Shown piece by piece: positions 1 to 64,000 of a stretch of 64,000 nt of DNA. The stretch is from the NCBI RefSeq assembly GCF_041154675.1, contig NZ_AP031322.1, positions 2,355,812 through 2,419,811 of the forward strand. The letters run 5' to 3'. The stretch is from Sulfurisphaera javensis. Its GTDB lineage: Archaea; Thermoproteota; Thermoprotei_A; Sulfolobales; Sulfolobaceae. Position numbers and translations under genes: made by a program. The stretch's first letter is position 1, and each line of letters starts with the position of its first letter. A model generated the notes under the pieces. That model was not told the origin of the DNA and did not search any database. It saw only the letters and a list, made by a program, of their open reading frames with translations.

Positions 1-2
1 GT

Positions 3-158
3 TTTACACTTTACATTACTTATTGCCCTTATCTTCAAATATTATCGTTAATGCAGTACTTAACTACTGGCTTTATGATAACTTTACCATTAATAATAGC
101 TGACTCATTAAGAGCTTATTATGAAAGTGATAAAATCTTCAGATTGATTTACAATTAA
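3..158 (+). CDS. C-terminal end of a membrane protein (partial)
   Basis: An open frame enters from the left edge and ends with TAA at 156-158. The 51 readable residues are hydrophobic, with a likely transmembrane segment (ITLPLIIADS in its middle), followed by a short charged tail ending FRLIYN. The start lies outside the window, so the family cannot be named. Its stop overlaps the last bases of the convergent kinase gene, which suggests compact gene packing. A chance open frame of this length is possible but the hydrophobic composition and neat end make a real gene more likely. Confidence 0.5.
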   Translation, partial: FTLYITYCPYLQILSLMQYLTTGFMITLPLIIADSLRAYYESDKIFRLIYN

Positions 159-1429
159 CAAGAGAACCTTTTTAATCCTTCTATTACTTGTATTATGCTT
201 GGTCTCTTCCTGTAATCAGGATAAACTAAAGAAAGTAAATATCTCTGGAATTTTGTCAAGGAAGAATAATAAAGTTTTGTGTAAAAATTCACATATCTTT
301 GATAAACTGTGTTAGAGTCATTTGAAAAGACAATCTCATCTGGATTAAATCCACTTCTTCCCCAAGTTAAAGCAAATAGAGAAGCACCTAATGAAAAGAC
401 ATCCATAGCAGGCATAGCTGGATAAGCCATATATAATTCGGGAGGAGCGTATTCAGCAGTAAAGTGTGTTGGAGTTTGTCTAATTCTCTTAACTGATCCT
501 AAATCACTTAACTTAACTTTTATATTACATATTTCTTCGGGCGAGTTAACATTCCTAGATAAAAGAAAGTTACTCGGTTTAATATCTAAGTGAACATAAC
601 CAGAGATATGTAAAGTCTTTAGTGCATAAGCAATATCTAATCCAATTTTTGCAACTATTCTTTCCCAGTTAGAGGAAAAATTAAATCCTTTAGAAAGTAA
701 TGACAATACACTTCCTCCTTCAACATATTCCATAACCAACGTTGGTGGTTTTGTTAAATAAACTAAAAGATCCCCTCTCATTATTTCTTTTATATCATAA
801 AAGTCAACATTTATCCCATAAACTTTAACTAAATAATCAGATTTAGAGGAAATTTCTATGATATTCCAAGCTTCATTAAAAAATTCTTTAAAAAGATTAA
901 AACTTGAAATAGTTGCTGTAAGCTGATTACTTATTTTAGGTACCTTTATTGCAAAAAGTTTACTATCTTTAATACCTTTAAGAACGTAAGAATTACCACC
1001 CTCTCCTATTATATCAATTATCTTATAGCCATTAATTTCTCTTCCAATCCAATCTGAAGGAAAAGATGGAATTATTATATCCTTATACTTTTCATAAACC
1101 CTCTGTAAATCCTTAGAAGAAAAAAGCTCTTTTAAGTAGTCACAAATTTTCATCCAATCAGATACGCACTCTGGTATTGGTAATAAAGAAGGGAAATTTA
1201 TTGCCACATATGATGCTTCGGCAGGAGAATGTAATGTAATAATGTAAGAATCTTGGGTTTGAGAAATTGAATAAGTTTTGTTGGAAGTTGAGGTTGAAGG
1301 AAATAAAACTGTTGAAAGTATTGGAATGAGTTTTTGATTAAAGAAAATTACTTTTATAGGCGAAACTGTAATAGGAATTTTCCTATCAATTTTTACTTCA
1401 GACTTTTGTAACTTACTAAATATAATCAT
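155..1429 (-). CDS. Serine/threonine protein kinase
   Basis: A eukaryotic-type protein kinase that transfers ATP phosphate to Ser/Thr of unknown proteins. The kinase domain fills residues about 135-420: Gly-rich loop GEGGNS (142-147), ATP lysine in FAIKVPK (about 162), catalytic loop HLDIKPSN (280-287), metal-binding DLG in place of DFG (309-311), an APE-like APPE and the DVFSLG aspartate. All core catalytic residues are present, so activity is expected. Residues 1-130 are a separate N-terminal domain I do not recognise. No membrane segment is obvious. It starts 11 bp after the stop of the DUF973 gene on the same strand, so the two probably form an operon and the kinase may work with that membrane protein. 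Confidence 0.9.
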   Translation of the reverse strand: MIIFSKLQKSEVKIDRKIPITVSPIKVIFFNQKLIPILSTVLFPSTSTSNKTYSISQTQDSYIITLHSPAEASYVAINFPSLLPIPECVSDWMKICDYLKELFSSKDLQRVYEKYKDIIIPSFPSDWIGREINGYKIIDIIGEGGNSYVLKGIKDSKLFAIKVPKISNQLTATISSFNLFKEFFNEAWNIIEISSKSDYLVKVYGINVDFYDIKEIMRGDLLVYLTKPPTLVMEYVEGGSVLSLLSKGFNFSSNWERIVAKIGLDIAYALKTLHISGYVHLDIKPSNFLLSRNVNSPEEICNIKVKLSDLGSVKRIRQTPTHFTAEYAPPELYMAYPAMPAMDVFSLGASLFALTWGRSGFNPDEIVFSNDSNTVYQRYVNFYTKLYYSSLTKFQRYLLSLVYPDYRKRPSIIQVIEGLKRFSC

Positions 1430-1440
1430 AACTTACCCTT

Positions 1441-2262
1441 TTAAGGGTTAAATATAGCCTGGGCATTTACTGTTAAGCTTGTCATTCCATTTGAAATTAT
1501 TAGAGTTATTGGGTAAGTTGTAGATGGAATTAAAGAGATTACAGTATTCATATTAATTTTAACATTATTAACTCCCATATTAATAGGTATTGAAACGTTA
1601 GCAAAATAAGGAGTATTTTCAATTCTAACGCTAATAATATTTCCAGATATTTTAGAATCTAATGTTAACATTATTTCTCCATTACTTTTTATAACTCCTA
1701 AACCAATCTGATTAACCAAACTTGGATAAAATGTTGGTTGAGCAAAAACTGGATTAGGTTGTTGAATTGCAACAGGTTTATTTTCAGCTTTATTTAATCC
1801 AACAGCAATTATTATACAACCTATTATAGAGACTACCGGAATAAGGCTAAGTAAAGCACCTTGTCTTATAGTACTTTCTGAATAATAATCACTAATTTTA
1901 TCTAAACCCCCTTTCATTAATGCAAATCCAACAATCCCAATAATTAATCCTACAAGCAAGCTTAGAGGGGATAAAATAAATGCGACAATAGAAACTATTG
2001 CACCTCCATCAGCATTTCCTTTAATTAAAGGAAAAGATTTGAAACCTTGATAGGCAAATATTCCCCCTATTATTCCTAAAACTAATCCTAAAATATCAGA
2101 TAAGACTAAGTATATAATAGAGGTAAAAGAAGATACTCCTGCTAAAAACGATAAAGCAAAATTAACTGCAGAAATAAAGCTAACAAAGAATGCTATCTCT
2201 GCCATAGCGTAAAGAATGAAAGCATTTCTAAGCTTTCTTACTCCTTCTGCAGGTGATATCAT
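1441..2262 (-). CDS. DUF973 family membrane protein
   Basis: A polytopic membrane protein of 273 residues of the Sulfolobales DUF973 type; the family has no established function. About five hydrophobic segments lie between residues 15 and 155, followed by a short linker and a C-terminal beta-rich domain (about 180-273) that begins GLGVIKSNG and contains MGVNNVKIN. The same C-terminal domain occurs in the DUF973 protein at 14959-15948 and in the thermopsin-like protein at 18896-20728. It is first gene of an apparent two-gene operon with the protein kinase, so a membrane signalling pair is possible; that is inference from spacing only. Confidence 0.8.
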   Translation of the reverse strand: MISPAEGVRKLRNAFILYAMAEIAFFVSFISAVNFALSFLAGVSSFTSIIYLVLSDILGLVLGIIGGIFAYQGFKSFPLIKGNADGGAIVSIVAFILSPLSLLVGLIIGIVGFALMKGGLDKISDYYSESTIRQGALLSLIPVVSIIGCIIIAVGLNKAENKPVAIQQPNPVFAQPTFYPSLVNQIGLGVIKSNGEIMLTLDSKISGNIISVRIENTPYFANVSIPINMGVNNVKINMNTVISLIPSTTYPITLIISNGMTSLTVNAQAIFNP

Positions 2263-2726
2263 AATCTAAACTCTAATTTGTGAAATATATATTTTTTCGA
2301 ATAATATACTCTCTCTCATAATGTTATCATAAAGCTAAAAATTCTAGTTAATCGTTAAATAGGTGAGAAAAATCCTTTTTAAGGGCATTTTTCCATTTAA
2401 TACGTTAATAACGATGTACTTTAAGTGATACTTTAATCAATTTTTTCTACTTAGAGTTGCAAAGAAGTCAGTTGCTAAATTAATTCATAATTTAGTTGTA
2501 TTTATTTTTAATAAAACTTTAATATATATATTCTCATATTACCTTTCTTAAAGCTAAATATATTGTTTATTTACTCTTCCTTAAAATTACCTATTTTTCA
2601 TTCTTGTCGTTATTTATGAGTACTAGTATCTAAAATCTTTTCATAAAATATGATTAAACAATTGAAAAATTAATATGAAAATACCTTGTCAAAAGCTTAA
2701 ATTTTAGTTATCATAGTATATGATAA
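2263..2726. other. Intergenic region with divergent promoters
   Basis: 464 AT-rich bases between the divergent DUF973-kinase operon and the ATP-grasp operon. I see no gene. The right end carries a TATA-like box (CTTAAATTTT, about 2696-2705) some 27 bp before the ATG at 2727, and an inverted repeat described separately. Confidence 0.6.
2710..2724. promoter_or_regulatory. Inverted repeat just before the ATP-grasp start
   Basis: ATCATA-GTA-TATGAT is a perfect 6+3+6 inverted repeat ending two bases before the ATG at 2727, downstream of the TATA-like box. In a leaderless archaeal promoter this is a repressor position, so it may be an operator. Short AT-rich palindromes also arise by chance. Confidence 0.35.
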
Positions 2727-4049
2727 ATGAAAATAAGAAAAGTCAATAAGGACGTTACTTATAACGAGTTTTTACACGATCCAATTTATACTAAACTTAT
2801 CGATAATGTCGAACGACTAGGTAAAGATATTTTCGATATAAGTAAAAGAGTGAATTTACAAGCTTATTTTGAGGGTTTTACATTTTATACTTACTTAAAA
2901 TATAGGGGAACACCAATAGATATTATTCCTAGACTCTTGTCCTTATCCTTTTTTAATAAAATCTCGGACTATCTTATTGCAAGAAATTATGTCTTAAATC
3001 GATTCATAAAAGAGGTTTATGAAGAGAAAAATTCCCCAATTCCGGATTGGATTATTAAAACTAATCCTTATTATAGACCAGAAATGATTGGTTTCACCCC
3101 TCCTAAAGGTATTTATACTCACGTTTATGGTGCAGATATTGTAAGGGTAAGTGGCAATCCCTACATATTAGAAGATAACTTAAGAATCCCTTCTGGAATA
3201 TCTTACGCATATAAAGCCTTTGAGTACACTCAAAGATTTCTTTCAATCCTTTCTGAAGGTTATAAGATTCTTGATATTTACGGTCTTGAGTACTTGAATG
3301 AGATTTTACGTTACGTAAGTGGAACCAAGGATCCAGTAATAGTATTACTAACAGAAGGTACTTACAATTCAGCATATTTTGAACATAAATTCATTTCTGA
3401 TAAGTTAGGGATAATTTTAGCTGAACCTAATGATATAAAAGTAAAAGATGGAGAAGTAGTTGTAGATACAGTTGATCAAGGAGAAGTACATGTAGATGTT
3501 ATATATAGAAGGATTGAAGACTTAGATTATTTAACCCCTGGTTTAATGAAAGCTTATTTAAGAGGATGGGTCACTTTAGTCAATGCCCCTGGTACGGGAA
3601 TAGCAGATGATAAGGCTAGTTTCGTTTGGGTTCCTTATTTAGCTGAAAGATATGGGATAAAAATGGAAGGAGTAATACAGCCACTTACTCTTTGTCTTTA
3701 TGAGAAAGAGAATTTAGAAAAAGTGCTTAACTATCCAACTCGTTATGTTATAAAGAAGAGAGAAGGATATGGTGGAATAGGTTTAGCTATAGTTAAAGAC
3801 GATAATATCAACGTCATAAAAGAAGTATTAAAAGAGTATGAAAATTTTATTGCTCAAGAAGTCTTAGACTTTGATACTGTAATATCAGTTATAGGGGATT
3901 CATTTTACGAAACTTATGCCGATTTACGTTTCTTTGTTTATTATGATAAAGTAGCTACAGCTATTCTAAGTAGAGTTGGAATTTTAGGAAGTAGAGTTAC
4001 TAACAATTCTTCTGGAGGGATGGTGAAACCAGTATGGATTATAGAGTGA
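2727..4049 (+). CDS. Circularly permuted ATP-grasp protein
   Basis: A 440-residue protein of the circularly permuted ATP-grasp family (former DUF404/DUF407). ATP-grasp enzymes join a carboxylate to an amine using ATP; this subfamily is thought to make a peptide or peptide-like tag, with unknown substrate. Visible markers are NPYYRPEMIGFTPP near residue 115, VDVIYRRIEDLDYL near 255, NAPGTGIADDKASFVWVP near 290 and IKKREGYGGIGLA near 345, all typical of the family. Length is normal. A TATA-like box sits 27 bp upstream, suggesting a leaderless transcript. It overlaps the transglutaminase gene by 16 bp and is followed by an alpha-E gene, the conserved partner set of this family. Confidence 0.88.
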   Translation: MKIRKVNKDVTYNEFLHDPIYTKLIDNVERLGKDIFDISKRVNLQAYFEGFTFYTYLKYRGTPIDIIPRLLSLSFFNKISDYLIARNYVLNRFIKEVYEEKNSPIPDWIIKTNPYYRPEMIGFTPPKGIYTHVYGADIVRVSGNPYILEDNLRIPSGISYAYKAFEYTQRFLSILSEGYKILDIYGLEYLNEILRYVSGTKDPVIVLLTEGTYNSAYFEHKFISDKLGIILAEPNDIKVKDGEVVVDTVDQGEVHVDVIYRRIEDLDYLTPGLMKAYLRGWVTLVNAPGTGIADDKASFVWVPYLAERYGIKMEGVIQPLTLCLYEKENLEKVLNYPTRYVIKKREGYGGIGLAIVKDDNINVIKEVLKEYENFIAQEVLDFDTVISVIGDSFYETYADLRFFVYYDKVATAILSRVGILGSRVTNNSSGGMVKPVWIIE

Positions 4050-4834
4050 GTTACGTTAGCGTTTATGAATATGAAGCTGATGTAATACTAAATGAGAATA
4101 CATTAAAGATAGTTCCATATGATGGTGACAATCAAATATTATTAAAGCATGAAGTTGGTACAATACCAAAAGGTTATATGACGTTTTATAGAGATATTTT
4201 TCATAATATAGTTTATAAAGTAAAAGTAACTGAACCGCATAGAAGATTAGAAATATTCTCTTATAGTGAAGTTAAAGTTGATAATAAAGTGATAAAGACT
4301 GATTATGAATTTCCTTATAACTATGGCTTTAATGAGTTCTTACTCCCAACAAAGTTAGTTGATCCAGAACCCTTTAATCAGATTGCTAAAGAAGTTACGA
4401 AAGGATTACGAACTTTAGGAGAAGTTATAGAGGCAATTGTAAAATTTGTAAGAGGTAAAATAAGTTATAAGCCTGGTGTTACAAACATAAATACTACAGC
4501 TTATGAAGCATTTAAGTTTGGTTACGGAGTTTGCCAAGACTATACTCACGTAACTTTAGCAATGTTAAGGGCTTTAGGAATACCTGCAAGATATGTAATG
4601 GGAGTAGTTAATGACAACCCAAGGGCTACACATGCATGGGTTGAAGTATTAACTCCAGATGGTACATTTCTCGATGTAGATCCTACTAGGAATAAGTTTT
4701 ACAACTTAGGTTATATAAAGTTTGCAATAGGTAGGGATTTTTCAGATGTGAGCCCAGTAGTTGGTTCGTTCGTAAGTTCTGGGAGAGGTTGGTTAAAAGA
4801 GGTTAAAATTGAGGTGAAAATACGTGATTCCTAA
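4034..4834 (+). CDS. Transglutaminase-like cysteine protease
   Basis: A 266-residue protein with an N-terminal beta domain (about 1-110) and a transglutaminase-like core. The catalytic triad is visible: Cys167 in FGYGVCQDYTHV, His200 in ATHAWVEV and Asp in FLDVDPTRN (about 214-216). Such proteins usually act as peptidases or amidases, and in this gene neighbourhood they are thought to process the product of the ATP-grasp partner. It overlaps the gene before it by 16 bp and the gene after it by 11 bp, so the three are translated as one operon. No signal peptide is seen, so it is probably cytoplasmic. Confidence 0.88.
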   Translation: MDYRVSYVSVYEYEADVILNENTLKIVPYDGDNQILLKHEVGTIPKGYMTFYRDIFHNIVYKVKVTEPHRRLEIFSYSEVKVDNKVIKTDYEFPYNYGFNEFLLPTKLVDPEPFNQIAKEVTKGLRTLGEVIEAIVKFVRGKISYKPGVTNINTTAYEAFKFGYGVCQDYTHVTLAMLRALGIPARYVMGVVNDNPRATHAWVEVLTPDGTFLDVDPTRNKFYNLGYIKFAIGRDFSDVSPVVGSFVSSGRGWLKEVKIEVKIRDS

Positions 4835-5228
4835 AAGTATTGGATATAAAATATATTGGGCCGGTAGATATTTGGAAAGAATAGAAAACGTATGTAGGGC
4901 ATCACTATTTGCCTTACATAATGGCAAATCATTAGACAGTTTAGCAAAGGAATATGGATTAGAAAATGAGAAAGACTTGATGAAATATATAAAAACTTCC
5001 TTTGAATATCTGAGAGAAGACATACGAGGTTTTGCAGATGAAAGAATATTAATTGAGGTTAACAGTTTAGGACTACAGATAAATTCAAATACCTCTGACC
5101 TAGAATCTTACTTTTCTAGGCTTCTTATAGTGATAAATTCAATAGGTTCAATGCTCGAAAACTACTTTATAAAAACTAAGGAAGAAATGAGGATAAGATC
5201 ACAAGAGGAGAACGCACCAGAATTTTAA
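4824..5228 (+). CDS. Alpha-E domain protein, short form
   Basis: The N-terminus, with IYWAGRYLERIEN at residues 8-20, is the hallmark of the alpha-E family, an all-helical partner of circularly permuted ATP-grasp enzymes and transglutaminases. It starts with GTG inside the end of the preceding gene. At 134 residues it is much shorter than the roughly 300-residue bacterial form, so it is either a half-length archaeal variant or truncated at the 3' end. The DNA straight after it contains decayed coding sequence of another gene, which favours a rearrangement at this point. The molecular role of the family is not established. Confidence 0.8.
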   Translation: MIPKSIGYKIYWAGRYLERIENVCRASLFALHNGKSLDSLAKEYGLENEKDLMKYIKTSFEYLREDIRGFADERILIEVNSLGLQINSNTSDLESYFSRLLIVINSIGSMLENYFIKTKEEMRIRSQEENAPEF

Positions 5229-5244
5229 GGTTTGTCAAAAATAA

Positions 5245-5483
5245 GATGTTAAACTTAAGGTAAAAGGAAATTACATAATAGATGACTATTACTTTTATTA
5301 TGGTATATTAGTTAGAAGTCCTTACATATGTAAGAATTAAACATTGATCTTACTAAAGCAATAGAAAGAGGTATATTAGTCTACACTGGGGAAGATATTT
5401 TAGCTAAGACAATTTTGTTATCGATAGAGAAGGAAAAATCTTACGACTATACAAAATCGTGTAGTTCCACAGTGGAAAAATAA
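5245..5483 (+). pseudogene. Relic resembling a molybdopterin hydroxylase large subunit
   Basis: Two open stretches in different frames (5245-5337 and about 5343-5483) read DVKLKVKGNYIIDDYYFYYG...LVRSPY and DLTKAIERG...VYTGEDI. This order (VDD, LRSPY, DVSKA, GV, TGEDI) matches the start of the molybdenum subunit of CO/xanthine/aldehyde dehydrogenases. A stop and a frameshift separate them and the rest of the gene is missing. The match rests on short motifs, so the family call is tentative; that this is decayed coding DNA is more secure. Confidence 0.4.
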
Positions 5484-5832
5484 TGATAGACGAAAATCAC
5501 AATTTCTTAGTTTCTTAAAAATAGGATGTTAATATTTCTGGAAATTCTTTTGAAGTTTTGATTTTACATAACGCAATTACTAGTAATAATGTTCACTTAA
5601 AAGATTGAATATAATTAGAAGCATAATTCTTCTAAATTATCTTTCAAATAGAAATAAATGACATAACTATCTATTACCGTCATCGTAATAAGAAATAATA
5701 AATTGCATTTTGTTGAGAAAAAATCAAACGACAAATAATAGATTACATTAAAATTACGAAAAATTTTACCTTAACCTCTTCGAAGTTTTCGAATTAAAAT
5801 TTATATATAAGAGTAAAGAGACAACCAATAGT
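5484..5832. other. Non-coding stretch
   Basis: About 350 AT-rich bases. A short open stretch near 5525-5608 (reading DVNISGNSFEVLIL) ends quickly and I cannot assign it. The only clear signal is the promoter of the next gene. Confidence 0.5.
5801..5809 (+). promoter_or_regulatory. TATA box of the 96-residue gene
   Basis: TTATATATA centred 28 bp before the ATG at 5833, with no Shine-Dalgarno sequence between, as expected for a leaderless crenarchaeal transcript. Confidence 0.6.
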
Positions 5833-6123
5833 ATGGTTGAGGTTTCACACATTTATGAATACAATGTTGAGGAAGATATTAGATCATTAGTCAACATTCT
5901 TGGGTTTGATAAAAGTATGGTTATTCCTTTAAAAATTATAAAAGATCCTAAGAAATTCTTTAATTTTATCCTCCCAAAAGATAAGCCTTTTGCATTAATC
6001 GTTCCAACAAATTATGAAATAGTTAAAATAGTTAATGAAATTAGATTTAACCTCACAAAATATATTCTAATATCTGAAAACTTAAAGGACATTGCAATTC
6101 TTCTAATAAAGAACTCAAAATAA
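5833..6123 (+). CDS. Hypothetical protein (96 aa)
   Basis: I do not recognise the family. The protein is small, mixed helix/strand in character, with no signal peptide or membrane segment and no cysteines. It contains hydrophobic strands such as FALIVPTNYEIVKIV and KYILISENLKDIAILLI, which suggests a compact alpha/beta fold. A good TATA box at -28 from the ATG supports it as a real, separately transcribed gene. The following gene is 65 bp away with its own promoter. Confidence 0.6.
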   Translation: MVEVSHIYEYNVEEDIRSLVNILGFDKSMVIPLKIIKDPKKFFNFILPKDKPFALIVPTNYEIVKIVNEIRFNLTKYILISENLKDIAILLIKNSK

Positions 6124-6156
6124 GACAACTTTCATGAAAACTATCTACAGAAAAAT

Positions 6157-6166
6157 TTTTTTATAC
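6157..6166 (+). promoter_or_regulatory. TATA box of the 323-residue gene
   Basis: A TTTTTTTATA run about 26 bp before the ATG at 6189, consistent with a leaderless start. Confidence 0.5.
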
Positions 6167-6188
6167 TACTAGTTTACTAAAAAGAATT

Positions 6189-7160
6189 ATGGACGATTGC
6201 AAAACATTACTCTTTGATAACCCACAAGAATTAATAAAAAGGCCAGACTGTTTCCTTTCTGAAGATCATTATTATAGGGCTAAGAGTTTTCTAACTCAAA
6301 ATCATACTATAGTAATGGATTATGTATTAGTTCAACCATCTAAAGGTATGGTTTACATCTTTGGAATAGATGACACATCTGGCAAAATCTTCTCTAGGAG
6401 GGCAGAATTTGATATTTCAGTAATCTTTGCTTTAAATGAGAAACTTTGGTTAGAAGTTTTAAAAAAGGCAATGGGCTTTACTCATCACAGATGGGAAGTG
6501 AGAGAATTATCAGAAGATCAAGTGATAAGACTACAAGGAGATTTAGTAATGAAGGTAGAGAAAGTTTATGATTCATTAGAAGACTTAACAAATAGTATTA
6601 TTTCTGAGTATCTTTCTGGAACTGAATACAGATCAAGGTTCAGAACTTTTGCAGACCCAGAAATTGAGGAGATGTTAGTTGAAGAATTCATTAGGGAGTA
6701 TATTTCGCAAGATGAAGAATTAAAGAAAGTTATTAGATTAATTAACGTATATGAGGAGTTACAAGAATATAGGAACAATGAAATACTTTCTGAGATCAGA
6801 GATAAAATAAGAGAAATTTTAGGGTTAGCTACAAATAGAGTACCTAATGTAGATACAATATACAGGCAAAAGGTAAGGGAGAAGAAAGACAAATTCCTAG
6901 ATTTCCTAGCAAAGAAAGAAGAAAAACTTAAGTTAAAGTATGGTCATGCGACTTCTCCTCATTTAGTTGAACTCTTAGGAATACTTCTGGATAGGTATGT
7001 AGTTATTTTAAGAGAACAAGATATAATAATAAGCCATGAAGAGCATGGACTAACTAGCTTTCATGTAAATAAACCAGCAATAGTTAGATTTGGTACATTA
7101 GATGATAGGTTTGCTAGAAGAGAAATAAGAATTAGCGATTCAGCGTATTTAGAGTTTTAA
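6189..7160 (+). CDS. Hypothetical protein (323 aa)
   Basis: No family recognised. The first 100 residues look beta-rich (TIVMDYVLVQPSKGMVYIFGIDDTSGKIF) and could be a small binding domain. Residues about 115-260 are highly charged and helical, probably coiled coil (EIRDKIREILGL, KVREKKDKFLDFLAKKEEKLKLKYG). The C-terminus returns to strand-rich sequence with RFARREIRISDSAYLEF. No membrane segment or signal peptide is present. It has its own TATA box and stands alone, with the relic of a transposon directly after its stop codon. Confidence 0.65.
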   Translation: MDDCKTLLFDNPQELIKRPDCFLSEDHYYRAKSFLTQNHTIVMDYVLVQPSKGMVYIFGIDDTSGKIFSRRAEFDISVIFALNEKLWLEVLKKAMGFTHHRWEVRELSEDQVIRLQGDLVMKVEKVYDSLEDLTNSIISEYLSGTEYRSRFRTFADPEIEEMLVEEFIREYISQDEELKKVIRLINVYEELQEYRNNEILSEIRDKIREILGLATNRVPNVDTIYRQKVREKKDKFLDFLAKKEEKLKLKYGHATSPHLVELLGILLDRYVVILREQDIIISHEEHGLTSFHVNKPAIVRFGTLDDRFARREIRISDSAYLEF

Positions 7161-7161
7161 C

Positions 7162-7325
7162 ATGAAGTGTGGGCAAAAAGCCTTTAGGCAGAGATGAATG
7201 CTCACAAAACTTACAGATCAAAAACAGGCAAGATTGGAGGGTTCTTTGATTCTCTCTACTGTCCCTCAGATGTAACCACGAATCAATGAGGGAAACTCCA
7301 CCCTAAAGCGGAGGAAGTCAGTACT
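7162..7325 (+). mobile_element. IS200/IS605-like right-end relic with tnpB tail
   Basis: Starting one base after the preceding stop codon, the DNA reads KCGQKAFRQR and then decays; this resembles the zinc-finger end of TnpB (CxxCG...A.RD.NA). It is followed by the typical 3' end of such elements: GAGGGAAACTCCACC, a short hairpin and GGAGGAAGTCAGT at 7310-7323. In intact elements this segment carries the TnpB guide (omega) RNA and the right end. No transposase gene remains, so it is a relic. The call rests on motif style, not on a database match. Confidence 0.5.
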
Positions 7326-7380
7326 ATTTAACGATTAAGAAAAAAATAAGAACATTAAAACTTACTAGAGGAAGAACCCC

Positions 7381-7389
7381 TTTTTATCC
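7381..7389 (+). promoter_or_regulatory. TATA box of the broken 7.4-kb gene
   Basis: TTTTTATCC about 25 bp before the ATG at 7410, in the leaderless position. Confidence 0.5.
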
Positions 7390-7409
7390 TCAGCCTAATA
7401 TAGTATTAT

Positions 7410-8226
7410 ATGATTTGGGTCTATTACGATTATGATATTGAATCCACACAAATGGAATTTCTTCATCTTAGTAAAGATGTGATCAAAAGTTTTATCCAAA
7501 AGAAGAATTTTCAAGTCTTAGATTATAATACCGTTACTAAAGCAATAGAAAAACCTGGTATATTGATTATGCTTCAAGATGTTATGCCTTACTCTTTATT
7601 TAATGTAGAATATGATACTTTGAGTTCACTGAATAATAATTTAGCTAGATTCATAAAGGAAGGAGGAATATTCGTGTGGTTAGGAGATGTACCTTTCTTT
7701 TATAGAGTAAGATGTTACGAAAGCGATGAAGAACCTATTGAGCTTGAAAATCTATTTAAAGAGAAAAACAGATGGTTACCACACTTTGATTTCTTTTCTA
7801 CTCACTTAAAACCATCAAGAAAAGGCAAATTAATATGTTATAGGGACATTATATCAACTATTTATATAGAGAAAAATATGGAAGTAAAATATTTGCCTTA
7901 CAGTGTAAATTATCTGAAGTTCTTCAACATTGGTAATATATGTTATCTTAATGAGAAGAAAGAGTCAGAACTAACTCTTCTTGGCAAAGCATTGAACTAT
8001 AATGACACTAAAACTCATAGACCTTTAAAAGCAACTACTTCAGTAAATTCCTCTAACAGAAATAAAGCTTGATTATACTTTATGTAAAGGCCTCTATTAC
8101 CCAGCATGGATTAAGAAAATAGGAAAAGGGTATTTTGTTAGACTTTTAGATCATCATATTGAAAATGAGGAAACTTTAGAAAACGTAATTGAAACAGTGA
8201 TGAAAATTGGAAAGTACGAGGGACTT
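7410..8226 (+). pseudogene. Frameshifted unknown gene
   Basis: The first 220 codons are open (7410-8072). Close to 8042 a one-base shift moves the coding sequence into another frame, which reads IPLTEIKLDYTLCKG...YFVRLLDHH...ENVIETVMKIGKYEGLT and ends at 8226. Without the shift the product would be about 270 residues. The family is unknown; the N-terminal part has alternating strand and helix (LARFIKEGGIFVWLGDVPFF) that recalls ThuA or glutamine-amidotransferase-like folds, but I cannot confirm this. The start overlaps no other gene and has a good TATA box, so it was recently functional. It overlaps the next gene by about 20 bp. Confidence 0.6.
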
Positions 8227-8761
8227 ACTTGAAAAATACTCGTTAAAGAGGGAAGAAATAATAGAAAAAATAATGAGTTCACCAGAAGTGGAAAAGGAAA
8301 TAAAAGAGATTGTACATATGATAAATGAGATTCTTTCAAGTAGTTTTCCTTCACTAGAGGAAAAGTTTTATTTCCTAAAAATAGGTTCGTTCTTTAGAAA
8401 ATTATATGAAAACGAGACAGAAATAAATAAGTACTACACGATAAGATTAAAAGAAAAATGTATCGAGATTATTTGCAAAAATCTTCATGAGTGCGAAAAG
8501 AAGTGTAGCAAATTCTCAAAGAGTGTTAATGAATATAGAAGAAAGGTATGGGAGGATAGAACCATTGAGATATGTAAGAATTTCTTCTAAAAGAAAATTA
8601 AGGGACTAGACTGTGATGAGCTTTATAAACTACTTAGAGATTTGTATGATATTTTTTCTAAGATATTCCATACCTTCGAGAAATTTGAGATTAATAAACA
8701 ACTAGAGACTGAAATATTAGATAATATCTTGTTCTTTATATATCTCGTTACTAACGCTTAA
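8207..8761 (+). pseudogene. Unknown gene with an in-frame stop
   Basis: A TTG start at 8207 lies inside the end of the preceding gene and opens a charged helical protein of 127 codons. A TAA at 8588-8590 ends it, but the same frame stays open for a further 56 codons (KKIKGLDCDELYKLLRDLYDIF...FFIYLVTNA) to the TAA at 8759-8761. The amino-acid character is unchanged on both sides, so the internal TAA looks like a recent nonsense mutation. Together with the frameshift in the gene before it, this suggests a decaying two-gene operon. Function unknown. Confidence 0.5.
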
Positions 8762-9121
8762 GATCATGTTCTTTAAGGAATTTCATTTCTTGTTGACATA
8801 GATAGGAAGTTTTAGATCATTTTACGTATTTAAGCATATTTAGTAACATATTCAAGGAAGTTTTATATCGTAAAAAATGTGCTTGTTTATTTAATAAATT
8901 TAGAAAAACAAAATTGCTAATGCATTAGGTAGTTTGAATTTTTATATGAAATGATATCTTTTAGTTGAAAAAACCAGTGATAAAAACTCTTTCTCCATTA
9001 AAGATCAGCAGTATTTTCACTTTTTATATAGATAACAAATCTCCTTTGTCTTATAGTATTTTAATGAAATCACAAGGTAAACAGTCATCTTTTCCGAAGA
9101 TTGAATTACCTCATCTTTATC
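8762..9121. other. Non-coding stretch
   Basis: About 360 bases with no convincing gene. A 66-codon frame beginning at 8965 runs into the repeat ahead of the ATPase and has no family-like features, so I do not call it. Confidence 0.5.
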
Positions 9122-9173
9122 AGTATACTGATAAAGTTTTACGAAAGACTTTTTTAGTATACTGATAAAGTTT
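9122..9173. promoter_or_regulatory. 18-bp direct repeat before AAA ATPase
   Basis: AGTATACTGATAAAGTTT occurs exactly at 9122-9139 and again at 9156-9173, 34 bp apart. Each copy begins with the perfect palindrome AGTATACT. The second copy ends four bases before the GTG start at 9178. This is the position of a repressor or autoregulatory site in a leaderless gene. Confidence 0.6.
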
Positions 9174-9177
9174 AGCT

Positions 9178-10389
9178 GTGAACTCATTAAAACAAATAAT
9201 ACTCGATCAAAAGGTTAGATTAGAGAAAAAATTTGAAAGAGAACGTATTATAGAGAGGGAAACACCAGACTTAAGGAAGTATGTATCTTCACCAAACGTT
9301 TTAGCAATATTAGGTGTTAGGAGAAGTGGGAAATCAACCCTTTCTCAACTTTTAGTTAGGGGTTCAAATTACGGTTATGTCAACTTTGATGATGAAAGGC
9401 TTTACAGCTTAAAGGCTGAAGATCTCAGCAAGGTTGAAAAGGCAATATATGAACTTTTTGGCGATGTAGACTATTTTCTCTTTGATGAAATACATAATAT
9501 CCCGGGCTGGGAGTTATTTGTAAATAGACTAAGGGAAGAAGGGAAGAAAATTATTATTACCGGTAGTAATTCAAAAATGCTCTCTGGTGAATTATCAACT
9601 CATCTTACCGGGAGACATATTGATTACACTCTATTCCCTTTCTCTTTTTCAGAATATCTAAAATTCAAAGGAATAAAAATTGAAAGAGTAAATGATACCT
9701 TCACTTCTTTATCTGAAAGTGTTATAAAGAGAGAATTAGAGAACTACTTAAAGCTTGGTGGGTTTCCAGAAGTTCATAAGGTTTCTGAAGATATCATTCA
9801 TTCAATTGTATCTGACATAATAACAAAGGACATAATCTTTAGGCTCAAAATTAAAAGGATAAGAACCTTTCACGATTTTGCCTTTTCATTACTTTCATAT
9901 TACTCTAACGAAGTTTCTTTAAATAGATTTTCTAAAATGTTAAAACTAAGCATAAACACTGTTGAAGAATGGTTTAACGCAATGATTGAGGCTTATTTAA
10001 TATTACCATGCGAAAGGTACTCTGAAAGTCCTAAAGCTAGGTTGGTCTCACCAAAGAAGATTTACCTTGTTGATCCTGGGATTGCATCTTTAGTTTTACT
10101 TGACAACTCAATAGGAAGAATAATGGAGAACACAGTAGCAATACATTTAGCTAGAAAGGGAGAAAAACTTCAATATTATAAAAGTGAAAAAGGGGAAATT
10201 GACTTTGTGACAAGGAATGAATTTATTCAAGTAACTTTTGCTGAAGGGAAAGATGATATTAATAAAAGAGAAGTTGAAGTCTTGAAAGATGTTAAGGGGA
10301 AGAAGAAAATCGTTGTAACATGGGATTATGAGGATAAAGTTGAAGATATACAATTTATCCCTCTTTGGAAATATTTACTTTCTGAATAA
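9178..10389 (+). CDS. AAA ATPase with C-terminal DUF4143-like nuclease-fold domain
   Basis: A 403-residue ATPase of the AAA_14/DUF4143 group found in many copies in archaea; its substrate is unknown. Walker A is GVRRSGKST (46-54), Walker B FLFDE (about 100-104), and the sensor ITGSNSKML follows near 125. A helical middle part is followed by YLVDPGIASLVLLDN and a restriction-endonuclease-like stretch with YYKSEKGEIDFVTR near 330-345, whose E and D residues fit a nuclease-fold core. All motifs are intact. The GTG start is preceded directly by a duplicated palindromic repeat, which may be its own operator. It is a single-gene unit. Confidence 0.85.
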   Translation: MNSLKQIILDQKVRLEKKFERERIIERETPDLRKYVSSPNVLAILGVRRSGKSTLSQLLVRGSNYGYVNFDDERLYSLKAEDLSKVEKAIYELFGDVDYFLFDEIHNIPGWELFVNRLREEGKKIIITGSNSKMLSGELSTHLTGRHIDYTLFPFSFSEYLKFKGIKIERVNDTFTSLSESVIKRELENYLKLGGFPEVHKVSEDIIHSIVSDIITKDIIFRLKIKRIRTFHDFAFSLLSYYSNEVSLNRFSKMLKLSINTVEEWFNAMIEAYLILPCERYSESPKARLVSPKKIYLVDPGIASLVLLDNSIGRIMENTVAIHLARKGEKLQYYKSEKGEIDFVTRNEFIQVTFAEGKDDINKREVEVLKDVKGKKKIVVTWDYEDKVEDIQFIPLWKYLLSE

Positions 10390-10738
10390 GGGATAAGCTT
10401 TAGCATAGAGAATGTTAGCATTGTGTTAGTTCTCTAATTTATGGTATTTGATCGACAGTTTAGAATAACCTAGCAATTAACTTATGAATTGGAATTTTAT
10501 CTTTTAGATCAAACTATTTCCATTAATTACATCAGTGGTAATAGAATACGTTATTTCTCATCTTGTACATTTGGATTCGCACAGTTTTTATGAGCTGGAT
10601 AATTTTCATTTTATATTAGATTCAGTAGTTAATTATGCGAGTTACTTTCGGATATTATGTAAACATAGGATGAAGGAACTATCAATGACCTCATGCTCAT
10701 ATACTGCAACTTAAAAAGCATAAAAAAGATATTATAAT
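10390..10738. other. Non-coding stretch
   Basis: About 350 bases without a gene. A TATA box, CTTAAAAAG near 10710-10718, sits about 26 bp before the ATG at 10739. Confidence 0.5.
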
Positions 10739-11212
10739 ATGAATTGGGATTCATTAGTAAACGCGTTCTTAAAGGTTTACGGTGATAATTTAGTCTCTAT
10801 TGTTCTCTTCGGATCTTACTCTAGAGGTGACCAAAGAAAAGATAGTGATATTGATTTGCTTGTTGTACTAAATAAAATAGAGAACAGGTACAACATAGTT
10901 ACTAAGATCGTTGAAGTTGATAAAATACTTGAGGAAGGTTTTTATAAAGAATTAAGGGAAAAAGGTTACGAAGGGGTAGTAATGCCTATTTTTCTTGATG
11001 TTAAAGGAGCAACGAGATTTAGGCCATTATACCTAGATATTGTATTTGACGCAATAATATTATACGACAAGGACAATATAATGAAAGAAACATTCGAAAG
11101 AATAAGAAAAAGGTTGGAGGAATTGGGTGCAGTTAGGATTAAGGATGGAAGGAAAAGACATGTCGTTATATTGACTAAGATTAAGCCTGGGGAGGTTTTT
11201 GAACTTGAATAA
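10739..11212 (+). CDS. MNT nucleotidyltransferase (antitoxin type)
   Basis: A 157-residue minimal nucleotidyltransferase. The signature GSYSRG at 25-30 followed by DSDIDLLVV at 35-43 supplies the two metal-binding Asp residues. In MNT/HEPN modules this protein neutralises the HEPN partner, in known cases by adding AMP to it. It is longer than the 100-residue minimal forms because of a C-terminal extension after residue 110 (RKRLEELGAVRIKDGRKRH). It overlaps the HEPN gene by 14 bp and has its own TATA box, so the two form a toxin-antitoxin operon. Confidence 0.85.
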   Translation: MNWDSLVNAFLKVYGDNLVSIVLFGSYSRGDQRKDSDIDLLVVLNKIENRYNIVTKIVEVDKILEEGFYKELREKGYEGVVMPIFLDVKGATRFRPLYLDIVFDAIILYDKDNIMKETFERIRKRLEELGAVRIKDGRKRHVVILTKIKPGEVFELE

Positions 11213-11654
11213 TATTAATTTAGCTGAAGGTTACTTGAGAGAAGCTAAGATTAGGTTAAAGTATGCTGAAGAAGCATTAAAAGTTGACAAGGACTATGCT
11301 TATTGCGTTAGATCTTCTCAAGAAGTTGTAGAGTTAAGTGTAAAAGCAATTCTTAGATTGTATGGTTTAGAAGTACCTAAGACTCATGACCCTGGCAGAG
11401 AACTTGTTAAAAATAAGGAGAAGTTTCCGGAATGGCTAAAAAATAACATCGGCGAGATTGAGTTCATCTCAAGATGGTTAAGTTTAGAGAGAATTCCATC
11501 ATTTTACGGTGATGAAGAGACTGGAACACCGCCAAATGAGATTTATGATGAGGAATATTGTAAAAAAGCATTAGAATCAGCTAATTATGTTTATCAGATT
11601 GCTGAAAAAGCTTTAAATGAAACGAAAGAGAGATTTCATTCCTACCTAAAGTAA
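11199..11654 (+). CDS. HEPN domain protein (toxin type)
   Basis: A 151-residue all-helical HEPN protein, partner of the MNT gene it overlaps. The order AEEAL...AYCVRSSQEVVELSVKAILRLYG...PKTHD is typical of the HEPN family found with MNT proteins. HEPN toxins are usually RNases using an R-x4-6-H motif; here I do not see a clean copy, the closest arginine to His63 being Arg53. It may therefore be a divergent or non-nuclease form. It starts with ATG after a GGGGAGG Shine-Dalgarno inside the MNT gene. Confidence 0.8.
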   Translation: MNLNNINLAEGYLREAKIRLKYAEEALKVDKDYAYCVRSSQEVVELSVKAILRLYGLEVPKTHDPGRELVKNKEKFPEWLKNNIGEIEFISRWLSLERIPSFYGDEETGTPPNEIYDEEYCKKALESANYVYQIAEKALNETKERFHSYLK

Positions 11655-12016
11655 ATTAAATTTGAGAGGAATTCTAGTGTGTTTTGTTTCATGAAGAAGT
11701 CTCTTAGGGTAATTCAGGTTTCCATTGCGAATTGAATTTGTCTCAATCAATTACAAATTAAGAAATAAGTGAAAAGTCTCTTAAAAATAAGAAAGATGTT
11801 TATATGTATTTCTACAGTATTGTCGCGTCAAACTTGAACCTTATTTAGATTACTTGTAAATACAGTTTAATTAGAATTTTTTTCAATTATGAAATTATCA
11901 CAATTCGCAGTGGAGCCTTAAATTACCCAACAGCTAATACATGAGTAACTAAGAATTAAATTCGAAAGATCAAGAACTAACAGAGGAATTAAGACAAATT
12001 ACTAAGAACAAAAACT
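11655..12016. other. Non-coding stretch
   Basis: About 360 bases between convergent transcripts; I see nothing that can be assigned. Confidence 0.5.
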
Positions 12017-13042
12017 TTACTTTACATTAACTGAAAGAGATTTTAATCCATTTCCAGTTAAGACTAAAACAGCATTATTCACCTTGTATTTTTGATATGC
12101 ACTCCAAACAGTTGCTGAACTTGGCTCAACTAAAATACCATGTTTAGCTAAGTATTTCCAAGCTTCCTTTATTTCATCCTCACTTACAACTACGCAATCC
12201 CCAGTTTCTTTTAATACTGTAAGCATTTCTGGTAGAAGGAATGGTTTTGTTGAGACTAATGCATCCGCTATTGAAGTAACTTTTTCTGGTGGATTATATT
12301 TTAATCCCTTGAGAGAAGCACATACTGGCATAACTTGTTCTGTTTGTACAGATATAAGTTTTGGCATTCTTTCTATTTTCCCAGACTCTAATAAGTGTTT
12401 AAATCCTTCATAAACACCAAGAAGCAAAGTTCCTGCAGAAGTTGGTAAAAATACATACTCAACTTGCTTAAAATCTCTGTATATTTCATAAGCTAAGCTT
12501 CTAATACCATCACGGAATTGTGGTTGGAGAATGTGAGAGGCAAAATAATAACCAGAATTTTCAGCTTGCCTAGTTACATCTTCTCTACTTCCTTTTACCT
12601 TAACAACTTTCGCATTATAAGCTTCTATTTGCTTAAGCTTAGATGGGTTAGCATTTTCTGGGACAAAAACAGCAACTTCCATTCCAGCTAAAGCACCATA
12701 AGCTGCTATTGAAGCACCAGCATTGCCAGAAGAATCTTCAGCTATCCTTTTTATCCCTTGTTGATGTAAATAAGAAATTAAAGTTACTGAACCTCTATCC
12801 TTGTAAGAACCAGTAGGGTTTAAGAAATCAAGTTTAAGATACACATTTTGAAACTTAATTAATGGTGTATTTCCTTCACCAAGTGAAATCCATTCCTTAA
12901 CATAAGGGAAATTTTCCCTAATTTTATCCTTATAATCAAAATCAATTACGTATTTAAATGGACCACCACATCTTTTGCATTTTATTTCAAATATGCTTTC
13001 TCTAGGTTTTCCACATCTTGTACAAATTTCCATGTTTTCCAC
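12017..13042 (-). CDS. thrC: Threonine synthase
   Basis: A PLP enzyme of 341 residues that converts O-phosphohomoserine to threonine. The N-terminus carries a zinc-ribbon of two CxxC pairs (Cys7/10 and Cys22/25), common in archaeal threonine synthases. The PLP lysine is Lys81 in [10 protein letters not shown], the substrate loop is DSSGNAGAS near 103-111, and the phosphate loop is [10 protein letters not shown]. Length and motifs fit class II threonine synthase. A related serine/threonine deaminase-like activity cannot be excluded, as several paralogues exist in Sulfolobales. It is a single gene. Confidence 0.85.
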
Positions 13043-13070
13043 GGAATTTTAAGATCTCGTTCCATATATA

Positions 13071-13140
13071 TTGTTTAGGAAATTTACATGACCTTTTTCC
13101 ACGTAATAGATTTCTATCAAAGCCTAGAAATTGTAGGACA
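13071..13140 (+). repeat. Dispersed ~70-bp repeat, copy A
   Basis: This stretch, just upstream of threonine synthase, matches the reverse complement of 18321-18393 over its whole length apart from a small indel. Shared blocks include AGGAAATTTACATGAC, TTTTTCCACGTAA and TATCAAAGC. The two copies lie in opposite orientation 5.2 kb apart. No terminal repeats or coding capacity are visible, so the type of element is unknown. Confidence 0.6.
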
Positions 13141-13366
13141 AATTCATAATGTCGTCTTTTAGGTATAAATTCAAAGCGTAGGAATCTCTACATAAAGACA
13201 AGACTAAAATGTTTATATACACTAAACATTAAAAGTATGCAGAAAATAGAAATAATTTATACCTTTACGATTACACTATGGACATACTCCATGTAATGAA
13301 GAAAATGAACCAAATAAGTGAGGTTTAAACGCCAATATCGATGTTCTATGAAAAGTTAACTATTTT

Positions 13367-13403
13367 ACTTCTATGGGTAGAAGTAACTTCTGGGGGTAGA
13401 AGT
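13367..13403. promoter_or_regulatory. Tandem palindromes on the start of an AAA ATPase
   Basis: Two 18-bp palindromic units, ACTTCTATGGGTAGAAGT (13367-13384) and ACTTCTGGGGGTAGAAGT (13386-13403), stand one base apart. Each has ACTTCT/AGAAGT arms. The last base of the second unit is the first base of the TTG start codon. They could be operators or RNA hairpins at the ribosome entry site. Confidence 0.65.
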
Positions 13404-14473
13404 TGCTATTTGACCCAACACCAAAAGTAGATAGAAAAGATTTCTTTGATAGAGAGAAAGAAATTGAGAAATTAAAAAGATTAGAAACCCCCATAGTTCT
13501 AGTTCTTGGATTAAGAAGAACTGGTAAATCCTCACTCATTAAAATCGTTTTGAACGAATTAAAGGATTATCTTTCAATTTACGTTGACTTAAGAAAATAT
13601 GAAGAGAAGAATACAATTACTTACAGGGATTTTCTCCTTGATCTACAAAATGAAATAAATAGACTTGGAAAGAAATACAACAAGTTAATAGACGCGTTAA
13701 AGAACATAAAAGGTGTTAAAATCCTGGGAAATGAAGTAAAGTTTAGTTGGAGTAAAGAAGAAAGGTTCTCCTTCTCCTCTTTACTTGACTCTCTTGAACA
13801 AACCGGAAAGAGTGTTATAGTTCTTGATGAAGCACAAGAGCTTGTAAAGATGAGAGGAGTTAATCTTTTACCATCTTTAGCTTATGCCTTTGATAATTTA
13901 AAAAACGTTAAAATAATTATAAGTGGTTCTGAAATGGGAATGGTATATGATTTTCTAAAAGTTGAAGATTCATCAAGCCCCTTGTATGGCAGAGCATTTT
14001 CAACTATTGAATTAAAACCCTTTGATAAAGAAACTGCTATTAAGTTCTTAAAAAAGGGATTTGAAGAACTTAACATAAGTTTTAACAAGGAAGAAGAGGT
14101 TTACGAAACAATTGGAGGAATTCCAGGTTGGTTAACATATTTCGGTTTTACTTACTATCAAACTAGGAATTATGAGGAAAGTGTGAGAAAAACACTTGAA
14201 TATGCTAAAAAACTTATCTACAGAGAATTTGAGAATTTCCTTAAACCACGTTACATTGCTAAAGAAAGGTATTACACTGCTATGAGAACAATTAGTAACT
14301 GTGCTAGTTGGAGTGAAATAAAAAGATCATTAGAGGCTAAAGAAGGGATTGAGATTAGTGATTCTGAAATTTATAACTATCTAATTCAGTTACTTAAACA
14401 TTCGTGGATAGTAAAAGAAGACGATAAATACTGTCCTTCAGAACCGTTAATAGGAAAAACTTTCAAAACGTGA
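13403..14473 (+). CDS. Archaeal AAA ATPase
   Basis: A 356-residue archaeal ATPase-family protein. Walker A is GLRRTGKSS (36-44), Walker B VIVLDEAQE (138-146) and a sensor-like IIISGSEMG near 170. The C-terminal 100 residues (YTAMRTISNCASWSEIKRSLEAKEG, then SWIVKEDDKYCPSEP) look like a winged helix that could bind DNA. All ATPase motifs are intact. The TTG start is the only sensible one, because the MLFDPTPK N-terminus and FFDREKEI motif are family-typical. The start codon abuts a tandem palindrome, suggesting autoregulation. Confidence 0.82.
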   Translation: MLFDPTPKVDRKDFFDREKEIEKLKRLETPIVLVLGLRRTGKSSLIKIVLNELKDYLSIYVDLRKYEEKNTITYRDFLLDLQNEINRLGKKYNKLIDALKNIKGVKILGNEVKFSWSKEERFSFSSLLDSLEQTGKSVIVLDEAQELVKMRGVNLLPSLAYAFDNLKNVKIIISGSEMGMVYDFLKVEDSSSPLYGRAFSTIELKPFDKETAIKFLKKGFEELNISFNKEEEVYETIGGIPGWLTYFGFTYYQTRNYEESVRKTLEYAKKLIYREFENFLKPRYIAKERYYTAMRTISNCASWSEIKRSLEAKEGIEISDSEIYNYLIQLLKHSWIVKEDDKYCPSEPLIGKTFKT

Positions 14474-14958
14474 TTTACTAAATAAGAACTTCATTCAGTG
14501 GTATAAACACGGATAAGAAGTTGATATTGAAGTTATTCTTTTATGAAATTCTTATTTGCAACTCTAATCAAAATTTGTAATTTGATTACAATCTTTTTCA
14601 TTGAAATGCGACGAGATTATAAGAACTAATTCTTCTTAAGAAAAATATTGTGAGACATTAAATGTTATTGCCTCTAACAGCTTACTGTGAATTTGTATAG
14701 TATAAATTCTAATATCATAGTTTTGCAAACTTATTAAGAGTTTCCTCAGCATCTCAACACCTATTCTTGGTAATAATACCCTTACCACTATTAATACTCG
14801 TCTAGAGCATGACAAGGTAAAGACAAGAAATTAAAAGGTTAGAATTTGCAATAATTGACGATTTGAATCCTATTTTCATGAAAGCTTTCTCTTTTTAGTC
14901 ATACTGAGAATAGAAATAATAAATGGAAAATAAATGAACTTCCTAATTAAATAAAAAA
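14474..14958. other. Non-coding stretch
   Basis: About 480 bases between convergent genes, AT-rich, with no readable coding sequence or RNA gene. Confidence 0.5.
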
Positions 14959-15948
14959 TTAACCCTGATATACTACTGTTGCATTAACTGGTATCATATT
15001 ACCTCCAGCATTTATTGTTATGGTTATAACATATTGATTTCCTATTTGTAATTGACTAACATTACCAAAATATATTGTAATTTCATTATTACCTGGATTA
15101 ATTGTAATTGGATTAATATAGCTAGATGTTAACTGAGGATTTTGCATAACAGCAGAAACTATAACACCAGATGTTGTTGTATACAAATATACTTTGGCGT
15201 AACCATCACTTTTAATAACGCCTTGACCAACCTGATAAAACTGTGGTTGTTGATATGTTGGTTGTGGATATTGAGTTTGTTGATATGTAGGCTGATACTG
15301 AGGCTGTTGAGGATAACCATAAGGTGCCATTGGGCTTACACCAGACGAAACCATATTTATTATTTTTCCTAAACCAATATATACTAATATATAACCAACG
15401 AAACTAATTAAACCCATTGGTATTGCAGCTAAAATTCCACCAATTTTCGTTAACCCTTCATTGTAAACATCACCAACCTTGTATAGTCCTACGCCTAAGA
15501 GGATCTCACCAATAAGTGTTAAAATTGCCGCAATTACTAAAATAAATATTCCTATAATTGCCAATGTTAAAATAGCTCCTATTAATGTTAGAATTAGGCC
15601 TACTAAATATAGTGTACCACCAGTACTTCCAATACCTACATCTCTTCCTAAACTTTGCAAAATAGAAAATCCACTTCTTAACCTTAAAACACCTAATATT
15701 CCTAGAACTGCACCTATAACAATCATTGCTATAAAAATTATTGTAACTCCAATTGCAGCACCAAGAGCACCAGCAACACCTCCAGCAGCACCACCAGACG
15801 CAGTACCAGCAGCACCTCCAGCAAATACACCTCCAATTAAGCTAGGTAAAAACAGAATAAACGCTATAGTTTCTAATAAAGGAGATATGATTATGAAAAA
15901 TGCTCCACCTCTTAATTTTTTTAATCCATCTAGTTCTGCGTTTTGCAT
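14959..15948 (-). CDS. DUF973 family membrane protein
   Basis: A 329-residue paralogue of the protein at 1441-2262. It has about six hydrophobic segments up to residue 205, with a Gly/Ala-rich loop near 45-65. A Pro/Gln/Tyr-rich linker (repeats such as PQYQPTYQQ) spans about 212-238. The C-terminal beta-rich domain begins VGQGVIKSDG and contains NPGNNEITIYFG. The linker resembles that of the zinc-ribbon protein at 21187-22188, a common feature of Sulfolobales membrane proteins. Function unknown. No partner gene is adjacent. Confidence 0.8.
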   Translation of the reverse strand: MQNAELDGLKKLRGGAFFIIISPLLETIAFILFLPSLIGGVFAGGAAGTASGGAAGGVAGALGAAIGVTIIFIAMIVIGAVLGILGVLRLRSGFSILQSLGRDVGIGSTGGTLYLVGLILTLIGAILTLAIIGIFILVIAAILTLIGEILLGVGLYKVGDVYNEGLTKIGGILAAIPMGLISFVGYILVYIGLGKIINMVSSGVSPMAPYGYPQQPQYQPTYQQTQYPQPTYQQPQFYQVGQGVIKSDGYAKVYLYTTTSGVIVSAVMQNPQLTSSYINPITINPGNNEITIYFGNVSQLQIGNQYVITITINAGGNMIPVNATVVYQG

Positions 15949-16519
15949 ATTTATCTAGTTATCTTCACTTATTGTATTTAAAAATTTTTCTATTATTTTT
16001 CAAGATAATATTAGACGTAGTATATCAGTAGAAGGAAAAAAAGGATATCCAAATTTAAAATCATATAATTTTAGGTAAAAACATGAAATGCTTGTAAATC
16101 AAAATCAATTCCATCAAACTATAAAATTATATTAACAAAAATGTAAGATTCACGTATTATAAGGACTATCAATTGTATAGTTATTCTATATCAACAAAAA
16201 TCCTTTTATAATACTTGTACAATATCATTATGGGATAATTTTGGCGAAAGAATTTTACATTAAAGTCTTCATTTAGAGATTAAGAAGATAGTATGAGTGC
16301 TTAGTTTTCAATTCATCTACTCTTATAAGGTCTATCACTTCTAAAATTTCGAAATAACATCTAAACACTTTCTTTTAATTAATCCAAGAAATATCTTAAT
16401 AATTGACTAAAAATTATGGTTAAACGTTTACCAAATTATGGCATCTAATTTTATCTCTACCTTTAGAAGGTTGGGCAATTCGTCCATACTTCTAGAGCAA
16501 AAAGTGACTCATTTGCCTA
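15949..16519. other. Non-coding stretch
   Basis: About 570 AT-rich bases. It includes the promoter side of the DUF973 gene and otherwise nothing I can assign. Confidence 0.5.
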
Positions 16520-18045
16520 TCAAACCCCTATAAACCAACTTCTCATTTTCTCTAAGTCAACTAACTCAACATCCTCAATTTTTTTTTAGAGAAACTCTTT
16601 GTTATTAGGACATATTTTTTAGCTGGAATGTTAAGTCTCTTAACCTTTCCTTCTAACTCACTAAGCAATTTAGAAGGATCAACGTTATCACTCCACTTTA
16701 CCTCTCCAGCAATTTTATCACCCACAATGTCAATCTCAACATCCTTATACCACACCCTTCTTGCTTTTTCTTTATACACGTCTTTCACATACTCTCTTCC
16801 AATTTCTTCAAATACAAATGGTAAATACTCCTTTTCGTACTTTTCAATCTCAAATTCATATATCCCCTCTTCGATAAAAGATAGGTTAGGGTAAATGAAC
16901 TTGAACCAGAAATTTACAAACTTATCCTTGATAATGTATCTTCCTCTCTTCTTTTCGTTGTAGTCTGTCAATTAGTCTTATTCTTTTTAACTTCTTTAAA
17001 TAAGAGCTTATATCTCCTTTAATCTTCACAAAATCCTTAATCTCACCAAGTGTATTCTTTCCCATAGAAATTGCTAGAAGTATTTCCTTATAAGTTCCAA
17101 TCTCTGTAAATTCGTATCTTAAGAGAAACTCAACCTCATCTTTGATGAAAGTGTCTGGCCTCTTTAACTCCTCATTTATCCATGAATAAAATGGTGGTTT
17201 AACTTTGAGTAAGTAAAAAGGAACTCCTCCTGCAAAACCATAAATTCTAATTGCCTCCTCAAGATTAAGGTAAAGTCCCCTTAAGTGCTTAAATTTTAAC
17301 TCTTTTAGTTCTAAAGAAGCAGTTCTTCTACCGTACAGGGGACTTTTATAAGATATAGCGTCTTCCATTAGTGAAATTGACGATCCAATTAGAATAATCT
17401 TAGTCTTAGTGTATTTCATTTCATCTGCAATTTTTTGAAAAGTTGAAAGAACAGTCTCATCTTCTTTAATCATGTAAGGGAATTCATCAATTATGATTAC
17501 TTTATCCTTAAGGAAGTGAAATATTGACTCCCAATCTTCTTTAACGTAACTCTGGAAATTTCTTCTCTGCAACCTCCTTAAATTTTTGCAAATTATTCTT
17601 CTCCGTTGCTAAATAATGCACACTATCTTTTTCAAAATCCTTTATTGCCGTTGAAAACTGTTTTCGTTAAAGCGTGAAGTTTAAATACTTTGCATTCTAT
17701 ATATCTTCTAGATCCCCATCACAGATGTGGATGGTAAATTCCCGAATAGTGGTGGGGAGAAGGAAAAAACTTAAGATGTGCGGGTTTCCCTCGCTATAAT
17801 GCGGGGTGGGGGGTTTCCCGCGAAAGGGACGGAGAAGAATGATTGAGCAACCATGACTTCGATGAAATCCAGGGGCCGAGAATTGAATACAAAATAAATG
17901 AAATTCAATGAGACCCAAACCCCTCTAAAACTAAAGCAGTTTTACCAATCCTTCTCCTACCGTATATTACGATTAGCTCAAAGGAAGGAGATAATAATCT
18001 CTCCCTTAAGCTTTTCAACTCTCTTTTCCTATCTATGAATATCAT
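16520..18045 (-). pseudogene. AAA ATPase gene broken by an insertion and frameshifts
   Basis: Reading from 18045, the N-terminus MIFIDRKRELKSLRERLL and Walker A YGRRRIGKTALVLE are intact. About 240 bp of unrelated DNA (17695-17930) then interrupts the gene. Coding resumes near 17690 with AIKDFEKDSVHYLATEKNN. Frame shifts follow at about 17555 (between KKFPEL and SYVKEDW), near 16950 and near 16570. Walker B is VIIIDEFPYM. The last readable end is MRSWFIGV, stop at 16520-16522. The intact product would be an archaeal ATPase of roughly 430 residues with a C-terminal nuclease-fold domain (VDIVGDKIAGEVKWS). It is clearly dead. Confidence 0.8.
17695..17930 (-). mobile_element. Small non-autonomous insertion, perhaps IS200/IS605-derived
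   Basis: About 235 bp inserted within the ATPase gene just after Walker A. It is richer in G and C than its surroundings and full of inverted repeats: TTGAAT/ATTCAA near its right end (17892-17917), CCCATCACAGATGTGG near its left end, and a GGGAAACC/GGTTTCCC series in the middle (about 17780-17825). Subterminal hairpins without clear terminal inverted repeats fit IS200/IS605 miniature elements. It carries no transposase. Exact ends cannot be set without an uninterrupted homologue. Confidence 0.55.
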
Positions 18046-18058
18046 ATTTCAGAATATG
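18043..18058. promoter_or_regulatory. Palindrome over the start of the broken ATPase
   Basis: On the minus strand CATATT-CTGA-AATATG, a 6+4+6 inverted repeat whose last three bases are the ATG start codon at 18043-18045. This repeats the arrangement seen at the other two ATPase genes, with a different sequence. Confidence 0.5.
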
Positions 18059-18320
18059 AATTTTATGGTAACAGTTGATCAAGTGACTTTATCCCTCGCC
18101 CTAAACGGTACTCCCTAAAATCACACCTTAAAAATAAATCGGGATAGATAAAAAGTCATACATAGTTTTAATCAATTAGATAAAGATCATCTTGTTGTAT
18201 CTCGCCTAGTTAAAACAAAAAGAGAAGAAACCTGAAATTCCTTTTATTAACCTTGAAGAACAAAGAGTATAAAAAAGGTAAAACAAAGATAAACAAGTGT
18301 AAAACCAGCTCCTAGCAATG

Positions 18321-18393
18321 TGTCCTATAATTTCTATGCTTTGATATAAATTTATTGTTACGTGGAAAAAAGTCATGTAAATTTCCTATACAA
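18321..18393 (-). repeat. Dispersed ~70-bp repeat, copy B
   Basis: Inverted copy of 13071-13140, with a 3-4 base indel after CCACGTAA and about ten substitutions. See copy A. Confidence 0.6.
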
Positions 18394-18551
18394 AATCTTA
18401 TTTAGATAGTATAAGTTAAAATGTATTTATTTCTAGGTAATATAAAGATGTTTTTAGGAAAAGTAGAGGATTTAATTATTTTGATAAAAACAAAATGGCT
18501 AGACATGCTCGAACCTAGGAGAAAAAGGCTTAAGAAAATAACCTGAGACAA

Positions 18552-18621
18552 GAGGGGAAGGCTTAGTTGATACCATAACTATTCATGCCTCCCCAAGCAA
18601 TATCCCTTAATAAAGTATTGC
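18552..18621. other. Stem-rich block, possible RNA or relic
   Basis: Two nested-style inverted repeats follow each other: AGGGGAAGGC with GCCTCCCC (18553-18595, one bulge), and AGCAATA with TATTGCT (18596-18621). The density of pairing is unusual for the surrounding AT-rich DNA. It could be a structured RNA or the end of a miniature transposon; no promoter is clear. Confidence 0.3.
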
Positions 18622-18895
18622 TAAACTAATTTAAATTAGATTAAAAATATTGTTGAATACTCACGAATATTCTAGTGAAGGACTATCTAATTATTTATTA
18701 TATAGAAATAAATTTGGACTCTAGTAATAACTCTTTTGCTCAAAAATCTTACATACTTCTAGCCACTGTAAGCGTGTTTTAAAGTATAAATGAGAAAATT
18801 AATTCTTATTCATATGTTAAATTATCATAAAATAATAGTTCAAAAATCTGATTTTAATCTTCTTAATGCAAATATTATGCTTAGCTTTTAGTATG

Positions 18896-20728
18896 TTATC
18901 TCAAGTAATATTGCCCAACGACCCTAACTTTAACCTTAACTAGTTTACCTTTAGCATAAATAATTAAGTACCCTTCGTAAACCATATTTGGATAATAGAA
19001 GACATATGGAAATAAAAATGAAATATTGTTTACACCAACTCTTATTGGGTACATTAATGGTACTAAAAGTCCAAATAGCCGAAATCCTATTACCATTCCA
19101 TCAGTTTTACTATTAATAAGTAATTGAACTAAGCCATTATTTATAACGCCTAATTGAACTTGTTCAAACATTTTTTGAATTTCTTTGTATTTTCTCCAAC
19201 TCCTATATGTCAATACTCCTACACTAGAAAATATACCTAATATTGCTAAGACAGAAATTAGAAATACGTTAATAGAAGTGACAAGAGTTTCATATAAAGG
19301 CTCTGTTACTGTTAAATGTTGTCCTATGTTTATCATGCATGTACCATTCAAATAGCCTGTTAGATAAAATGGCAATGAGACATCAATCTTAACTGTTGAA
19401 AAATCATTAACCCATGCAGAATTTGTAATAATACCATTAATTTTAACAAGGTAGGGAGACTTAACAACAACTAAATATTGCTTTATCGTTTCTGGATTAA
19501 ATACATATGAAGAATTAACAATTATCACACTGTTTAAATTAGACACTACTTCATATCTAGTCTCATTATTTAAATAATAGTATTTGTTAAGGTCTATTGA
19601 GATAATAGTTCCATTCTTATACCAACCAGAATGAAAAACACTTTCATGGCCATTGATACTAGCATTTATTGCAAAGGGAAAAACTACGTTAATATAATAA
19701 TGATAATTAATTTTACTTCCATTAATTACTATTCCTATTGGTCTGTCATTAGGAGTTACTGTTATAGTTTTTCCATTAACCTTTATTATTAAAGGATAGG
19801 AGATATAAGATACAAAAGATTTCGTTAATGTGTTATTTACGTAAATCGGATAAGTAGAAGTTATATTTACGAAAGTCAGAGCTGGTGAAGGAGGATTTAT
19901 TGTAACTGTTTTAGGCGAAATTGAACCTATAGTAACTAATGCATACTTATTTACACTTTTGGTAACAAGATCACAAGCACTTTCACCAGTGTCATTACCG
20001 TAAGTATAAAGCTTGTGAAATGCTATCCAATTTCCATCATTATAATAGTACATTGCTAAATAAGAAGTCATAGAAGTAAAGTTAGCACATGCTCCGTTAG
20101 CAAATCCACCCCAAACTAGCTCACTATCCATTAATAAACCATTTTGAGGTGTTCGTGAATCATTAATTACTATATAAGCTGATTTGACTTAACTAATAGG
20201 AATGAAAACCTTATCAAAAGTTACAATACTTGATGGAGTTAAGTTACTTCCATTTTGAACTATGATATAATTGAAATAAACAGTTACACCAGAAGAATTA
20301 TAACTTTCATTTATCATCATATAAAAAGCTAAAGGTAATGAATAATGCATGTGATAAAATGTATAAACATAGATACCATTAATTATTCCACCTTTTCCAT
20401 AAACTTGAGTCATGTTAGCTGCAGGTAAGGTTGAATTCCAAACATTATCTGCAAAGAACAATTCACTACCGTTAAAAGATGCTACATTCTGCAACCAGAA
20501 ATAATAAGTGTTTGTAGGTGTATTAGCTTCTAAAATTACGTTAAGTTGAAGAGAAGATCCGTTTGGTAAACAAGTAGAATAATTAACAGACAAAGCAGTT
20601 ATATTTGCAAATCCTAAAACTGAAGAAGTGTATATAGGCCCTTGATGAGCAGAAATTCCTGCTGGTAATTGAGAAAATGTTATAATCGGTGATAAGAGAA
20701 GTATAAAAGATAATATTAACCATCGCAT
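18896..20728 (-). pseudogene. Thermopsin-like secreted protein with an in-frame stop
   Basis: One reading frame from ATG 20728 to 18896 interrupted only by TAA at 20189-20191. The first part has a signal peptide ([14 protein letters not shown], about 19 residues) and thermopsin-family sequence: [41 protein letters not shown]. The second continues with LVWGGFANGACANF, then strand-rich extracellular sequence, a transmembrane helix (INVFLISVLAILGIF) and a C-terminal domain like that of DUF973 proteins. Thermopsins are acid proteases, but no catalytic residues are established here. Sense on both sides of the TAA means a recent nonsense mutation or readthrough. Full length would be about 610 residues, anchored in the membrane. 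Confidence 0.7.
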
Positions 20729-21156
20729 GATAAATGTTAATAGTCCAATAGCTTTAAAATTAATCTTTAGAGATTGTATTAAACAATTGTAATAAAATGA
20801 AAAATTCTCTCAATATAACATAATAGGAAAATATAAGAAATTGAGAAAAAGTCCTTTATTTTGTATTGTTACACACGCTCAGATTGAAAATCCAGTTAAG
20901 TAGAAAAATTAAGGTATTGGCAATCTCTTTGTAAAGATTGAAAGAGAATATTTAAGAAAGAACATAGAAAAATAAGTCTTAATATGAGCTAGAATACTCT
21001 TGATAACAAAAAACTAGCAATAAAGTTATGAAGATAGTAAATTTCAGCGAAGTTAATATTAGTAAAATCATAAGTAACTTTATGTTATATCGATTATGTT
21101 TAAGAATCAAATACCTAATCTTAAGTTAAATAAGGAGAGAAATTGATAAAGAAAAA
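20729..21156. other. Divergent intergenic region
   Basis: About 430 bases between the thermopsin-like gene and the zinc-ribbon gene, with no coding sequence that I can read. Confidence 0.5.
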
Positions 21157-21166
21157 GTTTTTAAAT
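21157..21166 (+). promoter_or_regulatory. TATA box of the zinc-ribbon gene
   Basis: GTTTTTAAAT centred about 26 bp before the ATG at 21187. This spacing decides that ATG as the start rather than the TTG nine bases earlier. Confidence 0.55.
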
Positions 21167-21186
21167 GGGAAAAAAGATTGTATCAT

Positions 21187-22188
21187 ATGGTTAAGTATTG
21201 TCCTAGATGTGGATATCCAAATCCCGATGAAGCTAATTTCTGCGGTAGATGTGGATATCAGTTTCCACCAATGAATCAACCTCCTACTATGCCCCAGGAA
21301 CAGCCTTATCAACCACCTTATCCTCAACAGCCTTATTCATCACAGCCAACATATCCTCAGCAGCCTTTTCCGTATCAACCACCTTATCCTCAACAACCTT
21401 CAAAGAAAAAGTTTTCAACCAAAGCTATAATAGGCGTAGCTTTAGCAGTTGCTGTAGTTTTAGTAGTTTTCCTAGTAGTATTACCTATGCTTCAACCAAA
21501 ATACACTTTAGCTGATGCTGCATCTGTCGCACATTCCTATTATGGAGGAAATTGGAATACTGATAGTTCTATGTCATATTCTGCCTCTTACGTAGGTCAT
21601 GGTGAATATAAGGTAACTTTCGCAAACGGTACTACAACAACAATGAACATTTATCAACTTAATAACTGTTTCTCTACAGAGCTTTCAATACTCACGGGTG
21701 TTGCCCCCATTCAGTATACTGGAGGATTCTTCTATCCAGAATATTCAAATAGTCTCATACCATATCCTCCAACCAAAGTAGTTCTCGAGGTTATAAATGA
21801 GACCGGTACTAATGTGTCTATTATCCTATTTGGACTCTATTGGAATTACACTCCAAACTATGCATCTTTAGCATATAACATAACGACTGCATTCTTGACA
21901 AATTCAACATATCAAGAACAAATAAGTAGTATGTCTCAGTTATTCTCAAAATACGGAATATACTTCAATATGTATAACTCTGGTGGATATGATTATTTAG
22001 TGATGACAATTAATAACGTTACATTCATGCAACAAAATATTGATGCCTACACTGGATTAAATTGGACTGCCATGGGAGGTATGGCTGGTCTTTCACAAAA
22101 TGATATTGCAGTAGTTATAACAATCAATCTAGCACCTACTCAATCTCAGCTTCACACTTTCCTATCGATGGTAATTAATAGTTTATAA
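21187..22188 (+). CDS. Zinc-ribbon membrane protein with external domain
   Basis: A protein of 333 residues. The N-terminus is a zinc ribbon (CPRCG, then CGRCG 15 residues later). A Pro/Gln-rich linker with repeated PYPQQP follows (about 27-70). One transmembrane helix ([18 protein letters not shown], about 76-95) leads to a C-terminal domain of some 235 residues rich in Asn, Thr and Tyr with many NxT/S sites, typical of a domain outside the cell in Sulfolobales. Topology is therefore cytoplasmic zinc ribbon, external C-terminus. The function is unknown. The ATG is set by the TATA box distance. Confidence 0.7.
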
Positions 22189-22350
22189 TTTTTTATATTT
22201 CTTGACTTGAATAGAAAACTTTAACTCATGTTTAGTTCTTAAAAATTGAAAATCATGAGTAGTTTATTAAACCATATTATTAATCCTTTAGGCTGAGGAA
22301 GCAGATACATAAATAGCCTAACATTTTTAAAACTCAATTGCTTATCTAAC

Positions 22351-23007
22351 ATGATGAGTGTAAATTTAGTTTTCGGATTAGGGTTCACATCAGAGTACAT
22401 AATTAGGATAATAGCAAATAGAGGTATTAGCGATGTAAAAGAAGTATATCTTTTCTCTGTATGGAATGTTGATGAGTTTAGAAAAAGACAATCGGAAGAG
22501 ACTATAAATACTGTAATGAAAGTCCTTTCAGCTGCGGGAGTAAAAGAAATTCGACCAAAGTATCTAAATATTGATACTACTTTCGACGATATAGTATTAC
22601 AAATAGCTGAAGTAGTTAGAGGAGAAAACCTTGAATTCTATTTAATTGGAGGGATGAGAGTCCTTAACCTTGCATTATATTATTATGCGATGTTAGCCCA
22701 ACAAGTTGGTAAAAAAGTAAAAATATTATCCTTCACAGAGGATATGGAAAAAAGATATGAATTACCAGCTAAAATTCCAAGGAAAATAGGAGAAAACCAC
22801 GTGGAAATTTTAAGATTAATGAGTGATGAGAAAGATTGGGAAATTGAGAATATTTCAAAACAATTAGGAAAATCTTTGTCAACAATTTCTAAGCAAATAA
22901 GCGACTTAGAAGAAGAAAATTATATAGAATGTAAATTGAAAAAACCGAAAATATGCAGAATAACAAACTTAGGTAAAATAATAGTTGAATTAGCAAACTC
23001 GAGTTGA
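22351..23007 (+). CDS. Csa3-like CARF/winged-helix regulator
   Basis: A 218-residue protein with an N-terminal CARF-type Rossmann domain and a C-terminal winged helix. LVFGLGFTSEYIIRII marks the first strand and helix; IGGMRVLNLALY near 105 is the CARF ligand loop. The DNA-binding part is EILRLMSDEKDWEIENISKQLGKS...ISKQISDLEEE (about 155-200). Csa3 proteins regulate cas genes and arrays in Sulfolobales and their CARF domain is expected to sense cyclic oligoadenylate. It lies 6 kb from array 1 with no cas gene beside it, so its target is uncertain. A TATA box (ATTTTTAAAA, 22323-22332) precedes it. Confidence 0.82.
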   Translation: MMSVNLVFGLGFTSEYIIRIIANRGISDVKEVYLFSVWNVDEFRKRQSEETINTVMKVLSAAGVKEIRPKYLNIDTTFDDIVLQIAEVVRGENLEFYLIGGMRVLNLALYYYAMLAQQVGKKVKILSFTEDMEKRYELPAKIPRKIGENHVEILRLMSDEKDWEIENISKQLGKSLSTISKQISDLEEENYIECKLKKPKICRITNLGKIIVELANSS

Positions 23008-23199
23008 TGGTTAGTCTAACGTTTTTAATCTAACCTTCTCACTAACTTTCGTCAAGGTCGGTACTTTCATAGAGTGAACAACTGTTTCCTCATTTAAACG
23101 ACGCTAAAACTGAGTAAAATTAAGCACAATCATTTGACTTCTAACCTTATCAGAAGAATTTCTTGTCAAGAAGGGTCATTATCAACAACACTTGTATCC

Positions 23200-23448
23200 T
23201 CATTCTCTTTCACTAACTACTTCTTCTGAAGTAGGTAAGTTAAGATCCTTTGGTAATCCTTCTTTAAGCCACTTTTCTACTATTTCGCCTACTTTTTTCT
23301 TCATTTCTAACTTCTTTTTAGCCTCATTTAATCCAATCTCAATTATTATGTTAAAAGCTTCATTTATCGATGAGGTAATTCCTTCTTTTACCATTTCCTC
23401 AGCAATCTCAAATACCTCATCCTTTACTTTAATTCTAACAGTTTTCAT
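23200..23448 (-). CDS. VapB-like antitoxin, orphan
   Basis: An 82-residue protein beginning MKTVRIKVKDEVFEIAEEMV, a ribbon-helix-helix DNA-binding start followed by a charged helix (NEAKKKLEMKKKVGEIVEKWLKEG). This is the form of archaeal VapB antitoxins. The ATG at 23446-23448 fits the fold start better than an earlier TTG. A VapC toxin normally follows; the DNA downstream (23040-23199) reads MTLLDKKFF and stops, so the toxin is missing or decayed. It may remain as a lone regulator. Confidence 0.65.
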   Translation of the reverse strand: MKTVRIKVKDEVFEIAEEMVKEGITSSINEAFNIIIEIGLNEAKKKLEMKKKVGEIVEKWLKEGLPKDLNLPTSEEVVSERE

Positions 23449-23857
23449 GTAATACAATTGATTATCCTGTTATATAAGTATTATTTTCGTGACACTGTTG
23501 AATATCTTAAGATATGCTAGAAAAAATCACGTGAATAAAGTCAATCATCAAACAGAATAACTAATGAGGATAAGGGAGTGAATATAATGCTATCATAAAC
23601 TTTGATCATTCAGGCTCTGTGAGTCAGTGTGTGTCCCCTAAGCAGAAATTAATATATTTACGCTCTATAGAGAGATTATAAGGAAGGAAGGATTTATTAT
23701 AATTACTAGTTAGTTTTAAAAATATTCTAGAACTAGAAATAATTTATACCTTGATGACGTTACGAAATTAAACAACAATAGTTCATCTTTCAAATTGTTA
23801 AACCCCTCTATCTCTCAAAAAGTAATCTTTTTTAAAGTCTTTTTCCTACTTCTTTCT

Positions 23858-26666
23858 GTGTGTGATAGTTTCACACTACTTAAAGACTATGCTTACTTAG
23901 TCTACGTAGAAGGCAAAAAAAGATGCTACTAAAACTAACGTTAAGTTCAGAGACTTAGTTGATTGTAAAAATTATACTTCCACCGAACCATATGACTACT
24001 ATCTTTACCCTCATCAAATACAAACATTAGAAGCTTTAGAAAAAGGAAAGAGTGTAATTCTCACAGCATCAACTGGGAGTGGAAAAACTGAAGTCTGGTT
24101 ACTTTACTTTTTGAGGAACTCAACCAACAAGGTATTAGTAATTTACCCAACAAAAGCTTTAGCAAATGATCAGAGCCATAGGCTATACAAAATCCTTAAC
24201 TGCTTAGGTTATGACGTTCACGCTAAGGAGGATAAAGGGATATATTACGGTGATCTCGTAAGATATGATGGTGATACAAGTAGTTATGATGAAGTTAAGA
24301 GAAGTCTTCCTAGAAGTAAAATAATTACTACAAATCCAGACATGTTAATCCTCCACCTTGATTACCTCACAACTCTACAACCAAAATTAATTGTAGTTGA
24401 TGAACTAGACTTTTACGACATAGCTAAGGCAAATGCATTAATTGAAATACTACTAAACTCATTCCCTCACTCACAGTTCGTAATTATAAGCGGTACTTTA
24501 TCAAACCCAGATGACTTAGCAAAAAGACTAAATAATGCTGAAATAGTCAAAGGAGAAGCATTTAAGCCAGAACACAGATACTTCATAATTGTAGGAAAGA
24601 AAGACGAAGTGTAAAAAGTTTATAAAAAACGAGAGTAAACTTCTAAAATATCAAATATACAGTTTTGACGACTTCATTGAGAAAATCTTTGACTTATATT
24701 ATACTGCATCACTCAATATGGACAAAGAGCTAAGGACAGATATTTATGATGCCTTTCTAAAAGATGATGCATAAATTGAAGATTTACTTTCACTTTACAG
24801 AAAATGTGATAATGAGTTAACTATTACCTTCTTCCCGTCTATACTAGAGTGCGAAAAGTTTGGGAAAAATATGGGAATACCAACACACCACTCAAAAGTT
24901 GAAAAAAGACTAGAATTTTGTTAGAAAAGAGGCTAAGAGAAAGGATCGAAAATAACGTTTTCACTGTAAAGACCTTACTTCAAGGAATAGACATAGGTCA
25001 TGCTAAAAGAATAATTCATGTAGACTTACCTTTCTTAGTTAAAGACTTTATTCAAAGGGAAGGGAGAGCTGGAAGAAGAGAAAACCTTGACTTTGTTGAA
25101 AGCATAATTATTCCAAGAGGTTTTGACCCCAGGCTAAGAAATGGTTTTGAAACATTAAAAGTTTGGTTAAGCATAGGTCCAGAAGTAATCATTTATAATC
25201 CCGATAGTCTTTACGTAAAGTTATGGGATGCAGTATTGAAATTGAGGGAAGGGAGAAATTTAGATAACGTAGAGAAAAACTTAGCTGTTTTAGTAAACCT
25301 TATTGACGAAAAAGGGGGAGTGAACTACCACAAACTAAATCACTTCAAGTTTTATGAGATAAACACGGAAAAGAACAGATTAGTAATAGAAAGAGGAGGA
25401 AAAATGGAAGAAGTTGATAGAATTAGCATGAAAGACTTAATTGAGTTTTATCAGCCCGGGTATATTGATTTGTCAAATAAGACAATCGTTAATAAAGTGG
25501 AATACAACCCAGAGAACAAATACTTCACAGTTATCGAAAAGCCAGTAGACGAAATAGAAAATGAGTGTATTAAAGATGGCATTGAGGAATATGAAAGCGT
25601 TCTAATGAGGTGGAGTAAAGAGACTGGAGAATATATCCCTCCAAACTTTGAACTTGATTTAGAGCTAGGAAGAGTTCTGTCAAAAGTCCTTGTTGATATT
25701 CAATTTAAAGGTGAAGGGTTTGTAAAATATAAAGAAGTCCCAAGAGAAGTACGTTGGTATATACTTTCAAGGAAAAGATTGCCAAGCGTAAAAGATGGTA
25801 AGCTTGAGTATGTTTATTATTTTAATAAGATAGACTTAAACTGCAAACCAACTCCTAAAAAAGGAGGTTATGAGGACATAACTTACGCTTATGAAGTTAA
25901 GAATGTTGACGCTGAGGCTGGGATGTCTTTTTTACTCACAGCTTTAAGGCTATTTTACGGAATTAGACCAGATCTAATAAACTACAGCTATTTTGGAGAT
26001 ATACTAAAAATATGGGAGACTTCGCCAGTTGGTTTATTAGAGAAGATTAGGGAAGGAGGGTTGGTAATTAACGGTAAAAAATTAGATTATGATACTTTTT
26101 CAGCATATCTAAACAACGTTAAAGTAGATGAAGCATTTAAAGTCATTTTCTACTCCTTATATCCCGTAGAAGATATTGACTTTGATAAGGCAAGACAAGA
26201 TGCCTTAACATTAGCCTTTAAATTATTCAAAAGGGTTAAGATATTTAACAAGGTTTTACCATCTGCAGTTAGGAATATTGTATTGGATAAGTTAAGGATT
26301 AAGGATAAGGAATTTGTTGGAATAGTTTATCCATTCCTTGGTGGTGTTAATGTAATCACATTAACTAATCCCAAGGAGAAAGAGGTTTTAATGAAGGTAT
26401 TGGAAGCTTCAGAATTCTCAGATGTTATCCTTACAACCTCATATTTCCCAGAACTAGCAAAACTAAGAATTAACGTAGTAAATGTAAAGGAAGAATTTAA
26501 GAAAAAGTTTAATGCTGAAGTTGATCCGTCTGACTTTTCAGAAGAAATTGTGAATCTTGAGCTGGAAATTTCATCGGAAGAAGAAGATGATGAAGAGAAA
26601 ATAAAACAACTTTTCAAGTTAAGGGCTGAGATTATACAAGGCATGGCAAATTATCTCTATAGCTAA
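23858..26666 (+). pseudogene. Broken superfamily 2 helicase
   Basis: A large DExH-type helicase split by mutations. The N-terminal part reads YYLYPHQIQTLEAL, motif I TASTGSGKTEVW (about 24070), motif Ia YPTKALANDQ, and motif II VVDELDFYD (DELD). Frames change at the A-run near 23917, at about 24614 and at about 24915, and there is an in-frame TAA near 24772. The last 582 codons (24918-26666) are open, starting with motif V/VI (TLLQGIDIGHAK...QREGRAGRR) and a long C-terminal region I do not recognise, ending in an acidic tail (SSEEEDDEE). With one repair at each point the product would be about 930 residues. It is probably inactive. Confidence 0.75.
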
Positions 26667-26801
26667 TGTTAAAAAGAGAGTAAGGCAAGAAGTCTAAGAT
26701 TCTGTTTCTCAGTCTGTTTAAAGTAATTCCAGGTAGCCTAGGACTGATTTTTATAAAGAAAGATAAGAGGATTTTCAAAAAAGAGGATAGACATATCTCA
26801 G

Positions 26802-27131
26802 TCACATGAATTTTATATTCTTATAATATTTTTCTTCTTCTAATCTCCTCATCTTCTCAAGTCTTTCAGTTATAATTTCAGCTAACAACTTATGTCCTTT
26901 AGAACTAATAACTTTAGCTCTCTCCTTCTCCTTCTTCTCAATAACCCTAATCATTATAATTACACCATATAAAGGTATAACCATAGTCTTAGATTTCTTA
27001 TCCAATGAAGGTTTGTAAGTAGTGACGTATACATATATATCATTTATCTGAAAGATTAAGGCTGGAAAATCTTGATAAAGTTTTTCAGAGAGCGTAAGGT
27101 AGACCTTCTTCACGGGAACAATTAACTTCAT
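26802..27131 (-). CDS. Hypothetical protein (109 aa)
   Basis: Not recognised. The first 65 residues look strand-rich (KLIVPVKKVYLTL, PALIFQINDIYVYVTTY, TMVIPLYGVIIMIRVI) and the rest is a charged helix (EKKEKERAKVISSKGHKLLAEIITERLEKMRRLEEE). Composition is sensible and it has no overlap with other genes. No membrane helix is certain. It is convergent with the broken helicase. Confidence 0.5.
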   Translation of the reverse strand: MKLIVPVKKVYLTLSEKLYQDFPALIFQINDIYVYVTTYKPSLDKKSKTMVIPLYGVIIMIRVIEKKEKERAKVISSKGHKLLAEIITERLEKMRRLEEEKYYKNIKFM

Positions 27132-29133
27132 ACATTATCACCATAAAAAGAGAGGAGGGTTTTAATCTATTTCCCTCCTTTCAATTGTAGTTAGATCTAC
27201 AACCCTTTCTCTAAGGGTTTCCTCTGAAGGTAGGAGGAACTGTTTCTTCTTATGAGTTAAAAATTGATATTGCATACTGTACAGTAACAATTTCTGGTAT
27301 ATAAATATTTTGTCTCGTATAAATAGCAAATGATGAAGTAGAATTTGGGGAAATTAAGTATTTTGAGTGTCAGTAATGTTATCATTAAGTTATTTCCATT
27401 CTTCCTCAGCTCAATTCTTTCAATCTCTATAAGAGACCATGAATACATTAATTTTATACCTAGTGACGAAACTGTAAGTGAGTCCGACTATCTACTGTTG
27501 CCTTTTTCTCGTTATTTTAAAAGATTTTTAACTTTTACCGCATGTTAGATAAAATCGCTATTTTCAAAAATTGACTATGAGAGTATGTTCATTACGTTGT
27601 CATTTTGCACTTTTTACATTGTATAAATCTTTTCCTTTATGAATTACCTAAAATGGATATACTTCCAATTATCCGAACAAAAAATTATAATCCATGATGA
27701 ACATGCAGAATCTTTCATGATAAGTCTACAATTGTCGAATTTTTACACGCTCTGAAACTTTTTTACGCTATGTGAAAATTCTTTCGGAATGTGTAGGCTT
27801 AAGCGAAAAAATGGTATTTTCTAACTTACTCCAACCGTCTTAACAGGATTTTAAAACTTTATATTGAAGAAAAGTTTACATAAAGAATAAAGAAAGGGAA
27901 TAGAATCTCTTCTTTATTTTTATGTAATACCCCATTATATTATTATAATATGCGGAAAAACTCCTCAAGAATAAAAACTGCTCTTAAAAGTTAGAAAAAT
28001 GCGTCATCAAGAGAGTGAATGAGAAAGTCTTTAATTGAAACGCAAAAGTATTAAGAGAGTTTCGATTGTGGTCTGAAAAATAACATCAACATGGCATTAA
28101 ATCAATTTCTTTCTAATCCTAGATTGTCTAACCACGTTTAATTAACTTGAAATAAATCGACCCCTTGTAACCACAAGTAGGTTCAAGCTATAATCAACCA
28201 TGCAATGCTCCTTGTAAAAGCTTAGTATTAAAACATTAAGACAACTTCTCACTATAGGGGTAAGTATACTCTTTGCTAACAACATATGATCCTGACTTCA
28301 TAATCATCAGTATAATTAACACCACCTCCAGGGAGTTAACTCAGCGAGTGCCTCTAACTCCAATCTAAGGAACACTAACATAACAATTCCAAACAAAGCG
28401 CGAATATAAGTACATTGTCCATCAAAACCTAACCTTGAAATTCTTCATAACGAAGATTAAATAGTGTTGAAAACCTTTTCTTCTCTTTTGATTAAATAAT
28501 AGACTAGCCTAGGAAGTATACTTGAAATACTCCTCTGTTCATATGCATGCAAATCCTTATGATTGTTCGCTAAGCTTGCAAGTTTTAATCTCACAAAATG
28601 TTACAAGTTTTTCATTTGTATTTCTTTTTCCTCTGAGGATCCGTTTTGGATAAGTTATGTTTGAGATTTTCGTTTTTCTCTTCTCTTTTTATTCTTAACT
28701 TGTTATGGTTGGTAAGTTTAGTTTGTTAATTTGTACTCCTAAATTGTGATATGGTGTTTTTGGGCTTAATGTTTTTATATTGAATTGGGGTATCGTAAGC
28801 ATTAACTTTGCAAGGTATTACATTCATGTTGTAACCCTAACACAAGTTTTTTATTAGGGTTTTAAATTTGAATGCACGTAAGAAACTGTTTTTAACGTTT
28901 TGAATTTTTAGCATATTACATGTTGATTTTCATGAGTGTAATTAAACACTCTCATGAAATGGATCCTAAGAATATTAAGGACAACAGCTCTAAGTCTATT
29001 TCTAAAACCACAATTTTTTGTTTCATTATTAACTAAAAAGTTTATGTATAAAAGAAAATTATCCTACACAAGTCGCATAAAATTGTATTGTTAAATTTCA
29101 CTTCAGAACTAATGTTACTACACATCATTAGTT
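27132..29133. other. 2-kb region without a readable gene
   Basis: Two kilobases before array 1 hold no convincing open frame on either strand. Around 28050-28440 the base composition is less AT-rich and short open pieces occur on the minus strand, as in a decayed transposase, but no family can be named. At 28931-28956 an imperfect palindrome (CATGAGTGT ... ACTCTCATG) stands alone. The stretch lies at the trailer end of array 1, not the leader end. Confidence 0.45.
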
Positions 29134-30389
29134 CTTTCAATTCCATAGTGGATTGGCCTCTTGTTCAGGTTCATGCTCTGGAACTGCGTATACTCACTTT
29201 CAATTCCATAGTGAATTAGCGCAATAGGTTCTTGGAGCAGTAACAACTTTACCGTACACTCTTTCAATTCCATAGTGGATTAGCCTCATATAACGCCTGT
29301 AAACGGGCTTGCTTTAAACAAAGACTTTCAATTCCATAGTGGATTAGCGGAATATTAAGTTATTTTCAGAATTTATAAAATAAAACACTTTCAATTCCAT
29401 AGTGGATTAGCAATTGATGATTGATAATGTGTTATTCAATGAGGTTAGCAGCTTTCAATTCCATAGTGGATTAGCATATAGTATGCCTTAAGTCCAGCGA
29501 CCATTGACGCTAAGGCCTTTCAATTCCATAGTGGATTAGCATAATTTTCCTGTTCGCTAGCTCTGGCAACGCCTTTAATATTATCTTTCAATTCCATAGT
29601 GGATTAGCTCTTTTGTTGTCGCAAGAGCTAGCTCTTACACTGAAAAAACCCTTTCAATTCCATAGTGGATTAGCCTGTCTTCATAAAGAGAAGTTTCGAT
29701 GCATATACATTATTTTCTTTCAATTCCATAGTGGATTAGCTCTTAGCTTTAAGAGATCCTTCTCGACAAAATGTGAGAACTTTCAATTCCATAGTGGATT
29801 AGCAGTTAGCAATTACAGCACTGGAAGCTTATCATGCCCAGGCTTTCAATTCCATAGTGGATTAGCAGCGTAGAGGACGCAATAATTAGGCATGAGGAAG
29901 GACATTTGCTTTCAATTCCATAGTGGATTAGCAGAAGAAGGAAGAAGAACAGTCTTATACTATTATCATAAAGCTTTCAATTCCATAGTGGATTAGCCCC
30001 TTTATAAAGGTTCGGAAAACCTCGCCAGGGCGGGGAGCTTTCAATTCCATAGTGGATTAGCACGTACCAGGAATTTGCAAACTATAAGCCGATATTAAGA
30101 CTCTTTCAATTCCATAGTGGATTAGCCGCTTTGTGACGTCCGTCATAAGAAACCCAATTAAAGATTACTTTCAATTCCATAGTGGATTAGCACAAACTAA
30201 AAGAGCTAGCATCGTTGCTAAGTATGTCTGAACACTTTCAATTCCATAGTGGATTAGCATGGTAGTTGAAACTTCTCTTTGAGAATGTCATATACTCCGC
30301 TTTCAATTCCATAGTGGATTAGCAATTTATCTTCATCAATTTGCTTGATTATCTTTCTGTTTATACTTTCAATTCCATAGTGGATTAGC
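29134..30389 (-). CRISPR. CRISPR array 1: 20 repeats, 19 spacers
   Basis: 24-bp repeats on the plus strand starting CTTTCAATTCCATA and ending GTGGATTAGC, every 63-68 bp; spacers are 39-44 bp. The leader is on the right, so transcription is leftward and the crRNA repeat ends in GAATTGAAAG. The two oldest repeats (29134 and 29197) each carry a point change (GATTGGC and GTGAATTAGC), as expected at the trailer end; the others are identical. The intact cas6 at 42880 is the likely processing enzyme. No cas gene lies directly beside the array except across the leader. Confidence 0.97.
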
Positions 30390-30640
30390 TGAAGGTTTTT
30401 ATACCTCATATCTATTCTAATTTTCTCTTTTCTTGTATTTAAGTCTTGTTGTTTACTATTCTCTTTTCTCTTTCTATTTTACTGAGAGATTAATTCTTTT
30501 TCCCGGGAAAAGCCGGGAAAATAACGAATTCTCTATAGAGGTAATTAATTTAGGTTAACATCCTACCTCCCAACCTAACAAGGAGAAAGGGAAACAATGA
30601 TAAAACCCGGGAGAAAATTATCTATATTTTTCTTTAATTA
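30390..30640 (-). promoter_or_regulatory. Leader of array 1
   Basis: Begins TGAAGGTTTTTATACC at the newest repeat and is nearly identical for its first 90 bp to the leader of array 2. The block AGAGGTAATTAATTTAGG (30537-30554), preceded by CTCTAT, is shared by all leaders in the window. Two CCGGGAAAA motifs form a possible hairpin at 30502-30520. It is both array promoter and the site recognised for new spacer insertion. Confidence 0.85.
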
Positions 30641-31030
30641 AACGTACAAGTTGTTTTATTAATTTATGAAATAGCTAAAGAGGAAAAAGCGATCTTATAA
30701 TCCTTATTATTTTTAATATATAATCATATACCTCTTTTTTACAGAGAAAATAAGTTTATTATGAGATTGCCTATCTCACAAATGCGTTTAACGATTTTTC
30801 TCCATATAAATGCAGGTTTGAGGAATTTACAGAGTTAATTGAAAATCAGTTATGCAATCAGCTAGTAACTTATAATTTCATGGGAATATCACTATCTCGT
30901 CTCATGTAATAAAATTCACCCTAACATTTCATGTAAGACACAAAAAAGTCTCACTTACTATTACTCTTCTTTTTTCAAATATTAAGAGACAAATTTCTCA
31001 AAATAAATATCATGCCATAATTTTTACAAC
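30641..31030. other. Non-coding stretch
   Basis: About 390 AT-rich bases between leader 1 and the convergent end of the membrane protein gene; no gene or RNA seen. Confidence 0.5.
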
Positions 31031-31915
31031 TTAATTAAACTTAAAGTTTAGATTAACAACAGCCATTTTCTTATTTCTCTTTCTAATTACTTTACCTCTT
31101 AATTCAAATGGAGGTTGATCATCTGGAAATAAATATGTAACGAATACTGTTATGCCTGTAGGCAAAACTAAGGCTCTCTTAAATTCCCATAATACTTCCT
31201 TGAGAGTAATTTTGTCTCCTTCCTTTTCAAAATACATCTTATTATGTATTTTTAAGATAAGCCTCTTTGAGGCTTTATAACCAAATTTTAATAACATTAA
31301 GTAATCCCTATTCAACTCTATCCACCATAAAGTTGATAAAACAATTTCATTAGCAAAAACTGCTATTAAGTAAAGGAAGATAAAAAGACCGATAGAAATT
31401 ATCCTAAATCTAGTCTCATAATCAGCTATAAGCATAGAGATGAAAAGGAAAAGATTATAATACCAAACTGCTTTAGCTACGATCAATATAATTAATAAGA
31501 ACTTTGAAGATAAACTATAACGATATTTTAACATTTCAATCTCTTTCTTCGAAAGTTTACTATACAAAACATAAGGTAATTCAAAGGATATTTTTCCTCC
31601 CTCTATTTTCACTGTTTTAACTCTTTTCATCATTTTCCTTAGTTTATCTCCAAAAAGTGCTAGCAACATTGGAGTTAAGGCAAATAAAATTAGGAAAGGT
31701 ATTCTGTATTCTACATTTTTAACCTCAAATAATAATACGTATGCAAGAAAGTATATGAAAAGGAAGAATAAAAAGAAAAGATAAAGAAGGGTGATTAGGA
31801 GGAAAAATATCTTGATAGAATCTTTTTCGATATATCTAATATTCAGCCAGAATAATATTGGTATTACAACGACAACTCCTAAAACTTCAAAGTATGACGA
31901 GAGAGGTATAACCAT
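31031..31915 (-). CDS. Unknown membrane protein linked to the Cmr locus
   Basis: A 294-residue protein with two groups of transmembrane helices: three within residues 1-95 (VLGVVVVIPILFWL, IFFLLITLLYLFFLFFLFIYFL, FLILFALTPMLLALFG) and two or three within 133-200. A soluble middle segment lies at about 96-130 (RKMMKRVKTVKIEGGKISFEL) and a basic C-terminal domain of about 80 residues at 215-294 (KIHNKMYFEKEGDKITLKEV, RGKVIRKRNKKMAVVNLNF). I do not recognise the family. It sits between array 1 and the type III-B genes and shares a 37-bp divergent promoter region with the second cmr1, so a role as a membrane effector or accessory of Cmr is possible; this is inference from position. Confidence 0.75.
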   Translation of the reverse strand: MVIPLSSYFEVLGVVVVIPILFWLNIRYIEKDSIKIFFLLITLLYLFFLFFLFIYFLAYVLLFEVKNVEYRIPFLILFALTPMLLALFGDKLRKMMKRVKTVKIEGGKISFELPYVLYSKLSKKEIEMLKYRYSLSSKFLLIILIVAKAVWYYNLFLFISMLIADYETRFRIISIGLFIFLYLIAVFANEIVLSTLWWIELNRDYLMLLKFGYKASKRLILKIHNKMYFEKEGDKITLKEVLWEFKRALVLPTGITVFVTYLFPDDQPPFELRGKVIRKRNKKMAVVNLNFKFN

Positions 31916-31952
31916 AAATTAATATAAGAGTAAACATTCATAAGATTATTTA
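31916..31952. promoter_or_regulatory. 37-bp divergent promoter
   Basis: Only 37 bp separate the ATG of the membrane protein (minus) from that of the cmr1 paralogue (plus). A TTAATATAA TATA-like box at about 31919-31927 would serve the plus gene; TAAATAATCTTATG on the other strand could serve the minus gene. The two promoters must overlap, so they are probably controlled together. Confidence 0.5.
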
Positions 31953-33200
31953 ATGGATAAAGTTGCAGAATTTCAATTAGAGGTTTACTCTCCTCACATG
32001 GGTGGTTTTAGTGGTAGTCCTTATAATGTAGATTTAGGAATAATTGAAAAGCCAAGACCAACAGAAATAAAAGCATTATGGAGATGGTGGTACAGAGTTT
32101 TACTAAGTGATTGTAAAAAAGATTACATAAAACTTGATGAGGAAGTTGGGAAAAGTTTAGGCAGTAATGACACTGCCTCATTATACATAGTGAGGACTAG
32201 TGATTTCGCAGAAAATATAGGGGAACTGTGTAATTCTGAATGCATTGATAATCTTGTTAATGCAATAATCAATACCGCAAACTCCTATCAGGGAGTAAAG
32301 AAGAAAAGGCTTAGCGACTTGTTAGAAATAAATGATTTCACTAAACTTGTTTTAGGCAATGTTAGTGAAAATTATAAGACAAAAATAAAAACTTTGATAG
32401 ATAAAATCACCAAGGCTAAAAAGACTAGGATGTTTTTAGCATTGTTTCCAAAGAGAAATGAGGGGGAAAGTGATAGGATATATGAGGATCAAGGCAAATT
32501 AGATAATAAAGAAAAACTAAAGAACTATTTGAAAAGGCTTGTAAACGATTTAATCTTTTTTGACGAAAAGCTTACTTTTCGCCTTGAAATATATACTAGG
32601 AAGCATGTTGATAGTGAGCAAATAAAAAGAGACTTGTACCCATTACTTTTAGGTCTTGTCTTTGATAATCTTGGTGCTGGCAGTACAAGAGGTTTTGGGA
32701 GTGTACGAATAAAGGAAATAATATCTGATTATGTGGACAATGAAGTAAAAGAGAAGATAAAGTGTATCTTTTCTCCCAATTGTAATTCTCGTGAAGAAAA
32801 TATTAAGAATTTGGTAGAAAGTAGGACAAACTATGGTTTCCCTTGTTACGATACTACCGATAAATGTTCAGTTCCCTCAATCTGCAAATTTGGTTTTAAA
32901 CTTGTTCAGTGTAATGGAAATTGTTTAGGAAAGATTTGGAAAGCAGTTGTTGTAAATAATTGGGATAATTACGAGAAATGTAAAGATTTAAATCTGTGCA
33001 ATAAAGTATTAGGATTACCAAGAGGTAGAAACAAAAAAAGGAGAAAATCGCTCATATCATTCAAGATAATCGATGATAGTAATGTTTTAATTCATTGGTT
33101 TTACACTAAGGATGCTTATGAGTGTTACAAAGTCAAATTCTGTATTGACACTCTAGTGAATGACTGTATCCCTTCAATTCTCACAAGCACAAGCATGTAA
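31953..33200 (+). CDS. cmr1: Second Cmr1-type RAMP protein
   Basis: A 415-residue RAMP protein of the Cmr1 family, which in Cmr complexes caps the end carrying the crRNA guide 3' region. RPTEIKALWRWWYR at 33-46 is the Cmr1 signature, and a glycine-rich loop GAGSTRGFGSVRI near 230-245 is typical of RAMP folds. It is a paralogue of the 506-residue Cmr1 at 40230-41750 (for example LGLPRGRNK versus LGLPRSQRN, VLIHWFY in both) but lacks about 40 C-terminal residues and is shorter in the middle. It lies convergent with cmr3 and overlaps its end by 20 bp, outside the main operon. It may be an alternative subunit or a relict copy; no mutation breaks it. Confidence 0.8.
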   Translation: MDKVAEFQLEVYSPHMGGFSGSPYNVDLGIIEKPRPTEIKALWRWWYRVLLSDCKKDYIKLDEEVGKSLGSNDTASLYIVRTSDFAENIGELCNSECIDNLVNAIINTANSYQGVKKKRLSDLLEINDFTKLVLGNVSENYKTKIKTLIDKITKAKKTRMFLALFPKRNEGESDRIYEDQGKLDNKEKLKNYLKRLVNDLIFFDEKLTFRLEIYTRKHVDSEQIKRDLYPLLLGLVFDNLGAGSTRGFGSVRIKEIISDYVDNEVKEKIKCIFSPNCNSREENIKNLVESRTNYGFPCYDTTDKCSVPSICKFGFKLVQCNGNCLGKIWKAVVVNNWDNYEKCKDLNLCNKVLGLPRGRNKKRRKSLISFKIIDDSNVLIHWFYTKDAYECYKVKFCIDTLVNDCIPSILTSTSM

Positions 33201-34125
33201 CAGCGTTATATCCAATTACACTGTATCTTCCGTTTACTTCACATCTGTCCAGCAATTCCTTTTCTATCACACTTCCCTCAAGAATTGCCGTAACTAACTC
33301 TTTTCTTCTCTTAAAACGGATATCAAAGCCCATAGTTATCTTATCAATCTTCCCTATAACCATATGATCCTTTGATTCTTCCACACAATCCTCATTTATT
33401 ACTAAAGGAGTTAGGACTGAATAATAACTTGCTTCTTTGTTTACACAATCAATGAGGTTTACATTTTCCCCCTCTTCAGCTACTGATATTTTCAAACTAT
33501 CGTCTTTAAGAATACTAACCACTCTACCTTCTCCACCAAGTTGGGCTACTAACTTTTCCTCATCTATCCAATTCTTTATAATAACCCCAATCTTATACTT
33601 TGGAAAAACATATCTAGCTAAGTAAATGTAATGCTCTTTAGTCACTTTTTTCTCTCTATCCAAAGCAATTCCAAGCCTCTCTGATATACTTATATATTTT
33701 ATAATGTTATTCGCCTTTATTGCTGAGAAAAGCTTTGCTTCCCATTTATCGTGTTCTCCTTTCTTTATTACGTCGATTAAATCGCATATCTCCTTCTTAG
33801 ATTTAAATAGGGCAATATCTTCATCATACCTTAGTGGGTAAAGGAGTTGATATTTGTTTTCCTCTTTAATAACTGGTATTAATCCGTAAATCTTGTCTAT
33901 CTTTCCTTGAAAGAGATCTATCAGAATATCTAACCAATTATTTCTCTGATTTGACTCATCATAGAAAAATGTCCCTAACATCCCTGCAACAGTAGATGGT
34001 CTTGGAATAAGTAAGGAAATAGCATAATTCCTTGTTCCAATGACAGTTGGGGAAAACTCACCTTTACCCCTTAACATTAAAGCCTCTACTGGATCAATGA
34101 GTAAAACAAAAACCAAATTTACCAC
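33181..34125 (-). CDS. cmr3: CRISPR type III-B subunit Cmr3
   Basis: A 314-residue RAMP protein that, with Cmr2, forms the foot of the Cmr complex and holds the crRNA 5' tag. It starts FVLLIDPVEALMLRGKGEFSP, then LLIPRPSTVAGMLGTFFYDE, both Cmr3 marks. It overlaps the end of cmr2 by 7 bp and is the last gene of the cmr operon. Its 3' end runs 20 bp into the convergent second cmr1. Confidence 0.85.
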   Translation of the reverse strand: MVNLVFVLLIDPVEALMLRGKGEFSPTVIGTRNYAISLLIPRPSTVAGMLGTFFYDESNQRNNWLDILIDLFQGKIDKIYGLIPVIKEENKYQLLYPLRYDEDIALFKSKKEICDLIDVIKKGEHDKWEAKLFSAIKANNIIKYISISERLGIALDREKKVTKEHYIYLARYVFPKYKIGVIIKNWIDEEKLVAQLGGEGRVVSILKDDSLKISVAEEGENVNLIDCVNKEASYYSVLTPLVINEDCVEESKDHMVIGKIDKITMGFDIRFKRRKELVTAILEGSVIEKELLDRCEVNGRYSVIGYNAVTCLCL

Positions 34126-37100
34126 CTCTTTAATATAATTAAGGCCTTTATTAACTCATCAATAACATAACTTGTTCTTCCATCGTCCCATACAACATTT
34201 GAAATGAGATAATTAAGATTTACTGTATCGAGAGGATTCTTAGCGTTTGAATGTCTTGAGAAGAGATAAGATAAATACTTTCTTATACTCTCTTCGTTAC
34301 CATGGGAATATAAAGAATGAAGCAACTCTCTTCTCTCAATATAATCGTATAAGAACCTAGTGCTTAGCTCTCCCTCGTCAAGTAGTTTCTTCAATTTCTC
34401 AAGAACATCTATAATCTCACCAACTTCTTCAATTGGTCTTTGGAAAGAGTTAGGAATAACAGCTAAATCACCGTTAAAGTAAAAGAATGTTAGGTCCTTC
34501 AACCTTTTCTCGTTATTATAATTTATGTAAACTCTCTCTTTCAATTTTTCTACTAAATCATAAGAGAGTTGAATGACATATTGTAAAGGATCATCATAGC
34601 GAGAGAAGACAACTGAGTAAGTTCTACCAACAACAGCCATAGCTGGATAGTAAGCTTCTTTAATTTTGTAAAATCCGTTTCCAGCAACATGTATTCCACT
34701 ATCATTCTCTGAATCAATGTCTTTCTTACGTCCAGCAAATGCTAACCTACTGTCTTTAAGAAAATCTATCACTTTATCAGCTGGAAACATCGCTAAAAGA
34801 TCATCACCACCAGCATAAATTACAAAACCACCGAGCTCATTCACTAACTTTATTTCATAAAGCAAAGCCCTATTTAATGCGGATGAGATAGATATATGAA
34901 AAGCTGGAGTAAGTATAATTCTTTGTTTTTCTAATGATTCTTTGAAATACTTGATAGCTTCTATTGAGTCTTTAATCTTAAATGATCTGGATTTACCTAT
35001 TAGGTTTCTTTTTGAGCGGAAGCGTAAGTTTCTAGCTAAATATTCTAAATCGCATTTTCCTACTTTTTCCACTAAAAATATTGCAGCTTCTACTAATCTC
35101 TCATTGTCAGCAGAAACTTGACTCACATAATAATCCTTTAAAAAGTCTATGACTTCTTTATTATCCATATTTCCTCCATAATAATCAGAGTCAATAATCC
35201 CGGCTAAGTAAGGTGTGAGTTTTCCCTCTAGAAGATCTCCTAAATAATCACTATCTGCCCTAACAAGTGCATAATAAGGTGATTTTGGAGTAAGCCCTAG
35301 CCTGGCAAATTCCTCTCTTCTCTCCTCACTGAACCATAACTCTTCTGGGTCTTGATCAAGATAGGCACAACCTTTATATTCATTGAATTTCCTCCACATT
35401 GATATTCTTTTTACTCTTTCAGATTCATCTAGATTCTTATCTTTAACGCAGTGTTTCTCATATAAATCAACTGATGCAATATGACTAGTTGAAGGAATAA
35501 AGACTGATATGTTGTGCTCTTTAATGAATTCGACAACTTCTTCTGGATCTTCATCAAGTAACAGTGTTCTTAGTACTCTTGGTTCAACACCTATTGCTCT
35601 TTTCACCAAACATACGGGACATAATCTTTCGCCTGGTGAAATAATTTTTTCTAAGTTTTCCAATTTATTTTTATTTTCAGTTAATCCCCATTCATGCATG
35701 AAGTTGCTTTTCTCTTGATCAGAACGCGGTACACTAATAACAGCTGGTAAAACACCACAAGATGTGCATGTTTCGTAATTAGAAGAATTTAACCTTAATT
35801 GTGACTCTGGAGTCACTTTGACTAGTTTAGATTTTTTAAATTCGTTTACCAGCTCACGATACATTTCGTCATAATAATTCCACCACTTTATCACATTTTT
35901 GCTATTAGTCTTTTTTTCTACAATCTTAACTCTTAATCTTAGGGGAGGAGTTGTAAGCATATCCTTGTGATTTTTGATGACATTACAGACTATATTCCAA
36001 AAAGGTTCATCTAATTTACATTCAGCCAATTTTTCTATCGTATCGACTAACTTTTTCCATCCTTCATTGAATCGAGCGTTAACTTCATTTTCAAACTTTT
36101 TCCTCTTCCTTATTCTTATAATTCTCTCATTCTCTATCTCGAAACTAGGCAAAACTAATGTAGCTCTACCAGGTACTATGGGATAAGGAGGAATACCTAA
36201 TTTATCTTCAAGAAAGAGATCATCGTTGTTAAACACGTACTTTGTTATTAAATCCTTCACCCTGTTTATTACATTTTTCATTCCCTCATCTGTTGAATAT
36301 GTCTTTCTAAGCTTTTCATAGACATAAAAAGCATAAAATTGGTTAAATCTTAGTGAAGGGAATATTACTGTATCGGGACCATAAGTATTAATAAAGTGAA
36401 GTAGAATATACCAAATTAAGGCAGAGACTAAATAACTAGATACCCATAAGTCCCTAACTTTTCTACCCTTTCCTATAAAATCTGCTACTCCAACAATGTC
36501 TAATCCCATCATAAACAATCTTCGTTTACTTCTTGGTTTACTTTTAGGTAACCAATTAATCATGGAAGCAGACGAGTATAGATGATCAAATATTTGATGA
36601 GTAGGCACTCTAGTATCAGATGGTCCAGTTGAATAATTAAGATCAATCCATAATAATTCATAAATTAAATATAAGACTTGATAAAATAGCATAAGGTTTT
36701 CGTAATCTTTGTTTATAATATACTTAAATAATAATGATAAAAAAGGCTGCTTTAGTTCATAAATAAAAGTGCATGCCTCATCCATTATATCTTTTTTCTT
36801 ATCTCCTTTCTTTAGTTCTACGATAAATTTAGGATATATGATATTACGTAGCTTAACTTCCTTAACTGTATAGCTGGACTCATGAGCGATTGCTCCAAAC
36901 ATGTATCTATCAATGGACGATGATAGCCAATCAGCGTATTTAACTCCATAGGAACCAAAATTAATAGATAGATCAGAAAGAAATCTATTAAAAATAAATT
37001 CAGCTACTTCTTCATGGCTTATATAATCGCCTTTTACTCTGGAGTTATAGTTCAAGTCTTTTAAACTGAAGTTATAGCTTAAGATTTCAGCCTTATTTGG

Positions 37101-37166
37101 TGGATCATGGAATAAAGCTAAGATTTTACGAAGGACAAATTCATGTGGATCGTTATTATTAGGCAT
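34119..37166 (-). CDS. cmr2: CRISPR type III-B large subunit Cmr2 (Cas10)
   Basis: A 1015-residue Cas10-family protein, the signalling core of the Cmr complex. An HD motif (LALFHDPPNK, His20-Asp21) begins the protein. A zinc-binding part has CTSCG near 465 and CPVC near 517. The palm/cyclase motif VIYAGGDDLLAMF (GGDD about 786-789) is intact, so it should make cyclic oligoadenylate when target RNA is bound. Helical D4-like sequence follows. It overlaps cmr6 by 8 bp and cmr3 by 7 bp. No Csx1/Csm6-type CARF nuclease is found in the window; the only CARF proteins seen are the Csa3-type regulators. Confidence 0.93.
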   Translation of the reverse strand: MPNNNDPHEFVLRKILALFHDPPNKAEILSYNFSLKDLNYNSRVKGDYISHEEVAEFIFNRFLSDLSINFGSYGVKYADWLSSSIDRYMFGAIAHESSYTVKEVKLRNIIYPKFIVELKKGDKKKDIMDEACTFIYELKQPFLSLLFKYIINKDYENLMLFYQVLYLIYELLWIDLNYSTGPSDTRVPTHQIFDHLYSSASMINWLPKSKPRSKRRLFMMGLDIVGVADFIGKGRKVRDLWVSSYLVSALIWYILLHFINTYGPDTVIFPSLRFNQFYAFYVYEKLRKTYSTDEGMKNVINRVKDLITKYVFNNDDLFLEDKLGIPPYPIVPGRATLVLPSFEIENERIIRIRKRKKFENEVNARFNEGWKKLVDTIEKLAECKLDEPFWNIVCNVIKNHKDMLTTPPLRLRVKIVEKKTNSKNVIKWWNYYDEMYRELVNEFKKSKLVKVTPESQLRLNSSNYETCTSCGVLPAVISVPRSDQEKSNFMHEWGLTENKNKLENLEKIISPGERLCPVCLVKRAIGVEPRVLRTLLLDEDPEEVVEFIKEHNISVFIPSTSHIASVDLYEKHCVKDKNLDESERVKRISMWRKFNEYKGCAYLDQDPEELWFSEERREEFARLGLTPKSPYYALVRADSDYLGDLLEGKLTPYLAGIIDSDYYGGNMDNKEVIDFLKDYYVSQVSADNERLVEAAIFLVEKVGKCDLEYLARNLRFRSKRNLIGKSRSFKIKDSIEAIKYFKESLEKQRIILTPAFHISISSALNRALLYEIKLVNELGGFVIYAGGDDLLAMFPADKVIDFLKDSRLAFAGRKKDIDSENDSGIHVAGNGFYKIKEAYYPAMAVVGRTYSVVFSRYDDPLQYVIQLSYDLVEKLKERVYINYNNEKRLKDLTFFYFNGDLAVIPNSFQRPIEEVGEIIDVLEKLKKLLDEGELSTRFLYDYIERRELLHSLYSHGNEESIRKYLSYLFSRHSNAKNPLDTVNLNYLISNVVWDDGRTSYVIDELIKALIILKRW

Positions 37167-37968
37167 TATACACCATCTCCTTTAATTTAAAATATGAATA
37201 TCCAACAGAAGTCTTAGCTCCTAAACCAGAGGCAATTATTAAGGGAATTCTCCTACAAACCATTGACCCCAAGTCATCTTCTCTATGATACATTAAAAAC
37301 TTAAAAGTCACATTAGGTGGTACTGTTAAAAAGAATATTGGCCTAGGTTTAACCTCTAATTCATTTTTTGCTCCTTGATAATGTGGAGTCATTACATCTG
37401 GAATTAGTGTATAACTACCTACTGGATCAATTGGATAAGCATCAGTAAAACCTACCTTACTTATCCCTTTCTCTTCCCCACCAAATATCATTTCCTCTAA
37501 TTCTGGATCATTAATCCCAGCTCTAACGACTCCCTTAATTTCTGACCCGGGAATAAAAGGTAAGTTCAAAACCCAGTCAAAGTAAATTCCAACCTCAGTT
37601 AACTCATAAAGGAACGAAGATGAAACCCCTGCTATAGTTCTACTTTTCGTGGTAATTTCTATTTCAGCAACCTTATAACCACTCTTCTTTAACGCTCCTT
37701 TAATCTCTCTAAACATATTTTCAATTTCCTTCCTCTTTTGCTCTGAAAGAGTAGAAAGTTTAGCTATACGAGTAAGAGTCAATTTCCTAATCTCATTTGC
37801 TGAAAGATCACTTCTTAGACAACCAGAGCTAATACAATTATAAGTAATACTGGAAAGTGTTGCAAATGAGTATAAGTTCATGACTACATTTTCATCTTTT
37901 TTCAAATTACCCAAAACGTAATCAACAACTTGAATAACGTCCAATTCAGTCACCACCAAATAATCCAC
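37159..37968 (-). CDS. cmr6: CRISPR type III-B subunit Cmr6
   Basis: A 269-residue RAMP protein at the guide 3' side of the Cmr backbone. Family marks are LPFIPGSEIKGVVRA near 137-151, IFGGEEKGISKVGFTDAYPID, PDVMTPHYQ, and the C-terminal GLGAKTSVGYSYF. A GTG start at 37968 lies 23 bp inside cmr5; a second GTG at 37956, after a GGTGG stretch, is an alternative start. Part of the cmr operon. Confidence 0.88.
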   Translation of the reverse strand: MDYLVVTELDVIQVVDYVLGNLKKDENVVMNLYSFATLSSITYNCISSGCLRSDLSANEIRKLTLTRIAKLSTLSEQKRKEIENMFREIKGALKKSGYKVAEIEITTKSRTIAGVSSSFLYELTEVGIYFDWVLNLPFIPGSEIKGVVRAGINDPELEEMIFGGEEKGISKVGFTDAYPIDPVGSYTLIPDVMTPHYQGAKNELEVKPRPIFFLTVPPNVTFKFLMYHREDDLGSMVCRRIPLIIASGLGAKTSVGYSYFKLKEMVYNA

Positions 37969-38452
37969 TAGCTAACATCTTTATGCTTAATAAGTATTTT
38001 TTCATCATGAAAAATATTTTTTCCTCATTTTGTGCAATTATATCTAATAACTGCATGTTCCTACAACCATTAGCAGGATGTGGTCTGAAGAAAAGCAAAA
38101 CGCTCTTTTCATCAACTAAGTTATTCTTAACAAGGAAATAGATAATGCCAAGTAAATAAATCATATATGAAGCTTTTTCCTTACCTATACTATTACTATT
38201 AACTTTAGAATTAATCTCACTTAGAATATCACGGAAATCAAGAGTATTTGAGAAGATCTCATTCTCTTCATCATAACTAAAGTCACTCTTTGAAATTATA
38301 TACAGAAATACTGTTAAAAACCCAGATGAGAAAATCTCTTCTAATAAATTTCTAGCCCTACTCCTAAACCTCTCTTTTACATCGTTATCCTTAATACACT
38401 CATTTACTATTTCCACATATTCAATAGCTAACATATTTGGGTCGAGAGCCAT
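37946..38452 (-). CDS. cmr5: CRISPR type III-B small subunit Cmr5
   Basis: A 168-residue helical protein matching Cmr5 (Cas11 of type III-B), which lines the target-binding channel. Recognised by position between cmr4 and cmr6, size, and helical sequence (RSRARNLLEEIFSSGFLTVFLYIISK, YMIYLLGIIYFLVKNN). It overlaps cmr4 by 25 bp and cmr6 by 23 bp. Confidence 0.8.
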   Translation of the reverse strand: MALDPNMLAIEYVEIVNECIKDNDVKERFRSRARNLLEEIFSSGFLTVFLYIISKSDFSYDEENEIFSNTLDFRDILSEINSKVNSNSIGKEKASYMIYLLGIIYFLVKNNLVDEKSVLLFFRPHPANGCRNMQLLDIIAQNEEKIFFMMKKYLLSIKMLASGLFGGD

Positions 38453-39285
38453 ATTAATTTCACCACCCCTTTCCCTATTGTTTCTTTTCCACCAACAATT
38501 AAATAATCAGCCTTAGTAAGGTATTTATTTGAAAAATCACAAGCTACCTTATCATTTTTCAAAAGTATTGCTGAAAAGAGTACAGTATTTATTGGAACAT
38601 ACTCCTCAGACCATAGACCTCCAGTAACTACAGTTTTAGTCTCTCTGTTAATCTTTATTCTTCTAACCCTCAATAAAGATCGCGAGATAACATTCATTGC
38701 AGTCAAATCATCTAACACAATTAATGGAGTAATTTGATTATCAGATAAGATTTGATAGAAAAAAGAATTTGGCTGTTCCGCTCTAAGATTATCAACCTCA
38801 ATCTCATTAAGGAGAAGATGTGTTGGACAATTATTACCATAACAAGTATTTTCATTCACATCAAAATTGAGATCCACATCACTACAAATACTTCCAATTA
38901 AATCAAGGTAGCTCTTTATCTTTTTCATTGTGGAATAAGAGGTAACATAATACCAGATATTAGGAGAAGGGGTAGAGTCGAGAGATATTCCTCTTGCTGG
39001 AATTCCTAATAGAAGGGCATCTAAAATTGAAATCTTTGATGCTTCATCTCCACTTTCGTCATCACCAAATACTTTGTAGATCAAAAGTTTGTCATCCTCA
39101 AATTCTTTTAAAAAATAAGATTTCATAGCACCTTTCAGACTTGAGGCATAAATTGTGGGGAAACCTATTTCATCTTTTTGAAAGGGAAGATCTACCTCAC
39201 TTTCTATATTGCCACCTGAACCTACATGAAGATTAGTTACAGCCTTAATAAAAAATGGATAAACTCTATTATATATCTTGTTCAT
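38428..39285 (-). CDS. cmr4: CRISPR type III-B backbone subunit Cmr4 (Cas7)
   Basis: A 285-residue Cas7-type RAMP that forms the helical backbone and cuts target RNA at 6-nt steps. LHVGSGGN near 19-26 and PTIYASSLKGAM near 43-54 are family marks; the Asp of VDLPFQ (about 32) is the likely catalytic residue. The fingertip-type insert (NENTCYGNNC) and C-terminal VGGKETIGKGVVKL are present. It lies 11 bp after cmr7. Confidence 0.88.
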   Translation of the reverse strand: MNKIYNRVYPFFIKAVTNLHVGSGGNIESEVDLPFQKDEIGFPTIYASSLKGAMKSYFLKEFEDDKLLIYKVFGDDESGDEASKISILDALLLGIPARGISLDSTPSPNIWYYVTSYSTMKKIKSYLDLIGSICSDVDLNFDVNENTCYGNNCPTHLLLNEIEVDNLRAEQPNSFFYQILSDNQITPLIVLDDLTAMNVISRSLLRVRRIKINRETKTVVTGGLWSEEYVPINTVLFSAILLKNDKVACDFSNKYLTKADYLIVGGKETIGKGVVKLIWLSTQIC

Positions 39286-39296
39286 TCAGATCACGT

Positions 39297-39935
39297 TTAC
39301 GTTTGTTGATCTTGTAAAACAGTATACTTGAAGTTATCTTTGATTGCTTCTGCTATTACATCGTTACTGACATCATTAGTAATTCCGTAATAATTCTTAA
39401 TAAAATTCACTAAAGCATTATCACGATTAATATTCGCTTTCTCCACCTTAGAGTAAGGTTTTAATTTAGTGTTAAACCTAGCGAAGATGTTCAAATTATT
39501 ATCATTTATATTTATATTGTGTAAATCTAGATTAAGCAAGTATAATTTCTTTTTGATAGTATCTACATTATTAAGGTTAAGTGTCACTCGCGTTAAGGAG
39601 TTATGGTAAGTAGTAGGTTTCGCATATATTATAATTCCTTTCACAAAGTCACATGGGTCTGCAGTAAATACCAAGGTATTATCATTTATTGCATATCCCA
39701 CCAAAACAAGTATATTTTTTATAACTACCTTTTTTCTACCTCCTTCATTATCTGAATAAATTTTTGTAATAGCTTTATCTGATAATTTTTCATTCTCGTT
39801 TTCATTCTCTAATTTTATTTCAAGTTTATAATTGTTATCTTCAATTTTAAGTTCAAGAGTAGTAGCATTAAAAGTATAATTAAAATTTGCTATTGGTATG
39901 AATATGTGCGTGTTTTGTGGATTGTTTTCTGCCAT
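39297..39935 (-). CDS. cmr7: Sulfolobales-specific subunit Cmr7
   Basis: A 212-residue protein at the head of the cmr4-5-6-2-3 transcript. It begins with THIFIPIANFNYTFN and is rich in Asn and beta-strand sequence, matching the size and start of Cmr7, the extra subunit of the Sulfolobus Cmr complex that binds as dimers on the outside. The identification uses position and overall form more than motifs. A palindromic promoter element lies just upstream. Confidence 0.7.
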   Translation of the reverse strand: MAENNPQNTHIFIPIANFNYTFNATTLELKIEDNNYKLEIKLENENENEKLSDKAITKIYSDNEGGRKKVVIKNILVLVGYAINDNTLVFTADPCDFVKGIIIYAKPTTYHNSLTRVTLNLNNVDTIKKKLYLLNLDLHNININDNNLNIFARFNTKLKPYSKVEKANINRDNALVNFIKNYYGITNDVSNDVIAEAIKDNFKYTVLQDQQT

Positions 39936-39948
39936 AGATTAATACTAT

Positions 39949-39966
39949 CTTTATAAGGTTATAAAG
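39949..39966. promoter_or_regulatory. Palindromic TATA element before cmr7
   Basis: CTTTATAAGGTTATAAAG is a perfect 8+2+8 palindrome, 14-31 bp before the cmr7 ATG at 39935. It contains a TATA-like TTATAACC on the minus strand at the right distance. A dimeric regulator bound here would block TBP. Confidence 0.5.
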
Positions 39967-40229
39967 ATTTCTCTTATTATATAATCGCTCTAGCTGTCTT
40001 CTTTTAATGAATATTCAACTATTTCCAATCATCAAATTTTGATTTAACAGTTTTCATAAGTTAAGTAACTGAATAATCGTTTTTGCATAAAGCTAAAAAG
40101 TTCGAGTTTATTCCTATTGTCTATAATTTGAAAATAAAGATAAATAATTTTTAAGAAACTATAGATCATTGTGGGATTTCAGCGTATATGTTGCCAAACT
40201 ATCTTATAATGTGAAAAACTTTTATCCAA

Positions 40230-41750
40230 TTATCCACTAACTTTGTAAAATTCTTCTAATGCATTATTTACTCCATTTTTAATATATTCGGCCTCGTTCA
40301 TTGACATTCTTTCTTCACAAATGTGGTGACAGTATGAAACTTGTCCAGGCTCCAACATAGCTAGATTTTTAACTAGTCTTTTATCATATTCGCCAAGCCA
40401 TTGAAGATCTAACGGAAAGTCTAATGAGTAAAACCAATGGATAAGAACTATATTGCCAATGAGTTTAAATCCTATGTAAGATCTTCTACGATAATTCGGT
40501 AAATAACCTAGATTTCTTTGGGATCTAGGTAAACCTAAAACTTCAGTATGAAGATTTCCTCCCCAACATCTAATTTTTTCCTTATTGTCATAACAATTCG
40601 TGTCTGAGTACCGTATAAGTTTCTTCCATTCAGATTTTAAAACAGCTTTCCAAATCTTTTCAAGGCAATTTATACCTCTTCCTCTGCATTGAATAGCTTC
40701 ATAACCAAAGCTTTGAAAAGAAGGGACTTTAGTTGGTTCAACAGTTTGCATATCTGGTAATGCAAAGTATTGTGAATATTTTTTGGAAATACACGATAGC
40801 AAGACGTTTATTCCCTTTTCTAAGTTTGCTTTTGAAGTAGCTGTAAATATGGTCTCAACAATATCTATTAACTCTTGGCTAATACAATTACTTTCAATCT
40901 CCTCAATTACTATGCTTCCAAATCCCCTTGACGAGTTAGCCCCTATTCCGTCAAATACCATGCCAACTATTAAAGGAATTAAGTCCTTTTCTTCGCACTT
41001 GTTTCTAGCGTAAACCTTTAGCTTAATCCTTATATTGTTATTATTCTCGTCAATATAAAATAACTGAGAAAGTAACCTTTTTACGTATCTCCTAAAGGCT
41101 TCTCTATTCTCTTCATTAAGAAGAGGGAAACAAAGTTTGCCATTATTAATTGTAATTATCTCGTCTGCTTCGTCCTCTCTGGTAAGGAGAATTAGACGCA
41201 ATCTCGTATTTTCTGCTAATTTAATTTTACGGGAAAGATTTTCAACACTCTCCCAAAGAGGTTTAACATCTTCTCTCCTCATAAATTCATTTATCCGGTT
41301 TATAATTCTCCTATGTGAGATGATCCTACGATAGTCACCCTCTAGGAATGAAATCAGATTTATACTCCCACGTCTTGATCTAATTCTGAGTCTTTTAGCA
41401 GGTTGGTAAAGTTCTTCAGAAAACTTAACAAAGAAATTGACAACGTTGTTAACTTCTTGCATCAGAGAGTTCACGTTATTCGGTACTTCGAATTCCTCAA
41501 CTCTTATAACGTAGTTAGATGCTTTTCCTTCATTGCCTAAAATTTCTCCAACTTCCTTATTTAGCTGAGTGTAATCTGCATTATTAGCAGAATCTTTTAA
41601 CATTACTCTATACCACCATCTCCATAAATACTTAAACTCTGTAGGCCGAGGTGGTTCAGCAACTCCTAAGTCTAAGTTAATAGGGGTACCATCAAAACCA
41701 CCATAAACTGGAAAGTAAATCCTCAGCGTAAATGTAGCAACTTCATCCAT
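40230..41750 (-). CDS. cmr1: CRISPR type III-B subunit Cmr1
   Basis: A 506-residue Cmr1. RPTEFKYLWRWWYR at 35-48 and the glycine loop GANSSRGFGSIVI near 280 define the family. It is the first gene of the cmr cluster but 294 bp separate it from cmr7, so it probably has its own promoter (TTTATTAAC about 41772-41780, some 25 bp before the ATG). It is longer than the second copy at 31953 by about 90 residues. Confidence 0.87.
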   Translation of the reverse strand: MDEVATFTLRIYFPVYGGFDGTPINLDLGVAEPPRPTEFKYLWRWWYRVMLKDSANNADYTQLNKEVGEILGNEGKASNYVIRVEEFEVPNNVNSLMQEVNNVVNFFVKFSEELYQPAKRLRIRSRRGSINLISFLEGDYRRIISHRRIINRINEFMRREDVKPLWESVENLSRKIKLAENTRLRLILLTREDEADEIITINNGKLCFPLLNEENREAFRRYVKRLLSQLFYIDENNNNIRIKLKVYARNKCEEKDLIPLIVGMVFDGIGANSSRGFGSIVIEEIESNCISQELIDIVETIFTATSKANLEKGINVLLSCISKKYSQYFALPDMQTVEPTKVPSFQSFGYEAIQCRGRGINCLEKIWKAVLKSEWKKLIRYSDTNCYDNKEKIRCWGGNLHTEVLGLPRSQRNLGYLPNYRRRSYIGFKLIGNIVLIHWFYSLDFPLDLQWLGEYDKRLVKNLAMLEPGQVSYCHHICEERMSMNEAEYIKNGVNNALEEFYKVSG

Positions 41751-42059
41751 AGTTTAAGAATTGTCTATATAGTTAATAAATTTTTAACCTCATTTATAAC
41801 AGAGGCTGAGAAAACATCTGTTATTATCATGGTTAGTATTTTAAAAATTCTTTTAAGTTTGAGGTTATAATGAAAGAGATTTGCTAATGTATATTATTTA
41901 TGAAGGCAGAAGAGTAATCTAAGTCTGGTTAATAAAAAAGAGATTGATATAGCTTTAAAATATATTGAATTTTCGTAGTCTCTGTTTAACAAGATGATAC
42001 TCGGCTATAGATTTTATAATTTTTCTAGAACATACGGAGATATAAAGGATGTTAATATG
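41751..42059. other. Intergenic region
   Basis: About 310 bases holding the cmr1 promoter on the left and the trailer side of array 2 on the right; nothing else seen. Confidence 0.5.
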
Positions 42060-42218
42060 CTTTCAATTCCATAGTGGATTAGCAAACGTTAACACTCCAT
42101 ATCCATGGAGTAAAATTGGGTATATCTTTCAATTCCACAATGGATTAGCAAGTGAGGTGGTCTGAATGAGTACAACCTATAATTTCAACTTTAGCTTTCA
42201 ATTCCACAATGGATTAAC
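42060..42218 (-). CRISPR. CRISPR array 2: 3 repeats, 2 spacers
   Basis: Repeats at 42060-42083, 42126-42149 and 42195-42218; spacers of 42 and 45 bp. All three differ. The oldest has the array 1 form (ATAGTGGATTAGC), the middle reads ACAATGGATTAGC, and the newest, next to the leader, reads ACAATGGATTAAC. The newest therefore has the AAC end of array 3. The leader is on the right. Confidence 0.93.
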
Positions 42219-42480
42219 TGAAGGTTTTTATACCTCATATCTATTCTAATTTTCTCTTTTCTTGTATTTAAGTCTTGTTGTTTACTATTTCCTTTCCTTT
42301 TCTTTTTTAAACAAAATAGTTCTTTTTTCGGGAAAAGTCGGGAAATTTACGCTTTCTCTATAGAGGTAATTAATTTAGGTTAACACCCTACCTCCCCACC
42401 TAACAAGGAGAAAGGGAAACAATGACAAATCCAGGAAGAAGATTAAGATTGTACTTCTTTAATTAGACGAAAAAATAAAT
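42219..42480 (-). promoter_or_regulatory. Leader of array 2
   Basis: The first 85 bp match leader 1 almost exactly (TGAAGGTTTTTATACC onward). The shared AGAGGTAATTAATTTAGG block is at 42362-42379, and CGGGAAAAGTCGGGAAA at about 42330. Its far end abuts the csa3 fragment, the same layout as at the right end of the window. Confidence 0.85.
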
Positions 42481-42497
42481 AATACCGATATATAGCT

Positions 42498-42835
42498 ATG
42501 AAATCTTATTTCGTTACTCTGGGTTTTAACGAAACTTACTTTTTACGTTTACTTAATCAAACTTCTGCACAAAAAGAAGATAAGCTAATTATTGTTGTTC
42601 CTTCGCCAATTGCTGGAGGAACTAGAGATGCATTAGATAACTTAAGGGTGGAAGCTTTAAAGTTACATTATCCAGAGCCTACTATTTATGAAATTACTTT
42701 GTCTGATTTTTTCAACTTTCTCCCAGATCATTTACCAGAACCAATAATCACTGATTTGTCAATAGGGATGAGGATGACTAATTCTCCTTTTTAATAGATC
42801 TGAAGCTAAACTTTCTTTAGTAATTTAGAGCAATT
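42498..42835 (+). pseudogene. Truncated csa3 gene
   Basis: The first 95 codons read as the CARF half of Csa3 (SYFVTLGFNETYFLRLL, PEPIITDLSIGMRM), close to csa3a at 63144-63833. At about 42778 the frame shifts; a few more codons (LILLFNRSEAKLSLVI) follow in the next frame before a stop, and the winged-helix half is gone. Without the DNA-binding domain it cannot regulate transcription. It sits next to leader 2 and just before cas6. Confidence 0.82.
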
Positions 42836-42879
42836 AGTTTGAACAATGCTTATTATCCCTATTACGATATTATTATGTA

Positions 42880-43755
42880 ATGCTTTTAGTTAAAGCTACG
42901 TTCAAGATAATACCAACTCATGATACAATCTCTCCAGTTCCTTCATCAAAGATAATGAAGTATCTTATTCTTTCTAACTTTATTTTTCCATCATTAGCCT
43001 CTTTAGTTAACTCACGTGATAAAAATAAGCCATTGTTTATTTCTTTTTTAGAGCTTAGTTCTAGAAAGATATTCAATAGTAACGATGATAAATCTTTAAT
43101 TTTAAAATCTAAAACTCCTCTTTTAACTTCTGTTTCATTTAAGTTCTACGAGAAATTTCATGAAGAGATAAAGGAAGGGGAATATAAGACTCCATATGGA
43201 GACTTTTGGGTCTTTTTAGATAAGGTAGAGATGATTGATATAAGTAAAATTACTGAAATAGTTGAAAGGAACATTAATAAAAACATAAGGGTAACTATGT
43301 TGACTCCAACTTTACTCTCATCAAAAGTTTTGTTACCTCCTTCCTTAAGGGAAAAATACAAAATTAACGTTGGCTATAGTGTTCTACCGTCTGTAGGATT
43401 ATTAGCTTCCTATGCTTATAGAACATATTATTCTTTACTAGGTAAAAGTAATTCCATAGAGAATGAATCAAAGGCATTTAAGTTAGGAGTATTAACTAAT
43501 GCTCTTTCAAGAGTTGTAGGATATAATTTAAAGCCAATAACTGTTTTGGTGGGAAAGGATAATAAAGATAGATTAAGAAAAACCAGAGGGTCTATAGGCT
43601 GGATTGAGTTTGATATATTAGATGAGAAGTTGAAGAAAGCAGTTGCAAAATACTTATATGTATCATCATATTTAGGTATAGGCAAAAGTAGAGGAGTAGG
43701 TTTTGGAGAGATAAAAGTAGAATTTGTAGAAAGAGATAAAGTAAAGAAAAACTAA
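42880..43755 (+). CDS. cas6: CRISPR repeat endonuclease Cas6
   Basis: A 291-residue RAMP nuclease that cuts the pre-crRNA within each repeat. The C-terminal glycine loop GIGKSRGVGFGEIKV (about 266-280) is the Cas6 signature, and the N-terminal ferredoxin-like strand is LLVKATFKIIP. The catalytic residues of this family vary and I cannot place them. A TATA-like CTTATTATCC lies about 27 bp before the ATG. It is the only unbroken cas6 in the window, so it probably serves all arrays. Confidence 0.85.
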   Translation: MLLVKATFKIIPTHDTISPVPSSKIMKYLILSNFIFPSLASLVNSRDKNKPLFISFLELSSRKIFNSNDDKSLILKSKTPLLTSVSFKFYEKFHEEIKEGEYKTPYGDFWVFLDKVEMIDISKITEIVERNINKNIRVTMLTPTLLSSKVLLPPSLREKYKINVGYSVLPSVGLLASYAYRTYYSLLGKSNSIENESKAFKLGVLTNALSRVVGYNLKPITVLVGKDNKDRLRKTRGSIGWIEFDILDEKLKKAVAKYLYVSSYLGIGKSRGVGFGEIKVEFVERDKVKKN

Positions 43756-44080
43756 CAGTTACTACGTGTGAAATAGAGGGAAAAAAATCGAATTTTCTAT
43801 TTCTCCGTGTTCTGTCTCACTATTCGTATTTACAATATTTCCTAGATTAGAGAGTATTAACCTTTTTTTATCATGTTTATAACAATACTCCTCCTATCTG
43901 TAACGAAATTAAGAAATACTTTTTGTGTTAGTGTCAATTCTTTAGTGACGAGATTACTAAATTAATGTGTTCTAAATTGGTAGTATAGCCTTTTTCCAAT
44001 GAAAATACAATGGAATGATTTCAATTATACGACCTAAATTCAAGGTTTATTATCTTTGTAGATAAGAAGTAAAGATTTGT
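43756..44080. other. Intergenic region
   Basis: About 325 bases between convergent cas6 and I-D cas3; no gene seen. Confidence 0.5.
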
Positions 44081-45973
44081 TTAAATGAATAGTAGTAAAG
44101 CATCAGCCTTATCACATGTAAATTTGTTATCTCCCTCACATGCTACTAAGGCTGAAGCATAAGTTGCTACAAGTCTAGCCATCTCCGTGTTAAATTTACT
44201 CCACCTCCCACTGTTTAATGGAATTACAAAGGCATCACTAAGCTCTTTCATTTCACTCATTTCTATTTTCACATTTTTATTTATTACAATTTTAGCCTCA
44301 GTGTGATGGAAAAATTCAGAAGCCCTAACTATTTTTCCAAGATATTTCTTTAACGTTCCAGAAGCAAGTATTACCTCTGGGTTTTGTTTTAATGGAGTAT
44401 CTTTAAAGCAGTGCTTCTCATAATCATACTCAAAGTTCCTTATCATTGTGAAGAAATCATCTTTTCCACCATTACACCATTTTCCTTCTATTCCCCCTGG
44501 TCTAAAGGCAAAGAGTTTGAAGTAATCTTCAGCTTGAATAAGTTGAGGCAAATTAACATTCATTTTTCCTAATGTCACATTTTCACTGTTTGCAATCTTC
44601 TTTAACGTTTCGTAAGATTTAATCATTACTTCTTCTCTAACATTAGCAAACTCTATGCTATCAAGTCCATCATCAATTCTTTTCTTATAAAGGTTGTTTA
44701 TCAAATTAAGATACTTCTCTAAGTCTAGTTCATTCTCTTTTAACAATTTTCCAATGTTTCCAGCCTTAAGATAAATGTGGATTTCAGCTATTCCATTTCC
44801 ATGTCTTCCAAATCTTCCAATCCTTTGTATTGCTGTTTCAGCATCATGTGCGTGAATAATTCCATAATCAAGGTCTGGTATATCTACACCAAAAGAGATT
44901 GCGTGATTTCCAACTAACACTTTTTCCTTTCTTATGTCTTCACTTTTCTTACACTTACCATAAGTTTTATCAAGTCCCCAAACTACTGAGGCCTCAATTT
45001 TCTCACATATTTCTGCTATGTAATAAACTCTATCAACAATTATTGATGTCTTTCTATCACTGTCTATCAAACTTTCAACGTTATTAACAATCTCCTCTTG
45101 TGGGTTTGTAGTTGTAAAGTGGAAAACAAGTTTTGTCTCTTTTCTAATTAAGTCTCCCTCATTGCTTGTAGTTGCAGTAATTGTCTTTTCACAAGGAAGA
45201 TTTACTGGAGTGGCTGATGAGAAGACATACTTTGCCGGAAGATTATTTGCATTATAATCATCAATCATTTTAATTAAGAGTTTGAGGGAAGATCTGCTTA
45301 GCCCAGTGTATAAGTGATATTCGTCTATGAAAAAGTATCCGTTAAAGAACTTTGCAAATTGAGTAAATAAATCCCTTACCACATCTTTTGGAATCTCCGG
45401 TTTTACCCCTTTTATAACTGCTTCAATTACCGTGCTCATGCTGGGCATTTTTCCTAGATGAGAAATGTACATGTAAGGATATTCTGGTACTGTTAACATT
45501 ATTAAATATTGTGTTGGATTGTAATTCGATAGAATTTCATATGCGTCATTTTTACTTTCGCTTGTAAGTATTACAACGTAAATATCACCTTCCTCTTCCC
45601 TAATTACTTGTCCATTAGATTTAGCTATAATTTTTCCGTTAAAAATCGTATAAGCGTTTTCTTTTTCTTCTTTAACGTTTAATCCCATCCTTTTCAAAGT
45701 TGAAATTATGGACTTTGCTTGATCCTTAACTAATTCTCTAGAAGGATAAATTCCAACAACTGGCCTTCTTAACTCCATTGCGTGTAAAAATAAAGCAAAG
45801 ATTGAGAAAGTTTTTCCAGAGCCAGTTGGAGCTTGTAAGCATATCTTGTTGTTTTTTTCCAATGCTAAGTACAATTCTTCTTGGAATTTTCTTAACCTTA
45901 TCCCGTTAATTTCCATATCTCCAAGAGGTAAATAAATTGGATTAATGTGATATTCTTGAGTTATGGTTGTCAC
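44081..45973 (-). CDS. cas3: Type I-D Cas3 helicase
   Basis: A 630-residue superfamily 2 helicase without an HD domain, as in type I-D where the HD nuclease is part of Cas10d. Motif I APTGSGKT (48-55), motif II DEYH (217-220), motif III SSATP near 250 and motif VI QRIGRFGRHG near 384 are all intact. It unwinds target DNA after I-D Cascade binding. It is the last gene of the csc operon, 50 bp after csc1. Confidence 0.87.
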   Translation of the reverse strand: MTTITQEYHINPIYLPLGDMEINGIRLRKFQEELYLALEKNNKICLQAPTGSGKTFSIFALFLHAMELRRPVVGIYPSRELVKDQAKSIISTLKRMGLNVKEEKENAYTIFNGKIIAKSNGQVIREEEGDIYVVILTSESKNDAYEILSNYNPTQYLIMLTVPEYPYMYISHLGKMPSMSTVIEAVIKGVKPEIPKDVVRDLFTQFAKFFNGYFFIDEYHLYTGLSRSSLKLLIKMIDDYNANNLPAKYVFSSATPVNLPCEKTITATTSNEGDLIRKETKLVFHFTTTNPQEEIVNNVESLIDSDRKTSIIVDRVYYIAEICEKIEASVVWGLDKTYGKCKKSEDIRKEKVLVGNHAISFGVDIPDLDYGIIHAHDAETAIQRIGRFGRHGNGIAEIHIYLKAGNIGKLLKENELDLEKYLNLINNLYKKRIDDGLDSIEFANVREEVMIKSYETLKKIANSENVTLGKMNVNLPQLIQAEDYFKLFAFRPGGIEGKWCNGGKDDFFTMIRNFEYDYEKHCFKDTPLKQNPEVILASGTLKKYLGKIVRASEFFHHTEAKIVINKNVKIEMSEMKELSDAFVIPLNSGRWSKFNTEMARLVATYASALVACEGDNKFTCDKADALLLFI

Positions 45974-46022
45974 GACTACTTACCTTGTTGTGTACATGCA
46001 AGTTTAACCATAGCTAATCCAG

Positions 46023-46796
46023 TTATTCAATAAAGTTTTCATTTGGTATTGGCAATTCAAGGTTTACAGTTTCTCCAGCAACTTTTCCTTTAACATTGTA
46101 ACATTCCTTCAGTGTAGCCCAACCAATTATACCCTCCTCCATAGAGGAAGTTTCAAGTATTTTAGAGAAGTTTTCCACAGTGTAACCAAATTGCTGTGCA
46201 TCTTTAACATTTACTGGTATTGAAGTTACGCATTCTTCTTTTTTCTCCCATCCAGTAACCTTTACTGGCTCAGCTTTAACTTTCATAATTCCCCATCTTT
46301 TCTTTCCAATTCTTATCCACTCTGGAATTTCAAAACCTTTTTCACTAACCATATAAGTAATAAATTCGCTTTCTGGCATAAATGCAGTATAACTTGTAAT
46401 TCTAGGGAATACATTCTTTGTTGGCATTCTCGTTAAGAGACCATAGCTCCAGGATTCGGCTGATAGTAAGAAAGATGATGTTACAATCTTAGTTGGGAAT
46501 GCTGGGTAAATGTAAAATCCTTTTCCTTGCTTTGCTTTTTCTAATACCTCACTTACAGAAGTATATTTTAACGGTAACTTACCTTTTCTATCAAGGTAAT
46601 CAGCTTGATGAAGTGAGGGAAAAATAAAGTAAGCTTCAGCAGATTTTCCAAGAATTCCATAAATTAAGGGGTAATTGTGAATGTAAGGTAAAGGGGTAAT
46701 GTAAGATCCCATAGCTGTACCTCCAGCTACCATAGGCCTAACTTCTGATGAAAAAATTAAAACACCTTCAATGGTTAACTTTACCTTGTATATCAT
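46023..46796 (-). CDS. csc1: Type I-D subunit Csc1 (Cas5 family)
   Basis: A 257-residue Cas5-type RAMP that binds the crRNA 5' handle in type I-D Cascade. Marks are VRPMVAGGTAMGSYITPLPY near the start, NYPLIYGILG, and WIRIGKKRWGIMKV in the C-terminal half. The ATG at 46796 is preceded by a GTGAG Shine-Dalgarno; a GTG three codons earlier (46805) is possible. The start is 4-13 bp from the csc2 stop. Confidence 0.85.
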   Translation of the reverse strand: MIYKVKLTIEGVLIFSSEVRPMVAGGTAMGSYITPLPYIHNYPLIYGILGKSAEAYFIFPSLHQADYLDRKGKLPLKYTSVSEVLEKAKQGKGFYIYPAFPTKIVTSSFLLSAESWSYGLLTRMPTKNVFPRITSYTAFMPESEFITYMVSEKGFEIPEWIRIGKKRWGIMKVKAEPVKVTGWEKKEECVTSIPVNVKDAQQFGYTVENFSKILETSSMEEGIIGWATLKECYNVKGKVAGETVNLELPIPNENFIE

Positions 46797-46809
46797 TTCT
46801 CTCACTCAT

Positions 46810-47841
46810 TTAATGTATGAATTCCTCTATTGATTTCTTGAAGTTTAATCCTTCTTTCCAAGCATTTTCAACTACGTTGTGCTTTACTTCCCCATTTTGA
46901 TCAAATAATGCATCCCTAATTTTGTCAGCAAAGTTACTATTAGTTACTAATACTCCTTTCTTTATCTTATCAAGGTAAGAATTAATTTCGCTTATTACTT
47001 CATCAACGTTTTCTTTTCCTTTCACTTTTGTGAACATATCATAACTTGAGGATATTTCAAACGTTGTAAACATTATTGCTGGTATGTGTATTTTAATATT
47101 CCCTAAATGCGTAACCTTTCCACCGATTTTTGTAACAGCAATTAATGATGCTAGTTTTAGTAGAAAATCATTCACACCAACATCTTTCATAACAACTTTT
47201 CCTACAAATATTGTTCCTTCCTTTACTAAGGATAGTCTAAATAATGCTCCAGTTCTACCACCCTCTTCTCCTTCAATTAATGTAGTTTTAGTTATATCAT
47301 CTACAGCGTTGAAAGTTCTAACTACAACGCTTCTTGACTCAGGTAATGTAGCAATTAACAAGTCACCCTCAATTCTGCTTTTTACATTATATTTTCCTCC
47401 TTCCCTTACAGCATAGCCAAATGTCATACAATCTGGGCATTCTCCACACTGTCCACCCATTCTTTCTTCTTCTTTCTTAACAGCTGCCGTTGGTCTTAAT
47501 GTACAAGACCATTCATCGTCTTTTCCTCTTACTTTGTTTATTTCAGCCTTATGATGATCATAGTCATGGCGTAATAACTCAAGTTCTTTCCTCCTCCACG
47601 CTGATTGTAACTTATCATAAAGTATAATTGGATATTTCTCTTTTCCTATTGTAGCTAATGTTACGTCTTCTCCACCTTCATGTCTAATTAGCAGTTCGTT
47701 CTCAGCTCTTACAACTAAATACACATTTATTACTCTTCCTCTTGGGACTACGTTTGTTTTATCTACTTTTGATAGATCTGAAAAAAATTCTTTTACCTTT
47801 TCATATTCTATTCCGAAAATTTGTTTTATATATTCACTCAT
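46810..47841 (-). CDS. csc2: Type I-D backbone subunit Csc2 (Cas7)
   Basis: A 343-residue Cas7-family protein forming the I-D Cascade backbone. Marks are [17 protein letters not shown], the zinc-type [17 protein letters not shown] (about 135-150), [11 protein letters not shown] and [18 protein letters not shown]. The ATG at 47841 follows AGGTGAGG; the GTG at 47850 is less likely. It overlaps the end of cas10d by 8 bp. Confidence 0.88.
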
Positions 47842-50357
47842 TTTCCTCACCTAGAGAGTTGAATAATAGATATAACCAATTTACTAAGGCTGTGGAGATT
47901 GATATAGCTAAAGACCTATCACTTCTTTCTTCTATATCATAAAGTAAAGAAAAAACATCCCTTAAATTGGAAAACATTATCCCAGCGTGCTTATCATCTA
48001 AAGTATACTTATTTTGTAAGGAGTTTAATGCTGTATTTGCAGCTATTGCTACCCTATCATCTTTATCTAATACTACAGAAGATGTCTTAAAGAACATGTC
48101 TATGCCATCTCTGAAGAAACCTACAATATCGTGTTTACTTACATCTTTCTTATCTTTTATTATTTCATCTAATGTTTTTGCCATTGAATAAAGGGATTTG
48201 GAAAAGGTTTCACCCATTTTACTCACCTTACCAAACACTTTGTTTAAAAAATATGAATAGGGGAGAAGTGAATTAAAAAAACTTGATTCCTCATTTATTG
48301 CAATACCAAGTGCAATAACTGATAAAGATGGATCAACCATTGTGAACTCGTCCATTTCATTAACCATCGACATTAAGTAGTTCTCTCTCTTGTTAACATC
48401 TTTAACTGCCTTCTTCAAGGCAAAATACTTAGCTCTAAAAGCTAAAGCTAATAATAACACTTTCTCATTTTCAAGTCCTTTTAACCAAGTGTAATTATAT
48501 TCGGATGAAATCTCAATATGCCTTGAGGAAAGTGGGAAATCGTAAATGTTAGATGTTATGAAGACTGGAGAGGCTAAGAAAGAAATTGATATTGAAGGAA
48601 CTGATGGTAAAATGTCGTTGAGTACTTCCTTTGTAAGCCTAGTATATCTTCCTGAAATTCCTAAATTATTAGCAGAAATTACTATTTTAGAACCTAAATA
48701 ATCTGGGAGAACTGTTCTATCTCTCTCATTTAAACCTCCTCCAGCCTCTTCATAAATCTTTTTGAACACTTCATCCTTAATTACATCAGCAAACACAATC
48801 TTATCTTGACTTACTCTATACGTTAAAATTTTTAAAAGGTCAACTGCAATACCGGGATAGAAGGAAACTATAAGGTAAGGAGAGACAAAAGTTTCTTTCA
48901 TCATACTAGCCTCATAATTGCAAACTGGACAAATTGTCCACAGTTTAGAAACTTTATCTATTTCCTCAAGCCCAGTCTCTCTTGGTATCCATATCTCTGT
49001 CTTACCTTTTAACTGAGTACTGTACTGCTTAAAACTTGTTACCTCTCCGTAAATTGGCATTCCACAAACTATACAATAATTCTTTGGTTTATCCTTTATC
49101 TCTGGTAAATCGTTAACAACGTCACCGTTAAATGACTTCTTGACGAAGGCCATTAAAGTCAAATCTCCTTTTGACTCTCCAGAGTACTTCTTTTCCAAAG
49201 CCTTAATTATTCCCTCTAGTACTTTTTCGGTATCCATGTCCTTCAAGTAATGCGGGAACTTCTCTTTTATTCCTAATTCGTCCTTAATGTAATCCTTGTT
49301 ATCTGGGTTTTTACTAAATTTCTCTAAAAAGTATGTTATTACAGCATGAGGTAAATCATCCTTATACCTTTCAACTATTGTTTTGGCTACTTTCAATTTT
49401 CCTTCATTATCAAGTAAGGATACTACGTCTTCAAAATAATTACAACTCTTTGTTGGAAGAAAGGCATTTAATTGTTTAGGCTTTCCTTCCTTGTAAAGTA
49501 TATCAAATTTACTTAGATTTAACTCTCTCCAGTCCTTTTCCTTTGTCTTTATACACTTTTCAATAGTATTTACAAATGGTTCTACATCTTCACTCCCGCC
49601 AATTAGCCTCTTTGAAAGAATCTTGTAAATTTCGCTAAGCTTAATTTTGTCACTTTCCTTCCTTGTTAGGTAAACTATTCCGTCGTGGTAAGAAATTAAT
49701 GGTCTACCATTTAATTGATTTATTATATCTTCAGAAGCTAAAAGGGTGAAAAGTCTTGGTGAGGATTGTAAGTAAGAAAGTTTTAGACCATAAGAGTTTA
49801 ACCCTTTTATAGCCTCCTTATAGTTCATTTTCTCTGCAAAATACATTACGTCATTTACACCATGAATTGTACTTATCATTAGCATGTCAGCAATTTTCAC
49901 TGAAATCCACAAAGGGTAATCTTCATTAGCAGTTAAAGGTCCTTCAGCAAAGTTTGCTATAACATCAATAAATTTATCTGAGTTTGGTAATCCAGTCTTC
50001 TTTGCAATTTCCTTTGCCTTATTTTTAGCCTCTTCCGGTATTTTATATTCTCCTTACTTCTTTTTGGCTATATAATTTCATCCAGTCGTGGAAAAACCCT
50101 CCAAAGTATGCAAGGCTTTTGTAATTTATCCCATATTTTTTCTCAAGTATTTGAATTCCCTTATTGTCAACCTTGCTAATTTCATCAAGTATTGTCAAGG
50201 AAAGTGTGCCTACTGAAACTGAGTGGAAGATGAAGGATTGAGGAGATTTTTCCTTAGCCTCTTTTATTGCCTCTGAAAATCTAAGCAATTCAAAGGATTT
50301 TTTGACTAGCTGAATTAGCTCATCGTAATAATTTTCAGCCATTAATTCTCTATTCAT
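47834..50357 (-). pseudogene. cas10d: Type I-D large subunit Cas10d, frameshifted
   Basis: The large subunit and nuclease of type I-D. The N-terminal HD domain is in one frame (50357 to 50043): FIFHSVSVG and YFGGFFHDWMKLY carry the metal ligands. A one-base shift at about 50050-50060 ends it at RRI. Coding continues in another frame from EYKIPEEAKNKAKEIAKKTG to the stop at 47834, with zinc-type CIVCGMPIYG and CPVCNYEA and the helical C-terminal half. Total length about 840 residues. The break separates HD nuclease from the rest, and the second part has no good start codon. Either the gene is recently broken, or the ribosome shifts frame there. Confidence 0.8.
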
Positions 50358-50885
50358 ATACAAAATTATAAACTTTATTCAGTCATTTACAGTATTAACA
50401 CATAAATTTAAGGTCGTAATTCTTTCTCATAATTTGTTTTCTTACTTAGCTATTTTTACGTAAACGTGAAAAAATGAAAAGGGAAAATTTTGGTGTAAAA
50501 GTTTTTGTAGATTTTCTATTTTTCTTACTCTTCTTTTACATAATTTAAGAGGAATTTTTATTTTATTCTTGAGGAGTTTTTCTGCGTATTATAATAATAT
50601 AATGATGTATTACATGAAAATAAAGTAGGATTTCAGCTTTCTTTCTTTATTCTTTATGTTAACTTTTCCTAAAAAGAAATTCAAAAAATACAATCGAGAC
50701 GGTTTAAGTTAACTAGAAAATAACAATTTTTAATTGAACCCCTTACACATTAAATAAATTTCACTTAATGTGTGAAAACAGATATTCTACTTGAAGACAT
50801 GCATAGAGAAATTAATATGCTCTCTCAAGGTTTTAGTGTGAAAAAAGAGTAAACTTATAATATTCCTCTGCATTTTTCTTTTTTT
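50358..50885. other. Divergent region between cas10d and cas6
   Basis: About 530 AT-rich bases with no gene, holding the promoters of the csc operon and of the second cas6 and the inverted repeat at 50745-50773. Confidence 0.55.
50745..50773. promoter_or_regulatory. Inverted repeat in the I-D divergent region
   Basis: ACACATTAA and TTAATGTGT form a perfect 9-bp inverted repeat with an 11-bp gap. A related half-site, AGTGTGAAAA, recurs near 50836 next to TGTGAAAA at 50770. It may be the operator of a dimeric regulator for the I-D genes. Confidence 0.4.
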
Positions 50886-51742
50886 GTGTACACACTTCAC
50901 AAGGTAAAGATTAAGGTTTCTGATTTTGTTACTGCCGATTATACTGGGAAATTTGTTAAAGCCTTGTTAATTAACGCTAACCCATCATTTCAAGAAGTCT
51001 TTGAAAACCCCTCTTACCCTACTCCAAAACCAATTAGAATAACACCACTTTTAAGGGGTGATGACACTTTTCCAACAGAAGCAATATATCCAAAATCATT
51101 CAAAAAACCTGAAGGGAAAATAAACATTGATATTCGTGGAGAATATTATTTCCTTGTTGGAATAAGGAGTGATTTAAACCAACAATTTATGTTAGCACTT
51201 TCTAAGCTTTTCACTGGCTTAACTTTCAAGTATGGAGAATTTGAGGTTAATGTTTCAGCAACTGGTTATGAGCAATTTCCAGTTGACTTTCCCAAATACT
51301 ATGACTATCTAGTTGTCAAGTTCATTTCTCCCTCAGTATTCAATGATCCTTTCTCAAGAATAGCTGGATTAAAACGGAAAAGGTCAAAAGGTTTACTCCA
51401 ATTCCACCCTTCATTTTCTCAGTTAACGTTTATGAGTTGTTAAGAGAGAAGTATAGGAAGACTATTGTAAAGCTTGGTTATGCATTTTATGAGTCCCACG
51501 ATAATTTAGTAAACGTAAAGAGGATTTGGTATTATTATAACGGCAAATGGTTACCCGGAGTAATAGGTTATGCAAAGTTTATTAGGAAGAAGAAAGTGAG
51601 GGAAGAAGCTTTAGAGGATTTTGTAAAGATCTTTACACACGCGCAGATTATGGGTGTTGGTACTGGAAGAGCTGCTGGATTTGGCTATGCGATAATAGAG
51701 GTGAAAAAAGAGGATTCGACAAGAAAGGAAAAAAGTAATTAA
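50886..51742 (+). pseudogene. cas6: Second cas6, frameshifted
   Basis: A Cas6 endonuclease divergent from the I-D genes. The N-terminal half (50886 on, GTG start) reads [21 protein letters not shown] and FSRIAGLK. One A appears missing in the A-run at 51371-51374: adding it joins [23 protein letters not shown] to the second half, ending in the Cas6 signature [21 protein letters not shown] near 51630-51700. As read, both pieces are incomplete and probably inactive. Full length would be about 285 residues. It resembles the intact cas6 at 42880 only in the C-terminal motif. Confidence 0.78.
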
Positions 51743-52051
51743 ATTTACGTTACACGAAAGTTAATAGAATGAAGTGTTAAATTTTTAGTTCAGCTTTGCA
51801 ATTTTATCATTTAAGTATGTAGCTAAGGTTAAGATATCAATAATCATTAAATAAAGTTCTAGCTTAATTAATCTTTTCTTTTTAACAAGTAGTTTTATAT
51901 TATTAGTTATTGCTAAAGCCACAATAACATCACAAAATCTAAGTAAAAAACAAGAAATGACATGAACTTGATAAAAACATATAACTTAATCTTCACGAGT
52001 AATTGAAGTCTTATCTCTTGTAAAGTGTTATTACAGTAAGTTTCTCGAAAA
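51743..52051. other. Promoter region of the type I-A operon
   Basis: About 310 bases before csa5 with no coding sequence. It must hold the promoter of the I-A interference operon; a Csa3-type site is expected from other Sulfolobales but I cannot mark one with confidence. Confidence 0.45.
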
Positions 52052-52516
52052 GTGACAAGATTAATAGACAGATACTATTTATTGAAGGAAAAATTTATAT
52101 TTGCAATTCAATACTTATTTTATGTGTCTAAAGAAGATGTATGCTTAAAATATGCACAAGTACTAGCGCTAGCTAGTACTATTGTAGTTCAGCTAGAGCA
52201 ATCTTATGATATTATTGATGAAATGAGTAGAGCTACTGATATAAATAAAGTCTTGGATGGTTTCAATAAGCTATCTCGTTTAGTAACTAAAGTTTATAAT
52301 GATATAGCTGATATAGCTAGTAATGAGAACTTACAAAAAGATGATAAAATAAATAAAGCATTACATAGATTATTAGAATGGAATTCTAACTTATCATCAT
52401 TCTATGAAAATTGTAGTAAAAATAAGGATTTTTTAACTTATGTGAAAATTTTCACTTCTTTATCCATAGCTCCAGATTACATATCAGATTATATTAAGGA
52501 AATATTAAATAGGTGA
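52052..52516 (+). CDS. csa5: Type I-A small subunit Csa5 (Cas11)
   Basis: A 154-residue all-helical protein, first gene of the I-A interference operon. It binds the displaced DNA strand in Cascade I-A. Identified by position before cas7, size and helical sequence such as YAQVLALASTIVVQLEQSYDIIDEMSRA. The GTG start lacks a Shine-Dalgarno, as expected for a first, leaderless gene. Confidence 0.82.
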   Translation: MTRLIDRYYLLKEKFIFAIQYLFYVSKEDVCLKYAQVLALASTIVVQLEQSYDIIDEMSRATDINKVLDGFNKLSRLVTKVYNDIADIASNENLQKDDKINKALHRLLEWNSNLSSFYENCSKNKDFLTYVKIFTSLSIAPDYISDYIKEILNR

Positions 52517-52528
52517 GAGGTGGTTTTC

Positions 52529-53569
52529 ATGTACATAAGGATATCTGGTAGGTTTACATCACAAATAAGTGTTTTAACTGGATCTGAAAACTTAGGAAAT
52601 TACAATACAGTGGCTTCTGCAAGAGTTGTCGTTAATATAGGGGGTGGTTATAAGCAATATGAGGTTCCAGTTCTTACAGGTAATGCTTTAAAACACTGGC
52701 ATGCAGTTTACTTAGCTCAAGCATATGTATCATTAAATGGAAAGCTATTAAATGAAATTTGTGAAAGAGGAATTGGATTAAGAGGGTATAAGGTTGATAC
52801 TAAATTATCAGATAACCTAAAGAATAAAGAAGCAGAAAACGAAGCTGAAGCTATTTTGGACGTATGTAATGATATCCACGGTTTCCTATTGACAACTAAG
52901 CAAATTAAAAGAGATAGCTTAGTAAAAGTTTCTTTTGCATCTCCTGTGTTTAATCCAGATATTTTAGAATATACAAGTCGTTTTGCTATCACTCATAATA
53001 GAGTTGACCCTCTGACTAGAGGTTCTAACCAAACCCAAATGATGGTATTTAAGCAAGAAGAGTCTTCAGGACCAGAGTTTGGATTTAATATTTCGATGAA
53101 TATGAATTATGTTATGAAACCAATGTATACTGATGATGTTGAAGCTATTAAAGAATATTTAAAGAAAGAAAAGATAGATGAAGAAGAAGAGAGAAAGAGG
53201 AGAATTAAAGCTTCAATAATGGCTGTTTCTTATCTATTAACTGGTGTTGGATCAAAACAAGCTAGAAGTTTAGGTATATTGAAACCTTTAGAACTGATTG
53301 CAGCTATATCTACAAAGCCTCTTCCTAACTTAATTCATGGTAGCTATGAAGACTATGTAACTTCATCTATCAGCTTACTAAACTTATATGCTAAGACTTA
53401 CAATGAAACTGTTTATATTCTATGTTATAATTCGAATTGCCAAGAACAAAAAAGTAAAGAAGAAGGAAAACAAGGAACATCAGGGAAATTAGTTATAACT
53501 AATGAAACTTCCATAGATAAATTCTTCGAAGAGTTGATAAATTATGCCATCGGTAGCAATAATAAGTAA
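52529..53569 (+). CDS. cas7: Type I-A backbone subunit Cas7 (Csa2)
   Basis: A 346-residue RAMP forming the helical backbone of Cascade I-A along the crRNA. It begins MYIRISGRFTSQISVLTGSEN, with GNYNTVASARVVVN, VPVLTGNALKHWH and later TGVGSKQARSLGILKP, all Csa2/DevR marks. The ATG at 52529 is preferred over the GTG at 52520 because the GAGGTGG Shine-Dalgarno overlaps the latter. It overlaps cas5 by 26 bp. Confidence 0.92.
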   Translation: MYIRISGRFTSQISVLTGSENLGNYNTVASARVVVNIGGGYKQYEVPVLTGNALKHWHAVYLAQAYVSLNGKLLNEICERGIGLRGYKVDTKLSDNLKNKEAENEAEAILDVCNDIHGFLLTTKQIKRDSLVKVSFASPVFNPDILEYTSRFAITHNRVDPLTRGSNQTQMMVFKQEESSGPEFGFNISMNMNYVMKPMYTDDVEAIKEYLKKEKIDEEEERKRRIKASIMAVSYLLTGVGSKQARSLGILKPLELIAAISTKPLPNLIHGSYEDYVTSSISLLNLYAKTYNETVYILCYNSNCQEQKSKEEGKQGTSGKLVITNETSIDKFFEELINYAIGSNNK

Positions 53570-54269
53570 AATAAAATTTCCGTTTTTCTCCTTAAAACAT
53601 ATTGAATCTTATCAAGTGGCTGTCTCATATCCTGTCATTTTTCCCTCAACGTTAGTCGGAGCTTTTGGATACGCTTTATCTTTACTAGGAGAATGTAAAG
53701 GAGATGAATGTAGTAAAGCTTATTCTAACTATATTCTTAAAGCAAGGGAGTTTGTAAACGAGAGTAGAAGAACAATAATCTCATCAAAGTTTCCTGTCAT
53801 TTTGAAAAGATTTAGAACTTTAGAGCGGGAAGGCAATAATTATAACTTACCAGAAAAAATTGATGAGATTAGTAAATCCACTGATGCAATGGTAAGAGAG
53901 TACGTATTTACTCCAGAAAGAGATTTTGTATTCACAGTAAAGAATGACAAGGAAATAGATGTTGTAAAGAAAGCGTTAAGGCTTATCGATAGACTCGGCG
54001 ACTCCGAGTCTTTAGTTTCTGTTATCGATGTAAGAGAAGAAGAATTAACTGAATGTACCTATAATAATGTAAACGTTATGGTAAAAGGAGAATTTAATTT
54101 TACTGAAAATACGTTGTTATTAGGGCTTGATGAGAATGGAAATAAAAGTCTCTTTGCAATTCCTTATAAAATAGTTGATTACTCTTTAGTTTACTCTCCT
54201 ATTCAAGTTAAGAAAGGTAATGTCTTGTGTGGAAAAAGTGTGAGAATTCCTAAAGGAGGTGACTGGTAA
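53544..54269 (+). CDS. cas5: Type I-A subunit Cas5
   Basis: A 241-residue RAMP that caps the crRNA 5' handle. The N-terminus KIKFPFFSLKHIESYQVAVSYPV and the STLVGAFGYALS glycine stretch near 35 are Cas5 of type I-A. It starts inside cas7 and its TAA (54267-54269) overlaps the apparent ATT start of cas3'. Confidence 0.88.
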   Translation: MPSVAIISKIKFPFFSLKHIESYQVAVSYPVIFPSTLVGAFGYALSLLGECKGDECSKAYSNYILKAREFVNESRRTIISSKFPVILKRFRTLEREGNNYNLPEKIDEISKSTDAMVREYVFTPERDFVFTVKNDKEIDVVKKALRLIDRLGDSESLVSVIDVREEELTECTYNNVNVMVKGEFNFTENTLLLGLDENGNKSLFAIPYKIVDYSLVYSPIQVKKGNVLCGKSVRIPKGGDW

Positions 54270-55984
54270 TTTCCATTACTAGTATAAAAGATGTAATAAG
54301 AACGTTTGTCACTGCATGGGCAAATTATAAAAATAAAAATATTAATATTGATGACTGTAGATTAAACAACCAAGCTTCAATAGCAGAAAAAATTTTTAGT
54401 AACAATGAGCCGAAACTTTTTATCCTTAAGGCTCCTACTGGATATGGAAAAAGTGAAATATTCTTTTCTATCTATTTCTATCAATTTATAAAAAACGATT
54501 ATTTTGCTGGCAGAATGTATGTTGCTGAGCCTGTTCATGCATTACTAAATAACATGCTAGAAAGAGCAAAAGTATATAGAGATTCTCTAAAACTAGATGT
54601 AACAGTCGGTGAAGATCACGGTGAGGTAATTCGTCCCACGTTTTTATATACGGCTAACATAACTTTAACCACGATTGATGCACTAGCTTATGGTTTTTTG
54701 GCTAAAAGAGTGATGACTTGGACTAGCCGTAACGTAACTACTGGAAGATATACAATACCAGCTGGTTTATTGATGAATTCATTTCTTGTTATTGACGAGG
54801 CTCATCTAATCCAAGACCAAGTATTTTTAGGACCTAGAATCTTGTCTAAAATCATTTGTAGTTTAATTGAATCCGGTGGGATTGTTTTATTATCTTCTGC
54901 TACAATACCAACATCTTATTTGAATTTCTTTAATTGTGAGAAAGAGGAAATAAAGGTACCTAAAATAGATAAAAAAGTGATCATAGAAGGAAATATTAAT
55001 ATTTCAGAATTACCTAATAAAATTCAAGGAGGGTCCATAGTATTTTTAAACACAATTGAAAGAGCAAGAGAAGTCTATAAAAATCTAAAGAAAAGCCTAA
55101 ACCATAACTATAAAGTTCTATTATTACATTCATTACTTAGATTAGAGGAAAAAAATAAAATTATAGATGAGCTTGATGAAGCTCAAAAGAACAAACAACT
55201 TGATAAATATATATTAGTTTCAACTCAATCCGCAGAAGTTGGAATAGACTATAGTTTTAATCAAATTTATACTGAAATCTCTCCATTAGATTCCCTTATT
55301 CAACGTTTTGGTAGAGTGAGAGAAGATAAAATTACTGCTTATTTATTAGACACTCCATCAGCTTATCCTTACCCAGAAATCCTAATTACAAAGACTAAAG
55401 ATATATTACAGAAGGCTGGAAGTGATCTTGATATTGGTGATGTGGACAACATTGTGTCACTTCTTGATAATGTTTATGAGAATGAAGTTATAAATAATTT
55501 AGCACGTCAAGGAGACAGTCACTACATTTCTGCAGTTGAATATTTAAACAATTTACATCTTTTCTCTTATCCGCCAGATAACGATGTATATTTAAGACCT
55601 TCATTCTATGTAACTCTTTACGTTATAACTGATAAAAATGAGTTTGAGAAAATATTAAATGCAATCAAAGCTAAAGACTATCAGAAATTAAGTGATTTAT
55701 TAGCAAACAAGTCGTTAAAAGTATCGATCTCACTCATTAATGATTATAATAGTAAAAGGTTAGATGAATTAATTAATCGGATTAAGGAATCTTGTCAAAA
55801 AACTGAAAGTAATATAACAGATGATATTTTAAAATGTGATAATGCTATAATAAAAAGAGGAGGTGAAATGATATTGTTTACTGCTAATGAACTTTATGAT
55901 TCAGAATTAGGGTTACTTCCAGAACTAAAAGAAGAAAATAAAACTAAAAAAGGAGAAAAAAGAAGAAAGAAAAAACAGGGATAA
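54269..55984 (+). CDS. cas3': Type I-A Cas3' helicase, apparent ATT start
   Basis: A 571-residue superfamily 2 helicase of type I-A, without nuclease domain. Motif I APTGYGKS (55-62), motif II DEAH (176-179), SSATIP, and motif VI QRFGRVRED are present. After the in-frame TGA at 54260-54262 there is no ATG, GTG or TTG before motif I; the first ATG (54515) would remove motif I. A strong Shine-Dalgarno GGAGGTGA (54255-54262) stands six bases before ATT at 54269, in a TAATT overlap with the cas5 stop where TAATG is usual. I therefore place the start at ATT. CTG at 54263 is an alternative. The HD nuclease follows as a separate gene two bases on. Confidence 0.8.
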   Translation: MSITSIKDVIRTFVTAWANYKNKNINIDDCRLNNQASIAEKIFSNNEPKLFILKAPTGYGKSEIFFSIYFYQFIKNDYFAGRMYVAEPVHALLNNMLERAKVYRDSLKLDVTVGEDHGEVIRPTFLYTANITLTTIDALAYGFLAKRVMTWTSRNVTTGRYTIPAGLLMNSFLVIDEAHLIQDQVFLGPRILSKIICSLIESGGIVLLSSATIPTSYLNFFNCEKEEIKVPKIDKKVIIEGNINISELPNKIQGGSIVFLNTIERAREVYKNLKKSLNHNYKVLLLHSLLRLEEKNKIIDELDEAQKNKQLDKYILVSTQSAEVGIDYSFNQIYTEISPLDSLIQRFGRVREDKITAYLLDTPSAYPYPEILITKTKDILQKAGSDLDIGDVDNIVSLLDNVYENEVINNLARQGDSHYISAVEYLNNLHLFSYPPDNDVYLRPSFYVTLYVITDKNEFEKILNAIKAKDYQKLSDLLANKSLKVSISLINDYNSKRLDELINRIKESCQKTESNITDDILKCDNAIIKRGGEMILFTANELYDSELGLLPELKEENKTKKGEKRRKKKQG

Positions 55985-55986
55985 AA

Positions 55987-56742
55987 ATGACATGCTGTGC
56001 TTATTATGATAAAAATAATAATTGTGTTGAAACTTACTTACAGCACATTTACTGTATGAACTTAGTTTGGGATAAAATAAAGAAATATTACATGAAAAAT
56101 TTAGCTAGAGTATTAGGGAAAAATGTCGATGTTGATAGGCTTATGAGAATAGCCTTTCTTGCTCATGATGCTGGTAAATTATTACAAGCTTATTTGAATA
56201 AAAGAGGAAGCTTTCAATATAGACATGAAATAGTTGGAGCATATGTAAATAAAGAATTAACAAAGGCAATTAACAATGATTATGTTTCTAATGTTATTGC
56301 AACAGCCGTTTTATTACACCATGAGGGAATAATATTAAGTGCTTATGCTGGGAAATATAATGAGAGAATAATACCACTTTCAACTATCAAAAAGGTAATT
56401 GAGATTTCAGACTTTACTTACATATGTAATGATTTAATGCAAGATCCATATTATGAAAAAGTAAAGAAATATTATACCGACGAAATAAACTTAATGGATA
56501 GCATAATGAGGAAAATTGATAAAAACAGAGTATACGATACTATTAAGGATATAATATCCTTTACAATAGTTGAAGGACTAAAATTTAGAAACAAAGTTGC
56601 CTCAGTGTTACACTTACTCTCTGTAGTAGATTCTGTAAGTGCAACATTAGATAGAGGAAATAATGAAGAGGATGCAGGTACACAAATATCCAGATTAGCT
56701 TTAAATGGAGCTGAACTAATTAAGGGGGTGAAATGCAAATGA
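55987..56742 (+). CDS. cas3'': Type I-A Cas3'' HD nuclease
   Basis: A 251-residue HD-family nuclease that cuts DNA with the Cas3' helicase. Ligands are visible: His20 in LQHIYC, His60-Asp61 in FLAHDAGKL, His80 in YRHEIVGA, and a HHEG motif near 107. Its start lies two bases after the cas3' stop and its end overlaps cas8a2. Confidence 0.88.
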   Translation: MTCCAYYDKNNNCVETYLQHIYCMNLVWDKIKKYYMKNLARVLGKNVDVDRLMRIAFLAHDAGKLLQAYLNKRGSFQYRHEIVGAYVNKELTKAINNDYVSNVIATAVLLHHEGIILSAYAGKYNERIIPLSTIKKVIEISDFTYICNDLMQDPYYEKVKKYYTDEINLMDSIMRKIDKNRVYDTIKDIISFTIVEGLKFRNKVASVLHLLSVVDSVSATLDRGNNEEDAGTQISRLALNGAELIKGVKCK

Positions 56743-57890
56743 ATTGCATAATTACTCCAGGTCATGGAATAATAACTGATTCATTAATAATGCATGGAAT
56801 TATAAAAGTTTATGGAAATAAAATTTCTAGAGTTATCAGAGTAGGAGAAAAGTTCGTAATATGTGGAGATTTTAATACACCTAATACATCATTTATTGAG
56901 TTAATGAAAGAGGAATTAGAACTTGCTATCAATAAAACAGATGACAAAACTGAAATTAATAAAGATATTGTATCTTCGTCTGAATACTTATCAAAAATTA
57001 GGGACGCAAACATAAATAAGTCTGTTTTACCAATTTGGTTCAACTCTTTCTTAGATTCAATAAATGTATTAGAAGAAAAAAAGGAGGATCTAAGCAAAAT
57101 ATATGATTTTAAACATAAAGAGGAAAACAAAGAAGGGAGAAAAAGTACGAAAAATAAGAGAAGAAGTACGAAAAATAAAACAGTCTATTTACCACTAGGA
57201 TACATTTATGGTAAGTATTGGGTTAATAATAAGAAAGTTGAAGATGTATCTTATCAAGTTTGCAATCACTGCTTTGCATTTTCAAATATAGGTCTTCAAT
57301 CTGGAGTTATTCTAATAAATACTATAGTGAAAAAGGAAAATACTACTGATGAAACCAAAACCTTTATATCATTAATTCCCGACAGTGAAATAAGTGGTAC
57401 AGATGCACTACTTTTACAAAGGTTTACTGAGGGAAAAACAATAACAATTTATGATACTGAAATGACAATTCCAGCTTCATTATTATATTCATTAAGCATA
57501 GGAGAAACCTTATATTCGTTTAACACCAATATATCAGTATTAGTTTGGAGATTAAAATTATCTAACCAATTTCAGAGAGCGTTACAGCCGTTAATTTTAA
57601 ACATAAATACTATTCTCGATAAGATAGCGTTAATAAAGGCTACTTATCCGTACTTTACTAAGTTATTAGAATATTTCATTAGTAATAAAGATGAGAGTAA
57701 TAAAGATGGAATGGTAATAATGACTGAACTAGCTAGATACTTAATTTATAGTACAGAAGATGTATATAAGGTTATAAGGGACATTTCGATGTTTGTGAGT
57801 AAGAACAACCTTGATGTAGGATCAGTTAAAGATTTAGCTGAAGTCCTTTTAAGCTTTCAGTACAGTAAGGAATTTTACCGTGGTCAATAA
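56739..57890 (+). CDS. cas8a2: Type I-A large subunit Cas8a2 (Csa4)
   Basis: A 383-residue Csa4 protein, the large subunit of Cascade I-A that is thought to recognise the PAM. The N-terminus NCIITPGHGIITDSLIMHGII is characteristic, and the family CxxC-like VCNHCFAFSNIGLQSG is near 178-195. The ATG at 56739 is chosen because GGGGGTGA ends seven bases before it; an ATG six bases earlier has no room. A basic, probably disordered stretch (EGRKSTKNKRRSTKN) lies near 125-140. Last gene of the operon. Confidence 0.87.
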   Translation: MNCIITPGHGIITDSLIMHGIIKVYGNKISRVIRVGEKFVICGDFNTPNTSFIELMKEELELAINKTDDKTEINKDIVSSSEYLSKIRDANINKSVLPIWFNSFLDSINVLEEKKEDLSKIYDFKHKEENKEGRKSTKNKRRSTKNKTVYLPLGYIYGKYWVNNKKVEDVSYQVCNHCFAFSNIGLQSGVILINTIVKKENTTDETKTFISLIPDSEISGTDALLLQRFTEGKTITIYDTEMTIPASLLYSLSIGETLYSFNTNISVLVWRLKLSNQFQRALQPLILNINTILDKIALIKATYPYFTKLLEYFISNKDESNKDGMVIMTELARYLIYSTEDVYKVIRDISMFVSKNNLDVGSVKDLAEVLLSFQYSKEFYRGQ

Positions 57891-58135
57891 ACGTAATATA
57901 ATACTAAAACTAATTTTTTCCTCTAATTCTTAGAATAATTGTAATCAACGGAAGTATAAGAAAAACAATTAATAGGTTTAGATTTATAATGCTAGTGAAC
58001 TAGAAAATTAGCAAATATAGAAATAGAGAAGAAAAATGAAATAACATAGAATTTTCATAATATAAGTGACTCTTATATAGGTAGATTAGCTCACGCTATG
58101 ACTGATACTTTCCTTATCATTTAACGTGTAATTTT
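57891..58135. other. Intergenic region before array 3
   Basis: About 245 bases between cas8a2 and the trailer end of array 3; no gene. TATAAGTGACTCTTATATAG near 58060-58082 is an imperfect palindrome. Confidence 0.5.
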
Positions 58136-59376
58136 CTTAGTTCCATAATGGCTTATTAACGGTTGATGGACATGGGACGATACCGGTGACTGCTAACTTT
58201 CAATTCCATAGAGGATTAACTTTACTTCGTAATGGGGATGTTTATATTTGCCATAGGATTCTTTCAATTCCATAAAGGATTAACTCGAGGAAGCCTGTAG
58301 TTATTCCAGTAGATACGATAGAAGCTTTCAATTCCATAAAGGATTAACTTCATCACAAGGGATGAGGTAAAAGAGAGAAGGTATTCTCACTTTCAATTCC
58401 ATAAAGGATTAACCTAATTTCATACCACGAGCAACAGTGATGCCTTTAAAACCACTTTCAATTCCATAAAGGATTAACCCTAGTCGCACAAGAACCGTTA
58501 AGGCTAAACGACGAGGTTCTTTCAATTCCATAAAGGATTAACAATGCTAAAGCTAGTAAAATCTCGAATAATAATCTTCTCTTTCAATTCCATAAAGGAT
58601 TAACCCCGAAAGGGAGGCGAATACCCCACGACGTTAGGGATGAACTTTCAATTCCATAAAGGATTAACAGAGACGCCAAAGACTGGTAAAGTTGTTGCTC
58701 TTGATTTCTTTCAATTCCATAAAGGATTAACAAAGCTGGAAGAAATCGCGCAGAGTTGATCGTGAAGGAGGCTTTCAATTCCATAAAGGATTAACGGGGA
58801 AATCTTGATTAAAAAAATAATTGGGCAAAATCCAGGCTTTCAATTCCATAAAGGATTAACTTGAAAAAAGAAAAGAAATTCAAATTGATTTTTATATCTT
58901 TACTTTCAATTCCATAAAGGATTAACTAGGAAAGCAAAAGCCAAGCAGCGCGCTGCCAGACCCACCCTTTCAATTCCATAAAGGATTAACTAATAATCTT
59001 TCCAGACGTTTTAGATGAAATTGAAAAACTCTTTCAATTCCATAAAGGATTAACACAATGCAATTGCCGTTCTATATGATAATACAGTAGGAATCTTTCA
59101 ATTCCATAAAGGATTAACTTGTTGATGATACTGATGGTGAAATTGTTGTAGAAGTATTACTTTCAATTCCATAAAGGATTAACCGATGACGGATTCAGTG
59201 TCTCGTGCACGAGCGAAGCTGATGCTTTCAATTCCATAAAGGATTAACATATTGTACAAATGGAACACTATAGTAACTGTCTATATTCTTTCAATTCCAT
59301 AAAGGATTAACTTTTGCCTACCATTAACTGACGAGAAATAGTTTATGGCAATCTTTCAATTCCATAAAGGATTAAC
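58136..59376 (-). CRISPR. CRISPR array 3: 20 repeats (one degenerate), 19 spacers
   Basis: 24-bp repeats starting CTTTCAATTCCATAA and ending AGGATTAAC; spacers 36-42 bp. The leader is on the right. The oldest repeat (58136-58160) is degenerate (TTAGTTCCATAATGG...TTATTAAC). The next (58197-58220) reads ATAGAGG, between the array 1 form (ATAGTGG) and the main array 3 form (ATAAAGG); the other 18 are identical. Repeat and leader differ from arrays 1 and 2 but are clearly related. Confidence 0.97.
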
Positions 59377-59640
59377 TGAAGATTTTTAAACTGTTCCTTA
59401 TTTATATTTACTCTTATTCTCCTATATAAGTTTTATGTTCTATTTTTCTTCTATATTTTTCTCTCAAAATTATTAATTCCCGTGTTTTTCCGGGAAATTT
59501 AGGTTTTCTCTAAAGAGGTAATTAATTTAGGCTAACGTCCTACCTGTCTTGTTATTAAGGTTTAACGTCTTTCTCTTACAAACACGGGAACAAAAATTCA
59601 AAAAACTGTATCTAATTATATTCTATAGCATCTATTATTA
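59377..59640 (-). promoter_or_regulatory. Leader of array 3
   Basis: Starts TGAAGATTTTTAAACTG and shares AGAGGTAATTAATTTAGG (59514-59531) with the other leaders, but outside that block it differs from leaders 1 and 2. Its bases 59489-59596 are repeated without a change, in inverted orientation, at 63893-64000. A CCCGTG/CACGGG pair (59500 and 59584) could form a long hairpin. Confidence 0.85.
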
Positions 59641-59916
59641 TTTCTATCCAAAACTTATATACTTAACATACTGTTTCCATTACTATAACCTTATAAGCAA
59701 ATTAAGGTAGACTAAACAAATCAATTTTATTTTCTATTTTTCTCACGTACATTTTCTCCTTACTCTTCACTCTTCTAACCCGACTTTTTCCGGGAAGGTA
59801 ATATTTTCATTTCCTTTCGAATACTTTTACTTATCTCTCATTTCCTTATTTTATTAAGGAATTTTTTCTCCTTTCCCTTTCTCACGTTTATTAGATTTTA
59901 TACAAAAAATACATTC
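59641..59916. other. Promoter region of the adaptation operon
   Basis: About 275 AT- and pyrimidine-rich bases between leader 3 and csa1. A TATA-like GATTTTATAC at 59894-59903 lies close to the ATG at 59917, and GTTTATTAG at 59887 is an alternative. No gene seen. Confidence 0.45.
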
Positions 59917-60759
59917 ATGAGATCTCAAATATTAAGACAATTGAGAAGGCTTCACTCTTATAGGGCCTCTGACCCTATAGAGGAGGAGCTAAGAGGGTGG
60001 AACTATACAACTCCACCAATAAAGCCTAGAAGATATTTCTCTCTTTCAATGGGTGATGTTGCCTATAGATATTGTGATACTAAAAGAGACGTATATCTCA
60101 GAAAAGTCTTAAAAGTATCCCCAGAGACTAACTCTTACCTTGCCTTAGGCTCATCTGTTCATGCTATATTATCATATTTATCTCAAGAAATAGTTAAACT
60201 ATCGTCTTACAAAGCGTGGGAAATACTTGAGATTTTACTAAGAAAAGCTGAAAGAGTAACTAAAGATCTTTGCCCTAACTTTTACAAATATTGCTTAAAT
60301 GTCTATAAAGCTTTTTTAGTTGACTTTATCTCAGACTTCTCTGACTCCACTGGATTTTTACCAATAATTTCAGAGTTTAAAGTTGATGGTTCTCCTTTAG
60401 GTCTCTCATCAAAACTTTCAATTGATGCAATTACTCAAATGTCTTTAGTTTTGGAAGCTAAAGTTGGTAACAGTCAAGATTTTCATAAATTAGCTTTAGC
60501 AGGTTATGCTTTAGCTCTAGAGAGTGCAGTTGAATTGCCTATTGATTTTGGTGCTTTGCTTTACATTAATGGAGTGAACAAAGAATCTCCAGAATTTAAA
60601 GTGGAGGTTTATTATATTTCTTCAGATTTAAGAAAGATGTTCTTAGACTATAGAGATGAGGTTATTGATTTAATTGCTGAAGGAAAAGATCCTGGAGTTT
60701 CATTAAATTGTTCTCAATCATGTCCCTTCCTCTCTTACTGTAAAAAAGTTAGTAAATGA
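59917..60759 (+). CDS. csa1: Csa1, Cas4-family adaptation nuclease
   Basis: A 280-residue protein of the Csa1 (Cas4-2) family, an iron-sulphur RecB-type nuclease that helps trim and orient new spacers in type I-A adaptation. LGSSVHAILSYLSQE near 74-88 resembles the family HAxxE motif, LEAKVGNS near 181 the ExK motif, and a Cys cluster LNCSQSCPFLSYC closes the protein. First gene of csa1-cas1-cas2-cas4. Confidence 0.88.
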   Translation: MRSQILRQLRRLHSYRASDPIEEELRGWNYTTPPIKPRRYFSLSMGDVAYRYCDTKRDVYLRKVLKVSPETNSYLALGSSVHAILSYLSQEIVKLSSYKAWEILEILLRKAERVTKDLCPNFYKYCLNVYKAFLVDFISDFSDSTGFLPIISEFKVDGSPLGLSSKLSIDAITQMSLVLEAKVGNSQDFHKLALAGYALALESAVELPIDFGALLYINGVNKESPEFKVEVYYISSDLRKMFLDYRDEVIDLIAEGKDPGVSLNCSQSCPFLSYCKKVSK

Positions 60760-60774
60760 TTAAGAGTGAGTGAG

Positions 60775-61695
60775 ATGAAGACCTTAATTATTTCTGATCA
60801 CGGTTCATTTCTCACGGTAAAAAATAAGATATTTGTGTTAAAGAAAGACAAAAAGAAGATCGCTGAAATTTCTCCATCAGAGGTCGATGAGATCTTAATA
60901 ACAGCCTCTATCTTAGTTTCTACTCAAGCTATTAGATTAGCTATATCTCACGGGATTGACATAATATTTCTTGACATTAGGGATTCTCCATGGGGAATAA
61001 TTTTACCTTCTATCGCTACTCAAACTGTAAAAACGAGAAAGAGGCAATACGAGGCTGTTATAAATAATGAAACTAAATATGGAGAAGAGATAATTAGGAG
61101 TAAAATATACAATCAAGCAGTTCACTTAAAATACTGGGCTAGGAAAGGAATAAGAACTGACTATAATTCTTTACTAACTAAATATTATAATGAAGAACCA
61201 ACAGCTGCTAGAGTCTATTGGGGAAACTTAGCTTTAATTCTTCCTAAAGACATAAATTTCCAAGGGAGAGACGTTGATTCAATTGACCAGTTTAACTTGG
61301 CATTAAATTACTCTTATGCAATCCTTTATAATAGAGTAATGAAATACCTCTTTATTGCTGGTCTAGATGTGTATCTTGGTTTTATTCATAAAGATAGATC
61401 GGGGAATGAGAGTTTAGTTTTTGATTTTTCAGAGATGTTTAAGCCCTATGTAGACTTTATTTTAGTGAGAGCCTTTAGGGAAGGGTTTAGACTGAAAGTA
61501 AAGGAGGGGTTAATAGATAGGGATAGCAGAAGTGAATTAGCTAAGATTATTGTTAAGGGTTTGGAAGAGAAAGTAAAGGAGGAAGATGATCATAATCCAA
61601 AGAGTGTAAATCAAGCTATTAGGGCTCATGCTGTTAAGTTCGCTTCATCTATTAGGGAGAAGAGGGATTATAAAGGGTTTAGATTGGTGATGTAG
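60775..61695 (+). CDS. cas1: CRISPR integrase Cas1
   Basis: A 306-residue Cas1, which with Cas2 inserts new spacers at the leader end. Metal ligands are visible: Glu141 in EEPTAARVYWG, His205 in GFIHKDRSG and Asp217/Glu220 in LVFDFSEMFKP. The ATG at 60775 follows a GTGAGTGAG Shine-Dalgarno; a GTG at 60766 is less likely. Its TAG is immediately followed by the ATG of a short unknown ORF, not by cas2. It is the only cas1 in the window and must serve every array if they are all active. Confidence 0.93.
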   Translation: MKTLIISDHGSFLTVKNKIFVLKKDKKKIAEISPSEVDEILITASILVSTQAIRLAISHGIDIIFLDIRDSPWGIILPSIATQTVKTRKRQYEAVINNETKYGEEIIRSKIYNQAVHLKYWARKGIRTDYNSLLTKYYNEEPTAARVYWGNLALILPKDINFQGRDVDSIDQFNLALNYSYAILYNRVMKYLFIAGLDVYLGFIHKDRSGNESLVFDFSEMFKPYVDFILVRAFREGFRLKVKEGLIDRDSRSELAKIIVKGLEEKVKEEDDHNPKSVNQAIRAHAVKFASSIREKRDYKGFRLVM

Positions 61696-61890
61696 ATGAA
61701 AAATTCTAGTATAATTAAAAGTGAAAATGAGCACTATCCTCTCTATAAAGAGAAGTCAATTCCATTTAAACTTATGAGATATCTTATATATTTATTACAA
61801 AATATTGTAAAGCCGAATAGAAATTTTTCTAAAGACTTAAAGATACAACAACACAGAAGTTTGAGAACTACAAAGAATATAAAAGGGTGA
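61696..61890 (+). CDS. Short unknown ORF between cas1 and cas2
   Basis: A 64-codon frame whose ATG touches the cas1 stop (TAGATG) and whose stop lies five bases before the cas2 start. The predicted protein is basic and unlike any Cas protein I know (KSIPFKLMRYLIYLLQNIVK in the middle). cas1 and cas2 normally adjoin. The DNA also contains CTCTATAAAGAG and TCAATTCCAT, which look like pieces of the leader and repeat. It may be an inserted fragment and not a functional gene. Confidence 0.4.
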   Translation: MKNSSIIKSENEHYPLYKEKSIPFKLMRYLIYLLQNIVKPNRNFSKDLKIQQHRSLRTTKNIKG

Positions 61891-61894
61891 GAAC

Positions 61895-62164
61895 ATTATA
61901 GTTTTAGTTGTTTATGATGTCTCAGATGATGGAAAGAGGAATAAGTTAGCAAATGAGTTAAAAAAATACGGACTTGAGAGAATACAAAAGAGTGCTTTTG
62001 AAGGGAATTTAGACCCACAAAGGATTAAAAACCTGATAAGAGTGATTAAGGAAATTATAGATCCATCTACAGATATTGTTCATATAGTTCCTTTAGGTTT
62101 GAGAGATTGGGAAAACAGAATAGTAATTGGAAGAGAAGAAATAGTTAACCAATTAATAGTTTAG
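61895..62164 (+). CDS. cas2: Cas2, apparent ATT start
   Basis: An 89-residue Cas2, the central dimer of the integration complex. IVLVVYDVSDDGKRNKLANE is the usual first strand with the conserved Asp, followed by GLERIQKSAFEGNL. Upstream, the frame is closed by TAA at 61880-61882 and no ATG, GTG or TTG lies between it and the VVYD strand. ATT at 61895 stands exactly where ATG is expected, four bases after GGGTGA. cas4 downstream has the same AAAAGGGTGA signal with the same four-base spacing before its ATG. So ATT is either a rare start codon or a start-codon mutation. Confidence 0.82.
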   Translation: MIVLVVYDVSDDGKRNKLANELKKYGLERIQKSAFEGNLDPQRIKNLIRVIKEIIDPSTDIVHIVPLGLRDWENRIVIGREEIVNQLIV

Positions 62165-62195
62165 ATGATTGAGATGAAAATAAAAGGGTGATAAA

Positions 62196-62723
62196 ATGGT
62201 CAGTGTAACAGACTTAAAGGACTTCTTACTTTGTCCAGTTATTCCTTGGATAAGGAAAAAGCTTAATTGGAAAGAACCAGAGACTGACGGACTAAGGATA
62301 GGAAAGAAGATAAAAGAAAAAGAGATTGTGAGTTCATTTCCAAATCCAAAATACTTTCAAGTGTTTTTAAGGGATAAAAGCTCTGGTTTGCAAGGAATCG
62401 TAGATGTGTTAACTTCCGACTCTGTCGTAGAAATCAAAGCATTTCCTAGAAAGTATTTCAATCACTTTAGAGTTCAATTACTTTCCTACGCTTTCTTAGC
62501 AGATAAAAATGGTTTTAGAATAAAAAGAGCTATACTCTTTATGGGGAAGGAGATGAAATTGAATATAGAGGTTGAAAAAGAACACATTGAATATGTCGAA
62601 AAAATTACGGAAAAAATCAATGAAGTTTTAGATAACGACTCTCCACCAACAGCAAATCCTCCACCCCTCCTTTGTAAATCCTGCCAATATAGGAAAGTTT
62701 GTCCAATTGCAGCCATAACGTAA
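62196..62723 (+). CDS. cas4: CRISPR adaptation nuclease Cas4
   Basis: A 175-residue Cas4, iron-sulphur exonuclease that processes prespacers and selects PAM. Marks are Cys13 (LLCPVIPWI), the metal Asp in GIVDVLT, the ExK motif VVEIKAFPRK, and the C-terminal Cys set LLCKSCQYRKVCP. Its ATG is preceded by GGGTGA at four bases. Last gene of the adaptation operon. Confidence 0.92.
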   Translation: MVSVTDLKDFLLCPVIPWIRKKLNWKEPETDGLRIGKKIKEKEIVSSFPNPKYFQVFLRDKSSGLQGIVDVLTSDSVVEIKAFPRKYFNHFRVQLLSYAFLADKNGFRIKRAILFMGKEMKLNIEVEKEHIEYVEKITEKINEVLDNDSPPTANPPPLLCKSCQYRKVCPIAAIT

Positions 62724-63143
62724 TAAGAAAAGGGAGGATCAATAGGTTAGTGTAAATGAAACATTATAATATTAATCACTAAGGGTTTACCTTGTAGATC
62801 ACAACGAAGTCTTAATAGGATGATGTATGGTTCTGAAGTTGATTAAATTCCATTTTCGATTAAAAAATCAGTTAAAATAAAGATCAATTTATTAAGCTTC
62901 TGTGCATGCCCTGCTAGGGATCTACTGTACAGATACAACAAGACTAATAAAATACTTAAGAAGTATACAAGACGATCAGCGGGATCTACTATATAAATGT
63001 AACTGTAGGGCAAAACAAAAAATCGGCCAAGTATATGCTTTATTCAAGATCCACAATGTGCTCAGTGACTCATGTTTTTGCATTATTAAACTTCTGTATA
63101 TGTTCTACTTTAGATAAATATCTGTAATTTGCAATTCCATGGT
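62724..63143. other. Region of degenerate repeats between cas4 and csa3a
   Basis: About 420 bases with no credible gene. Several decayed repeats are present. TTATTAAGCTTCTGTGCATG (62889-62908) recurs with three changes at 63083-63102. GGGATCTACT occurs at 62917-62926 and 62981-62990. A copy of the last bases of csa3a (TCTACTTTAGATAA) lies at 63104-63117, 62 bp before the csa3a copy. The sequence looks like partial tandem duplications of the csa3a tail. Confidence 0.5.
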
Positions 63144-63833
63144 CTAACTTTCGCACTTAGTATGCTCTACTTTAGATAAGTATTTTTTACTTTCATTATG
63201 AATAGTTAATGCGATCTTACCCAAGGGTGTAAGTTCAATTAACCTATCTTTACCTTTAATTACTATATATCCATATTTCTTAAAGTCTGAAAGTTTATTT
63301 AATACGGTTTTCTCGCTTTTTCCTAAATCAATAGCTAGATCTCTTGGTCTTATGCCATTATTTTTGTCTATAGAATATAACATTTTTATTTCCTCATTAG
63401 AAAGGTCTCTTGACAACGAATTAACTTCTTCGGAGTTGAAAGAAATGACTTTTGCACCTCCTCCCTCATCCCTAACATAAACAGTGTATTTTTTCCTACT
63501 AATTAAGATTGAAAGAAAAAGGAGAGTATTCAGCATTCTCATTCCAACCGATAGTTCAGTAATTATTGGCTCTGGAAGAGGTAATAGTAAGTCTATCAAC
63601 TGAGAAAGTGTAGACGGAAAATCAGATAATGAAATTTCATGAACTTCAGGTGAAGGATAATTTAATCGAGAGGAATTTACTTTCAAATTTTCTATTGCAA
63701 CCTTTACTCCTTCTAAGATGGGTGAAGGAACTACAATAACAAACCTATCCTCCTCCTTGGCTGAAGTTTCTGTTAACAACCTTAAGAGGTAAGTCTCTGA
63801 AAATCCTATGGTAACAAAGTAAGACTTTACCAT
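63144..63833 (-). CDS. csa3: CRISPR regulator Csa3a
   Basis: A 229-residue CARF/winged-helix regulator. SYFVTIGFSETYLLRLL begins the CARF fold, PEPIITELSVGMRMLN near 105-120 is the ligand loop, and IKMLYSIDKNNGIRPRDLAIDLGKSEKTVLNKLSDFKK split over 160-195 is the winged helix. In Sulfolobus Csa3a activates the csa1-cas1-cas2-cas4 genes and array transcription; its placement beside that operon fits. The truncated copy at 42498 is its closest relative here. A TATA box (AAATTTATAC, about 63855-63864) and an 11-bp palindrome lie upstream. Confidence 0.9.
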   Translation of the reverse strand: MVKSYFVTIGFSETYLLRLLTETSAKEEDRFVIVVPSPILEGVKVAIENLKVNSSRLNYPSPEVHEISLSDFPSTLSQLIDLLLPLPEPIITELSVGMRMLNTLLFLSILISRKKYTVYVRDEGGGAKVISFNSEEVNSLSRDLSNEEIKMLYSIDKNNGIRPRDLAIDLGKSEKTVLNKLSDFKKYGYIVIKGKDRLIELTPLGKIALTIHNESKKYLSKVEHTKCES

Positions 63834-63843
63834 GAATTAATAT

Positions 63844-63854
63844 TGGTATTACCA
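63844..63854. promoter_or_regulatory. Palindrome in the csa3a promoter
   Basis: TGGTATTACCA, a perfect 11-bp palindrome, lies between the TATA box and the csa3a start at 63833. This is where an autorepressor would bind; Csa3a itself is the obvious candidate. Confidence 0.45.
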
Positions 63855-63892
63855 GTATAAATTTTTTTATATCGAAAGATAAAGAATTTTAG

Positions 63893-64000
63893 TTTTTGTT
63901 CCCGTGTTTGTAAGAGAAAGACGTTAAACCTTAATAACAAGACAGGTAGGACGTTAGCCTAAATTAATTACCTCTTTAGAGAAAACCTAAATTTCCCGGA
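63893..64000 (+). promoter_or_regulatory. Leader of a fourth array, partial
   Basis: These 108 bases are the exact reverse complement of 59489-59596 in leader 3, including AGAGGTAATTAATTTAGG. The array it serves would begin about 110 bp beyond the window and run rightward. Confidence 0.9.

What the first reader, a model, noticed from the sequence alone, without database searches (positions are those of the whole stretch)
54255..54275. I-A cas3' also seems to start with ATT
The only way to include Walker A is to start between the in-frame TGA and 54431, where no ATG/GTG/TTG exists. A strong GGAGGTGA lies six bases before ATT in a TAATT stop-start overlap. Two cas genes with ATT for ATG in one island is unlikely by chance and suggests regulated weak initiation or a lineage-specific use of AUU.
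Basis: seen in the sequence. Interest (0 to 1): 0.55.

Follow-up and report, generated by a model that had tools for sequence, protein, structure and literature searches.

The report
Cas3 helicase gene starting with ATT
A CRISPR helicase gene and the nearby cas2 gene of a heat-loving archaeon appear to begin with ATT instead of ATG, GTG or TTG, and related archaea seem to use similar rare start codons in a few other genes, which would mean that gene finders miss or shorten some of their proteins.

Summary
The type I-A cas3' frame is open from 54263 to 55984, and its first ATG/GTG/TTG (54515) lies behind the Walker A motif. All 15 ortholog loci examined have an ATG/GTG/TTG ahead of that motif (in L035 the well-placed one is cut off by a frameshift). 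Five of 15 place it exactly 6 nt after GGTGA, where the window has ATT (54269) behind GGAGGTGA. cas2 (ATT at 61895) is a second case: 28 of 29 family homologs held have ATG/GTG/TTG at that codon. The best explanation is SD-driven initiation at AUU, probably helped by coupling to cas5.

'Lineage-specific AUU' needs widening. Orthologs support other near-cognate starts in the same family: ACG invariant in sucD (30 of 30 loci), ATA, ACG or TTA replacing ATG in a precorrin-methyltransferase-like gene, ATA in a G015 gene, and ATT in a G006 permease (probably without an SD). I found no evidence for regulation.

Against a functional reading: cas10d and cas6 in the same island are frameshifted, so decay is the main rival, although two start losses without a nonsense codon are unlikely under it (about 0.001). 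No proteomic or ribosome-profiling data were available.

The parts
53544..54269 (+). cas5a; its last codons (GGA GGT GAC TGG TAA) carry the SD of cas3' and its stop overlaps the ATT
   Evidence: TIGR01874 124.3 bits, cut-off 23.05; sequence
54255..54262 (+). Shine-Dalgarno GGAGGTGA, complementary over GAGGTGA to the 3' region of the 16S gene
54269..54271 (+). ATT, proposed start codon of cas3', in a TAATT stop-start overlap
   Evidence: same 6 nt gap from GGTGA as ATG in L032 and GTG in L034, L130, L131 and (before its frameshift) L035
54269..55984 (+). cas3' helicase, 571 codons from ATT, frame intact
   Evidence: TIGR01587 139.9 bits, cut-off 102.45; PADLOC Cas3a1 E 5.7e-57; alignment A1
54431..54454 (+). 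Walker A motif APTGYGKS, upstream of the first ATG/GTG/TTG
54515..54517 (+). first in-frame ATG; a start here would drop 82 N-terminal residues including Walker A
55987..56742 (+). cas3'' HD nuclease, ATG start
   Evidence: PADLOC Cas3a2 E 1.5e-33; TIGR01596 38.8 bits, below its cut-off of 43.45
61885..61890 (+). SD GGGTGA of cas2, gap of 4 nt to ATT
61895..61897 (+). ATT, proposed start codon of cas2
   Evidence: 28 of 29 homologous loci held from the family have ATG/GTG/TTG at this aligned codon, the other has ACG
61895..62164 (+). cas2
   Evidence: PF09827 73.5 bits, cut-off 23.8; PADLOC Cas2a E 3.4e-43
58190..59384 (+). CRISPR array beside the adaptation genes, 19 near-uniform repeats

Best explanation
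cas3' is a working gene whose ribosomes start at AUU 54269. A strong SD (GGAGGUGA, inside the end of cas5) places the 30S-initiator tRNA complex at the distance where several relatives have AUG or GUG, and AUU is accepted as a near-cognate start. Termination of cas5 on the overlapping UAA probably supplies ribosomes (coupling). Shown: the frame, the absence of ATG/GTG/TTG, the SD, the matching spacing in five orthologs, the parallel case in cas2, and further ortholog-supported near-cognate starts in the same family. Inferred: that translation really starts there, that methionine is inserted, that coupling matters, and that output is lower than from AUG.
For: cas3': the open frame begins at the cas5 end, and residues invariant in alignment A1 begin at its codon 10. 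All 15 ortholog loci have ATG/GTG/TTG before Walker A; in L035 the well-placed GTG is in the frame before a frameshift and only one GTG just before Walker A is in the helicase frame. cas5 lies upstream in 14 of 15 (not in L002). Five of 15 use the 6 nt gap of the window's ATT. cas2: 28 of 29 homologs held are canonical at the codon that is ATT here. Family background: sucD has ACG in 30 of 30 loci, 6 nt after GGTGA in 26, with overlapping sucC codons held at NTA-CGN although CGN is only 6.2-8.5% of Arg codons in four sampled genomes. A precorrin-methyltransferase-like gene alternates ATG, ATA, ACG or TTA at the same gap. A G015 gene has ATA where four homologs (86-98% identical) have ATG. A G006 permease has ATT where three homologs (79-81% identical) have ATG. 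Decay is disfavoured: 112 start-loss against 2866 nonsense opportunities, so two start losses and no nonsense has p about 0.0014.
Against: Two other cas genes of the island, cas10d and cas6, are each split by a frame change, which fits decay. No close relative of this cas3' was found (best 43-49% identity), so purifying selection could not be measured. No expression data were available. aIF1 is reported to favour discrimination against non-canonical starts in S. solfataricus (PMC6237735, passages), and a 2020 review names AUG, GUG and UUG as archaeal starts (PMC7531240, passages). None of the 120 of 432 own-sample ORFs with homologs in the other samples showed a clear non-canonical start, so such starts are rare. 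The permease case has no conserved SD, so not every case fits an SD rule. The one search test uses frames chosen for being open.
Confidence: 0.7

Rival explanations
1. Decay: the start codons of cas3' and cas2 were lost by mutation in an island that is falling apart, and little or no protein is made.
For: cas10d and cas6 are split by frame changes, and a Cas3-like helicase at 23910-26663 is broken.
Against: SDs and spacing are kept; frames of 571 and 89 codons have no stop; two start losses with no nonsense codon in 5432 cas codons has p about 0.0014 under equal substitution rates (the frames were chosen as open, but the two split genes are split by frame changes, not by in-frame stops); the neighbouring array has 19 near-uniform repeats; similar starts occur in sucD and other genes across the family.
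Confidence: 0.15
2. Initiation at another near-cognate codon close by: CTG 54263, GTA 54266, ATT 54275 or ATA 54284.
For: L034, L035, L130 and L131 use a GTG in the TGGTGA end of cas5 that corresponds to GTA 54266.
Against: CTG touches the SD (gap 0) and GTA has a gap of 3. In those relatives the GTG has a gap of 6 (for L035 in the frame before its break), which here falls on ATT 54269. GGTGA gaps of 4-7 hold for 20 of 23 SD-led ATG starts in the own sample.
Confidence: 0.09
3. Sequencing or assembly error at the start codons.
For: Single genome; the two frame changes in the same island could also be errors.
Against: It would need two independent base substitutions, both in start codons; the genome is one contig of 2.57 Mb at 99.54% completeness; conserved cases such as sucD (30 loci) cannot be errors.
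Confidence: 0.04
4. Cas3' is made as a Cas5-Cas3' fusion by a -1 frameshift at the end of cas5 (TGG slipping to GTA ATT).
For: A -1 slip after TGG 54264-54266 would enter the cas3' frame; one programmed -1 frameshift is reported in archaea, in S. solfataricus fucA1 (PMC8211752, passages).
Against: No slippery heptamer at the site by eye, no structure stronger than shuffles, and orthologs have ordinary starts.
Confidence: 0.02

Closest known systems
AUU start codon of bacterial infC (recalled, no call)
   Same: AUU as the start of a conserved gene behind an SD
   Different: infC is autoregulated by its product IF3; here the genes are archaeal cas genes with no sign of feedback
Rare AUG/GUG to AUU switches in 36 groups of prokaryote genomes (PMC5622118, passages)
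   Same: One of 61,358 ancestral AUG starts and one of 5,080 GUG starts switched to AUU; sub-optimal starts tend to come with stronger SDs
   Different: Those counts rest on gene annotation (as I understand the method); here two cases lie in one CRISPR island and others in the same family were found without annotation
Type I-A cas3' orthologs of other archaea (L002, L031-L035, L128-L132, L134-L137)
   Same: a cas5 homolog upstream in 14 of 15; in L031-L035 the helicase start lies at or across the cas5 stop
   Different: 15 of 15 have an ATG, GTG or TTG before Walker A, the window has none

Membership tests
type I-A Cas3' helicase | score above the curated Cas3' helicase cut-off | tested here: met
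   TIGR01587 139.9 bits against 102.45
type I-A Cas3' helicase | Walker A and DEAH motifs in the encoded protein | tested here: met
   APTGYGKS and DEAH aligned and largely invariant in A1; Walker A is present only if translation starts before 54431
type I-A Cas3' helicase | separate Cas3'' HD gene and I-A effector genes beside it | tested here: met
   cas11a, cas7a, cas5a, cas3'', cas8a
gene with a non-canonical (AUU) start codon | no ATG/GTG/TTG can give the conserved N-terminus | tested here: met
gene with a non-canonical (AUU) start codon | orthologs have a standard start at the same place | tested here: met
   15 of 15 have one before Walker A; 5 of 15 at the same SD gap; exact codon match only in L032
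gene with a non-canonical (AUU) start codon | protein N-terminus or ribosome position measured at the codon | not testable with these tools
   no proteomic or profiling data available
infC-like autoregulated AUU gene | feedback by the product on start-codon choice | not tested

The most novel reading that the evidence does not exclude
In this archaeal family the start-codon set is wider than AUG/GUG/UUG. Mostly behind a strong SD at the right distance, one-base variants of AUG (AUU, AUA, ACG) and perhaps UUA serve as sole start codons, both sporadically (cas3', cas2, a precorrin methyltransferase, a permease) and as a fixed family-wide feature (ACG of sucD). Gene finders that allow only the three standard starts would truncate or lose a small share of its genes.
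Probability: 0.6. Interest if true: 0.65.

Novelty: new variant of a known kind. Interest (0 to 1): 0.52.

Why it matters
If true, archaeal initiation tolerates near-cognate codons in vivo where the SD is strong. That makes the question of how aIF1 and the SD share start-codon selection directly testable in tractable organisms. It also means that cas3', cas2, sucD and similar genes may be truncated or called pseudogenes by automatic annotation (existing annotations of these genes were not looked at here).

Tried and rejected
Rejected as starts: 13 loci of the scan that have an ATG/GTG/TTG one or two codons downstream (read). Not used as evidence: G006 L223 (looks like the interior of a transporter) and the G006 L239 sites, which have no ortholog support. 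The homology screen between the four genome samples found no new clear case in the own genome. It gave one probable ATT or CTG start in G015 (L203) and one unclear CTG-like case in G030 (L181), neither used as main evidence. RNA folding of the start region gave nothing. An initiator-tRNA check was inconclusive: ARAGORN was run on 30 of the 46 tRNA loci, left several unread and reported no Met tRNA.

Literature: ten searches were made. In the titles and abstract beginnings listed I saw no paper on AUU or ACG starts in Sulfolobus or in cas genes. Some lists were capped (20 of 27 shown, 20 of 21, 15 of 59), AUA was not searched, and only open-licence PMC papers are held. Passages of four papers were read; two papers on S. 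solfataricus initiation were not held.

Full report
What is there. The window lies in a 2,569,661-base single-contig genome. At 44-64 kb there is a type I-D set on the minus strand (cas3d, cas5d, cas7d, cas10d) followed by a type I-A set on the plus strand: cas6, cas11a, cas7a, cas5a, cas3', cas3'', cas8a. A CRISPR array with 19 near-uniform repeats and the adaptation genes cas4a1, cas1, cas2, cas4a2 follow, with csa3 on the other strand.

The start of cas3'. The cas3' frame is open from 54263 (after TGA at 54260) to 55984, and the first ATG/GTG/TTG is at 54515. The Walker A motif starts at 54431, and alignment A1 of six sequences shows invariant residues from codon 10 of the open frame on (D10, I12, W19). 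A start at 54515 would therefore remove the conserved N-terminus and the ATP site. The available start lies in CTG GTA ATT TCC ATT ACT AGT ATA. GGAGGTGA ends 6 nt before ATT 54269, and GAGGTGA is complementary to the 3' region of the genome's 16S gene.

Comparison with orthologs. I collected 15 ortholog loci of this cas3' subfamily (L002, L031-L035, L128-L132, L134-L137). L126, L127 and L133 repeat L002, L033 and L035 at their 5' ends and were left out; L128 and L129 are identical at their 5' ends but were both kept. The more distant cas3' loci were not counted. All 15 have an ATG, GTG or TTG before Walker A; L035 has a frameshift between its well-placed GTG and the helicase, leaving one GTG just before Walker A in the helicase frame. 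A cas5 homolog lies upstream in 14 of 15, not in L002. In L032, L034, L035, L130 and L131 a start lies exactly 6 nt after GGTGA: ATG in L032, GTG in the others. In the window that place is ATT. By sequence the window ATT equals the ATG of L032, while the GTG of the other four corresponds to GTA 54266. The other ten have standard starts at other spacings (for example 10 nt in L031) or without GGTGA.

The second gene. cas2 (61895-62164) also has no ATG/GTG/TTG before codon 53 of its open frame. Its sequence GGGTGAGAAC ATT ATA GTT reads (M)IVLVVYDV, which matches the N-terminus of its homologs. One search covered 31 genomes and found cas2 in 26, the own one included. For the 29 other loci held, from 25 genomes, the aligned first codon is ATG, GTG or TTG in 28 and ACG in one, L055 from G006. 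Weaker matches without a locus were not read.

Is it a wider habit? A scan of 464 kb of the own genome for SD-led frames without a nearby standard start left cas3', cas2 and sucD; a second scan with other filters gave only cas3' and cas2. sucD proved the most informative. In 30 of 30 family loci the codon before the residue aligned with Leu is ACG, 6 nt after GGTGA in 26. GTG stands two codons after ACG in 9 of 30, and 19 of 30 have no ATG/GTG/TTG at all from the upstream stop to codon 20 (one of the 31 genomes, G027, was not held as a locus). In the 22 loci outside the family that were read, 21 have ATG and one TTG two codons further upstream. ACG overlaps sucC. There the codon is CTA, GTA, TTA or ATA (13, 8, 5, 4), always ending in TA, and the next is always CGN, although CGN makes up only 6.2-8.5% of Arg codons in four sampled genomes. 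This points to selection on ACG itself.

Further cases. Scans of 400 kb each from G030, G015 and G006 gave more candidates. For a precorrin-methyltransferase-like gene 12 of the 30 loci held were read. It has ATG 6 nt after the SD in L288 and L292, ATA in L289, L290 and L291, ACG in L293 (which also has an ATG touching the SD) and TTA in L286 and L287; L294-L297 have ATG or GTG. A G015 gene has ATA 6 nt after GGTGA where four homologs (86-98% identical) have ATG; five more distant homologs also have ATG nearby. A G006 permease has ATT where three homologs (79-81% identical) have ATG at the same codon, and 20 of 20 other loci read (those three included) have ATG or GTG within three codons. The close homologs lack an SD there, so this start may not depend on one. 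Counting only the strongest SD (GAGGTGA) near gene starts in the four samples, 29 of 37 sites have a standard start at the expected gap. Of the 8 others, cas3', the G030 TTA gene and the G015 ATA gene have ortholog support; the other five have a standard start close by or no support.

Results against. The homology screen found no additional clear case among 120 of 432 own ORFs with homologs in the other samples, so the phenomenon is rare. In the same island cas10d is split (profile positions 3-92 and 92-804 in two frames) and cas6 is split (1-169 and 150-267), and a Cas3-like helicase at 23.9-26.7 kb is broken. This makes decay a serious rival. Against decay, the 18 cas frames offer 2866 single-base ways to a stop but only 112 ways to lose a start, yet two start changes and no internal stop are seen (p about 0.0014 under equal rates). 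The test ignores mutation bias and takes as given frames that were chosen as open.

Mechanism. Most likely the SD fixes the small subunit so that AUU sits in the P site, and the initiator tRNA accepts a third-position mismatch. The TAATT overlap lets ribosomes finishing cas5 restart. Output is probably lower than from AUG, which would suit a helicase needed in smaller amounts than Cas7 or Cas5; these steps are inference. The literature seen gives context. AUG to AUU switches were counted once in 61,358 starts, and weak starts tend to have strong SDs (PMC5622118, passages). aIF1 is said to favour discrimination against non-canonical codons in S. solfataricus (PMC6237735, passages). A review lists AUG, GUG and UUG as archaeal starts (PMC7531240, passages).

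Verdict. The reading as a true ATT start is well supported but unproven. The claim of AUU-specific or regulated use is not supported; a family-wide tolerance of near-cognate starts, mostly behind a strong SD, fits better.

Noticed in passing
L112:1432-2287 (own genome) and L118-L120, L155-L180: sucD starts with ACG in 30 of 30 family loci, 6 nt behind GGTGA in 26; 19 of 30 have no ATG/GTG/TTG up to codon 20. A family-wide non-standard start in a housekeeping gene.
   Followed up: yes
L286-L297: A precorrin-methyltransferase-like gene whose start 6 nt after a strong SD is ATG, ATA, ACG or TTA depending on species (12 of 30 held loci read).
   Followed up: partly
L316 (G015): Start ATA 6 nt after GGTGA where four homologs (86-98% identical) have ATG.
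   Followed up: yes
L241 and L055 (G006): Permease starting with ATT where three homologs (79-81% identical) have ATG; cas2 with ACG at the aligned start codon.
   Followed up: partly
47834-50378, minus strand: cas10d of the type I-D system is split into two frames (profile positions 3-92 and 92-804), by a frame change near 50045-50053.
   Followed up: partly
50853-51742: cas6 is split into two overlapping frames (profile positions 1-169 and 150-267).
   Followed up: partly
23910-26663: Cas3-like or DEAD-box helicase gene broken by stops between two open frames.
   Followed up: no
54262-54283: Predicted hairpin that contains the first two bases of the ATT start; the 86 nt folded are no more stable than shuffled sequence (z -0.31).
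   Followed up: partly
L035:2890-3010: Vulcanisaeta distributa cas3' ortholog is broken by a frameshift shortly after its GTG start.
   Followed up: no
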